The notes under the pieces: model-generated
What the model saw: the letters and a program-made list of their open reading frames with translations, nothing else
Database searches by the model: none
What the model was told of the DNA's origin: nothing
From: Candidatus Omnitrophota bacterium
Lineage (GTDB): Bacteria; Omnitrophota; Gorgyraeia; Zapsychrales; Fredricksoniimonadaceae
Assembly: GCA_015233145.1 (NCBI GenBank)
Contig: JADFYI010000007.1
Span: 1 to 47,966, forward strand
DNA: 47,966 bases
Direction of reading: 5' to 3'
Made by a program: the position numbers and the translations under genes
Shown: piece after piece, positions 1 through 47,966 of the stretch
How the letters are laid out: each line of letters opens with the position of its first letter
How positions within the stretch are numbered: the first letter of the stretch is position 1

Positions 1-1612
1 CGATAGCTCGTGCACTCATGGCATCCTTCGCAATCGCTGGAAAATTTTGAAGGCATGTCCTGATTTTTCCAACCAATGCCTCGCGAGAATCGTCAATCAA
101 AGCTTTTTCATTGAGTATAATCTGAGCAACTCCCAACTCGGTCGTAATCCTATGCAAACGGTTGGCCATCTGATGTGCCACAGCAGAACCCAAAAGACCA
201 ATATCCCTCAAACGCCGGTCGTGATATTCCTCCTCAATGGTTTTTTTCGCCACCGCAATATGCATCGCGTTTTCAATAGCCAACCCCACAGGAAATGCAA
301 AGTTTTCTAAAGCAATAAAATCCCGATCTAAATATGCAGCTCCATTTTCTTTGTCTCCTAAAAAAAGAACACCTAAAAGCATCTCGCCACTCTTTATTGC
401 GATCGCCACATTTGCCAAACGATCTGAAAAAAACTTAATAGTTTCCTCATCAATCTTCTTTGAATTGCTAGCCATGTCGCAATTAGATTTGACTTCATCT
501 AAAGAAAAAATACCGTAAAACTTTACAAACGAAATAATAAGACTATCCACCGAAAGCTCCAAAATACCGGATCTCGTATCACCGCTGTCTTTCTTCAAAA
601 CGAATCTTTCTCCTTCAAAAGAATAAAACGCGATACTTCGTGGCTTTATAGTTCGAGATATAACATTTACTACTGCTGTAATAATCTCATCTACCGTTTT
701 ATGACCCGAAATACTACGTGAAGCAGTTAAAAGAACTTCCTGATATTTTCTTTCCTCCTGAAGAATTTTGTTTTCAGCATGCCGTCTTAGCCATGCGTAT
801 ATTATCGGCGCGGCCGTGGCCAGCCCAATGGCGGATAATAAAGCTCCTAAATACGAGCCCTTCCAGAAAAGGTAAAAGGGGATCCCCAGTGCAAAAGCAT
901 ACACAACCATAAACAAACCAGTGATTGTGACAGCTACACGGAGATCCATTAATCTATATGTTACAATCGCATAAAAAGTTAGTGCTACAAATGAAGACGC
1001 CAGTATATTTCCATAAGGAGGAATGTTGATGTTATACCAAAGAAAATAATTTGTAGATCCACCTAAAAAAGATAACGAAATTCCAATTAATATAAATTTA
1101 ATCTGTTGCTTCTTTATTCCTACATTCTTTTTATAAAAATTAATTAACAAACAAGAAGACAGAAACACATAAAAAAAGAAATAAATTAAATAATAATGAT
1201 AAAGAATCCCCGGCACCGCCCAATACTTAAGAGAAAACTTTGGCACCATTCCGTTAATAAAGAAGTTAGAGAAAGTCGTGCTGGCAAAGATACACGCCAA
1301 GCCATATCCCAAATAAAGAATAATTTTATTTCTTAAATCAGAAATATTCAGCCAGGAAAGAACAAAATGAAAATACGTTATTGGGGTAAAACTAGCCCCG
1401 ATATGAAGCAACTGAAACCAAAATAAAGTTTCTTTAGCGGTATGTGCTAATGGCCAGCCTATATATGCATAAGACCATGCGGCAACAGAGAAGGAAAAAG
1501 CAGCAAAAGTACGATTAACATTATTTTTTGCATCTTTATATAAAATAAAAAAGCCGAACAAAGTACTCACTATGGCATTAAAAAGACCGCTGAGAGCAAA
1601 ATATGTATACAT
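1..1612 (-). CDS. Sensor histidine kinase, N-terminal part (7TM-GAF-DHp), truncated by window edge
   Basis: The minus frame is open from ATG at 1612 to base 1, about 537 codons with no stop, so the gene continues outside the window. Residues 1 to about 240 hold several hydrophobic helices resembling the 7TM input region of membrane histidine kinases. A short charged linker (about 240-255) follows, then a GAF-like region (about 255-455) ending in a helix with IENAM. A degenerate phospho-acceptor box (AVAHQMANRLHRI) places His480. The usual acidic residue after the His is Gln, and the usual NPL is NRL, so autophosphorylation on this His is plausible but unproven. The ATPase domain would lie beyond the edge. 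The start is 5 bp after the methyltransferase stop, so it is probably the last gene of the signalling operon starting near 3.7 kb. The gene is visibly AT-rich. Kinase family is fairly sure; ligand unknown. Confidence 0.75.
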   Translation of the reverse strand, partial: MYTYFALSGLFNAIVSTLFGFFILYKDAKNNVNRTFAAFSFSVAAWSYAYIGWPLAHTAKETLFWFQLLHIGASFTPITYFHFVLSWLNISDLRNKIILYLGYGLACIFASTTFSNFFINGMVPKFSLKYWAVPGILYHYYLIYFFFYVFLSSCLLINFYKKNVGIKKQQIKFILIGISLSFLGGSTNYFLWYNINIPPYGNILASSFVALTFYAIVTYRLMDLRVAVTITGLFMVVYAFALGIPFYLFWKGSYLGALLSAIGLATAAPIIYAWLRRHAENKILQEERKYQEVLLTASRSISGHKTVDEIITAVVNVISRTIKPRSIAFYSFEGERFVLKKDSGDTRSGILELSVDSLIISFVKFYGIFSLDEVKSNCDMASNSKKIDEETIKFFSDRLANVAIAIKSGEMLLGVLFLGDKENGAAYLDRDFIALENFAFPVGLAIENAMHIAVAKKTIEEEYHDRRLRDIGLLGSAVAHQMANRLHRITTELGVAQIILNEKALIDDSREALVGKIRTCLQNFPAIAKDAMSARAI

Positions 1613-1617
1613 ATTGA

Positions 1618-2595
1618 TCAAGCAATCCCAATGACAATCTCATACAACTTTGTCGGTTCTTCTTGAAAAAAACCACCATACTTCCAGCCAGCGTCCTCAA
1701 AAGCTTTTTTTAGCTCTCCGAAATCAGGATACTGGAGCCCCCATCCACAAAGTTCTCTTAGGATATATGAACACAATAAATCCTTCCTTGCCATTTCAAC
1801 AGTTAAAGCCGCAGCAACAAGCTTTCCACCGGGCTTAAAATAATGCCTTATTCTTTTTAACAACTTTACTTTCTCTGAATAGGTCAAACTACATAAAATG
1901 CCAATTAGTAAAGCATAATCAACATTCTTAGGGTATCTTTTTCTTAAACGAGTCATTGTTTCTTTAACAAAAACTATTTGTTTAATTCCATGTTGTCTCA
2001 CCAGCTTTTCCCCTAAAAAAATAGCCTCTTCATCAATATCAATGCATTCAATCTTAACACTGCCATTCCAATGGGGATTCTCCCTACAAACATCAACACA
2101 ATTTCTACCAGGCCCTGAACCAATATCTAAAATAAAACATTCTTTTTGACCCTTTAAAATTACGTCTACATGCTCCTTCATTTTCTTATTAATAATTTCG
2201 TATCTGCACTTCAACGCCTGGCCGCCAGCGATACTTTTTAGAAAATAATTATCAACAACTCCGCTTACTTTCTTAAAATGATACATTTGCTCCAACATAG
2301 TATAAGTACCTGGATTTGCTCTTAAAGCTGGAATAATTCTGCTGTTTTCCTGAAAATACCTCGAAACAACATCCCAATCTTTAATATCCTCAGCATGAAG
2401 TCCTAGGAAAAAACCATTTTTTAAAATATTTGCCACTTTTTCAGGAAGCCCATTAAATAAATATGTTCCAGCCGCATCTTCTAAGTAAGTCTTTTTTTTA
2501 CTGATGGATAAATCATAATATTTCCTAAGATTCCTACAAAATGGCCGATCCCCTGCCATAGCATTCACCAATTGCTCTAATTTTATAAATACCAT
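1618..2595 (-). CDS. Class I SAM-dependent methyltransferase
   Basis: A 325-aa protein with a clear AdoMet-binding motif I (FILDIGSGPGRN, residues 154-165) and an acidic motif II (IECIDIDEEA, near 182), typical of Rossmann-fold class I methyltransferases. The N-terminal 150 residues resemble no domain I recognise and may bind the substrate. AAGGGGAT lies just upstream of the ATG and supports the start. It sits between a CZB sensor and a sensor kinase, with short gaps, so a signalling or modification role is possible, but no CheR-type hallmark is evident. Substrate unknown; small-molecule methylation is equally likely. Confidence 0.7.
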   Translation of the reverse strand: MVFIKLEQLVNAMAGDRPFCRNLRKYYDLSISKKKTYLEDAAGTYLFNGLPEKVANILKNGFFLGLHAEDIKDWDVVSRYFQENSRIIPALRANPGTYTMLEQMYHFKKVSGVVDNYFLKSIAGGQALKCRYEIINKKMKEHVDVILKGQKECFILDIGSGPGRNCVDVCRENPHWNGSVKIECIDIDEEAIFLGEKLVRQHGIKQIVFVKETMTRLRKRYPKNVDYALLIGILCSLTYSEKVKLLKRIRHYFKPGGKLVAAALTVEMARKDLLCSYILRELCGWGLQYPDFGELKKAFEDAGWKYGGFFQEEPTKLYEIVIGIA

Positions 2596-2632
2596 AAATA
2601 TCCCCTTGTGATAAATTCCCTCATTAATTTAA

Positions 2633-2998
2633 TTAATGAATCTCATTCTTCAATTCGGTCATTTTTAAAACCAACGAGTTTGAAATCTTCATAAAAACGC
2701 TTCCGGGCTCCATTAATCTTAAAGCTTCTGACTTTTTCCCCTGAAGGGCAAGTTCAAGAATTTTTCCGGCCTCAACATGGAATTGCAAATGAATGTCTCT
2801 AATCTCCGCATAAATAGGCTGTCCTCTAAATTGCGTAGAAAAATCACCATACAACCATTTCCCAAAATCACAATTATTATCTGTCCTTACAATCGTCGGG
2901 CTAAAATCACTTTCCCCGGTTTCAATGACTCTTTTCAAACAACGTAACCACTGGCCATGCGCATAAATAGCCCCATCAATATTAGAAACATTAATCAT
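2633..2998 (-). CDS. Stand-alone CZB (chemoreceptor zinc-binding) domain protein
   Basis: A 121-aa protein that is one CZB domain. The 3His/1Cys zinc ligands are visible: His14 (AHGQW), Cys43 (CDFGKWL), His70 and His74 (HLQFH). The spacings of 29, 27 and 4 residues nearly equal those of the E. coli DgcZ ligands (His22, Cys52, His79, His83). CZB domains sense zinc or oxidants and usually sit at the end of chemoreceptors or diguanylate cyclases; here there is no output domain. AGGA six bases before the ATG supports the start. It lies 21 bp downstream of the response regulator, suggesting it feeds that protein or the neighbouring kinase. The domain call is firm; the partner is inferred. Confidence 0.85.
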   Translation of the reverse strand: MINVSNIDGAIYAHGQWLRCLKRVIETGESDFSPTIVRTDNNCDFGKWLYGDFSTQFRGQPIYAEIRDIHLQFHVEAGKILELALQGKKSEALRLMEPGSVFMKISNSLVLKMTELKNEIH

Positions 2999-3019
2999 AA
3001 AAGTCCTAATTTCATATTT

Positions 3020-3658
3020 TTACAACTTCCTAACCTCATCAACCACAGCACCGGCTTCGTCAACCAATGACATAACATTTTTCAAAATTTTAAGCGATTC
3101 CTGAAAAAGCTCAGCATCGGATTTTGTTTTTAAAAGCCCGTCTTCATAATCGCAAACAAGGCCGTCGCACCCTATACGTATCTTGTTGTGAATATTAGCA
3201 AGAGAATGCGCAATTTCTCCTGCTTCGGGGCGTCTGGCCACAGAGGCTTCGGTATTACAAGGTTCAAGGATTTGAAAATTTGATCCCGCAATTTCCTGAA
3301 CTTTCTCAAATAATTCCTTAAGCCTTAACGGCTTATGAAAAAGAGCGACAACATGTTTACTAACCAATCCCTGATTCTCTTCTTCTACGACCATCTGCCC
3401 GGTCACAACAATAATTTTAACAAGCAAATTGAACTTGCGAACTTCTTTAATAACATCCCAGCCCGACAACTTCGGCATTTGGATATCGAGCACCAGCAAA
3501 TCAGGGCACATGCTTTTCGTCAATTCAATGGCAGCCTGCCCGTCAGCGGCACAAAAAATTTCAATATTATGCCTTTTTTCAAAGTATTTCCTGACGTAAT
3601 CCCGAGTAACTTCCTCGTCATCGACAATAAGAATCTTATAAATGTTTAAATTGTTCAT
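3020..3658 (-). CDS. Response regulator receiver with C-terminal DHp-like helical domain
   Basis: The N-terminal receiver shows Asp13/Asp14, the phospho-acceptor Asp58 (LVLDIQMP), Thr86 and Lys109 (FHKP). Instead of a DNA-binding domain, residues 125-212 form a helical region with EIAHSLANIHNKI (His151), which resembles a histidine-kinase phospho-acceptor box and the AHQMAN box of the kinase at 1-1612. I chose ATG 3658, giving MNNLNIYKILIVDDEE. A GTG at 3712 is in frame but adds 18 AT-encoded residues and overlaps a TATAAT that may be a -10 box. No good ribosome-binding site precedes either start. It is probably the first gene of the four-gene signalling operon. Confidence 0.8.
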   Translation of the reverse strand: MNNLNIYKILIVDDEEVTRDYVRKYFEKRHNIEIFCAADGQAAIELTKSMCPDLLVLDIQMPKLSGWDVIKEVRKFNLLVKIIVVTGQMVVEEENQGLVSKHVVALFHKPLRLKELFEKVQEIAGSNFQILEPCNTEASVARRPEAGEIAHSLANIHNKIRIGCDGLVCDYEDGLLKTKSDAELFQESLKILKNVMSLVDEAGAVVDEVRKL

Positions 3659-3775
3659 AATAAAACTATATAAAGTATTTATATAATAAAATTCTTTTTT
3701 ATTATAAAACACCTGTTAACAACCCGCACGATATTCGTTAAGTTTTTTATACTGCCACTAGTTAACAATGGGTGT

Positions 3776-3815
3776 TAAAAAGGTTGGAATAAAAATCTAA
3801 AGGGACGCCAACCTT
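3776..3815 (-). terminator. Probable rho-independent terminator after rnhB
   Basis: On the minus strand an 8-bp perfect stem, AAGGTTGG (3815-3808) pairing with CCAACCTT (3787-3780), is followed by a short T run. It begins 8 bp beyond the rnhB stop, so it would end the trmD-rplS-rnhB transcript. The 20-nt loop is long, which lowers confidence. Confidence 0.5.
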
Positions 3816-3822
3816 CCCCAGA

Positions 3823-4479
3823 TCAAGACACTGTGAATGTCCTTCTGTGGATGGGAGAAAAGCCATGCCGCTTGATCGCCGCACGGTGATCGCGGGTCGG
3901 ATAACCTTTGTGTTTGGAAAAGCCGTACTGCGGATAAATCTTGTGGTATTTGTCCATCATCCGGTCACGGTAAACTTTGGCCACAATGCTGGCGCAGGCA
4001 ATGGAAAAGCTTTTCGCATCGCCCTGAACCACGCATTCGACATTAAAAGGAATGTTGCCCTGATAAGAATTCCCATCCACAATCACTTTAACAGTTCCAG
4101 GATGTTTCAATTCTTCACGGATATCCCCAGGGACTTTGGCCAAAAGGTCTTTGACCGCTGTTGTCATGGAGAAATGAGTGGCTTTGAGGATATTGACTTC
4201 ATCAATCACCTGTTCATTGATGATCCCAATCCCCACCCACCCGCGTTCAAATATTTCGTGAAAAGCTTTTTCGCGCGCCTGGCAAGAAAGTTTTTTGGAA
4301 TCTCCCACACGGTTAACAAAATCAAAATTCTTTAAACAAACCGCCGCACTCACGACCGGCCCGGCCAAAGGCCCGCGCCCGGCCTCGTCAATGCCAAAAA
4401 GAAAGCGAGATCCGCTTTTGGATCTCGCTTCATGATCAAACCCGAATAAATTATCGTGTTTCGAGTTAATAGGCTTCAC
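3823..4479 (-). CDS. rnhB: Ribonuclease HII
   Basis: A 218-aa type 2 RNase H that cuts the RNA strand of RNA-DNA hybrids and removes misinserted ribonucleotides. The signature GIDEAGRGPLAGPV supplies Asp31 and Glu32; Asp135 (VIVDGN) and Asp172 (YRDRMM) complete the usual metal-binding carboxylates, and SIACASIVAKV is also typical. The only plausible start is a GTG at 4479, directly abutting the rplS stop, so translation is probably coupled. The order trmD-rplS-rnhB is common in bacteria and supports the call. Confidence 0.95.
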   Translation of the reverse strand: MKPINSKHDNLFGFDHEARSKSGSRFLFGIDEAGRGPLAGPVVSAAVCLKNFDFVNRVGDSKKLSCQAREKAFHEIFERGWVGIGIINEQVIDEVNILKATHFSMTTAVKDLLAKVPGDIREELKHPGTVKVIVDGNSYQGNIPFNVECVVQGDAKSFSIACASIVAKVYRDRMMDKYHKIYPQYGFSKHKGYPTRDHRAAIKRHGFSPIHRRTFTVS

Positions 4480-4884
4480 TTATTCAGCTTTTGCCGTTTC
4501 AGAAACAGCGGCCTGGGGAGCAAGAACACCCGCCAGCTCAGATTCAACACGGGCGCCTTTGCCTGTCTTCTCACGAAGATAAAACAATTTCGCGCGTTTG
4601 ACCTTACCCTTGGAAACAACTTTAAGGCTTGCAATAACCGGCGTATGAAGGGGGAATGTTTTTTCAACACCCTCTCCAAAAGTTAATTTCCTGACCGTAA
4701 ACGCTGCCTTAACGCCGATGCCGCGCTTGGCGATGACGATGCCTTCCCAGGAATGAAGCCTGACTTTATCAGCTTCCTGGACTTTGATTTTCATCTTCAC
4801 AGTGTCGCCGACATTAAATGCCGGGATATCGGTACGAAGATGTGCTTTCTCAACGAGTTTAAGTTTACCTAAAAGACCTGCCAT
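4480..4884 (-). CDS. rplS: 50S ribosomal protein bL19
   Basis: A 134-aa protein matching bL19, which sits at the 30S-50S interface. Conserved blocks are FNVGDTVKMKIKV, RLHSWEGIVIAKRG, the FTVRKLTFGEGVE region, and KRAKLFYLREKTGK. The last 20 residues form an Ala-rich tail beyond the usual core. AAGGGAGTAAGAAAA precedes the ATG as a ribosome-binding site within the end of trmD. It lies 6 bp after trmD and abuts rnhB. Confidence 0.97.
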   Translation of the reverse strand: MAGLLGKLKLVEKAHLRTDIPAFNVGDTVKMKIKVQEADKVRLHSWEGIVIAKRGIGVKAAFTVRKLTFGEGVEKTFPLHTPVIASLKVVSKGKVKRAKLFYLREKTGKGARVESELAGVLAPQAAVSETAKAE

Positions 4885-4890
4885 TTTTTC

Positions 4891-5577
4891 TTACTCCCTT
4901 GACTTCTTTAATAAATCCGGGCGGAGACGTTTTGTTTTAAGGAGCGCCTGCTCCTTCCGCCACTTTTTTACGGCTTGATGATTGCCGGATAATAGCACAG
5001 GAGGTATTGTTTTTCCACAAAAATTTGAAGGACGTGTGTATTGGGGATATTCTAAAAGATTACCTTCAAACGACTCGTCTTCCAAAGAGGCCTCTTTCCC
5101 CAGCACTCCAGGGATAAGCCGTGTGACAGCATCGACCACAACCATGGCCGGAAGCTCGCCTCCTGTAAGGACATAATCCCCCACGGAAATGCTTTCATCC
5201 ACGACCAGCTCCCGCACGCGTTCGTCAATCCCTTCATAATGGCCGCAAATCAAAATAATATTTTTTTCCCCTGCCAACGCCCTGGCTTTTTTGGGGGTCA
5301 AGGGCGTGCCCGCAGGGCACATATAAATCACTTTCGCCTTGCGGCGGCCTTTGATTTTCCTGACCGCGTCCACCAAAGGCTGAGGCGTCATGACCATCCC
5401 CGGGCCTCCGCCGTAAGGATAGTCATCAACTTTGCGGTGGGGATCTTTGGAGTAATCGCGCAGATCATGAACTTTAAATACAACTTTTTTCTTCTCCTGG
5501 GCGCGCTTCATGATGGACTCATTAAGCACTGAAGAAAAAACCTTGGGAAAAATAGTGATGATATCAAAACGCAGCAT
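4891..5577 (-). CDS. trmD: tRNA (guanine-N1)-methyltransferase
   Basis: TrmD methylates G37 of tRNAs to m1G and prevents +1 frameshifting. From ATG 5577 it is 228 aa and starts MLRFDIITIFPKVF, the family's usual beginning; GGAGG 10 bases upstream supports this over an in-frame start at 5736 that would run into the upstream gene. Motifs include DDYPYGGGPGMV (51-62), CGHYEGIDERV (111-121) and SVGDYVLTGGELPA, which form the AdoMet-binding trefoil knot. rpsP and rimM, the usual upstream partners, are missing here; an MFS transporter gene precedes it instead. Confidence 0.96.
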   Translation of the reverse strand: MLRFDIITIFPKVFSSVLNESIMKRAQEKKKVVFKVHDLRDYSKDPHRKVDDYPYGGGPGMVMTPQPLVDAVRKIKGRRKAKVIYMCPAGTPLTPKKARALAGEKNIILICGHYEGIDERVRELVVDESISVGDYVLTGGELPAMVVVDAVTRLIPGVLGKEASLEDESFEGNLLEYPQYTRPSNFCGKTIPPVLLSGNHQAVKKWRKEQALLKTKRLRPDLLKKSRE

Positions 5578-5582
5578 ACCAA

Positions 5583-6842
5583 TTAAGCCTCCGGGATAAT
5601 CCCTTTTTGAGCATAAACCGTCCTTATCTGGGAACGGAACAAAGGATAATTTTGCCAATAAATAAAACTTGCCAAAAACGCGACGCCGCTGCCTAAAACC
5701 ATGGTCAAAGACAATCCGATTTTTCCGGCAAGCCAACCCGCGGCAAGGCTGCCCAGGGGCGCCATTCCGATCAATGCCGCGCCGTATAAACTCATCACAC
5801 GCCCGCGCATGTTTTCTTCAACCAAGGTTTGCAGGATCACATTCACAGAGCTGATCGCCAGAATCATCACAAGCCCCATAAGGAGCGCGGATATCCCTGC
5901 GAGCCAGAGGTTGGTGATAAGCCCCAATGACACAAAAACAAAACCTAAAATAATAGAGGAAAAACCAATGAGCCGGCCTAATCCCACGACAGTCTGACGT
6001 CCAGCCAGATACAAAGCCCCGCACAAGGCGCCAACCCCTGACATGGAAAGAACAAAACCCAAGGCCTTTGGCCCCCCATGATAAATATCCTTAACAAAAA
6101 CCGGCATCAAGGTCTGGACCATGCCCGTCAGAAAACTGACCACCGCAAGAGTCACGAGAAGTGTACGGATGGGCATAAAATGAAATGCATACCTGATGCC
6201 TTCTTTCAAGGCGCTATTAACCTTCTTATGAGGTAATTGCTCTTTATTTTTTAACGGAAACCTCATCATCCAAAGAGCGATAATGATCGGCAGAAAACTC
6301 AGGGCATTCAATACAAAACACCACCCCTCTCCCATAACAGCGATCACAACGCCGGCCAGGGCAGGGCCAAACAACCTCGAACCATTATAAAGAGAAGAAT
6401 GAAGGGCAATGGCATTGCTTAAGTCTTTACGGTCATCAATCATTTCACTGATAAAAGACTGCCGTACAGGAAGGTCAAAGGCATTCACCAATCCTAAAAA
6501 GAAACTCAACGTAATAATCTGAACGATATTAATAGAATTGGTCACGACAAGCCATGCCATGATAACAGCTTGAACCAAAGAAAAAACCTGGACCATGAGT
6601 AAAATGCGATGACGGTTATATCGATCCGCAAAAACCCCGGCAAAAGGGGCTAATAAAAATGACGGAACCTGGGAGGAAAAACCGACAACACCCAAAAGAA
6701 ACGCTGAATTGGTAAGCCTGTAAACAAGCCAGCTCACCGCCACCATCTGCATCCATGTTCCTATCAAGGAAATGCTCTGCCCGCAGACAAAAAGACGGAA
6801 GTTGCGGTGCTTAAGGGAAGAAAAAGTCTTACGAAAATTCAT
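5583..6842 (-). CDS. MFS transporter (EntS/MFS_3-like exporter)
   Basis: A 419-aa polytopic protein with about 12 hydrophobic helices. The N-terminus (LKHRNFRLFVCGQSISLIG) and the loop 2-3 motif (FAGVFADRYNRHRIL) are typical of MFS exporters of the EntS/MFS_3 type. I place the start at ATG 6842 because it gives the family-like N-terminus; ATG 6854 overlapping the RND stop is an alternative. Its position as the last gene after the RND permease suggests a drug or metabolite exporter co-transcribed from the MarR-controlled promoter. Substrate unknown. Confidence 0.88.
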   Translation of the reverse strand: MNFRKTFSSLKHRNFRLFVCGQSISLIGTWMQMVAVSWLVYRLTNSAFLLGVVGFSSQVPSFLLAPFAGVFADRYNRHRILLMVQVFSLVQAVIMAWLVVTNSINIVQIITLSFFLGLVNAFDLPVRQSFISEMIDDRKDLSNAIALHSSLYNGSRLFGPALAGVVIAVMGEGWCFVLNALSFLPIIIALWMMRFPLKNKEQLPHKKVNSALKEGIRYAFHFMPIRTLLVTLAVVSFLTGMVQTLMPVFVKDIYHGGPKALGFVLSMSGVGALCGALYLAGRQTVVGLGRLIGFSSIILGFVFVSLGLITNLWLAGISALLMGLVMILAISSVNVILQTLVEENMRGRVMSLYGAALIGMAPLGSLAAGWLAGKIGLSLTMVLGSGVAFLASFIYWQNYPLFRSQIRTVYAQKGIIPEA

Positions 6843-6843
6843 A

Positions 6844-9800
6844 TTATTTTCCATGCCAGAAACGGCCCACTGCAAAAAAGATCCCTACAACAACCACGAA
6901 TGCCAGAACAAATTTTAACCAGTCGCGCCAGGTCATGCGATACGCGCCGGGAATAACAAACAGGGTAAAAAATGTGGACACCAAAACTCCACCAATAACC
7001 GCAATGGCCATAGGCGCCCTGACCTCGGAGCCTGCCCCCATGGCCATGGCCGGAGGAATAGCCGCGGCAATGGTCGCGACTGACGTCATCAGAATCGGCC
7101 TTAACCGTATGGGACACGCAGTGGACAAAGCCTCATCCACGCTTTTCCCTTCCGCTCTCAGCTGATTGGTAAAGTCGACCATCATAATGGAATTCTTTTT
7201 CACAATCCCCATTAAAAGGATGAGCCCGATCATGCTGTAAAGATTAATGGTTTGGTGCCCCAGAAAAAGCGCGAGAAATGCCCCGGAAATGCTGAACGGA
7301 AGCGCCAAAAGAACAATAAAGGGATGCCTGAAACTGTTATACTGGGAACCTAACACCATGTACGCCACGAGAATCCCCAAAAGAAAAACAATCCCGACCC
7401 CCTGAGACGATTCCTGGGATGTCTGCGCGCTTCCGGTCAATACCGCGCGATACCCTGGCGGTAAAACTTCTTTGGTAATTTTCTGGGCAACATTGATCGC
7501 ATCAAGCTGGGATTTCCCTGGGGCCATGTTGGCAAAAACCGAAATAGCCCTCTCACGCGCCCGGCGGGTAATGGTGAGGGCTGTGGGTTTTTCAACGACC
7601 GTCACCACGTCTTTCAAGGCCACACGCTCGCCGCGGTTGTTCCACACCCAAATACTGTCAATGACCTCAGACTTAAGACGCTGCTCTGCAGACAGGCGCA
7701 CGCGGACATCATAACGCCGGTCTCCGCTTGAATATTTCCCCACGCGCTCGCCGCCCACGAGGGCATTGATGGCTTCCCCGATCGTAGTCATACTGACACC
7801 ACGATCGTTGGCTTTTTTCCTGTCAGGGACAATACGGATCTCTGCCGCGCCTGGCTGATAATCGCTGTCAACGTCAACCATATAGCCGCTCTTCTCCATA
7901 CGGTCTTCAATCACAGCCTCAAGCTCCACAAGCTTGTCCCAGTCAGGGCCCCGCAAGCTGAACTCCACGGGAAACCCCCGCTGAGCGGAAAACCCGCTCA
8001 AAGAAAGGTCCTGGATTTTAGCTTTGATATCCGGAAGCTTGTTCAACTCTTTGCGGAAAATGGTCATTAAATCTTTTTGCTTGAGCCTTTGGCCTGTTTG
8101 GGGGTCAACGGGACGGTCTTTGGGGTCTTTTAAAACAGTAAAAATAATGCCGCTGTTGACGCTCCCGCCGGAAAATCCTCCGATAACAGCAAGATACCCT
8201 TTTACCTCGGGCCGTGAAGAAACAAACTTCTCCGCTGCCAGGAAATGCTCGTTTGTGAAATCAACCGACGCGCCCGGAGGCGTTTTCATGGAACACATAA
8301 ACATGCTTTGATCCTGAGGCGGGACAAATTCTTTTGGCAAAATTCCGGCCAGGGTCAAAGACAGGCAAAAAATCACGAATGAAACAACCATCACCCAAAC
8401 CCGGTGCAAAAGCACCCAGGATAAGGATTTTTTGTAACTGTCTGCCATTTTTCGAAAAGCCGTGTCTATGGCCAGGCCAAAACCTGTCTGGTGGCCTGTC
8501 TGCAAAAATTGCGAACAACGCATAGGAGTGAGCATAAGCGCTTCAAGCAGGGAAAGCCACACGGCCACGGAAATCGTAACGCCAAATTCAAAAAAGAATT
8601 TTCCCATGATCCCGGAAATAAAAACAATGGGGACAAAAATAGCGGTCATGGCCATGGTTGTGGCAAAGGCAGCGCCAGTGATCTGATTCGCCCCATGGCT
8701 CGCCGCAGAAACGCGGCTTTCCCCGCTTTCCCGATAACGCACAATGTTCTCAAGGACCATAATAGAATCATCAACCACAATACCCACGGCCAACGATAAT
8801 GCCAAAACCGTAAAAGTATTCAGTGTGAAATGCAGAAAATAAATAACGATAAATGTCCCCAAAATCGATGTCGGGATCGCCAGAAGAATATTTAAAGTGG
8901 CGCTCCAGGCCCCCAGGAAAAACCAGCAGACAAGCGATGTGACAAGGGCTGATAAAATCAACGTCACGCTCAAATCACGGATAGAGTCTTCAATAAATTT
9001 TGTGCGGTTGACAATCACTTCCGCATGGACATCCTGAGGCAACGACGCCTGGACTTCCTTTAAACGCGCAAAAACAGCATGCGCTACAGCCACATCATTG
9101 ACCCCGCTTTGTTTCCTTATTCCAAGCCCCACATTGGTTTTTCCATTAAAACGCGAAATCCTTCGGATATCGTCAAGCCCGTCTTCAATACGCGCCACAT
9201 CTTTGATATAAATAGGCGTATAAATAGGCTGGCCCGCGCGTTTGGTAATGATAATATTTCCAAACTCCTCCGCGGATTTAGCCTCCCCCATAAAACGGAC
9301 ACTTTGTTCCATTTTGGGATTTTCTATACGGCCAGCCGGCAATTCGGAGTGTTCCTCTTGGATCGCGGTCATAACATCCTGAACCGTGAGTTGATAAAAA
9401 TTGAGCTTGTTAACATCCAGCCACACGCGCAGGTTCGGGTCAACATAACCACCCAGCATAACCTCACCCACACCGCTGATGGAGGTAAATTTATCCCTCA
9501 CGTGCTGTTCCACATACTCCATGAGATCACGTTTGGAACGGTCAGCCGTGACGCCGATCCAGACAATCGGCTGGTCCGCAGGGTTGACCTTGGTAATAAT
9601 CGGAGGATCCAGGTCTTTGGGAAGGTTGCGCTGGGCCTGATTAATTTTGGTCTGCACCTCCTGAACCGCCACATCCAGATTACGGCCAAGCTCAAGTTCG
9701 ATGGTAATATTGGCCTGTCCCTGCTGGATGCTCGAAGAAACCTCTTTGACGCCCTGCACGGTCATGATCGCCTGCTCGACATCATTAACCACGTCGCTTT

Positions 9801-9978
9801 CCATCACCTCAGGAGCAGCGCCCTCCCATGTCAAATTCACAGAAATAATTGGAAAATCAATATTGGGAAGCTGGCTCACTCCCATGCGAAAATAAGAAAT
9901 GAGGCCAAAAATCATGAGCCCCCCCATCACCATCCAGGCCATCACATATTTTCTTATGGAAAAATCAGACAAACTCAT
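6844..9978 (-). CDS. RND efflux permease, HAE1/AcrB family
   Basis: A 1044-aa inner-membrane proton antiporter of the AcrB/MexB type. It begins with the family's short cytoplasmic helix and TM1 and has two large periplasmic loops and 12 predicted membrane helices. The TM4 proton-relay pair is present (GIVVDDSIMVLEN, Asp403/Asp404), as is the TM10 lysine (IVKKNSIMMVDF), so proton coupling looks intact. Its ATG overlaps the tolC-like stop (ATGA). No membrane-fusion protein gene lies in the operon, although these pumps normally need one. A long plus-strand open frame at 9079-10086 is only its antisense shadow. Substrate class cannot be told from sequence alone. Confidence 0.95.
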   Translation of the reverse strand: MSLSDFSIRKYVMAWMVMGGLMIFGLISYFRMGVSQLPNIDFPIISVNLTWEGAAPEVMESDVVNDVEQAIMTVQGVKEVSSSIQQGQANITIELELGRNLDVAVQEVQTKINQAQRNLPKDLDPPIITKVNPADQPIVWIGVTADRSKRDLMEYVEQHVRDKFTSISGVGEVMLGGYVDPNLRVWLDVNKLNFYQLTVQDVMTAIQEEHSELPAGRIENPKMEQSVRFMGEAKSAEEFGNIIITKRAGQPIYTPIYIKDVARIEDGLDDIRRISRFNGKTNVGLGIRKQSGVNDVAVAHAVFARLKEVQASLPQDVHAEVIVNRTKFIEDSIRDLSVTLILSALVTSLVCWFFLGAWSATLNILLAIPTSILGTFIVIYFLHFTLNTFTVLALSLAVGIVVDDSIMVLENIVRYRESGESRVSAASHGANQITGAAFATTMAMTAIFVPIVFISGIMGKFFFEFGVTISVAVWLSLLEALMLTPMRCSQFLQTGHQTGFGLAIDTAFRKMADSYKKSLSWVLLHRVWVMVVSFVIFCLSLTLAGILPKEFVPPQDQSMFMCSMKTPPGASVDFTNEHFLAAEKFVSSRPEVKGYLAVIGGFSGGSVNSGIIFTVLKDPKDRPVDPQTGQRLKQKDLMTIFRKELNKLPDIKAKIQDLSLSGFSAQRGFPVEFSLRGPDWDKLVELEAVIEDRMEKSGYMVDVDSDYQPGAAEIRIVPDRKKANDRGVSMTTIGEAINALVGGERVGKYSSGDRRYDVRVRLSAEQRLKSEVIDSIWVWNNRGERVALKDVVTVVEKPTALTITRRARERAISVFANMAPGKSQLDAINVAQKITKEVLPPGYRAVLTGSAQTSQESSQGVGIVFLLGILVAYMVLGSQYNSFRHPFIVLLALPFSISGAFLALFLGHQTINLYSMIGLILLMGIVKKNSIMMVDFTNQLRAEGKSVDEALSTACPIRLRPILMTSVATIAAAIPPAMAMGAGSEVRAPMAIAVIGGVLVSTFFTLFVIPGAYRMTWRDWLKFVLAFVVVVGIFFAVGRFWHGK

Positions 9979-11237
9979 GGCAGCAGTTCTCCTGTAGCAA
10001 CTTTAAACGCTGAGAACGCGCGGCGGGCATCAGCCTTGGCCGCCACCAAGTCTCGGCGGGTATTCTGCAAATCCTCAAGCGATTGAAGAAGGTCTATATT
10101 GCTGATCAGATTCTTTTCAAAATCATCTTTTTGCAAACGGTAATTTTTTTGAGAGGCCTCCACCGCCTTTTCAAAAGCCCTGCGCCTGGAATCCAAAAGT
10201 TTCCAGCGGGTATAGGCATTTTGAATGTCCAGGCTGGCCGTGCGCCTGGCCTGGCTTAAACGCAATTCAGCCTCGCGCTTTTGGGCTTTGGCCACGCGCA
10301 AATTGCCGACATCTGTGGTTCCATTCATAATGGGAACACTCACCACAATCATGGCATCCCAATCATTGCCCTCATTAATGTCGGAACGCTTGGTATAGGC
10401 ATCTGCTGTCAAAGACACTGTCGGAAAAAATCCTGACCTCGCGGAAACAATGTTATTTTTAAACAGCTCAAGGGATTCTGATGCCGCCACAACATCCGCC
10501 CTTTGGTCGGAAAAACGCATTAAAGCGTCTTGGGGGATGTCGGAAAATTCGACATCCAGCCCTTCCTCAAGATAGGAAACCTTTCCCCCTATTAAAAACT
10601 CCAAAAGCTGGCGTGCCACTTCTTTTTGGGCGCGCACGCCCTCAATCAACGCCTGATTGCCGCGCAAACGTGCCTCGGCATTGGCAACCTCACTCAAACG
10701 CGAACGACCCACAAGCTGGCGCTTTTGAAGCTCTCCCAGCTGATTGTAAAGGGCATGCTGAATATCAGAGAGAGTTTCCTCATCCTGCTGGTAGCTCAAA
10801 TAAAGATAAAAAGCATCCGACACATCCGTAAAAAGCAGCTCCCTGGCGCGCTTAAGTTCTGCGGCACGTTCGCGGCCCAAATGTTTACTTGCAGAAATTG
10901 CGGCAAATTCCTTAAACCCTGTAAAAAGGGGCTGAGAAAGAGTAAACACGGATGACGGAGAATACTGACTGTTCCACGTGGTTTTGGGGACATCCTGCCA
11001 CTGTTGCGAATAAGAATAAAAAACCTTAGGCAGGGCCGTGCTTAACGACTGAAGCATCTGGCCTTCCGCTTCCTTAATAAACTCTTTTTGGATGGCCACG
11101 GTTTCGCTCTGTTTAAGAGCCATCTGGTAGCAGTCATTAAGGGTATAGGCAGAAACTTTTTCCGCAGCCCAAAGCGCAGGCGCCTGTACGCACAAGAAAC
11201 ATATAACCCCCATAATCAAAACACATTGTTTCTTCAT
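9975..11237 (-). CDS. TolC-family outer-membrane efflux channel
   Basis: A 420-aa protein with a signal peptide (hydrophobic core about residues 5-20, probable cleavage near ALWAA) and two related long-helical halves, each with the Ala/Leu/Gln-rich coiled-coil character of TolC/OprM channels. Recognisable segments include YTLNDCYQMALKQSE near the start and the periodic ARRTASLDIQNAYTRW in the second half. GAGG 4-8 bases before the ATG, and a 4-bp overlap with marR upstream, support the start. It would form the trimeric exit duct for the RND pump encoded next. Confidence 0.92.
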   Translation of the reverse strand: MKKQCVLIMGVICFLCVQAPALWAAEKVSAYTLNDCYQMALKQSETVAIQKEFIKEAEGQMLQSLSTALPKVFYSYSQQWQDVPKTTWNSQYSPSSVFTLSQPLFTGFKEFAAISASKHLGRERAAELKRARELLFTDVSDAFYLYLSYQQDEETLSDIQHALYNQLGELQKRQLVGRSRLSEVANAEARLRGNQALIEGVRAQKEVARQLLEFLIGGKVSYLEEGLDVEFSDIPQDALMRFSDQRADVVAASESLELFKNNIVSARSGFFPTVSLTADAYTKRSDINEGNDWDAMIVVSVPIMNGTTDVGNLRVAKAQKREAELRLSQARRTASLDIQNAYTRWKLLDSRRRAFEKAVEASQKNYRLQKDDFEKNLISNIDLLQSLEDLQNTRRDLVAAKADARRAFSAFKVATGELLP

Positions 11238-11653
11238 AAAACCTCACTGATTTTCTTTAATATTTCCAGATATTTCTCAGCGTCTTCACGGGAAATTTTA
11301 GAAAGAATTTCTGTCCAATGAGTCACCACAACCGTGCGTAATTTTTTTGCTATTTTCCGGCCATCGCCCGTTAATTCCACACGAACGACCCGCCGGTCTT
11401 TCTTATCGACAAGGCGCGTAACATAACCTGCCTTTTCCAAACGGTCAACAATACCCGTGGCGGTTGGAGGCGCAACCTTAAGTTCCCTACCGATATCACA
11501 GGCACGGCAAGCACCATTATGAAAAAGCATGATAATCACAAATAACTGCGCGTGCGGGATGTCGGCGACTTGCAAAAAGTCTGCCAGAATCTTGCGCCCG
11601 ATACGGGGCCCGATCATAGCCACTTCTTCAGCGATCTCGGGAACAGTTTTCAT
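11234..11653 (-). CDS. MarR-family transcriptional regulator
   Basis: A 139-aa winged-helix repressor. The recognition helix region (ELKVAPPTATGIVDRLEKAG) and the wing with DKKDRRVVRVELT are classic MarR features. I chose ATG 11653 because GGAGC sits 10 bases upstream; a GTG at 11689 is in frame but lies close to the -10 region. It is the first gene of marR-tolC-RND-MFS and probably represses its own operon, releasing DNA when a small-molecule ligand binds. The ligand is unknown. Confidence 0.92.
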   Translation of the reverse strand: MKTVPEIAEEVAMIGPRIGRKILADFLQVADIPHAQLFVIIMLFHNGACRACDIGRELKVAPPTATGIVDRLEKAGYVTRLVDKKDRRVVRVELTGDGRKIAKKLRTVVVTHWTEILSKISREDAEKYLEILKKISEVL

Positions 11654-11679
11654 TTTTGCATCAGCTCCAATATTATTAC

Positions 11680-11720
11680 TTAGCTTCACTAAATATTAAC
11701 ATGGCTAATAAGATTGTCAA
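11680..11720 (-). promoter_or_regulatory. marR operon promoter with overlapping palindromic operator
   Basis: On the minus strand a perfect -35 TTGACA (11720-11715) and a -10 TAATAT (11698-11693) are 16 bp apart. A 5-bp inverted repeat, TTAGC/GCTAA (11704-11708 and 11680-11684), embedded in a wider imperfect palindrome, straddles the -10 box. This is where a MarR dimer would block transcription. The promoter call is good; the operator is inferred. Confidence 0.65.
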
Positions 11721-11739
11721 TATCCCGTTGTAGAAAAAT

Positions 11740-12876
<1,137 letters not shown>

Positions 12877-12906
12877 TTAAAAGATTCCCATAACTCAAGG
12901 GCGCTG

Positions 12907-13920
12907 TCAAATGATAATCATGGCATCGCCATAACTATAGAAACGATATTTTTCACGGATCGCTGTTTGATAGGCTTTCCGGACAAGGTTCATCCCGGCA
13001 AATGCAGATACGAGCATCAAAAGTGTCGTTTTAGGCAAATGGAAATTTGTCACAAGAATATCCGTCATCCTGAAATCCGCATCATTTCCGCCGGGATAAA
13101 GAAAAAGACTGGTTAAATCTTTAACCTTTTTTGTGCGCGCAAAGGCTTCAAGCGTCCGGCAGCTGGTCGTTCCCACCGCAATAACACTTTGCCCCTTTTC
13201 CCTCGCCTTAGAGAGCCGCGCCTGGATTTCCCGGGAAATGTCATATTCTTCAAAATGCATGGGGTGGCTCACAATATCTTCCACCTCCACCGGCTTAAAA
13301 GTCCCGTAATTCACATGAAGGGTAACCTCGGCAAAATCATGGCCTGCCTTTTTTAATTCCGATATCAAAGGTTTTGTGAAATGCAGTCCTGCTGTGGGAG
13401 ACGCCACGGATCCGGGCTCTTTGGCATAAACAGTCTGGTAATTTGTGCGGTCAGAATCCTCATCCGGCCGCTGGATATAAGGAGGAAGCGGAATATGCCC
13501 GAATTTTTCCAGGCTTTTTAAAACACCCTGGTTTTCAAAACGCACAATCCGCTTTTCTTTGTCCTCAAGGACCGCGCAAATCCCGCCGGGAAATTCCAAA
13601 CGCTCGTGAACGCGGATTTTCTTAAGGGGCTTTAACATGGCCTCGAATCGGCACTCATCAACCTGTTTGAGAAGAAACACCTCCACCAGCCCTCCGGTGC
13701 GGGCCTTCTCCCCTAAAAGCCTTGCCGGGATCACCTTGCTGTTATTGATCACAAAAAGGCTTTTGTCCGGCACATACTTGCCGATATTACGAAAAATATC
13801 ATGGGTTATTTGGGAAGTTTTCCTGTCGACAACCAAAAGCCGGGCCTGGTCTCTTTCTTGAAGAGGATACTGCGCAATCAAATCCTGGGGAAGGGCGTAA
13901 TCAAAGTCGGAAAGTCTCAT
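12907..13920 (-). CDS. queA: S-adenosylmethionine:tRNA ribosyltransferase-isomerase
   Basis: A 337-aa QueA that transfers and isomerises the ribosyl group of AdoMet to preQ1-tRNA, making epoxyqueuosine. Hallmarks are the N-terminal DFDYALPQDLIAQYPL, the SVASPTAGLHFT block, HVNYGTFKPV and TSCRTLEA. Length is close to the usual 340-350 aa. Its ATG overlaps the stop of the upstream CheY-like gene by 4 bp (ATGA), and tgt follows, so the three probably form one transcript. Confidence 0.97.
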   Translation of the reverse strand: MRLSDFDYALPQDLIAQYPLQERDQARLLVVDRKTSQITHDIFRNIGKYVPDKSLFVINNSKVIPARLLGEKARTGGLVEVFLLKQVDECRFEAMLKPLKKIRVHERLEFPGGICAVLEDKEKRIVRFENQGVLKSLEKFGHIPLPPYIQRPDEDSDRTNYQTVYAKEPGSVASPTAGLHFTKPLISELKKAGHDFAEVTLHVNYGTFKPVEVEDIVSHPMHFEEYDISREIQARLSKAREKGQSVIAVGTTSCRTLEAFARTKKVKDLTSLFLYPGGNDADFRMTDILVTNFHLPKTTLLMLVSAFAGMNLVRKAYQTAIREKYRFYSYGDAMIII

Positions 13921-14294
13921 GGGATCGCGGTTTTAATCCCCAGGACCTGGCGGATTTTCGCTTCAAGCTTGGGGGGGTCTATGGGCTTGACAAAATAGCC
14001 CTTAACGCCTTCGGAAAAGAAAACATCCTGCATGTTTTCATTGGCTGTCAGCATGATCACCGGGATGTCCCGGCCGCTGGGAAGGGCTTTTAATTCATTC
14101 ATAAATTCAAAGCCCGACATCTCGGGCATCATGATATCCAGAACAATAAGGTCAGGCTTTTCAACCTTGACCATTTCCAGGCCTTCCCTGCCGTTCCCTG
14201 CGGAGATCACATCAAAACGCTTTTCCTTGAGGGAAAACTTAAGAAGGGTAATATTCAGCCGGTCATCATCAATCAAAAGAATTTTCTTGGGCAT
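13917..14294 (-). CDS. CheY-like single-domain response regulator
   Basis: A 125-aa receiver domain with no output domain. The acidic pocket (IDDDR, residues 8-12), the phospho-acceptor Asp53 (IVLDIMMPEMSG), Thr83 (MLTA) and Lys103 (YFVKPID) are all present, so it should be phosphorylatable. AAGGAGGG ahead of the ATG is a strong ribosome-binding site. It is translationally coupled to queA, an unusual partner; no cognate kinase is adjacent. It could act by protein contact, for example on a kinase elsewhere. Confidence 0.92.
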   Translation of the reverse strand: MPKKILLIDDDRLNITLLKFSLKEKRFDVISAGNGREGLEMVKVEKPDLIVLDIMMPEMSGFEFMNELKALPSGRDIPVIMLTANENMQDVFFSEGVKGYFVKPIDPPKLEAKIRQVLGIKTAIP

Positions 14295-14318
14295 ATCCCT
14301 CCTTAATCATAATATTGA

Positions 14319-14346
14319 TTGAAACTCAGCAAACTTATCATAGAAT
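14319..14346 (+). promoter_or_regulatory. Candidate promoter for the small membrane protein gene at 14371
   Basis: TTGAAA (14319-14324) and TAGAAT (14341-14346) are 16 bp apart, ending 24 bp before the ATG at 14371, with AAGGGA between. The spacing and sequence fit a housekeeping sigma promoter reading plus. It is only a motif match. Confidence 0.45.
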
Positions 14347-14370
14347 GTTTACTAGAAAAGGGAAAGACAT

Positions 14371-14730
14371 ATGAAATTTCAAGACTTCATGAACAAGGTT
14401 CGCCAATGGGACCATAAGAACAACCAGTGGTTTTTTCGCCACTTCTATGTTTTGTTTTTTGAAATTATCCTGGTTGTGGCCTTTATCATTTTTTTCACGA
14501 ACACGGTCGGCGTTATCAATCTCTCGAGCGATATTGACCGTAAATCTGTTTTGGAAAAACTGCTTCTTTCTCAAAACACCCAGGGCGGGTTAATTGTCTT
14601 TTTACTGCTTCTTAACTCGTTTTGGATGCTCTTTATGTTTTCGAGCCTTCTTAAAATCCGCGCGGTCCTCAAAAACATTGATTTTCATCTCTCCCGGCGG
14701 GCCAACGAACGCTACAACGACGACAATTAA
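14371..14730 (+). CDS. Small two-helix membrane protein, unknown function
   Basis: A 119-aa protein I do not recognise. It has a basic/aromatic N-terminus (about residues 1-25), a hydrophobic helix at about 26-48, a short polar loop with DIDRKSVLEKL, a second helix at about 73-94, and a polar C-terminus with RRANERYNDDN. Both ends are therefore probably cytoplasmic. AAGGGA lies 8 bases before the ATG, and a candidate promoter precedes it, so it looks real. It converges on ftsA and overlaps its stop by 4 bp. Function unknown; a link with division is only positional. Confidence 0.72.
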   Translation: MKFQDFMNKVRQWDHKNNQWFFRHFYVLFFEIILVVAFIIFFTNTVGVINLSSDIDRKSVLEKLLLSQNTQGGLIVFLLLLNSFWMLFMFSSLLKIRAVLKNIDFHLSRRANERYNDDN

Positions 14731-15974
14731 AAATATTCGTTACAAAGCTCTTCAGCTTTTTGCCTGAAATGCTCAATCCAGTCTTTAGGCTTGCGCGTAT
14801 CAAACACATAGCGCATCGTTCCCTTGTAACCTGACTCCGCAACACTCGTGGCCGCACAAAAAGTGGCGGCATTATTAAGCCCGCTGATGCTGCGGCCCAA
14901 GATCACAGGCATGGCAAGAGACACTTCCACCCTCTCCAGGAGCCCAGGCAAAAGGGCCCCGCCCCCCACCATCACGACCCCGCTTTTAAGCTGGTCTTTA
15001 AAGCCCGAAGCCTCGGCCGCTAAGCTGATAAAAGAAATCAACCGGTCCACTTCGCTTTCAATGGCCTGATTTAAAAGCGCACGTTTCACCGGGACAAACG
15101 CCTGTTCTTTTTTTATCAAAATTTCTTCATTATTCGTTGCGAGCTTGTTTTCTGCAACGCGCGCGTAGGATTTCTTGATGTCTTCGGCAAGTTCCAGCGG
15201 GATGCCCAGGGTCTCTGCAATGCGGCTGGTCATGCTTTCTCCGCCGAAAGAATCCCTGACATAATGCTTTAACAGCCCTTCTTTAAAAATCAAGACCTGT
15301 GTGGTTCTTGCCCCAAGGTCAACTAAAATAACGCCTTCCGTCCTCTGTCGCCTGTCCAAAAGACTTTCCGCCAAAACGTATCCATTAAAAAAAACATTAT
15401 TCACATCAAAACCGGCCTGTTTGACGGCCTTGCCGATATTCCTCAAACGCGTCACATTGGAAACCACAAGCACAACTTCAACCTCAAGCTTGCGGCCGTA
15501 AAGACCGACCGGATTAAGGGCGATATTGACATCATCCACCTTAAACTGCTGGACAAAATCGTGCAAGACTTCTTCATCAAGCCTGGCCCCCAAAAGCCTG
15601 GCCTGATGACGGGCTTCGTTAACATCGTGGACGGTGATCAGTTTGTTCCCGCGCTCAACCAACGGGATGACCGCACGGCTTTTTCTGGTCTCAACCAAAT
15701 CGCCCCCGATCCCCAGGTACACATCATGAAACCTGACCTGGGTTTTTTTCACAAGGGCGTCCAGGGTCAGCCCAATCGCGGAGGAAAACTCGCTGATGTC
15801 ATTGACTGAAGTTTCTTTAAACCCCCTGGTGCCGCTTTCGTAGACAGCCAAAAGCTCAAGGTTGTCCTTGTCCTGGACGCGGCTCAAACACGCCTTGATT
15901 TTTTCCGAACCGATATCAAGGCCGCAAAAATGCCTCTCTGAAAAAAATTGCCCGATGAAGCGTTTCATCCTCAT
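14727..15974 (-). CDS. ftsA: Cell division protein FtsA
   Basis: A 415-aa actin-like ATPase that tethers FtsZ filaments to the membrane. The phosphate-1 motif (CGLDIGSEKIKACL), phosphate-2 (VILVDLGARTTQVLIF) and the adenosine motif (VVMVGGGALLPGL) are visible, with the 1C subdomain between about residues 90 and 170. The C-terminal DWIEHFRQKAEELCNEYF could form the amphipathic membrane helix. Its ATG overlaps the ftsQ stop (ATGA). It ends the dcw cluster: the next gene downstream is convergent, so ftsZ is not in its usual place. Confidence 0.93.
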   Translation of the reverse strand: MRMKRFIGQFFSERHFCGLDIGSEKIKACLSRVQDKDNLELLAVYESGTRGFKETSVNDISEFSSAIGLTLDALVKKTQVRFHDVYLGIGGDLVETRKSRAVIPLVERGNKLITVHDVNEARHQARLLGARLDEEVLHDFVQQFKVDDVNIALNPVGLYGRKLEVEVVLVVSNVTRLRNIGKAVKQAGFDVNNVFFNGYVLAESLLDRRQRTEGVILVDLGARTTQVLIFKEGLLKHYVRDSFGGESMTSRIAETLGIPLELAEDIKKSYARVAENKLATNNEEILIKKEQAFVPVKRALLNQAIESEVDRLISFISLAAEASGFKDQLKSGVVMVGGGALLPGLLERVEVSLAMPVILGRSISGLNNAATFCAATSVAESGYKGTMRYVFDTRKPKDWIEHFRQKAEELCNEYF

Positions 15975-16756
15975 GTCTTTTTCGCCTTCTTTTTTCCTAT
16001 AATCGGCTCAAGAAAACGCAAGTCAATATACTTCACTTCCGTCAGGTCAACCTCCCTGTGAGACAAAAGAGTGCCCAAGACCCGCCCGCGGGAAGCATAG
16101 TTGTTCTTATCCACAAAAACCTCAAAAGCCGACGCGCTGTCTTCCCCCACAACGCAGACAATCCTCATGGGATCTGTCACATCAAGCGACCTTAACGGCA
16201 CAGCCGAAAGAAGCGCGTCCTCCTTAAACATCATGACAATACCAAGCGCGGCCTTGATATTTGTATCCCTGACAACATCCCCCAGGACAACCTTCTGGTG
16301 TTTTATCCCTCTTATGAGAGCAAGGCTGTCTGCGGCTGCCCGATCTTCCGGGGCAACAATAAAACCGTTCTTGTCGATAAAATACGCGCGGGTGTCCAGA
16401 ATGCTCAAAGCCACAGGATCCCGCCGGACCGCTGTAATGAAAATCTGGTCAGGAAAACGCCTTAAAATCCTTAAATTGGCAAACTGGGGATATCTGGCCC
16501 TGATTTTTTGTTCGGCCTTGTCAATATCCACAGAAAAAATATTAACACCCCTAAATTTTAGAAGGTCAGGGGTATCAATCAATTTTATATCATCAGCGAC
16601 AATAACATCTTTGACAGTAAAAAAAGCGCTCCGCCCTGCCAAAGATAACAATCCCCGGGCGATAAAAAATAACATTATCAAAATAATAACCGCTATCGCG
16701 CTGTTACGGACAACCTCAGCGGAGAGACGCGGGGAGCTCTGTTTTCTTTTTGCCAT
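15971..16756 (-). CDS. ftsQ: Cell division protein FtsQ/DivIB
   Basis: A 261-aa bitopic protein: a basic cytoplasmic N-terminus, one membrane helix (about residues 20-40), then a periplasmic POTRA-like region (FFTVKDVIVADD onward) and the FtsQ beta domain with RRFPDQIFITAVRRDPVA and ALIRG. The gene starts 41 bp inside the end of murC-ddl, and no later ATG would keep the membrane helix. Position between murC-ddl and ftsA is the classic ftsQ slot. It scaffolds FtsB/FtsL in the divisome. Confidence 0.88.
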   Translation of the reverse strand: MAKRKQSSPRLSAEVVRNSAIAVIILIMLFFIARGLLSLAGRSAFFTVKDVIVADDIKLIDTPDLLKFRGVNIFSVDIDKAEQKIRARYPQFANLRILRRFPDQIFITAVRRDPVALSILDTRAYFIDKNGFIVAPEDRAAADSLALIRGIKHQKVVLGDVVRDTNIKAALGIVMMFKEDALLSAVPLRSLDVTDPMRIVCVVGEDSASAFEVFVDKNNYASRGRVLGTLLSHREVDLTEVKYIDLRFLEPIIGKKKAKKT

Positions 16757-19130
16757 ACGCCATATCGATCAACGTTAAACACAACTGTTCAAAATCGAGC
16801 CCCACAGCCTTTGCCGCCTTGGGAAGAAGGCTTGTCGCGGTAAAACCCGGGATGGTATTAATTTCAAGGACAAACGGCACTCCATCGGCATCCAAAAGCA
16901 CATCCACCCGGCCAAAACCTTCGCAGCCCGCAGCCTCGTAAGCCTTGAGGGCTTCATGCTGGACACGCAAAACAATATCGTGGGAGATTTCCGCAGGAAC
17001 AATATATTGCGTTGACTGGTCTTTATATTTGGCCTGAAAATCAAAAAACGAATGCTGGGAACTGTGGGCACGGATTTCCACAACAGGCAGCGGTGTTTTT
17101 CCAAGAATACCGACGGTAAGTTCACGGCCAAGGATACATTCCTGAATAACGATATCCTTACCATAATCAAAAGCTTTCTGGGCCGCGGCTTGAAGCTGGT
17201 CATTATCGCGGGCCAGGCCAACCCCGAGGCTGGAGCCTTCGCAGGCAGGTTTGACGACCAGCGGAAACCCGCCCAGTTTAGTGACAATCGAAAGCGGGTC
17301 AAAATTCTCTTTTCCTCCCTCAACAATCACGGTTTTGGGTGTCGTGATGCCTTTGGCTTCAAAAATCCTCTGGCTCACGCATTTGTTAAATGCCGCATAA
17401 CTCGCCGCAGGGCCGCAACCGTTGTAGGGAATATCCAGCTCTTCTAAAACCGACTGAATTCCTCCGTCTTCCCCAAACCGGCCATGAAGCGCAATAAACG
17501 CCATGTCAATTTTCGCTTCTCTCAAAAGGTTTTTTACATCCCCGCGGTCTTCTGTCGTCAAATCAATGGGCTTAACCTGGGTGCCGACAGCCACAAGGGC
17601 CTTGACAATCGCCGACCCTGATTTGATGGAGACTTCACGTTCCGAAGAACATCCGCCCATAATAACGCCGACAACCCCCATGTTCCCGGCCTCTGCCTTG
17701 GAAGGTACATGAATGCCTGTGAGGACCGAAACGCCGCCGCGCTCGTGAAGGCGGCGGACAAGTTCATCGGAAATATGCGTCACATCCCCCGCACCGAGCG
17801 TCAAGACCAGGTCCCCGGGCTGAACAATGGATAAAAGCTCATCCACAATTTTTTCTTTGGGCAGGTACTGAAGGGACTGCGTGCGCTTTTCACGAATTTT
17901 CTCAACCAAAACCTCTGTGGAAATGCCGGCAATGGGTTTTTCGCTGGCCGCGTAAATATCGGTTAAAATCAGCCGGTCAGATAAATGAAAACAATTCGTA
18001 AACTCTTCCATTAAAAATTTGGTGCGCGTATAGCGGTGGGGCTGAAAAACCGTGATCACACGTTTTCTGTCGAGCGTTTTTGCGGTCTGGAGGGTGGCGG
18101 CAATTTCCGTCGGATGATGGCCGTAATCATCAATCACAAGGACCCCGTTCACCTCGCCTTTTTTTTGAAAACGGCGTTTGACCCCGCTAAAAGACAAAAG
18201 CGCGTCCGCAATGACCCCGAGCTCAATTTTAAGTTCATGGCCTAAAATAACGACGGAAAGAGAATTTAAAACATTATGCTTGCCGGGGATGGAAAGGCCA
18301 AAGCGGGAGACAAATTTCCCCTTATGATAACAATCATAAGAAGAGCCCTGGGCATCGCAGTGGATGTTTTTCGCAATCCATTCGTTGTCCTCTCCAAAGC
18401 CATAAGTGACAAAACGCCTGCCGCCGGCAGATAAAATCTCGCGCAACGCGGCATCGTCGCCACAGGCAATAACCACCCCGCCGGGAACAGTACGCTCCAC
18501 AAACATGGCATACGCCTCTTTGATTTTCTCCCAGGTGTGGTAATAGTCCACATGCTCAAAATCAATATTGGTAATGATCGAAAAATGCGGCGAGAAATAA
18601 AGGAACGAGCCATCACTTTCATCCACCTCAGCCACCATATGGCGGCCAATGCCGAGATTGGCATTGTAATCGCCCTGGTTGATGATCCCGCCTACGGCTG
18701 TGGTGGGTTTAAGCCCGGCCTTGATAAGGAGCAACGATGCCATAGACGAGGTTGTGGTTTTTCCATGCGCGCCGGCGACAGTGACCCCTACCTCTTTGTT
18801 GACAAGCTGGGCCAAAAGTTCGGCCCGCCGCAAAATCGGGATGTGTTCGCTCACCGCGCGGAACATTTCAGGGTTGGTTGTGGTGATGGCGGAAGAATAA
18901 ACAACGCAATCCGCGCCTTCAAGGTTACGGGTATCATGGCCGATATAAATCCTGGCGCCCTTCTCGGAAAGCTGGCGGGTAAGCTCGCTCTCTTTTACAT
19001 CCGAACCGCTCACAGTAAATCCCTTGGCAAGCATCAGAAGCGCCAGATTCCCCATGCCCATGCCGCCGACGCCGATAAAATGATAATGCCGGTATGTCTT
19101 TTTATGCCCCTTCTTAACAATATTTTTCAT
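16716..19130 (-). CDS. murC-ddl: MurC-Ddl fusion: UDP-MurNAc-alanine ligase and D-Ala-D-Ala ligase
   Basis: An 804-aa two-enzyme fusion in one uninterrupted frame. Residues 1 to about 464 are MurC: HFIGVGGMGMG at 17-27, the ATP loop AGAHGKTTT at 120-127, the ITNIDFEHVDYY region near 190, and IDDYGHHPTE at 333-342. About 20 linker residues follow. Residues about 484-804 are Ddl (ATP-grasp): VGVIMGGCSSEREVS, FIALHGRFGEDG, VKPACEGSSLGV and EINTIPGFT. MurC adds L-Ala to UDP-MurNAc; Ddl makes the D-Ala-D-Ala used by MurF. The same fusion is known in Chlamydiae. murB, often found in between, is absent. Confidence 0.96.
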   Translation of the reverse strand: MKNIVKKGHKKTYRHYHFIGVGGMGMGNLALLMLAKGFTVSGSDVKESELTRQLSEKGARIYIGHDTRNLEGADCVVYSSAITTTNPEMFRAVSEHIPILRRAELLAQLVNKEVGVTVAGAHGKTTTSSMASLLLIKAGLKPTTAVGGIINQGDYNANLGIGRHMVAEVDESDGSFLYFSPHFSIITNIDFEHVDYYHTWEKIKEAYAMFVERTVPGGVVIACGDDAALREILSAGGRRFVTYGFGEDNEWIAKNIHCDAQGSSYDCYHKGKFVSRFGLSIPGKHNVLNSLSVVILGHELKIELGVIADALLSFSGVKRRFQKKGEVNGVLVIDDYGHHPTEIAATLQTAKTLDRKRVITVFQPHRYTRTKFLMEEFTNCFHLSDRLILTDIYAASEKPIAGISTEVLVEKIREKRTQSLQYLPKEKIVDELLSIVQPGDLVLTLGAGDVTHISDELVRRLHERGGVSVLTGIHVPSKAEAGNMGVVGVIMGGCSSEREVSIKSGSAIVKALVAVGTQVKPIDLTTEDRGDVKNLLREAKIDMAFIALHGRFGEDGGIQSVLEELDIPYNGCGPAASYAAFNKCVSQRIFEAKGITTPKTVIVEGGKENFDPLSIVTKLGGFPLVVKPACEGSSLGVGLARDNDQLQAAAQKAFDYGKDIVIQECILGRELTVGILGKTPLPVVEIRAHSSQHSFFDFQAKYKDQSTQYIVPAEISHDIVLRVQHEALKAYEAAGCEGFGRVDVLLDADGVPFVLEINTIPGFTATSLLPKAAKAVGLDFEQLCLTLIDMAYGKKKTELPASLR

Positions 19131-19153
19131 TTAACGCGTAATCCTTAAGTTTG

Positions 19154-20236
19154 TTAACCATCCGTAAAACGAACAACTTCCCCTGCGAGACGTTTCACCG
19201 CTTCGGGCAAAAATTCGTCCTTCAGGCTTTCTCGAACATTTGTTTGGGAAACGTTGCGGTTGAGCAATATTAAAATCTTATCCCTCAGGATTGACGCTGA
19301 CAAGTCTTTTTCATCAATTATTAAAGCCATTTTCAAACGCTCCAAAACCCTGGCATTATAAACCTGATGGTTTTTGGCTCCTGGATAAGGAATCATGATG
19401 GAAAGTTTTCCCAAAATCCCCAATTCCGTCACAGTCCCTGCCCCTGAACGCGCCACAACAAGGTCGCTGGCCGCATACGCCTCGTCCATGTTTTCAATAT
19501 ATTCTTTAAGGGCATACCCTTCTTTTATAGAACCGCACACCTCACGGACGCGAAGAAAATCCTTCCTGCCTGCGGCATGGACAACCTGAAAACCCGGCTT
19601 TTCTGAAAATTTTGTAATAACTTCTATCACGCAATCATTCAGTCTGCGGCTTCCCTGGCTCCCGCCAAAAACAAGTACGGTTTTTTTAAGAGGATCCAGC
19701 CCGAATTTTTTGAGCGCTTCTTCCCGATTAATGTTTAAGCCCATTGAACGAAAGGGAATCCCCGTCCACACGGTTTTCTTGGGAGGAAAAAACCGGGTGG
19801 CATCTTTAAACCCCACACAGACACAATTGACAATCCGCGCAAGAAACTTGTTGGCCTCACCGGGAAAAGCGTTTTGCTCATGAATCATGGTTTTACGCCC
19901 CAAAAGCCAGCTCACAAAAACCGTGGGAAATGAACTGTACCCGCCAAACCCCAAAACCACATCCGGCTTAAAATCTAAAACTGTTCCTGTGCAATCCCCA
20001 AAGGCTTTTAAAAGACAAAAAAACGCTGTCACAACTTCCCAGGGGCTTTTGGCCACAAACCCTTTGGCTGTAATTTCCTTGACCGCAAATCCTTGAGATT
20101 TAAGCTTGTCGGCAGAGCCACTCAATACACCGATAAACATGACACCATGCCCCAGGCGCTTGAGCTCCTCGCCTGTCACCAGCGCCGGATAAATATGGCC
20201 GCCAGTCCCGCCTGTTGCAATGAGAATTTTTTTCAT
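19154..20236 (-). CDS. murG: UDP-GlcNAc:lipid I N-acetylglucosaminyltransferase
   Basis: A 360-aa GT28 glycosyltransferase that adds GlcNAc to lipid I on the inner membrane face, forming lipid II. I chose ATG 20236 because it gives MKKILIATGGTGGHIYPAL with the glycine-rich motif at the very N-terminus, as in the family; the frame opens 23 codons earlier. The second glycine-rich segment (VFGGSQGSRRLND) and the sugar-nucleotide motif region ARSGAGTVTELGILGK are present. It lies between repeat copy 1 and murC-ddl. Confidence 0.95.
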   Translation of the reverse strand: MKKILIATGGTGGHIYPALVTGEELKRLGHGVMFIGVLSGSADKLKSQGFAVKEITAKGFVAKSPWEVVTAFFCLLKAFGDCTGTVLDFKPDVVLGFGGYSSFPTVFVSWLLGRKTMIHEQNAFPGEANKFLARIVNCVCVGFKDATRFFPPKKTVWTGIPFRSMGLNINREEALKKFGLDPLKKTVLVFGGSQGSRRLNDCVIEVITKFSEKPGFQVVHAAGRKDFLRVREVCGSIKEGYALKEYIENMDEAYAASDLVVARSGAGTVTELGILGKLSIMIPYPGAKNHQVYNARVLERLKMALIIDEKDLSASILRDKILILLNRNVSQTNVRESLKDEFLPEAVKRLAGEVVRFTDG

Positions 20237-20335
20237 AAACTTTTGGCTGAAACCTTTTAACGCCTGAAAAAAACAAAAACACATTCCCTTGAGCGATAAT
20301 TCCAAATCATGTCACAAGCCGAAAAAATTTTCTAT

Positions 20336-20447
20336 GGCAAAGCCGTAAGAATGTGTTTGATGCGAATCGTGAAGGCTTTACAAAAAAATTATCTTATTAG
20401 AAAAAAGCCGTAACGCTGAGTATCAAACACATTCTGGAGGATTTGCC
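20336..20447. repeat. Structured palindromic element, copy 1 (murG-ftsW gap)
   Basis: This element fills most of the 244-bp gap between ftsW and murG. Plus-strand layout: outer helix ggcaaa/tttgcc (20336-20341, 20442-20447); facing 6-nt loops gccgta and ggagga; a perfect 14-bp helix agaatgtgtttgat (20348-20361) with its complement (20422-20435); a conserved block GCGAATCGTGAAG facing GTAACGCTGAG; and an inner helix ggcttt/aaagcc around an AT-rich loop. Copies 2 and 3 share this plan with compensatory changes. It could be a structured RNA or a mobile palindromic repeat. It matches no family I can name. Confidence 0.85.
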
Positions 20448-20480
20448 TCCGCCTCTATTGGTCAAGCCCCCTTCTTAGTA

Positions 20481-21575
20481 CTACCCGCCTAAATCCTGCG
20501 TGCGGGAAACATTGAGCATAAGGCCGACAGCCACCATGTTAAAAATCAGCGCCGAGCCACCATAACTGATAAAAGGCAGCGGTAAACCCTTTGTGGGAAG
20601 CGCCCCGATGCTCACCCCCACATTAACCGCCACCTGAATCGAAATCATGACCAGAATGCCAAAGCAGAGGTAATAACCGAATGAATCGGTGGTGTGTTTA
20701 AGAATGCGTGTGCCCTGCCAGATGAACGCCACAAAAAGCACAACCACAGCCATGGCCCCCAGAAACCCCAACTCCTCCCCGATAATGGAAAAAATAAAAT
20801 CCGTATGCGCTGCCGGAAGGTAAAAAAGCTTTTGTTCGCTTTTCCCCAACCCGACACCCCAAAACCCGCCGGAACCGAGCGCGATCTGCGACTGGGAAAG
20901 CTGGAACCCAATGCCCTGCGGGTCGTTCCAGGGATCCATAAAAGCCACAATGCGCCGCATGCGGTAAGGCGCTTTTAATATTAAAATCACCAAAACCGGA
21001 ACCGCAGCCAAAAACATGCTTAAGAGATACTTCCAGTTCCCTCCGGCGATAAAATACATGGAAAGTGTAATCACAAAAACCAGGACAGTGTTTCCCAAAT
21101 CCGGCTGTTTGACAATAAGCGCGCACAAAAGCCCCATCACAAGAATGATCGGTAAAAAACCTTTCTTAAACGAGCGCACCTCAGCCTGTTTGCGGGAGAA
21201 AAAATCCGCAAGATAAATAATCAAAGCTACTTTCACAAACTCTGACGGCTGAAAGTTAATCGGCCCCAGGCTAAACCACCTCCGGGCGCCTGAAGATACC
21301 TTGCCGATATGAGGGACCAATACCAACAACAGCATCACAATGGCAACCCCCAAAATCAGCCTCGCCCACTTTTGAAGGAGGCGGTAATCAATGGTCATGG
21401 CCCACCACGTAAGGACAGTTCCGATCAAAAGAAACATCAGATGCCGGATAAGAAAATACATGCCGTTTTTCATGACCTCAAGGGCATAGACACCACTCGA
21501 GCTGTAAATCATCACAGTCCCAAAACAGATAAGGATAACGAATGTGGCAAAAAAAGAAATTCGAAGTTCGCGCAT
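20481..21575 (-). CDS. ftsW: Septal peptidoglycan polymerase FtsW (SEDS)
   Basis: A 364-aa SEDS protein with about ten membrane helices that polymerises lipid II with its partner FtsI. Family features are an early MIYSSSGVYA segment, LGPINFQPSEFVKVALIIYLA, ILKQPDLGN-type sequence (VKQPDLGNTVL), the LSQSQIALGSGGFWGVGLG stretch and PFISYGGSALI near the end. ATG 21575 is preceded by AGCAGGT; an in-frame TTG lies two codons earlier. It follows murD by 12 bp and precedes murG as in other dcw clusters. Confidence 0.94.
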   Translation of the reverse strand: MRELRISFFATFVILICFGTVMIYSSSGVYALEVMKNGMYFLIRHLMFLLIGTVLTWWAMTIDYRLLQKWARLILGVAIVMLLLVLVPHIGKVSSGARRWFSLGPINFQPSEFVKVALIIYLADFFSRKQAEVRSFKKGFLPIILVMGLLCALIVKQPDLGNTVLVFVITLSMYFIAGGNWKYLLSMFLAAVPVLVILILKAPYRMRRIVAFMDPWNDPQGIGFQLSQSQIALGSGGFWGVGLGKSEQKLFYLPAAHTDFIFSIIGEELGFLGAMAVVVLFVAFIWQGTRILKHTTDSFGYYLCFGILVMISIQVAVNVGVSIGALPTKGLPLPFISYGGSALIFNMVAVGLMLNVSRTQDLGG

Positions 21576-21587
21576 AACCAAACCTGC

Positions 21588-22838
21588 TTATAAATTATTA
21601 ACAATTTCCTTAAACACTCTTCCCCGGTGTTCAAAATTATCAAACATATCAAAACTCGCACACATGGGGCTTAAAAGCACGGTCTCCCCGGATAACGCCT
21701 CTTTTCTGGCTGCGCTGACAGCCTCGGCCATATCTGTATAATCCGCAAGGGCAGCCGCGCCGTCAAAAGCTTTATGAAACTTTCCCCGCGTCGTATCTTC
21801 TTTGGTAAGGACAAAGAGCTTTTTTACTTTAAGCTTCACCATCTCACGCAAGACCGAATAATCCGCGCCCTTGTCATGCCCGCCGGCAATGAGGATCACG
21901 GGTTTCGTCATGGTGGACAGCGCCCAGCGGCCAGCCTCAACGGTTGTGGACTTGGAATCATTGATATAAGTAACACCGTCCAAAACCCTGACCTTTTCCA
22001 GGCGGTGTTCAACCCCTCGAAAAGAATCAAACACCTTGTTCGCGACTGTGTCGGCTATCCCTAAAATCCTGGCTACTTCAAGGACCGCCAAATGATTGGG
22101 ATTACGCGTCTCCCCCGGCTTGTTAAAGAATCTGACCCGGGCACGCGTTTTATCCGCAGCTTTTTTCGACCATTCATCCCGGCTGTTCAAGACCGCAAAG
22201 TCCGAGGATGCCTGGTTCATAAAAAGCCGGGCCTTGGCATTAAAATAATCCTGCATGTCAGGATGGCGGTCCAAATGGTTTTGGCTGAAATTCAAAAGCA
22301 CGGCGATAAACGGACGAAAAGTTTCAATCAGCTCAAGCTGAAAAGAGCTGATCTCAACAACAAAATAATCCACATCTTTTAACACATGCGCGGAAAATGG
22401 CGTGCCCACATTCCCGCACAAACACACCTTTTTCCCGGCCGCCTCAATGACTTTGGAAATAAGCGTTACAGTGGTGGTTTTTCCGTTACTACCCGTCACG
22501 GCAATCACAGGCTTGCGGCAAAAGCGCCAGGCAAACTCAATCTCTCCCCACACCGGAATTCCAGCCTCTCGCGCCCATGCCAAAGGCTCGGCATCGCGCC
22601 AGACGCCCGGGCTTGCCACGACAAGATCGCTTTTTAAAACAAACTCGCGGGTATGCCCGCCAGACTCAATTTCCACCCGTGATAGATCCCTGATGGCCAC
22701 GAGGTCTTTTTCAAATTCCTGACGCGGCTTGGCATCGGTAATCTTAACCTTACCGCCGAGCTCCATGACCAGATTAGCCGCAGCCAACCCGCTTCTCGCC
22801 GCGCCAATGATTGTGACTGTTTTGCCTTTTAAATCCAT
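21588..22838 (-). CDS. murD: UDP-MurNAc-L-alanine:D-glutamate ligase
   Basis: A 416-aa Mur ligase that adds D-Glu to UDP-MurNAc-L-Ala. The N-terminal Rossmann motif (TIIGAARSGLAAANL), the P-loop (VTGSNGKTTTV, about residues 113-123), the central NFSQNHLDRH segment and YINDSKSTTVEA in the third region are all present. Slightly shorter than the usual 430-450 aa. AAGGGGA lies upstream of the ATG with rather wide spacing. Repeat copy 2 separates it from mraY. Confidence 0.95.
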   Translation of the reverse strand: MDLKGKTVTIIGAARSGLAAANLVMELGGKVKITDAKPRQEFEKDLVAIRDLSRVEIESGGHTREFVLKSDLVVASPGVWRDAEPLAWAREAGIPVWGEIEFAWRFCRKPVIAVTGSNGKTTTVTLISKVIEAAGKKVCLCGNVGTPFSAHVLKDVDYFVVEISSFQLELIETFRPFIAVLLNFSQNHLDRHPDMQDYFNAKARLFMNQASSDFAVLNSRDEWSKKAADKTRARVRFFNKPGETRNPNHLAVLEVARILGIADTVANKVFDSFRGVEHRLEKVRVLDGVTYINDSKSTTVEAGRWALSTMTKPVILIAGGHDKGADYSVLREMVKLKVKKLFVLTKEDTTRGKFHKAFDGAAALADYTDMAEAVSAARKEALSGETVLLSPMCASFDMFDNFEHRGRVFKEIVNNL

Positions 22839-22865
22839 AAAATAAAATCCCCTTACCCTTCTTTC

Positions 22866-22985
22866 GGAATGGCAGAACCGGAAGAATGTGTTGATGCGAA
22901 TCGTGAAGGCCTTACATTCCTATTCTCTTATGAGAAAAAGGCCGTAACGCTGAGCATCAGCACATTCTGCAGGGTCTGCCAATCC
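22866..22985. repeat. Structured palindromic element, copy 2 (murD-mraY gap)
   Basis: This fills the 148-bp gap between mraY and murD. Plus-strand layout: outer helix ggaatggcaga/tctgccaatcc (one mismatch); facing loops accgga and gcaggg; a 14-bp helix agaatgtgttgatg (22883-22896) against 22955-22968 with one U-G pair; the block GCGAATCGTGAAG facing GTAACGCTGAG; inner helix ggcctt/aaggcc (22908-22913, 22938-22943); and a terminal hairpin ttctc-ttat-gagaa. Relative to copy 1, paired changes in the inner helix (ttt/aaa to ctt/aag) and outer helix (aaa/ttt to aga/tct) keep pairing. Confidence 0.87.
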
Positions 22986-22986
22986 A

Positions 22987-24078
22987 TTAGCGCATTTTTA
23001 ATGTTGTTAAGGTTACCAGCGCCAGGATGATCCCCACGATCCAGAATCTGATGACAATCTTGGATTCTTTCCAGTCAAGCTTTTGCAGATGATGGTGATA
23101 GGGAGAGCATAAAAACACCCTTTTGCCTGTGAGCTTAAAAGACGTCACCTGGATAATCACGGAGAGCGCCTCCCACACAAACACCCCGCCCAAAATGACC
23201 ATCAAAAATTCTTTTTTAATAAAAACAGAAATAATTCCAAGTGTTCCACCGAGCGCCAGGGCCCCGACATCTCCCATAAACACACTGGCCGGATGCGCGT
23301 TGAACCACAAAAACCCCAGACTCGCGCCCACAATTGCCATGCAAAAAATCGTAAGCTCCCCGGCACCCGGAAGATACGGGATAAGCAGGTACTGGCTGAA
23401 ATTGACGTGGCCTGTCACATAACACATGATACTCAAAGGAAGCGCCACCATGAGCGTGCAGCCAATGGCAAGGCCATCCAGCCCGTCAGTCAAATTCACG
23501 GCGTTGGAGGTGCCAACCACAATCAGCATGACCACAATAAAATAAAACGCGCCAAGGTCAACCATGGCGCGCTTTAAAAACGGCACATCAAGAGTCGTCG
23601 AAACGCCCATTTGCGTGTAAATATAAAAACTTACAATCGCGGCCAGAAGCACCTGCCAAATGAGTTTTGTACGGGAACTCATGCCGTTTTTACTTCTTCC
23701 GGTAATCTTAAGGTAATCGTCGATAAAGCCAACCACGGCAAGCCAGAGCATCGTAAAAATAGTTAAAAGAATATAGCGGTTCGACACATCCGACCATAAC
23801 AAGACCGAGAGTAAAATACTGCCTACGATCAGAATCCCGCCCATTGTCGGCGTCCCCTGTTTCGGCTTAAGATGTTCACCTAAAACATCCCCCCGGCCGG
23901 CGCCCATCACCGGCTTTTCCCCAAAATTCCATTCTTTAAGCTTGCGGATAAACCAGGGACCGATAATAACGCACAACAAAAATGTCGTGACCGCAGCCAT
24001 GCCGGCGCGAAAAGTAATGTACCTGAAAATATTCAAAGGAAAATATGTAAACCGGAACTGCGAGAGAAAATAAAACAT
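22987..24078 (-). CDS. mraY: Phospho-MurNAc-pentapeptide translocase
   Basis: A 363-aa polytopic enzyme that moves phospho-MurNAc-pentapeptide onto undecaprenyl phosphate, forming lipid I. Diagnostic segments are GTPTMGGILI, IDDYLKITGRSKNGMSS with the catalytic-site acidic pair, NLTDGLDGLAIG, FMGDVGALALGG and the cytoplasmic CSPYHHHLQK stretch. AAAGGG eight bases upstream supports the ATG. It lies 5 bp after murF. Confidence 0.97.
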   Translation of the reverse strand: MFYFLSQFRFTYFPLNIFRYITFRAGMAAVTTFLLCVIIGPWFIRKLKEWNFGEKPVMGAGRGDVLGEHLKPKQGTPTMGGILIVGSILLSVLLWSDVSNRYILLTIFTMLWLAVVGFIDDYLKITGRSKNGMSSRTKLIWQVLLAAIVSFYIYTQMGVSTTLDVPFLKRAMVDLGAFYFIVVMLIVVGTSNAVNLTDGLDGLAIGCTLMVALPLSIMCYVTGHVNFSQYLLIPYLPGAGELTIFCMAIVGASLGFLWFNAHPASVFMGDVGALALGGTLGIISVFIKKEFLMVILGGVFVWEALSVIIQVTSFKLTGKRVFLCSPYHHHLQKLDWKESKIVIRFWIVGIILALVTLTTLKMR

Positions 24079-24083
24079 GGGAA

Positions 24084-25466
24084 CTACCCTTTCAAATAAG
24101 TGATTATGCCTTGAATAATATTTTCCATGCGCATGCCGCGCGAACCTTTAACCAGCACAACATCGCCCGGCATGAGATAACTTTTAAGGAACCCTAAAAC
24201 CTCATCCTGTTTTCCAAAATGCTTAACCAATGGAGCAGGCCCCGATTTTGGAAAGGCCATTAAGGCCGCCTCGCCTATAAACTTAGCGAATGTCCCGCAA
24301 GTCAAAAGGGCATCCACCCCTAACAATGCCGCAAACTTTCCAACCTCCCGGTGTAAATCCTGGGCGCGCGCTCCCAATTCAAGCATGTCTGCAGCCACCA
24401 AAACCGCCCGCCCCTTGCCCTTCATGGCCGCCAGCGTCTGGACAGCATTTTTAAATGACACAGGATTGGCGTTATAAGTATCATCAATCACTGTCACGCC
24501 TTTCACTTTATGAAACACCTGCCGGCCTTTAGGCGGCTTAAAACGCCCGAGGCCTTTTCGAATATCTGCGAAAGAAAGCTTTAACATCCTGGCGCAAGCG
24601 ATCGCGGCCAGGGCATTGGACACATTGCCCCAGACCGGCGTTTTTAAGTTAAAACGCTCTTGACCGATAGAAAATGAAATCCCTTTGATACTGCCTAAAA
24701 TGCTTGAAGCTCTAATTTTGGCCTTGTTGCTGACCCCATAGCCAAGGACTTTCCGGTTAAGCTTTCGCTTAAAAATGCGCATCAAAAGCTTATCGTCAGC
24801 ATTAACAACCACAGCGCCCTGAGGAGATGTAAAATCAATCAGGCTCATTTTTTCTTTCAAAACGCCCAGAGGTGTTCCCAGGCCGGCCAAATGAGAAGCA
24901 CCGATATTGGTAAAAACAGCGACAGTGGGCTCAACAAGAAATGCCAGCCACTTGATCTCCCCCGGATGATTCGTTCCTGTTTCAATAATTGCAGCTTGAT
25001 GTGAAGCCTTAATCCCCAAAAGCGTCATAGGGACACCGATATGATTGTTTTCCGTGCCCTTATTGTAATGCACCTTTAATTTCGTTTTAAGGACTGCGGC
25101 CATCATTTCTTTGGTTGTGGTTTTTCCGGCGCTGCCAGTGATTGCGATAAGAGGAAGTCCAGGAAACCTCCGGCGGTGAAAACGCGCCAGAAACCCCAAC
25201 GCCTTCACCGTGTCATCCACCACAATAACCGCTTTATCGCCCACGCCTTTGACCTGAGAAGAACTGACCAAGAAAGCTCCCGCCCCCTTTTTCAGGGCCT
25301 GATCCAGAAAATGATGGGCATCATAATTCTCACCCTTAATAGCTACAAAAAGGTTGTTCTTTGCAATGGTGCGCGTATCTGTAGAAACGCCTTTAACGCG
25401 GGCCTTGCCGCTCCCCTGAAGGAGCTTTCCGCCGGTAGCTTCTAAAATTTCAGCAATCGTAAACAT
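24084..25466 (-). CDS. murF: UDP-MurNAc-tripeptide:D-Ala-D-Ala ligase
   Basis: A 460-aa Mur ligase that adds the D-Ala-D-Ala made by the Ddl half of the fusion gene. It shows the N-terminal GVSTDTRTI/KNNLFVAIKGENYD region, the P-loop ITGSAGKTTTKEMM (about residue 111), TNIGASHLAGLG, and VIDDTYNANPVS in the third domain. AAAGGAT upstream of the ATG is a good ribosome-binding site. It begins 2 bp after murE, so translation is coupled. Confidence 0.96.
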   Translation of the reverse strand: MFTIAEILEATGGKLLQGSGKARVKGVSTDTRTIAKNNLFVAIKGENYDAHHFLDQALKKGAGAFLVSSSQVKGVGDKAVIVVDDTVKALGFLARFHRRRFPGLPLIAITGSAGKTTTKEMMAAVLKTKLKVHYNKGTENNHIGVPMTLLGIKASHQAAIIETGTNHPGEIKWLAFLVEPTVAVFTNIGASHLAGLGTPLGVLKEKMSLIDFTSPQGAVVVNADDKLLMRIFKRKLNRKVLGYGVSNKAKIRASSILGSIKGISFSIGQERFNLKTPVWGNVSNALAAIACARMLKLSFADIRKGLGRFKPPKGRQVFHKVKGVTVIDDTYNANPVSFKNAVQTLAAMKGKGRAVLVAADMLELGARAQDLHREVGKFAALLGVDALLTCGTFAKFIGEAALMAFPKSGPAPLVKHFGKQDEVLGFLKSYLMPGDVVLVKGSRGMRMENIIQGIITYLKG

Positions 25467-25468
25467 TG

Positions 25469-26887
25469 CTATCCTTTGCTCAAAATCCCCGTCACAATAT
25501 CGCGCTCTACAAAATCAATGGTCTTGTCTTTTAAAACCTGATACGTTTCATGCCCTTTTCCGGCGAGAAGAATAATATCGCCTTTTTGGGCCATGGCAAG
25601 GGCCCTGGCAATGGCATCTTTACGATCCACAACCACTTCATAAGTCTTTTGAGTGAACCCGGGAATAATTTCTTCAATAATCGAACGAGGGTCTTCGCTC
25701 CGGGGATTATCGGACGTTAAAATCGAATAATCTGCCAAATCGCACGCCACTTTCCCCATGCGGGGGCGTTTGGTTTTATCCCTGTCCCCGCCTGCGCCAA
25801 AGACCACAATCAAGCGCTTGTGCCTGACCGCAACCAGGGCCTCAAGCACATTCTTTAACCCGTCGTCAGTGTGGGCGTAGTCGATAAAAACATGAAAATC
25901 CTGGGGGCCCTCCACGCGCTCCAGGCGGCCCGGGACATTATGAAGGGCCTCAATCCCTTTTTTTATCACCTCAGGTGAAAACCCTTCCCCAAGCCCGGCG
26001 GCAAAAGCCGCGAGAATGTTATAAACATTATGTTTGCCGGTAAAAACAGTCTTAATGGCTACGGCGCCCCCGGGAAACTGGATGTCAAATATTGAACCCT
26101 TGAGCCCAAACTCATGCACCCTGGCACGAATAAGAGCATCCTGGTCGATGCCATAAGAAAACACTTTGGCTGATGTCGAAGAAACGAGTTTACGCCCCCA
26201 TTCATCATCTGTATTAATGACAGCGTAAGCATCCCTGGAAAGACTCCGAAAAAGAAGGCTTTTGGCCTCAAAGTAATTTTCCATGGTGCCGTGAAAATCC
26301 AGATGGTCGCCGGTAAGATTTGTAAAAACCCCGCCGTTAAAATCAATCAGGTCCACCCGGCCCTGGGCCAGGGCATGGGAAGACACCTCCATCACCGCAT
26401 AATCCACACCCTCTTTTGCCAAGGAAGCCAAAAACATCTGGTTATCCAGAAAACCCGGAGTAGTATTCTTCGATGGAAACACTTTGTCATTGATGCGGCA
26501 ATTGACCGTGCCCACAACCCCGGTTTTTTTTCCTGCCGCCTTAATGATGGATTCCAAAAGGTAGGTAATTGTTGTTTTGCCGTTGGTGCCTGTAATGCCG
26601 ATGGTCTTTACCTTGCACGAAAAGGCCCCGTAAAAACGCTCGACCACTCCTCGAAACTCAGCACACGGGTCGCTGACCGGAATAAAAACCACTTGAGGAT
26701 ATTTTTGAACAAATTTCGCTTCACTCCCGCTTTTTAAAAGAACTGCCCCTGCGCCCTTTTGGATCGCTGATTCGATAAAGGCCTCGCCGTTTCCTTTGGC
26801 GCCAGGCAATGCCGCAAAAAGGCTTCCGGGCGTTACCCGGCGGGAATCATCCCAGACAGCCGTAAAATTAACCTCTTTAAGGAGCAT
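25469..26887 (-). CDS. murE: UDP-MurNAc-L-Ala-D-Glu:meso-diaminopimelate ligase
   Basis: A 472-aa Mur ligase adding the third stem residue. It has the DDSRRVTPGSLFAALPG entry block, the P-loop ITGTNGKTTITYLLE, FTNLTGDHLDFHG and DYAHTDDGLKN. The substrate-selecting segment reads SDNPRSEDP; a DNPR motif indicates meso-diaminopimelate rather than lysine. AGGAGG six bases before ATG 26887 decides the start over the GTG one codon upstream. The gene starts inside the end of ftsI. The N-terminal domain is somewhat short. Confidence 0.96.
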   Translation of the reverse strand: MLLKEVNFTAVWDDSRRVTPGSLFAALPGAKGNGEAFIESAIQKGAGAVLLKSGSEAKFVQKYPQVVFIPVSDPCAEFRGVVERFYGAFSCKVKTIGITGTNGKTTITYLLESIIKAAGKKTGVVGTVNCRINDKVFPSKNTTPGFLDNQMFLASLAKEGVDYAVMEVSSHALAQGRVDLIDFNGGVFTNLTGDHLDFHGTMENYFEAKSLLFRSLSRDAYAVINTDDEWGRKLVSSTSAKVFSYGIDQDALIRARVHEFGLKGSIFDIQFPGGAVAIKTVFTGKHNVYNILAAFAAGLGEGFSPEVIKKGIEALHNVPGRLERVEGPQDFHVFIDYAHTDDGLKNVLEALVAVRHKRLIVVFGAGGDRDKTKRPRMGKVACDLADYSILTSDNPRSEDPRSIIEEIIPGFTQKTYEVVVDRKDAIARALAMAQKGDIILLAGKGHETYQVLKDKTIDFVERDIVTGILSKG

Positions 26888-28571
26888 CACGCGCCTCCTT
26901 TTTAGTGGCCAGATATTTCAAAGAATCTTCAACCCCCTCTTTAAACACAGGGCCGGACACAACCCCGCCATAATAAGCCGGATGAGGTTCATCAATGGTC
27001 ACGACAATGGCCAATTTAGGGTCTTCCACCGGCGCAAAGCCGATAAAAGAAGCCACAAACTGACTGTGCGAATAAGTGCCGTTCACAACCTTCTGCGCTG
27101 TCCCGGTTTTTCCGGCCGCAGTAATATCTTTCATCTTGGCAAGCTGCGCAGTGCCGCGGTCAACAACACCTTTAAGAATATTTTTCATCCTGAGCGCGAT
27201 ATCCTTGCGTAAAACGCGGCTCACAACTTCCGGGTGCCCGACCTGAGTAACAGCGCCATTATTATCCTTGATGTATTTCACATAATAGGGTTTCATATAA
27301 ACCCCGTCATTGGCCACAGAGGCAATCATGCCCAGCAACTGGACTGATGTCACAGTGACTTCCTGGCCGATGGGAACCGCGCCAATGGAAGTCTTTGACC
27401 AGGTGGAAGGATGTTTTAAAAGGCCATTGACCTCGCCCATCATTCCGATATTGGTTTTCATCCCAAAGCGGTAACGCCTGGCATATTCATAAACCTTGTT
27501 AGCGCCGATCTTCTGGGCAATTTTCGTGACGCCAATATTGCTCGATTCCTCAACAACCTCCTGAAACGTTAAATGGCCCTTGGGATGGGCATCTTTCAGA
27601 ATATGGTTTCCCACCAGATAATGGCCGTTTTCGCAAAAAATATCATCCTCTTCTTTAAACGCGCCCTCTTCAAGCGCCCCTGAGGCTGTTACGATTTTAA
27701 ATACCGACCCCGGCTCATACACAAAGGCCACGGCGCGATTGGTGCGGCTTTCAACACTGCTGGCATCCGGGGCGTCGGGCCGAAAAGTAGGGCGATTGGC
27801 AAACGCCAGAACTTCGCCGGTCTTGGGGTCCATCACAATAATGGTCCCGGCCTTGGCATTATATTTTTTAAAAGCCTTATCCAGCGCGTTTTCAGCAATA
27901 AATTGAATGGTCTCATCCAGCGTCAAAACAACATCCTCGCCGTCTTTCGGCTCAATGAAATCTTTCTCCAGCAAAAGGTCCCTTTGGCGCGCATCGCGTA
28001 AAAACTCTGCCATGCCGCGAGTGCCGTGCAGGTATTTGTCATATTCGTATTCAACGCCCTGAAGCCCGACATTGTCGATATTCGCAAACCCTACCACATG
28101 CGCTGCCAAAGCCCCGTTAGGATAAAAACGCTTGCTTTCCTTGACAAACCCTATGCCGTGCAATTTCATGCCTTTGAGTTTCTCATAAGCCTCCTGCGGA
28201 ATTTTACGCGCGATCCAGGCAAAATGCTTGCTCTTCTCCAACTTCTGGGCAATAGCCTGAGCGCTCATCCCGATCACCTGGGAAATCTGCGTCACAGTCG
28301 AACTCTTTTCTTCATCCGACATGATCATGGGATTGGCATACATGGAATACATAAGGACATTAAGCGCCAACGCATGCATATTGCGGTCGTAAATCGTACC
28401 CCGGCGCGGCTCAAGCTCAACAACATGATTATGTTGTTTATCCGCCTTGTCCGTCAAAAACGACGAATGAAAAATCTGTATCATGGAAAGTTTGATAATA
28501 GATATGGAAAGACCGAACAGGATGACAAAAAAAACAAGACCGGTACGTGTGGGGTGTTTCTGAAAATACAC
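26877..28571 (-). CDS. ftsI: Septal transpeptidase FtsI (PBP3, class B)
   Basis: A 564-aa class B penicillin-binding protein: a short cytoplasmic start, one membrane helix (about 11-32), a dimerisation region with RRGTIYDRN, then the transpeptidase. The three active-site motifs are Ser289-x-x-Lys292 (EPGSVFKIV), SSN 343-345 and KTG 488-490, all intact. There is no C-terminal PASTA domain. It starts at a GTG with only a weak AGAAG upstream, and the 175-bp gap before it is unusual in this compact operon. It cross-links septal wall made by FtsW. Confidence 0.95.
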   Translation of the reverse strand: MYFQKHPTRTGLVFFVILFGLSISIIKLSMIQIFHSSFLTDKADKQHNHVVELEPRRGTIYDRNMHALALNVLMYSMYANPMIMSDEEKSSTVTQISQVIGMSAQAIAQKLEKSKHFAWIARKIPQEAYEKLKGMKLHGIGFVKESKRFYPNGALAAHVVGFANIDNVGLQGVEYEYDKYLHGTRGMAEFLRDARQRDLLLEKDFIEPKDGEDVVLTLDETIQFIAENALDKAFKKYNAKAGTIIVMDPKTGEVLAFANRPTFRPDAPDASSVESRTNRAVAFVYEPGSVFKIVTASGALEEGAFKEEDDIFCENGHYLVGNHILKDAHPKGHLTFQEVVEESSNIGVTKIAQKIGANKVYEYARRYRFGMKTNIGMMGEVNGLLKHPSTWSKTSIGAVPIGQEVTVTSVQLLGMIASVANDGVYMKPYYVKYIKDNNGAVTQVGHPEVVSRVLRKDIALRMKNILKGVVDRGTAQLAKMKDITAAGKTGTAQKVVNGTYSHSQFVASFIGFAPVEDPKLAIVVTIDEPHPAYYGGVVSGPVFKEGVEDSLKYLATKKEARDAP

Positions 28572-28746
28572 GGGCTAACTTCTTTTTATAGGGTTAATCC
28601 TTAATTTCTAATAAATTAAGAAGAAATTCAGGATATTAATATCAATAAGAATTTTAAAGAAATTTCTAAGGAAAGAAAACAATAAACTGAAAAATTTAGC
28701 TTACCCCCCAAAGCCATGCCTGAATGGGTTATGTGGAGAAATCAGA
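28572..28746. other. AT-rich gap between ftsL and ftsI
   Basis: This is 175 bp with no credible coding frame. It is strikingly AT-rich compared with its flanks and contains short inverted repeats such as aatttct/agaaatt. Several TATA-like hexamers occur on the minus strand, so it may hold an internal promoter or a long leader for ftsI. I see no convincing -35/-10 pair and no copy of the palindromic element found elsewhere in the operon. Confidence 0.4.
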
Positions 28747-29130
28747 TTAATGAGAAAGGGCGGTTTCATGAGGAGCTGCAAACGCCAAAGACACAACCCT
28801 TGAAAGAAACCCTCCTGTGCTCTGCGCCCCATGGGCAATCATTTCCGGAAGCGTTGTATTTTCAGATGCCACTTCAATCACACGGCTGCGGCTTGCAAAC
28901 TGGAACTTGCTGTCCTGATTGCCTAAAAGCTCACGGCCGATGTTATCCGAAGACTGGAGCCTTAAAATATCGTTATGAACCCGGCCATTGACCTCGGCGA
29001 GCTGTTCAATCCGCTGTTGTTTGACCTTCCCCTGGTAGGCAAAATCATATATTTTCATTTGAAGGTGAATATAAAGCACGGCCATAAATGTCACAACAAA
29101 CATCACCTTCAGGAAAAACGAAATCTTCAT
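28747..29130 (-). CDS. ftsL: FtsL-like septum protein
   Basis: A 127-aa bitopic protein: one membrane helix (about residues 6-24), then a predicted coiled coil (about 28-62, rich in Gln/Glu/Leu), as in FtsL, which joins FtsQ and FtsB to activate FtsW-FtsI. Sequence identity in this family is low, so the call leans on size, topology and position directly after rsmH and before ftsI. The ATG overlaps the rsmH stop (ATGA) with GGAAAGG upstream. The C-terminal 50 residues (Ser/Ala-rich, ending ETALSH) go beyond a minimal FtsL. Confidence 0.8.
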   Translation of the reverse strand: MKISFFLKVMFVVTFMAVLYIHLQMKIYDFAYQGKVKQQRIEQLAEVNGRVHNDILRLQSSDNIGRELLGNQDSKFQFASRSRVIEVASENTTLPEMIAHGAQSTGGFLSRVVSLAFAAPHETALSH

Positions 29131-30017
29131 GCAATCCTTTCCAATGCCCTTAACCGGGCGCTGCGTGAGCGGGGGTTGTCCGAAGACTCTTCCTCGCTCG
29201 GCCTTAATGGTTTTTTTGTTAGAATTTCAGCGCGGCCCTCATGCGCCAACAAACGAAATTTTTCTTTAACAATCCTGTCTTCCAGCGAATGAAACGCAAT
29301 CACAGCCATGCGGCCATGAGTTTTAAGTTTTAAAAAAGCTTTATCAAGAGCCACCGAAAGAACATCCAGCTCGCTGTTGACTGCCATACGAAGCGCCTGA
29401 AACGTGCGCGTCGCCGGATGAATCTTGTCGCGCTGATAACTGTTGGGAATGGAATGCAAAATAATGTCTGCCAAATCTTTTGTGGTTTCCAAAGGCCTTG
29501 AGGCCCGTGCCCGCACAATGGCCTTGGCTATCCGACGGCTAAAACGGTCTTCACCGTATTTCCAGATCAAACTGCTCAGCTCTTCTTCAGAAAGCGAATG
29601 AACAAGTTCCAAAGCCGTAAGCGGTGCGGCAACATCCATGCGCATGTCCAAAGGCCCTTCTTTGCGAAAACTAAAGCCTCTTTCGGCCTCATCCAGCTGA
29701 AGGCTCGAAACACCGAGATCAAACAAAAACGCGTCAACCTGGGCAATCCCAAGACTGTCTAAAACCTGATCAAGCTTATGAAAATTGCTTTTGACGATAT
29801 CAACCCGGCACGCCAGTTTTGCCAGCCGCTCTTTGGCCTTGGTGATCGCCGCATCATCCTGGTCAATCCCCACAAGCCGTCCGGAGTGCCCCAGCTTTGA
29901 GCCAAGCTCCCAGGAATGCCCGCCCAACCCCAAGGTACAATCCACAAACACATCTGCGGCCTTAAGGTTTAAAACCCCCTCCACCTCTCGAACCATGACA
30001 GAAATATGTTCACTCAC
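29127..30017 (-). CDS. rsmH: 16S rRNA (cytosine1402-N4)-methyltransferase
   Basis: A 296-aa RsmH (MraW). AdoMet motif VDCTLGLGGHS near residue 25, GIDQDDAAI, FDLGVSSLQLDEAERGFSF and the C-terminal IAFHSLEDRIVKEKF are all family signatures. It starts at GTG (SEHISVMVREV), which lines up with the family's usual N-terminus; a weak GGGG lies upstream. It methylates C1402 in the ribosomal P site. Position in the mraZ-rsmH-ftsL-ftsI order is classic apart from a small gene inserted before it. Confidence 0.96.
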   Translation of the reverse strand: MSEHISVMVREVEGVLNLKAADVFVDCTLGLGGHSWELGSKLGHSGRLVGIDQDDAAITKAKERLAKLACRVDIVKSNFHKLDQVLDSLGIAQVDAFLFDLGVSSLQLDEAERGFSFRKEGPLDMRMDVAAPLTALELVHSLSEEELSSLIWKYGEDRFSRRIAKAIVRARASRPLETTKDLADIILHSIPNSYQRDKIHPATRTFQALRMAVNSELDVLSVALDKAFLKLKTHGRMAVIAFHSLEDRIVKEKFRLLAHEGRAEILTKKPLRPSEEESSDNPRSRSARLRALERIA

Positions 30018-30041
30018 GTAAAAACCCCATACTTCTGATTT

Positions 30042-30326
30042 CTATATCGCTGCAAGCTCAGGCGCCGTTGTGACAAAGCTTGGAATCTTTCTCGATGTCA
30101 CAGCCTGCTCAAAACCTTCCCAAACACTTTCGCGCTCATGACTGCTAACCTCTTCCCAATTCCCCTTAACGCCGTTACGCACATAAATCCTGCGGCGATC
30201 TTTAAAGACAAGAAAAATTTTGGTGCGATTGGTTTCCTCTTCCTGTGTCGTGCAAAAAACACACTCGCAATGCGGCAGCTCCACCATGTGCTTGAAAACC
30301 AATTTGTGCTGTGTCTGGGTATTCAT
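30042..30326 (-). CDS. Uncharacterised 94-aa protein between mraZ and rsmH
   Basis: I do not recognise this family. The ATG has a perfect AGGAGG six bases upstream, and the gene sits snugly between mraZ (51 bp) and rsmH (24 bp) on the same strand, so it is almost certainly translated. The protein has a Cys/His cluster near the start (HCECVFC, residues 19-25), then an apparently beta-rich basic middle (KIFLVFKDRRRIYVRNG) and a polar end. The cluster could bind metal, but too few ligands are visible to be sure. Cytoplasmic: no signal or membrane helix. Role unknown; perhaps tied to early division-operon control. Confidence 0.8.
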   Translation of the reverse strand: MNTQTQHKLVFKHMVELPHCECVFCTTQEEETNRTKIFLVFKDRRRIYVRNGVKGNWEEVSSHERESVWEGFEQAVTSRKIPSFVTTAPELAAI

Positions 30327-30377
30327 GACGCACCTCCTGAAAAATGGTTGATGAGTATCCTCATCTAAAGAAATTTT

Positions 30378-30815
30378 TTAAAGATCCAAAAGGCTCTCCG
30401 CCGTCTGTTCAAAACTCTGGCTCGACTTGGCGTAAAAATCAGCCCAGATTTTTTCATCCCAAATTTCTATACGGTTTGAAACGCCGATAATCACAGTCTG
30501 ATTCTTGATCGCGGCATAATCTTTCAGGTATTGGGGAACCACAAAACGCCCCTGCTTGTCAGGGACGACATCAACAGCTCCGGAAAAAAACATGCGGTTA
30601 AAGGTCCTCGCCTGCTCCTTGGTAAAAGAAAGTGTTTTAAATTTCTGCTCGACATTGCGCCATTCAAATTCGGAAAACATAAAAATACATTTATCTAGTC
30701 CACGGGTCACGAAGAACTTATCAACCCCGTTTTCCTTGGCCGCATCACGGAAACGGGCAGGAAGAATCAGCCTGCCTTTGGTGTCGAGCCCGTGTTTGTA
30801 TTCCCCGTAAAACAT
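30378..30815 (-). CDS. mraZ: Transcriptional regulator MraZ
   Basis: A 145-aa protein with two SpoVT-AbrB-like half sites: LDTKGRLILPARFRDAA (about residues 10-26) and PDKQGRFVVPQYLKDYA (about 84-100). MraZ is a ring-forming DNA-binding regulator of the dcw cluster in many bacteria. AAAAGGA six bases before the ATG supports the start. An array of GTGG-containing boxes lies directly upstream, so autoregulation is likely. Confidence 0.96.
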   Translation of the reverse strand: MFYGEYKHGLDTKGRLILPARFRDAAKENGVDKFFVTRGLDKCIFMFSEFEWRNVEQKFKTLSFTKEQARTFNRMFFSGAVDVVPDKQGRFVVPQYLKDYAAIKNQTVIIGVSNRIEIWDEKIWADFYAKSSQSFEQTAESLLDL

Positions 30816-30850
30816 ATGAAGTCCTTTTAAGTTTCAGAAATCTGGCAATA

Positions 30851-30914
30851 CACCACTTTACACCACTTTCCTCCACCACATGACAAGTATATGTCCTTGG
30901 CCTTGGGATGTCAA
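30851..30914 (-). promoter_or_regulatory. dcw operon promoter and MraZ-box array
   Basis: On the minus strand a perfect -35 TTGACA (30914-30909) and -10 TATACT (30891-30886) are 17 bp apart. Just downstream (30879-30851), GTGG recurs at a 10-bp period, twice in the form AAAGTGGTG. Ten-bp-spaced TGGG or AAAGTGG-type repeats are the known binding sites of MraZ in E. coli and Mollicutes. The boxes lie at and after the expected transcription start, where binding would block or tune initiation. Confidence 0.8.
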
Positions 30915-31065
30915 CCCCCAAACAACAAAAACTACACACAAGGCTCCTGACAAAAAAAATAAGGCATTTCTCGACGATAAAGAAGGGTAAAAAAAGAATA
31001 AGAAAGCGGCTTGGGAAGGAAAAAATAAAAATAATTGGCCTAAAGAAACAAAAAACGGTCCTATG

Positions 31066-31094
31066 CCTAAAAACCCCTTAAAGGCCTTTTTAGG
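31066..31094 (-). terminator. Possible terminator hairpin downstream of ribF
   Basis: A near-perfect palindrome, cctaaaaa/tttttagg with two further inner CC/GG pairs, lies in the 339-bp ribF-mraZ gap, ending 61 bp beyond the ribF stop. The T tract is part of the stem, so it could act in either direction. Apart from this and the mraZ promoter the gap shows no gene; it is purine-rich on the plus strand. Confidence 0.4.
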
Positions 31095-31154
31095 GATAAC
31101 CGCTCCATTGAAGAAGAAAATGAGATCGTTTTAAATTAGGGAAGGATTTTCCTG

Positions 31155-32093
31155 TTAAAAAATCTTGCGCTTAAAGAAAAGGCGCGCGGCGTGGATGTCT
31201 TTTTTGATTTGGGAAACAAGTGATTTTTCGTCGGAAAACATGGTCTCATTCCGATACTTCTTTAAAAATTCAACCTCAATCTCACGATGGTACAGGTTGC
31301 CCTGGAAATCCAGAAGGTAAGCCTCAAGATGAACCTGCCCGCCCCCCCTTTTAATCGAAGGCCTGCGGCCGATATAAAAAAGGCCGTTCCGCTTCCTGCC
31401 GGAAAAATGCGCACGAATAAAATAAATTCCGGGAGGTAAAATAGTAACGTTTTCTTTCTTGAGGTTAGCTGTTGGAAAGCCCAGTTTTCGGCCACGGCCA
31501 TCGCCATGGATCACACGGCCTCCCATGGAATAATTACGGCCAAGAAAAACCTTTATCGCCCTTAAGTCTCCCGCAGAAATAAGGTTTTTTAAATTAGTAG
31601 TCTTTATATTAGTATTTTTATGTTTTAAAAGAGGCACTGATTCCACATCAAACCCATACCTTGCCCCCGACTCTCGTAAAAGACTTATGGCCCCTGCCCC
31701 GCCATGGCCGAAATGAAAGTCCTGGCCTACAACCACTTTGACAGGCTTGAATTTCTTAACAAGATAGCCTTTTAAAAAATGCTCCGGAGACACAGCTGAA
31801 AAGGCCTTCGTAAAATTCACAACAACGCAAATATCCACCCCCAAAGACTTAAAAAATTTAAGCCTCTGGGATAAGGGCAAAACATAGGCGGAAAATTTCC
31901 GGGGATGAAGGACAAAAACAGGATGCGGGTGGAATGTCATGACAATGCTGGGGCCCTTCAAACGGCGGGCCTCATCAACAGCACGGCGGATAACCTGCTG
32001 ATGCCCCCTGTGAACCCCGTCAAAAACGCCGATAGCAATAACAGCGTTACGAGGCACTTTCCTCATTGGGCCACTTTTTAAGATCACCTTCAT
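31155..32093 (-). CDS. ribF: Riboflavin kinase/FAD synthetase
   Basis: A 312-aa bifunctional enzyme making FMN from riboflavin, then FAD. The N-terminal nucleotidyltransferase shows IGVFDGVHRGHQ (about 21-32) and TFHPHP; the C-terminal kinase shows GRVIHGDGRGRKLGFPTANL (about 192-211) and the later NETMFSDEKSL. AGGAG ahead of ATG 32093 supports the start, though it lies 47 bp inside truB. The order rbfA-nrnA-truB-ribF is common. It completes cofactor synthesis from the riboflavin operon at 40-44.7 kb. Confidence 0.95.
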   Translation of the reverse strand: MKVILKSGPMRKVPRNAVIAIGVFDGVHRGHQQVIRRAVDEARRLKGPSIVMTFHPHPVFVLHPRKFSAYVLPLSQRLKFFKSLGVDICVVVNFTKAFSAVSPEHFLKGYLVKKFKPVKVVVGQDFHFGHGGAGAISLLRESGARYGFDVESVPLLKHKNTNIKTTNLKNLISAGDLRAIKVFLGRNYSMGGRVIHGDGRGRKLGFPTANLKKENVTILPPGIYFIRAHFSGRKRNGLFYIGRRPSIKRGGGQVHLEAYLLDFQGNLYHREIEVEFLKKYRNETMFSDEKSLVSQIKKDIHAARLFFKRKIF

Positions 32094-32724
32094 TCAGCTC
32101 CTCCAAACGAACGGCCTCGCCGATCACAAACGGCCCGACTTTGGTGCGACGAATCTCGGTAATGCAGGCGCCGCAGCCTAAAACTTCGCCAACATCCTCG
32201 GCCACCTGGCGGACATACGTGCCTTTGGAACACTCCATATAAACCTTGGCCAGAGGGCTTTCAAAATCCAGAAGCTTTAACACGTCGATACGAACGCGCC
32301 GCGGGACACGATCCACTGTCACGCCCTTGCGTGCGAGCTTATAAAGCCGCTGGCCCTGATGCTTCACAGCAGAAACCATGGGTGGAAGCTGTTCAATGTC
32401 GCCGACAAACTTTTTCAAGGCCTCGGAAACATGGTCACGGCTGATGCCGGAAAAAGGTTTTTCAGACACGACCGCGCCCTGGATGTCAGCGCTTACAGTC
32501 TTTAATCCCAAACGTATGGTGGCCTGGTAGGCCTTGTCAAAAGCCACGAATTTATCAAAAAGTTTTGTTGATTTACCGACAAGAATGATCAAAACGCCCG
32601 TTGCCAGAGGGTCGAGAGTTCCCGCATGCCCCACGCGCTTCATTTTTAACCTGCGCCTCACTTTGTCCACCACATCATGCGATGTCATGCCTGAAGGCTT
32701 ATCAACAACAATAATGCCTTCCAT
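32047..32724 (-). CDS. truB: tRNA pseudouridine55 synthase
   Basis: A 225-aa TruB converting U55 of tRNAs to pseudouridine. MEGIIVVDKPSGMTSHDVV is the usual N-terminus, and HAGTLDPLATGVL holds the catalytic Asp (residue 38). KGTYVRQVAEDVG is also typical. It is shorter than E. coli TruB and seems to lack most of the C-terminal PUA extension. ATG 32724 follows AAGGAATT; an adjacent ATG at 32727 overlaps the nrnA stop and is equally possible. Confidence 0.95.
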   Translation of the reverse strand: MEGIIVVDKPSGMTSHDVVDKVRRRLKMKRVGHAGTLDPLATGVLIILVGKSTKLFDKFVAFDKAYQATIRLGLKTVSADIQGAVVSEKPFSGISRDHVSEALKKFVGDIEQLPPMVSAVKHQGQRLYKLARKGVTVDRVPRRVRIDVLKLLDFESPLAKVYMECSKGTYVRQVAEDVGEVLGCGACITEIRRTKVGPFVIGEAVRLEELNEGDLKKWPNEESAS

Positions 32725-33689
32725 CATAATTCCTTTTCTATGGCGAGAAGAACCCTGGCCTTGGCCCGGGTCAAATTCTCATCAATAAACCCGCCGCTGG
32801 CTTTTTTATGCCCCCCGCCCTGAAACTTTTCAGCGAGCCTGGCCACGTCAAAAGCCCCGCGGCTGCGGAAATTAAGGCGTGTTTTTTTCTTGTCCTGTTC
32901 CGTCAAAATCACAATGACTTCAAGTCCTCTTACAGAACGCAAAAATGTAAAAATTTTATCTTTAAGATCAAAATCTTCAGAAAAACAAGCGGCTTCCTTT
33001 TTGTTTAACGTGAGGCATGCCACCCGCTCATCGGAAAAAAGCTCCAAACGGTTCATGAGCGACAAAAACGGCTTTAAATCATGCTTGGGCATGGTTTCGT
33101 AAACCCGGCGGTAAAGGTCGCTCACGGAAAATTGAAACCGCAGAAGCTCGGCGATAACTTCATGGGTGTGCGCATGGGTGCAGTCAAAACCAAAAGAACC
33201 GGTATCTGTCAAAATGCCAAGGTAAAGCAAAATAGCAATATCCTTGGTCAGCCGGGCCTTCGCCTGCTTTAAAAGCTCAAAAAGGATTTCACAGGTTGAT
33301 GAATATTGAACCTTGACCAGGTTATAATCTCCAAAACGGGTGTTGGTCACGTGATGGTCAATATTAATAATCTTAACACCCTTCTTTGAAGCCAGGTCTG
33401 CCACGCTGCCGATACGGTCCAGAGACCCGCAGTCAAGGACAACAAGCGCCTCAGGAAAAAATGACGCATGCTTTTTTTCATCAAACTGTTCATAAAGAGA
33501 AATACGCGGCACAAAATCAAGCCACTTGGGGCACACGCTCTCGTTTAAAAGCCTGACCTTTTTGCCTTGGGCGCGTAAAAAAAGAGCCATGACAAGGGCT
33601 GCTGATACCGCGTCAGGATCAGGGTTAACGTGCATGGTAACCGCAATCTTTTTATACCGCTTAAGCGCCTTGATCATGGTGTCTTCCAT
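32724..33689 (-). CDS. nrnA: DHH-family phosphoesterase, NrnA-like
   Basis: A 321-aa DHH/DHHA1 protein. Motif I HVNPDPDAVSAAL (about 20-32), motif II VVLDCGS, motif III NIDHHVTN and the C-terminal GGGHKKASGG are clear. NrnA degrades nanoRNA and in some bacteria also dephosphorylates pAp; paralogues act on cyclic dinucleotides, so the exact substrate is open. GGGGAG before the ATG supports the start. Its place between rbfA and truB is where nrnA sits in many genomes. Confidence 0.9.
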   Translation of the reverse strand: MEDTMIKALKRYKKIAVTMHVNPDPDAVSAALVMALFLRAQGKKVRLLNESVCPKWLDFVPRISLYEQFDEKKHASFFPEALVVLDCGSLDRIGSVADLASKKGVKIINIDHHVTNTRFGDYNLVKVQYSSTCEILFELLKQAKARLTKDIAILLYLGILTDTGSFGFDCTHAHTHEVIAELLRFQFSVSDLYRRVYETMPKHDLKPFLSLMNRLELFSDERVACLTLNKKEAACFSEDFDLKDKIFTFLRSVRGLEVIVILTEQDKKKTRLNFRSRGAFDVARLAEKFQGGGHKKASGGFIDENLTRAKARVLLAIEKEL

Positions 33690-33692
33690 AGG

Positions 33693-34073
33693 CTACTCCC
33701 CGTCCTTTAAATCTTCCTGGCTGCTGTTTTTTTCCTTGTTCATATCTTCAAAAGTTTTCGTCATTTTAAAACTGTCCGTGATCGTTTTGTCATAAACAAA
33801 TTTTAGCTTGGGCATATAACGCACAACCACCCGCTCGCCTAAAATAAAACGAATGCGCCCGCAGGCCGAGGCCAGGCCGTCTTTAGCACTTTCAATATCG
33901 TTGGGATCGTCCGACAGGACGCTAAAGCCAATATGCGCCCAGCTTAAGTCCTTACTGACATCAGCATAAGTAATCGTAACCCCTTTAATGCGCGGGTCAA
34001 CAATATCACCCATGAGGATCATATTGGATATCTCACGCTTAAAAAGCTGGTTTAACCTGTCCATCCTGCTCAT
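33693..34073 (-). CDS. rbfA: 30S ribosome-binding factor A
   Basis: A 126-aa KH-like protein needed for late 16S rRNA maturation and cold adaptation. It starts MSRMDRLNQLFKREISNM at ATG 34073, overlapping the cca stop (ATGA), with GAGGAG upstream; the frame opens 20 codons earlier but without family similarity. DPRIKGVTITYADVSKDLSWAHI and RYMPKLKFVYD are the family's conserved strands. The usual upstream partners infB and nusA are absent; cca precedes it here. Confidence 0.94.
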   Translation of the reverse strand: MSRMDRLNQLFKREISNMILMGDIVDPRIKGVTITYADVSKDLSWAHIGFSVLSDDPNDIESAKDGLASACGRIRFILGERVVVRYMPKLKFVYDKTITDSFKMTKTFEDMNKEKNSSQEDLKDGE

Positions 34074-35140
34074 ACCATTACTCCTCTTTTTCTCAACTCC
34101 AAAACAAGCCCCTTTCGAAGCTTGACTGACCACGCTTTTAACAAAAAGAAAAATAAGGCTTCTGTTGAAAATTTCTCAAGTTTCACAGAGTCCGGATTAC
34201 GGACAAGCATATCAAGAACCGTTGCAAATTGCAAAGCCTCCAGGATCTTTTGCTTAACTTCCCGGGGAAAGTTTAAATCCGTAAAGACACGGCCAATACG
34301 ATTGCGATCCACTCCATCAGCCAATACCATCAGATAAAAAAGCGGCCTCGAAAAGTCTTGTGAGATTTCCCCTGCCAGTGACACGGCTTTTCGTAAAAAA
34401 GCCAGGTGTCTGGAATCGCAAGGAAAAAACCTGGCCGCATGAAAAGCCTGCAAACGTTTGAGGGAAAAAACAGGGTTTTCCTCCTCCAGCATTCGACGAA
34501 ACTCATTAAAATACCGGATCGGCGACACTGTTTCAAGCGCCCCGTTTTTTACAGCCTCGCGCAAAAGTTTAAAGGTTACGGGCTCTATTTGAAAACCAAA
34601 ACGCTCCTGATACCTGGCCGCGCGCAAAATACGTGTCGGGTCATCCAAAAAACTTTTTTCATGCATCACGGCAATTCGCCCGGCCTTAAGGTCCAAAAGG
34701 CCATGACAGTCATCCCTGAGCACTCCGAAGGAAGCCTTGTTCAAAGAAACAGCCAACGTATTGATGGTAAAATCCCGCCGGAAAGAATCCTCCTGAAAGG
34801 TGCCGGGCCTGACCGTTGGCAACGCACCAGGCTTTGAATAAATCTCTCTGCGCGCGCTGGCCACATCCACTTTAAGGCCAGACGACAGGGTTAGTGCCGC
34901 TGTTAAAAACCTCTCGTGATAAAGAGCCTGACCGCCCCATTTTTCTGACAAAAAGCGCGCAAAAGCCATGCCATTGCCCTCAACCACAAGGTCAATATCA
35001 ACACTGGGACGCGCCAAAATAAGATCGCGCACCATGCCGCCCACAAGGTCAAGAGAAACCCCTTTCCTGTCAGCCACTTCTCCAGCTTCCAAAAGAAACT
35101 GATAAATCTTCTTATCCAGTTTTGAAAAATCCACTATCAT
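34070..35140 (-). CDS. cca: CCA tRNA nucleotidyltransferase / poly(A) polymerase family
   Basis: A 356-aa class II nucleotidyltransferase. The head shows LVGGMVRDLILARPSVDIDL with the metal-binding DxD, and DSFRRDFTINTLAV; FLDDPTRILRAARYQERF marks the neck. A CCA-adding role fits the tRNA-Pro gene in this window, which lacks an encoded CCA, though poly(A) polymerase I is a close relative. ATG 35140 is preceded by GAGGG at good spacing; a GTG at 35146 overlapping the xerD stop is less well spaced. Confidence 0.9.
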   Translation of the reverse strand: MIVDFSKLDKKIYQFLLEAGEVADRKGVSLDLVGGMVRDLILARPSVDIDLVVEGNGMAFARFLSEKWGGQALYHERFLTAALTLSSGLKVDVASARREIYSKPGALPTVRPGTFQEDSFRRDFTINTLAVSLNKASFGVLRDDCHGLLDLKAGRIAVMHEKSFLDDPTRILRAARYQERFGFQIEPVTFKLLREAVKNGALETVSPIRYFNEFRRMLEEENPVFSLKRLQAFHAARFFPCDSRHLAFLRKAVSLAGEISQDFSRPLFYLMVLADGVDRNRIGRVFTDLNFPREVKQKILEALQFATVLDMLVRNPDSVKLEKFSTEALFFFLLKAWSVKLRKGLVLELRKRGVMV

Positions 35141-35142
35141 AA

Positions 35143-36029
35143 TCACCCTCGGGGATGAAACTGCTTATGAATCGTACGCAGGCGCTCTTTATCCACATGC
35201 GTATAAATCTGTGTCGTTGAAATATCCGAATGCCCCAGCATTTCCTGAACGCTCCTTAAATCCGCGCCATGCTCCAAAAGATGTGTGGCAAACGTATGCC
35301 GCAGTGTATGCGGTTTAATGGTTTTTTTAATATTCGCCTTACGCGCATAAAACTTGATTGTCTTCCACACACTTTGGCGCGTCATCTTTTTTCCCAGCCG
35401 GCTTAAAAAAAGAGCCTCGGCCTTGCGGCCTTTGAGAATTTTTATGCGCGCGGTTTCCAGATAATGCAAGACCGCTTCCTTGGCTTTCCCGCCGACAGGA
35501 ATAATCCTTTCCTTGCTCCCTTTGCCGATACAACGGACAAAACCCATCTCCAGATTAACACTCCCCACCAGAAGGTCAACGAGCTCTGTGACCCGAAGCC
35601 CGCTCGCATAAAAAAGCTCTAAGATGGCCCGGTCACGCACACTCTGCCAGTCACGGCCGAGTGTAGCCTTGATCATGGCATCAATTTCAGCCTGGGAAAG
35701 CACATCCGGCACGCGCTTCCAAGTTTTGGGGGTTTCCACAAGGTCTGTGGGATCTTCTTTGGAAAAATTTTCACGAACCAAGAAACGGTGAAACATGCGG
35801 ATTGCGGCCAGGCTGCGGCAAATGGAAGTTGCGGTCAGGTTGCCCTTCTTTTGCGCGTGCATATAAGCGGTAATTTTTTCCCGCGTTATGCCATCCGGAG
35901 ATTTAATGCCGTGCTTTGATTCTAAATACTCTGTATAAGCCAAAAGGTCGCTCTCATAGGCCATGAGCGTATTTTTGGCTAACCCGCGCTCGACCGAAAG
36001 ATAGTTCAAAAACTCGGTTATCAGCGTTT

Positions 36030-36033
<4 letters not shown>
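35143..36033 (-). CDS. xerD: Tyrosine recombinase XerC/XerD
   Basis: A 296-aa chromosome-dimer resolution recombinase. The full catalytic set is visible: Arg147 (ASGLRVTEL), Lys171 (GKGSKERI), His242 and Arg245 (PHTLRHTFATHLL), His268 (MLGHSD) and Tyr277 (TQIYTHV). The N-terminal SAM-like DNA-binding domain spans about 1-90. Full-length XerD size and a housekeeping neighbourhood argue against a phage integrase. XerC and XerD cannot be separated with certainty by eye. Its ATG overlaps the lipoprotein stop (ATGA). Confidence 0.9.
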
Positions 36034-38673
<2,640 letters not shown>

Positions 38674-38943
38674 TCAAAATCTAATTTCAAACTCCACAAA
38701 GTGCCCGCTGGTTTCTGTGCGGGAAATCTTTTTATCCCGTATCGAAAATGAACCTTCCAGCTGTCTTAAAAACTCCTCAAGGAGGTCTTCTTTCCCCTCC
38801 ACAACCATTTCCACGCTGCCATCCGCGAGATTTCTAACCCAGCCGGCCAACCCAAAATCCCTGGCCATATCACGGGCCGTATAGCGAAATCCCACGCCCT
38901 GCACTAGTCCGGTAAAAATGACATGGTATTGTATTGTTTTCAT
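38674..38943 (-). CDS. acyP: Acylphosphatase
   Basis: An 89-aa acylphosphatase hydrolysing carboxyl-phosphate bonds. FTGLVQGVGFRYTAR contains the phosphate-binding loop and catalytic Arg20; GWVRNLADGSVEM supplies the conserved Asn. There is no ribosome-binding site, and a TATAAT on the minus strand (38961-38956) lies so close that the message may be nearly leaderless. It is upstream of ligA, but the hairpins between them may separate the two. Confidence 0.95.
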   Translation of the reverse strand: MKTIQYHVIFTGLVQGVGFRYTARDMARDFGLAGWVRNLADGSVEMVVEGKEDLLEEFLRQLEGSFSIRDKKISRTETSGHFVEFEIRF

Positions 38944-38997
38944 ACTTATTTAAAAATTATATTCATCCCGCCAGAAATTTTCTTGTTGGCACACCAT

Positions 38998-39036
38998 AAA
39001 AACCCCTGTCTCGACGAGATATCAAAACAGGGGTTT
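38998..39036 (-). terminator. Rho-independent terminator upstream of acyP
   Basis: A perfect 10-bp stem, aaacccctgt (39000-39009) with acaggggttt (39027-39036), is followed on the minus strand by TTTTT. It would stop transcripts coming from the tRNA-Pro and repeat region before acyP. On the plus strand a later T run also follows, so bidirectional action is possible. Confidence 0.65.
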
Positions 39037-39102
39037 GGACGATTTTTAATTGCATATCCAGCTATCCGAAAAAATTTGTCATTTAAAACCCCTGCCAAGC
39101 CC

Positions 39103-39231
39103 GGGAAGACCGGAGGAATATCTCTGACGCGAATTGTGGAGTGAGCTGATATAGAGAGCTCTTTTTATTTGATTTCTAAACTTGCCAGCGAACGCAACGC
39201 TGAGCGGCGGAGATGTTCCGCAGGGCTTCCC
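39103..39231. repeat. Structured palindromic element, copy 3 (acyP-tRNA gap)
   Basis: Third member of the family seen at 20.3 and 22.9 kb. Plus-strand layout: outer helix gggaag/cttccc (39103-39108, 39226-39231); the same facing loops accgga (39109-39114) and gcaggg (39220-39225); a 12-bp helix ggaatatctctg/cggagatgttcc (39115-39126, 39208-39219) of entirely different sequence from the other copies, with two U-G pairs; then GCGAATTGTGGAG facing GCAACGCTGAG. The inner arm is longer and holds gagct/agctc. Conserved loops in a changed helix argue for selection on structure. Confidence 0.8.
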
Positions 39232-39318
39232 AACCCTTCTAGCATTTCATGCCTACCTTTGCACCACGCTTATCAGCAAGATAATTTTAAACAACCAGCG
39301 TTTTCCGTATGCTTTTTA

Positions 39319-39414
39319 CGATTTTTTAAGAATTGTTGGCTCCCAAAGCCCCGGCAGCCTAATAGGCTGCTAGGTGGCTTTGGGAGCGATTTTTTAAGAA
39401 TTCTTAAAAAATCG
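39319..39414. repeat. Hairpin flanked by 16-bp direct repeats, abutting tRNA-Pro
   Basis: A 12-bp perfect inverted repeat, gctcccaaagcc/ggctttgggagc (39339-39350, 39376-39387), has an inner 7-bp pair gcagcct/aggctgc. The direct repeat cgattttttaagaatt occurs on both sides (39319-39334 and 39387-39402). The right copy continues into a 28-bp perfect palindrome reaching the last bases of the tRNA gene (39387-39414). The hairpin plus T run would work as a plus-strand terminator. The layout also resembles a small inserted hairpin with duplicated flanks. Confidence 0.65.
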
Positions 39415-39485
39415 GGAGAGGGGGATTTGAACCCCCGACCTCAACGTCCCGAACGTTGCGCGCTAGCCAGCTGCGCTATCTCCCG
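39412..39485 (-). tRNA. tRNA-Pro, anticodon CGG
   Basis: A 74-nt cloverleaf on the minus strand: acceptor CGGGAGA with TCTCCCG and discriminator A; D arm GCGC-AGCTGGCTA-GCGC; anticodon arm CAACG-TTCGGGA-CGTTG; T arm GGGGG-TTCAAAT-CCCCC. Loop positions 34-36 read CGG, proline. The first C-G pair also fits bacterial tRNA-Pro. No 3' CCA is encoded: the gene runs straight into TTTTTT, so CCA must be added, consistent with cca in this window. Confidence 0.97.
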
Positions 39486-39492
39486 CTGATTT

Positions 39493-39551
39493 GGAATTCA
39501 TTTCCATAATGTCTATTTTATTAGGGGTATGAATTCCACCCCGAAGGGGTC
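39493..39551. other. Short hairpins between fabZ and tRNA-Pro
   Basis: The 126-bp gap contains a 9-bp inverted repeat ggaattcat/atgaattcc (39493-39501, 39529-39537) and directly beside it a small accccgaaggggt hairpin, which on the minus strand has a TTC-containing loop. No T run follows, so it is not a standard terminator. No clear tRNA promoter could be assigned. Confidence 0.4.
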
Positions 39552-39611
39552 AAAAACATTGAAAAGAACTCACTTATGAAGGCGTAATTCTAGCATTCTC
39601 GACTAAATTCG

Positions 39612-40046
39612 TCAAACCTCTTTAATCCCAAAACCGATTTCAGCTTCGCAAACCACATCCTCACCCACAAAGCACTTGCAATCCAGAAAACCTGCCTTGG
39701 CAAGGAGCTTTATGGTCTTAACTTCGATGCGAAGCTGGTCGCCAGGGGTCACGACTTTTAAAAACTTTACAGTTGTTTTAGCAAGGTAATAAATCAGGTT
39801 TTTGCCCTGCATGTTCTTGGAATAATAAAAATATACACAACCCGCCTGCGCCATGGCCTCGACCATCAAAACGCCGGGCATGACTTTTTCATCCGGAAAA
39901 TGCCCCTGAAAATGCGCCTCATTGACTGAAACATTTTTGACCGCCACCAGCTTCACATTCGGCTCCAGCTCAATCACACGGTCAATCATTAAAAACGGAA
40001 AACGGTGCGGGATGATTTTTTGAATTTCTGCTATATTCAATTCCAT
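39612..40046 (-). CDS. fabZ: 3-hydroxyacyl-[ACP] dehydratase
   Basis: A 144-aa hot-dog-fold dehydratase of fatty acid synthesis. IIPHRFPFLMIDRV is the family N-terminus; the catalytic pair is His49 (QGHFPDEKVMPG) and Glu63 (MVEAMAQ). AAAGG precedes the ATG, and the gene starts 2 bp after ribE, so it is the last gene of the riboflavin operon. No other fatty acid or lipid A genes adjoin it, which is unusual for fabZ. Confidence 0.95.
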   Translation of the reverse strand: MELNIAEIQKIIPHRFPFLMIDRVIELEPNVKLVAVKNVSVNEAHFQGHFPDEKVMPGVLMVEAMAQAGCVYFYYSKNMQGKNLIYYLAKTTVKFLKVVTPGDQLRIEVKTIKLLAKAGFLDCKCFVGEDVVCEAEIGFGIKEV

Positions 40047-40048
40047 AG

Positions 40049-40633
40049 TTAACCTTTCGCTTTAAGAAGATACTTGGCCAATAAATCTGTCTCGATATTC
40101 ACTTCATCCCCTGCCTTTTTCCGGCCTATGGTTGTGACTTCAAGCGTGTGAGGAATAAAATAAACGGCAAACCAATCCTTCTTCACTTCGCCCACCGTAA
40201 GGCTAATGCCGTCGATTGTGACTGATCCTTTGGGGACCACATAACGCATGAGCGTTTGAGGGATTGAAATCCGGTACTCCACATAATTGGGAAGGGTTTT
40301 AATTTTCTTGATAACCCCGACCGCATCCACGTGCCCTGTCACAAAATGCCCGCCCATACGCGCTTCGGCTTTCATGGCGCGCTCAAGGTTTACAAATTTT
40401 CCGGGAGACAAATGCTTAAGAGTTGTCGCATCAAGGGTTTCTTTCATAAGGTCAAATTCAAAACAGCCGCCTTTCATGGACGTGACCGTAAGGCACGCGC
40501 CGTCATTGGCAATGCTGTCGCCGACCTTGACATCATTAAACATCTTTGGGGCGGCAACCTTAAAGACGTAAAGATTCTTTTTCTTTTGAAGAGCCATCAC
40601 CTGGCTTATCGTTTCAATAATTCCAGTAAACAT
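40049..40633 (-). CDS. ribE: Riboflavin synthase alpha subunit
   Basis: A 194-aa enzyme that dismutates two 6,7-dimethyl-8-ribityllumazines to riboflavin. It has two lumazine-binding repeats, starting MFTGIIE and near residue 97 (MGGHFVTGHVD). The ACLTV and GISLTV motifs mark the two barrels. GAGGGAAAAT before ATG 40633 decides the start over the in-frame GTG at 40645. It follows ribD by 8 bp. Often also named ribC. Confidence 0.96.
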   Translation of the reverse strand: MFTGIIETISQVMALQKKKNLYVFKVAAPKMFNDVKVGDSIANDGACLTVTSMKGGCFEFDLMKETLDATTLKHLSPGKFVNLERAMKAEARMGGHFVTGHVDAVGVIKKIKTLPNYVEYRISIPQTLMRYVVPKGSVTIDGISLTVGEVKKDWFAVYFIPHTLEVTTIGRKKAGDEVNIETDLLAKYLLKAKG

Positions 40634-40641
40634 ATTTTCCC

Positions 40642-41727
40642 TCACACAATATCGGCTTCGACAAAAAGGTCTCCGCCAATGGGCTCCACGGACCTGATCT
40701 TAAATTTTAACGCATCCTTCACCTTACGGACATCCCACCCGATAAAAGAACCCAAGGCCTTGTTATCACCCATGATCCTCGGGGCAATGTAAATATGAAG
40801 CCTGTCCACCAGGCCTTCTTTCAGGGCACTGCTCACGACCCTGGCCCCGCCTTCTATTAAAATACTTGTGATCTCTTTTTTTGCAAGCTCTTTAAAAAGC
40901 CTCTTAAGGTCCACCTGCCCCCTTTTAAGCCCGGTCATAATGACAACAACACCTTTTTTCTGAAGGCGTACAATTTTTGTCTTTGAAGCCCGGGGTGTCG
41001 TGGCCACAATAACGTCTCCGGGCCTGACCCCTTTAAAAATCCTGGCATTCAACGGCGTTTTGAGCGTTGAATCAACAACAACCTTTTTTAAGCGTTTGGA
41101 AGGAGCATTCAACCCCGGATCATCTTTTAAGACCGTATTAACCCCGACTAAAATCGCATCAAAATCATTGCGCCTGGCCCTGGCAGAAACGCGGGCCGCT
41201 TCTCTGGTGATCCACTTTGAATCTCCGGTGGCTGTGGCAATCTTTCCGTCAAGCGTTTGGGCGGTCTTGGCCACAACAAAAGGCATGTGTGTTGTAATGT
41301 ATTTGATAAAGGGCTGGTTCATATCCCGTGATTTTTTCTCAAGGATGCCGCAAACAACGTCCACGCCCTTCTTTTCCAGAATCTTAAGCGACTTGCCGTT
41401 ATTGACAGGATTGGGATCTTTCATCGCCACAACAACTTTCCTGATACCAGCTCTCACAATCGCATCCACGCACGGCGGAGTCCGGCCACAGTGAGAACAC
41501 GGCTCCAAAGTCACATACATGACCGCGCCTTTGGCTTTTGGGCCTGCTTTCTTCAAAGCATCAACTTCGGCATGGTCGCCGCCGCAAACCTTATGCCAGC
41601 CTTCGGCAATGGTCCTTTTGTTTTTAACAATAACACAGCCCACCAGAGGGTTCGGAGATGTTTTTCCCTGGGCTCTCAGCGCCAGGCCAATGGCCCGGTT
41701 CATGTAATGAATGTCGTCGTGTGTCAT
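40642..41727 (-). CDS. ribD: Bifunctional pyrimidine deaminase/reductase RibD
   Basis: A 361-aa fusion enzyme for steps 2 and 3 of riboflavin synthesis. The deaminase has the zinc motif HAEVDAL and PCSHCGRTPPC. The reductase begins near residue 148 (PFVVAKTAQTLDGKIAT) and shows ILVGVNTVLKDDPGLN and ILIEGGARV. Its ATG overlaps the stop of the PHP gene (ATGA). Confidence 0.96.
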   Translation of the reverse strand: MTHDDIHYMNRAIGLALRAQGKTSPNPLVGCVIVKNKRTIAEGWHKVCGGDHAEVDALKKAGPKAKGAVMYVTLEPCSHCGRTPPCVDAIVRAGIRKVVVAMKDPNPVNNGKSLKILEKKGVDVVCGILEKKSRDMNQPFIKYITTHMPFVVAKTAQTLDGKIATATGDSKWITREAARVSARARRNDFDAILVGVNTVLKDDPGLNAPSKRLKKVVVDSTLKTPLNARIFKGVRPGDVIVATTPRASKTKIVRLQKKGVVVIMTGLKRGQVDLKRLFKELAKKEITSILIEGGARVVSSALKEGLVDRLHIYIAPRIMGDNKALGSFIGWDVRKVKDALKFKIRSVEPIGGDLFVEADIV

Positions 41728-42557
41728 AACGAAACCCCTGCCCGTTCTTTCATGGCTGCCACCCGTTCGCTTGTGATATACGACTTTCCAATATACGTGC
41801 TGAACTTGCCTGCGCCGTGGGCGTCAGAGCCGCCGGTCACGATTAACTTATGTTTCTCGGCAAGATGGATATAAAAATTAACAATTTCCATGGAACAATT
41901 CGGATAATAGGCCTCAAGCCCATCTAAGCCGGCTCCCACAAGGGCCGGGATAAGCTCATCACGCTGTGTGAGCATGGGATGCGCCATGACCGCAATCCCA
42001 CCGGAATCTTTAATGAGCCTGATCGCTTCATGGGGGGTCTGCTGATATTTGGGGAAATAAACCGCGGCCCCTTCGGCCAAAAAACGCTCAAACGCCATTT
42101 CCAAAGAAGGCACTACCTTTTTTGAAACCAGAAGCTTGGCTAAATGCAGACGGCCAACCGCGTCCGACTTAGTCAGTTCGGCCACTTCTTCAAAAGTAAT
42201 ATTCTTAACCCCCAGCTCATGGAGTTTGGCCACCATCTTTTTCATGCGCAGAACCCGTGAGGCCTGCATATCTTTTAACTTGCCGACCAAAGGGCCTGAT
42301 TCCAAATTAAAAAAATAGCCTAAAATATGAATGTCTTTGCCATCATACTCGGAAGAAAGCTCAATGCCGGAAATGACCTCGAGAGCCGCGCCCCTGGCCG
42401 CTTCTCTTGCCGGAAGAATGCCATCAATCGTGTCGTGGTCACAAATGGATATCACAGAAAGCCCGGCCTGGGACGCCTTTTGAACAACGTCTAAAGGAGA
42501 ATCCGTACTGTCGGAATAATGGGTATGAATGTGAAGATCAGCGTAACGTTCGCTCAT
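41724..42557 (-). CDS. PHP-domain phosphoesterase (RNase AM/YciV-like)
   Basis: A 277-aa PHP protein. The four metal motifs are visible: [34 protein letters not shown] with HILGYFF, and the later VMAHP and GGSDAHG. Relatives include E. coli YciV (RNase AM), a 5'-3' exonuclease trimming rRNA 5' ends, and nucleotide phosphatases. The gene overlaps nusB and ribD by 4 bp each, so it is locked into the riboflavin operon. RNA maturation beside nusB is plausible; a missing riboflavin-pathway phosphatase is less likely because PHP enzymes are not known for that step. Confidence 0.85.
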
Positions 42558-42982
42558 GCTTGCGGGGATTGCGAAGCAATCTCTTGTTTGTGGATCTTAT
42601 CAAGAATCCCGTTAACAAATTTTCCTGACTCAAGGTCGCCGTACTTCTTGGCAAGTTCAACGGCTTCGTTGATTGCGACCTTGGGAGGAATTCCGACGGC
42701 AAACTTGAGCTCGTAAACTCCCATACGCAGGATATTACGGTCAATCACCGCCATGCGGCTAAGCTGCCAGTTGGTGGCATATTCGGAAATTTTGCTGTCA
42801 ATGGCAGCCAGGTCCTTATAAATCCCCTGAACAATATCTTCGGCAAAACTGCGCACATCATCCAGGTGCTCAGGCTCCTGCTCCCAAAACGAAGCCGCCG
42901 CCTTATCGCTTGGCCAGCGCGTCATTTCCGTCTGGTAAAGGATTTTTAGCGCGCACTCTCTGGCAACACTGCGTTTTCTCAT
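42554..42982 (-). CDS. nusB: Transcription antitermination factor NusB
   Basis: A 142-aa all-helical protein that with S10 binds BoxA of rRNA operons. Typical pieces are [16 protein letters not shown] at the N-terminus, and [12 protein letters not shown] followed by [18 protein letters not shown], then [17 protein letters not shown] precedes the ATG. ribH-nusB adjacency is common in bacteria. Confidence 0.96.
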
Positions 42983-42992
42983 AGAGCATCCC

Positions 42993-43463
42993 TTAGAGGC
43001 TGTTAAGCGTTTCTACCATTTCCAATGCCGCGCGGGCTGCCGAAGCGCCTTTATTATCGCGGTCCCCGTCTTTGGCTCTTGCCTGGCACAGTTGAACCGT
43101 ATCCGCAGCCAAAACCTCAAAGATCACGGGCTTTGCTGTCAAAAGAGCGACTTCCTGAATTCCTCTGGCTGCTTGAGAGGCCACCAGCTCATAATGAAAC
43201 GTCTGGCCGCGAATAACCGCGCCGAGGCAAATAACAGCCTTAATATTTTTTTTCCTGGCCAGGTGAAGCGCGGTCACCGGGATATCAAACGCGCCAGGAA
43301 CTTTGACAACCTGAATTTCACATTCGCAGACATCATTCCTTGAAAACTCATCAAGGCATGCTTTTAAAAGCTTTTCGGTTATCGACTCATGAAAACGCGC
43401 CACAACAATGGCGAAGCTGATACCCTTGGCGCAACACCTGGGAGTTACAATCTTTTTCCCCAT
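42993..43463 (-). CDS. ribH: 6,7-dimethyl-8-ribityllumazine synthase
   Basis: A 156-aa lumazine synthase that condenses the RibD product with dihydroxybutanone phosphate. Motifs are [38 protein letters not shown] and [17 protein letters not shown] 43463 gives the standard N-terminal length and lies just after the ribBA stop; the longer frame reads through ribBA. No strong ribosome-binding site is seen, so re-initiation is likely. Confidence 0.96.
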
Positions 43464-43464
43464 A

Positions 43465-44667
43465 CTATAGCCAATGCCCGAGCTTTTCTTTCTTGGTCTG
43501 AAGATACTTTTTATTCTTTTCATTGTGAGGGATTTGCAAAGGCACGCGCTCCACAACCGTCAGGCCATATCCCTCAAGCCCGACGATCTTTCGGGGATTG
43601 TTCGTCAAAAGCCTGATCTGCTTGACCCCGAGATCAACCAGAATCTGAGCGCCAATACCATAATCACGCAGGTCTGCGGCAAAGCCCAAAGCTTCATTGG
43701 CTTCAACCGTATCCATGCCTTTACTGTCTTGCAGCTTATAGGCCTTCAATTTATTCAAAAGGCCGATACCGCGGCCTTCCTGGCGCATATAAAGAAAAAC
43801 GCCGCTGCCTTCATTGGCAATCCTTTTCATCGCCTCTTCAAGCTGGCTGTTACAGTCGCAGCGTAAGCTTCCAAAAACATCTCCGGTCAGGCATTCAGAC
43901 TGCACACGCACAAGCGCCGGGGTTGTAACGTCAATTTTTCCGCGCACAAGCGCAACATGCTCAAAATCATCAATTTTGGATGAATAAACATACATCTGAA
44001 AATCGCCATATTTTGTAGGAAGAGCAACACTTGTTTCGCGCACAATAAATTTTTCATTCTTGCGGCGGTGTTCAATCAAGCTGTCAATCGTGCAAATTTT
44101 CATGCCATGCTTTTTGGAAAACTCAATCAAGTCTGTTGTCCGCGCCATGGTGCCGTCTTCATTCATGATTTCGCAAATAACGCCCGCAGGATAAAGATTC
44201 GCCATTTTCATAAGATCAACTGAAGCCTCTGTGTGCCCGGCACGAACCAAAACCCCTCCCTTTTTCGCGCGCAAAGGAAAAAGATGCCCCGGAGTCACAA
44301 GATCTTTGGCCTTGGACTTTGGATCAATCAAAAGTTTTACCGTGTAAGCACGATCAGCGGCGGAAATCCCTGTTGTAATGCCGTGGGCCGCATCAACAGA
44401 AATGGCCCATCCCGTATTACAAGGCTGATGTAAGTCGCTTGTGGCATCTTTCATCGGGTAAAGCCCCAAGGCATCAAGGCGCCCGGCCTCCATAGGCACG
44501 CACACAAGCCCGCGCGCGTATTTGGCCATAAAATTAATGGCATCAGGCGTCACGTGCTCGGCGGCAATAAGGATATCGCCTTCATTCTCACGGCCCTCAT
44601 CATCCATCACAATGACCATGCGCCCGGCTTTAAGCTCTTCTAAAATTTCAGAAATAGGGTGGAACAT
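43465..44667 (-). CDS. ribBA: Bifunctional DHBP synthase/GTP cyclohydrolase II
   Basis: A 400-aa fusion making both riboflavin precursors. The RibB half (1 to about 200) has [11 protein letters not shown] and [11 protein letters not shown]. The RibA half (about 205-400) has the zinc Cys set in [16 protein letters not shown] and RQEGRGIGL. The conserved His before SEC is Gln here (RVQSEC) and the Gly after CDC is Asn; the zinc ligands remain. A consensus promoter and GAGGA lie upstream; the leader is only about 35 nt. Confidence 0.96.
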
Positions 44668-44707
44668 ACCGCGTCCTCATATATATTAATATTAAAGATT
44701 TCTGGTA

Positions 44708-44736
44708 ATATTATGTGAAATAACACCCCTTGTCAA
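44708..44736 (-). promoter_or_regulatory. Riboflavin operon promoter
   Basis: On the minus strand TTGACA (44736-44731) and TAATAT (44713-44708) are 17 bp apart, both at or near consensus, and transcription would start about 35 bp before ribBA. The gap is too short for an FMN riboswitch. The -35 box overlaps the region just before the divergent pncC start, so the two genes may influence each other. Confidence 0.75.
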
Positions 44737-44741
44737 ACAAT

Positions 44742-45206
44742 ATGATAACAGCAAAAACACTCGCCCAAAAGCTCATTTTAAAAAGGAAAACCCTGGCAAC
44801 TGCAGAGTCCTGCACCGGAGGTTTAGTCGCTCATACCCTGACGAACATACCAGGCAGTTCTGACTTTTTTATGGCAGGGATAGTCTCATATGCCAACACA
44901 TCCAAGACACAATTGCTGGGCGTTTCGCCGCTCCTCATTAAAAAACACGGGGCTGTGAGCGCCGTTGTGGCCAAAGCTATGGCGGAAGGCGTGCGAAAAA
45001 GAATAAAAACCGACTTTGGTATCGGGATTACCGGGATCGCAGGCCCCACAGGAGGCACCCCCAAAAAACCCGTAGGCCTTGTTTTTATTGCTGTTGCCGC
45101 TTCCCCAAGAACTGTTGTTAAAAAATTTATTTTCAAGGGAACGCGTTTACAAGTCAAACAAAAAGCTGTTCAAAAAACATTTTTCATTCTCAACAACTTC
45201 TTATGA
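44742..45206 (+). CDS. pncC: Nicotinamide-nucleotide amidohydrolase PncC (CinA C-terminal domain)
   Basis: A 154-aa stand-alone CinA C-terminal domain that deamidates NMN in pyridine nucleotide recycling. TLATAESCTGGLVAHTLTNIPGSS (split over residues 18-41) carries the catalytic Ser region; SYANTSKTQLLGV and GITGIAGPTGGT are conserved. The N-terminal MoCF-like domain of full CinA is absent. No ribosome-binding site precedes ATG 44742; an in-frame TTG at 44730 also lacks one. It overlaps thpR by 4 bp. Confidence 0.92.
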   Translation: MITAKTLAQKLILKRKTLATAESCTGGLVAHTLTNIPGSSDFFMAGIVSYANTSKTQLLGVSPLLIKKHGAVSAVVAKAMAEGVRKRIKTDFGIGITGIAGPTGGTPKKPVGLVFIAVAASPRTVVKKFIFKGTRLQVKQKAVQKTFFILNNFL

Positions 45207-45772
45207 AAACCATCCGCGCCTTCATTGCCATTGATCTCGACGAGAGGTTAAAACGCGAGCTTGCCCACCTTCAGGAAAAGCTCAAGGCGGCTGAAGCTGA
45301 CGTCAAATGGGTGGCGCCTAAAAATCTTCACCTGACGCTTAAATTCCTTGGAGAAATTCTTCCCACCCAGATTGACGATGTGGAATCCGCCATGATCAGG
45401 ACCGCGGGAAGTTTCAGCACATTTCACATGGACGTAGGCGAACTGGGGGCTTTTCCGAATAAAACCACACCGGAAATTATCTGGGCCGGCGTTACAAAAC
45501 GCTTGAACCTTCTTTTGGATATCAGCCGCTACCTTGATGAAGAACTATCAGATATAGATATTGCGGAAGAAAAACGCGCCTTTACAGCGCACATCACGCT
45601 GGGACGGCTTAAAAAGCCGGCCAAAGACCATCGCCTGGCAGAGCTTTTGACCAACACACATATCCCTTCCGGGGTCTCCCAAAAGGTGGAGCGCCTGACC
45701 CTTTTTCGAAGCGATCTTTTCTCGACAGGCGCTCAATATGAAATCCTCAGCCACGCGCGGCTCAATGCCTAA
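45203..45772 (+). CDS. thpR: RNA 2',3'-cyclic phosphodiesterase
   Basis: A 189-aa 2H phosphoesterase. Both HxTx motifs are present: His43 (HLTLKFLGE) and His130 (HITLGRL). The N-terminus RAFIAIDLDERLK is typical of ThpR/LigT. It opens 2',3'-cyclic phosphate ends of RNA. The ATG overlaps the pncC stop (ATGA); cinA-thpR pairs occur in many bacteria. It converges on and overlaps the BI-1 gene end by 4 bp. Confidence 0.94.
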   Translation: MKTIRAFIAIDLDERLKRELAHLQEKLKAAEADVKWVAPKNLHLTLKFLGEILPTQIDDVESAMIRTAGSFSTFHMDVGELGAFPNKTTPEIIWAGVTKRLNLLLDISRYLDEELSDIDIAEEKRAFTAHITLGRLKKPAKDHRLAELLTNTHIPSGVSQKVERLTLFRSDLFSTGAQYEILSHARLNA

Positions 45773-46551
45773 TCTCTTCCCCTTAACTTCGCCAGAAGAT
45801 TAAGGATTTCCATATAAAGCCAAATGAGCGTAACCATCAGGCCAAACGCGCCATACCATTCCATATACTTCGGCGCACCCACCTCTGCCCCCTGTTCAAT
45901 AAAATCAAAATCCAAAAGAAGGTTCAGCGCGGCAATCCCCACAATGAAAAGGCTGATGCCAATGCCAATGGGGCCTGAATCATGGATATAAGGCATATTG
46001 ACGTGAAACATCCCCAATATCCAGGTTACCAGATAAAGAAGGGCAATGGCACCTGTGGCAATGACCACACCGGCGCGAAACTTTTCCGTGACACGGATAA
46101 TACGGGCCTTATAGGCCATCAAAAGGCAAAAAAGCATGCCAAACGTAAGCCCCACCGCCTGCATCACAATGCCATGATACCGCATTTCCAGAATCGCGGA
46201 AATGCCGCCCAAAACCAAGCCTTCCGCAACAGCATAAATCGGAGCAGTTACCCTGGCCCATTCTTTTTTAAAGACAGTGATAAGCGCGGCAATCAGCCCC
46301 ACAATCACTCCGCCAAAAATAAACGGAATCACAGCCGCAGGATTGCTGACAGCCGCTGGAGTCTCATAGCCTACCGACGGGGCCGCAGGCTGGATAATCT
46401 TGCTCCACACCCACAGGGCAGGAACCAACACAAGCGCGAGAAGTATAAGGCATTTGTTGACCGTGCCCTGAATGGTCATGACCTGGCCATCGGCGAAAGC
46501 CCCTGACTGGGAAAACACATTCTCCCCCAACACTGGATTTGTTGAACGCAT
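45769..46551 (-). CDS. Bax inhibitor-1/YccA family membrane protein
   Basis: A 260-aa protein with about seven membrane helices. The N-terminus MRSTNPVLGENVFSQ and the C-terminal helix with YMEWYGAFGLMVTLIWLYMEIL are characteristic of the bacterial BI-1 branch. AAGGAG before ATG 46551 decides the start; the longer frame overlaps pgpA. Family members are linked to calcium leak or membrane-protease control; the bacterial role is poorly defined. Confidence 0.92.
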   Translation of the reverse strand: MRSTNPVLGENVFSQSGAFADGQVMTIQGTVNKCLILLALVLVPALWVWSKIIQPAAPSVGYETPAAVSNPAAVIPFIFGGVIVGLIAALITVFKKEWARVTAPIYAVAEGLVLGGISAILEMRYHGIVMQAVGLTFGMLFCLLMAYKARIIRVTEKFRAGVVIATGAIALLYLVTWILGMFHVNMPYIHDSGPIGIGISLFIVGIAALNLLLDFDFIEQGAEVGAPKYMEWYGAFGLMVTLIWLYMEILNLLAKLRGRD

Positions 46552-46576
46552 ACTAAAACTCCTTCTTACTTTTGTT

Positions 46577-47050
46577 TCAAACAATGCGATAGTGCACACC
46601 ATCCGCCCATCGGATGCCAATCTGCAAAACAATATTCGTATATACCCCGGCCATCATGTCATCGAGCATAATCCCCTTGGCGCCGCCCATGGCCTCAAAT
46701 TTATCTTCAGGATAAATTTTAAACATATCAAAGGCACGAAAGAGAAAGAATCCCGCAACCATGACCGGCCAGGAAAAAACCGGGATTAACAAAAATGAGA
46801 TCATGATCCCGGAAACCTCGTCAATCACAACACATCCCGGGTCTTTCTTGCCCATAGCCTTTTCCACAATGCCGGATGTCATAAACCCAAGCACGGTCAC
46901 AAGAATGAGGACCCCCAGGTAAAGCCAGATATTCGACCGGCAATAATAGGCCATGACCAACCCCACAGCGCTTGCCGCGGTTCCCGGAGCAAACGGAAAA
47001 TCACCGACCCGAAAAAATGTGGCTACCCATCTGGCAAGCGCGGGATTCAT
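46577..47050 (-). CDS. pgpA: Phosphatidylglycerophosphatase A
   Basis: A 157-aa membrane phosphatase that converts phosphatidylglycerol phosphate to phosphatidylglycerol. GDFPFAPGTAASAVG, VVIDEVSGIMISF, FFLFRAFDMFKIYP and GIMLDDMMAGVYTN are family motifs. ATG 47050 lies 7 bp after the pgsA stop; an in-frame ATG at 47080 would overlap pgsA. It follows pgsA, its substrate supplier. Confidence 0.94.
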   Translation of the reverse strand: MNPALARWVATFFRVGDFPFAPGTAASAVGLVMAYYCRSNIWLYLGVLILVTVLGFMTSGIVEKAMGKKDPGCVVIDEVSGIMISFLLIPVFSWPVMVAGFFLFRAFDMFKIYPEDKFEAMGGAKGIMLDDMMAGVYTNIVLQIGIRWADGVHYRIV

Positions 47051-47057
47051 CCGTTCA

Positions 47058-47624
47058 TCATCTTTCGTCTTTAAAGGCATTAAAATACCCGATCCCTGAG
47101 ACAACCGTTAACGCAACGACGATTATCATAAGCAAATTCACGAAAATCTGCCAGTGGATTTCATAATTTGTCACCATGGCTTTTGTCAAAGGCGCTGTTG
47201 CCAAAACACGATAAAGAAGGATCACAATAATTGTTGTCATCTGAAAAACGGTCTTGATCTTCCCTGATTTTTCCGCAGGGATCACCTGGCCGCGCGTCAT
47301 GGCATGAATCCTTGACGCTGTCACAACCATTTCCCGGGCCGCCACCAAAACAACCATCCAGAGCGCAATAGTGCCTTCGAAGGCAAAAATAAAAAAAGCC
47401 GCCAAAGTTAAGAATTTATCCGCGATCGGATCCATGATCTGGCCAAAGGTCGTGGAAAGGTTATATTTACGGGCCATAAACCCGTCGGCCCAATCTGTGA
47501 GAGACGCAATGGCAAAAACAAAAAGAAGAAGCCCGGCCCCTTTCCAGCCTGGGGTTTGCGCGAGAATCACAAACAGGCATGTTAAGAAAAAACGCGACAA
47601 TGTGAGCATGTTAGGAACATTCAC
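47058..47624 (-). CDS. pgsA: CDP-diacylglycerol-glycerol-3-phosphate 3-phosphatidyltransferase
   Basis: A 188-aa CDP-alcohol phosphotransferase with the full D-x2-DG-x2-AR-x8-G-x3-D-x3-D motif (from DWADGFMAR to GQIMDPIADK). It makes phosphatidylglycerol phosphate in the inner membrane. I chose GTG 47624, which overlaps the rimO stop (GTGA) and has AGGGAGA 7 bases upstream, giving VNVPNMLTLSR; another GTG lies two codons earlier. Confidence 0.94.
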   Translation of the reverse strand: MNVPNMLTLSRFFLTCLFVILAQTPGWKGAGLLLFVFAIASLTDWADGFMARKYNLSTTFGQIMDPIADKFLTLAAFFIFAFEGTIALWMVVLVAAREMVVTASRIHAMTRGQVIPAEKSGKIKTVFQMTTIIVILLYRVLATAPLTKAMVTNYEIHWQIFVNLLMIIVVALTVVSGIGYFNAFKDER

Positions 47625-47966
47625 AAACACTCTCCCTGTAAATCATACTCTGTAGCGCCGGTGATACGCGCGTCCACAAACTCTCCGGGCCGCAACCTGC
47701 GAGAACTCTTGATATAAACAACACCATCAACATCGGGCGCATCAAATTCACTGCGCGCGGCATAGGTATCTCTTGAATCTTTTTCACGGCCCTCAATCAA
47801 ACATTTGAGGGTTTTTCCGATCATCTTTTCAGAAAAGCCGCGGGAAATCTCTTTCTGGATTTCCATAAGCTCTTTCTGGCGCGCCTGTTTGACTTTGAGC
47901 GGAATTTGGGGCTTTAAATTGTAAGCCTCTGTCCCTTTTTCACGCGAATATGTAAAAACCCCCACC
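47621..47966 (-). CDS. rimO: Ribosomal protein S12 methylthiotransferase RimO, C-terminal part
   Basis: The frame is open to the right edge, so only the last 114 or so residues are seen. GVFTYSREKGTEAYNL, a helical linker with QARQKELMEIQKEIS, and a TRAM domain (GKTLKCLIEGREKDS onward, ending GATEYDLQG) match RimO better than MiaB. RimO methylthiolates Asp of ribosomal protein S12 using radical SAM chemistry; the iron-sulfur domain lies outside. The rimO-pgsA adjacency is common. Confidence 0.9.
   Translation of the reverse strand, partial: VGVFTYSREKGTEAYNLKPQIPLKVKQARQKELMEIQKEISRGFSEKMIGKTLKCLIEGREKDSRDTYAARSEFDAPDVDGVVYIKSSRRLRPGEFVDARITGATEYDLQGECL

Follow-up and report, generated by a model that had tools for sequence, protein, structure and literature searches.

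A probable mobile hairpin element in the cell-wall operon and other intergenic gaps of a Candidatus Omnitrophota family

Two gaps in the cell-wall operon of a Candidatus Omnitrophota bacterium, between murG and ftsW and between murD and mraY, each hold a long palindrome, raising the question of whether these sequences serve the operon as structured RNA or are there as mobile DNA. The initial annotation of the 47,966-nt stretch analyzed here (the window) described both as elements of about 110 bp, noted a third copy, and offered three readings: an RNA regulator of operon balance, a processing site, or a non-autonomous mobile repeat. We confirmed the size and position of the two elements and the presence of the third, which was detected with an E value of 8e-12 by a covariance model built from five other copies (Table 1). 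The reported exchanges between copies 1 and 2, from GGCTTT/AAAGCC to GGCCTT/AAGGCC in the inner helix and from GGCAAA/TTTGCC to GGCAGA/TCTGCC in the outer helix, are both exact. The blocks GCGAATCGTGAAG and GTAACGCTGAG are the same in both copies, as claimed, but they are partly paired (CGT/ACG) rather than wholly unpaired. Copies 1 and 2 are on the + strand and the mur and mra genes on the - strand, so the mRNA contains the complementary strand of each element. Scans for promoters and terminators near the elements gave results at chance level overall; immediately ahead of copy 3 there is a short terminator-like hairpin with perfect arms (AAACCCCTGT/ACAGGGGTTT; positions 39001-39037 of the window). 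The real start of murG is probably at ~20236.

Table 1. Elements, parts of copy 1 and adjoining cell-wall genes in the window
Feature	Position	Strand	Remarks
murG (TIGR01133)	19154-20305	-	NCBIfam match
Element copy 1	20336-20447	+	112 nt; murG-ftsW gap; antisense to both genes; 134 bits
Copy 1, outer and middle stem, 5' arm	20336-20359	+	
Copy 1, conserved tip, 5' half	20360-20380	+	GATGCGAATCGTGAAGGCTTT; includes G-A internal loops
Copy 1, terminal loop, then tip 3' half	20381-20424	+	loop with conserved TTATTAGAAAAA; 3' half GCCGTAACGCTGAGTATC
Copy 1, middle and outer stem, 3' arm	20425-20447	+	
ftsW (TIGR02614)	20481-21581	-	NCBIfam match
murD (TIGR01087)	21588-22838	-	NCBIfam match
Element copy 2	22871-22980	+	110 nt; murD-mraY gap; antisense to both genes; 123 bits
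mraY (TIGR00445)	22987-24078	-	NCBIfam match
Element copy 3	39103-39231	+	129 nt; second core type; ligA on one side, tRNA/fabZ on the other; antisense to adjoining genes

All copies of the element form a single long hairpin of about 100-150 nt. An outer stem of ~6-9 pairs leads through a small internal loop to a middle stem of 8-16 pairs; inward of this, a second internal loop carries tandem G-A (GCGA/TGAGC) and is followed by an inner stem, which is capped by a terminal loop containing TAGAAAAAG or a close variant. Relative to dinucleotide shuffles, the folding z scores of copies 1 and 2 were -7.3 and -9.3 for the + strand, and -5.5 and -7.7 for the - strand. In the best-sampled genus the tip sequence is nearly invariant, whereas the outer stem differs among copies yet stays paired, often extending into the flanks. 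The copies of the source genome end in GGC...GCC, and six of them share GGCA[G/A]A... ends despite unrelated flanks; between genomes and between copies, however, the termini vary, with no constant tag at either end. A second core type is present in four of the nine copies of this genome (39103 in the window, C4, C20:123998 and C49), and the C49 copy joins a type I outer stem to a type II core.

We determined the distribution of the element with two covariance models. The first, built from five copies of the source genome, found nine copies in that 1.8-Mb genome, three of them in the window, and also picked up relatives from further genera of that genome's family. The second, built from 17 sequences, brought the total to ~61 copies, comprising those in nine genomes of one family and two weak, motif-bearing copies in another family of the same order. 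In a phylum-wide sample of 384 genomes, matches were confined to six, all of the same family, and the other 378 had none. Most relatives within the element-bearing family had no copy, and copy number among congeners ranged from 2 to 13; the genomes are incomplete, and these per-genome counts are lower bounds. Consistent with the initial statement that no RNA family fits, searches against Rfam at gathering and relaxed thresholds yielded nothing over the elements, even at E values of up to 2. Single copies had no blastn match at an E value of 0.01 among 20,395 records from 5,426 E. coli genomes, and none in plasmids or phages. Viral and public genome contigs scanned for exact 15-mers and 18-mers gave chance matches only, none with the partner half.

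A specific role in balancing the cell-wall operon finds no support, since the other copies are flanked by diverse, unrelated housekeeping genes, including metG, mtnA, hydrogenase genes and many others. No copy clearly interrupts a gene. Between codirectional genes, 29 of 45 copies are antisense and 16 sense, which makes a function of the named strand in host mRNA unlikely, although a plain mRNA hairpin would form in either orientation. Seven further copies lie between convergent genes and seven between divergent genes. Although 40 of 61 copies lie on the C-rich strand (p 0.02), we did not rely on this as a replication-strand preference, as G006 and G024 point in opposite directions. For 53 of the 61 copies the nearest neighbor in sequence was found in the same genome, compared with 8 expected from label shuffling; this clustering by genome indicates amplification or homogenization within genomes. 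In one genome (G007), two copies at unrelated sites are 99% identical.

Of 28 relatives in which the mraY-murD gap could be measured, 25 have one of 0-43 nt, whereas it is 148 nt here. Three distant relatives (G005, G023 and G031) have unrelated palindromic inserts in this gap, which measures 107, 94 and 212 nt in them, and hairpin elements may land there repeatedly. Three gaps are occupied by the element in two genomes each (metG-mtnA in two genera, and two others between congeners), and some positions may therefore be old or preferred. At metG-mtnA and in one of the congener pairs each copy resembles the core of its own genome, so that conversion or independent insertion is as likely at these sites as simple inheritance.

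The occupation of unrelated gaps, the use of both orientations, the likeness of copies within genomes, and the empty mraY-murD gap in relatives lead us to interpret the palindromes, with a probability of roughly 0.7, as a small hairpin element that is mobile but non-autonomous. This element would insert between genes of one bacterial family, without target duplication, and multiply within genomes; among the three readings offered initially, the same evidence favors the mobile repeat. The strong fold and covariation, the nearly invariant tip with its unpaired conserved letters, and the location of most copies in operon-like gaps that are probably transcribed would instead suit a cis-acting structured RNA, used by the host in many transcripts for processing, stability, or ligand or protein binding, with dispersal secondary. 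The mixed orientation relative to genes, the lack of any function common to the neighbors, and the absence of a copy from most relatives in the same family make such a role improbable.

Covariation, first noted between copies 1 and 2, was strong across the enlarged set. In the 17-sequence alignment, 23 of 27 pairs had changes on both sides, double-change cells numbered 104 as opposed to 32 in shuffled alignments, and the covariation score was 0.62, compared with 0.21 when shuffled and 0.03-0.14 when slid. A second alignment had 149 double-change cells, and 50 when shuffled. Because a structure model was used to find the relatives, these values are somewhat biased, but the second alignment and the loop letters that are conserved point the same way. 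The initial annotation took the paired changes to mean selection on structure rather than chance palindromes. The folds are indeed far from chance, but the claim was overstated: template switching during DNA replication can also generate paired changes, creating and repairing hairpin stems (PMC8794818), and covariation alone is thus no proof of selection. It is conceivable, though somewhat unlikely, that the covariation is mostly mutational, with template switching between the arms correcting the stem under little structural selection, an explanation compatible with mobility. The fast turnover of outer stems with pairing kept is consistent with such correction, as is an outer-stem pair, T-A in one and C-G in the other, at which two near-identical G007 copies already differ. 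By contrast, correction alone would erase loops, and the conserved internal loops are unpaired in nearly all copies; the mismatches, moreover, are strand-asymmetric. Selection on structure is supported mainly by the persistence of the unpaired conserved loops.

The asymmetry is apparent in the stems of the named strand, which contain 57 G-U and 35 A-C oppositions, and 71 A-G and 19 C-T mismatches; these counts are non-independent, and models that permit G-U favor G-U. The named strand folded better than its complement in 57 of 61 copies with DNA parameters and in 42 of 61 with RNA parameters. In our view the strand asymmetry argues moderately for recognition of the element as a single strand. 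Together with the asymmetric conserved letters at the tip, the better folding of the named strand suggests, with about even odds, that the mobile form would be a single-stranded hairpin, by analogy with the substrates of HUH-type enzymes.

Short forms that lack the core, with the outer arms joined directly, were observed at G007:C20:21495-21526, G029:C122 (~505-540) and G000:C38 (~35754). GGCATGCC is found on both arms of the element, and these forms are thus probably deletions between the palindrome arms. They could also be empty targets, if the conserved core alone were mobile and inserted at the tips of existing palindromes; the C49 copy, with its mixed stem and core types, would fit such a process. 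However, the same outer stem occurs at unrelated sites in the six own-genome copies with common ends and among five G007 copies, indicating that the stem travels too, and inter-arm deletion accounts for the core-less forms. We therefore regard mobility of the core alone as highly improbable.

We compared the element with known families of small repeats. As the initial annotation had suggested, it resembles the ERIC/IRU/RU-1 repeats of enterobacteria (127 bp) in size and placement in transcribed gaps, and also in dispersal and in being palindromic over nearly its full length, while differing in sequence. ERIC repeats are considered mobile, and their effect on mRNA stability depends on orientation (PMC2229807). 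Membership in this family failed on sequence similarity, TA termini and target-site duplication: the 5,426 E. coli genomes held no sequence match, and the element, without TA ends or target duplication, is conserved at its tip rather than at its ends. REP/BIME sequences, which are associated with RAYTs, are likewise many-copy imperfect hairpins between genes, and RAYTs act on REP hairpins as single strands (PMC3733652). REPs, however, are 20-40 bp long with GTAG or CGTC at one end, whereas the element is about 100-150 nt, with copies measured at 101-131 nt, bears no tag and does not adjoin RAYT genes; assignment to REP/RAYT failed on size and tag, and on the expectation of a RAYT gene flanked by the repeat. 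YPAL/RU-2 of Yersinia (168 bp), compared by description, is also a long palindrome without TA ends (PMC2229807), but has target duplications of 3-26 bp, which the element lacks. Correia/NEMIS and other bacterial MITEs share with the element a length of ~100-160 bp, a non-coding and gene-adjacent character, and folded transcripts. In MITEs the terminal repeats are conserved, and in most cases TA ends and duplicated targets accompany them (PMC2229807). The element shares with them dispersed short non-coding copies and empty sites in relatives, but its ends vary between genomes and copies, with mainly the pairing kept. A conserved tip with variable ends is the reverse of the classical arrangement; nor does the element have conserved terminal inverted repeats in common with an autonomous element, as the ends differ and no pair of them was found around a transposase. 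We found neither target duplications nor TA ends, and neither a GTAG tag nor a transposase partner, so that membership in ERIC, REP/RAYT and the classical MITEs fails. The best reading is that the element family is previously undescribed and lineage-restricted, belonging to the general kind of small mobile palindromic repeats but unusual in keeping its tip and not its ends.

We detected no target duplication, flanking direct repeats being no longer than in shuffled flanks, and no transposase gene carrying element ends in the genomes examined, although these assemblies are incomplete and a transposase could be missing. Y1_Tnp genes are present in most element-bearing genomes, and the action of RAYTs on single-stranded hairpins (PMC3733652) would suit a REP-type element moved by the RAYT (Y1) transposase of the genome. 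We think this very unlikely, because a model search found no element nearby at the 15 Y1 loci inspected, because G007 (96% complete, 12 copies) has only Y1 gene fragments, and because RAYT-like genes are flanked by different palindromes. The RAYT-like Y1 genes in G000:C38, G016:C8 and G024:C91 are surrounded by GTAG-tagged palindromes (e.g. CGTAGGGGCGGAC...GTCCGCCCCTACG), and these constitute a distinct, REP-like family that coexists with the element in those genomes. Immediately after the C49 copy comes a REP-like palindrome (TGTAGGGCGATGC...GCATCGCCACTACA; L105:2950-3000). We rejected inverted copy pairs as transposon ends, since the genes they enclose encode an FkbM-type methyltransferase and a GAF/ANTAR protein, and no transposases. 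Reverse transcriptase genes were not consistently found across element-bearing genomes: RVT_1 is present in G007 and G024 but absent from the parts examined of G000, G006, G016 and G029, all incomplete assemblies.

Copies of the element that lie within operons would be transcribed, placing a hairpin in the mRNA, likely as a physical consequence of insertion; by analogy with reports for ERIC, such hairpins may change mRNA cleavage or stability. Essential operons such as mur/mra evidently tolerate large hairpins between their genes. A doubtful extension is that the family represents a mobile element of a new class, whose structured single-stranded hairpin tip would be recognized by an enzyme or other protein, leaving the ends free to evolve provided that they pair, and which would seed a ready-made RNA structure into operons throughout the genome. 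The hairpin offers a concrete substrate for finding a mobilizing enzyme, and the 61 copies, in genomes of known kinship, form a natural data set for separating structural selection from template-switch mutation. The family also adds to a poorly known, uncultured lineage a hairpin element with a conserved tip and an outer stem kept mainly as pairing. The lone copy in genus g3 (G014:C26:370-484), near a contig end, shares 90% identity with the G029 type found in genus g8, and may reflect either horizontal transfer or a misbinned contig.
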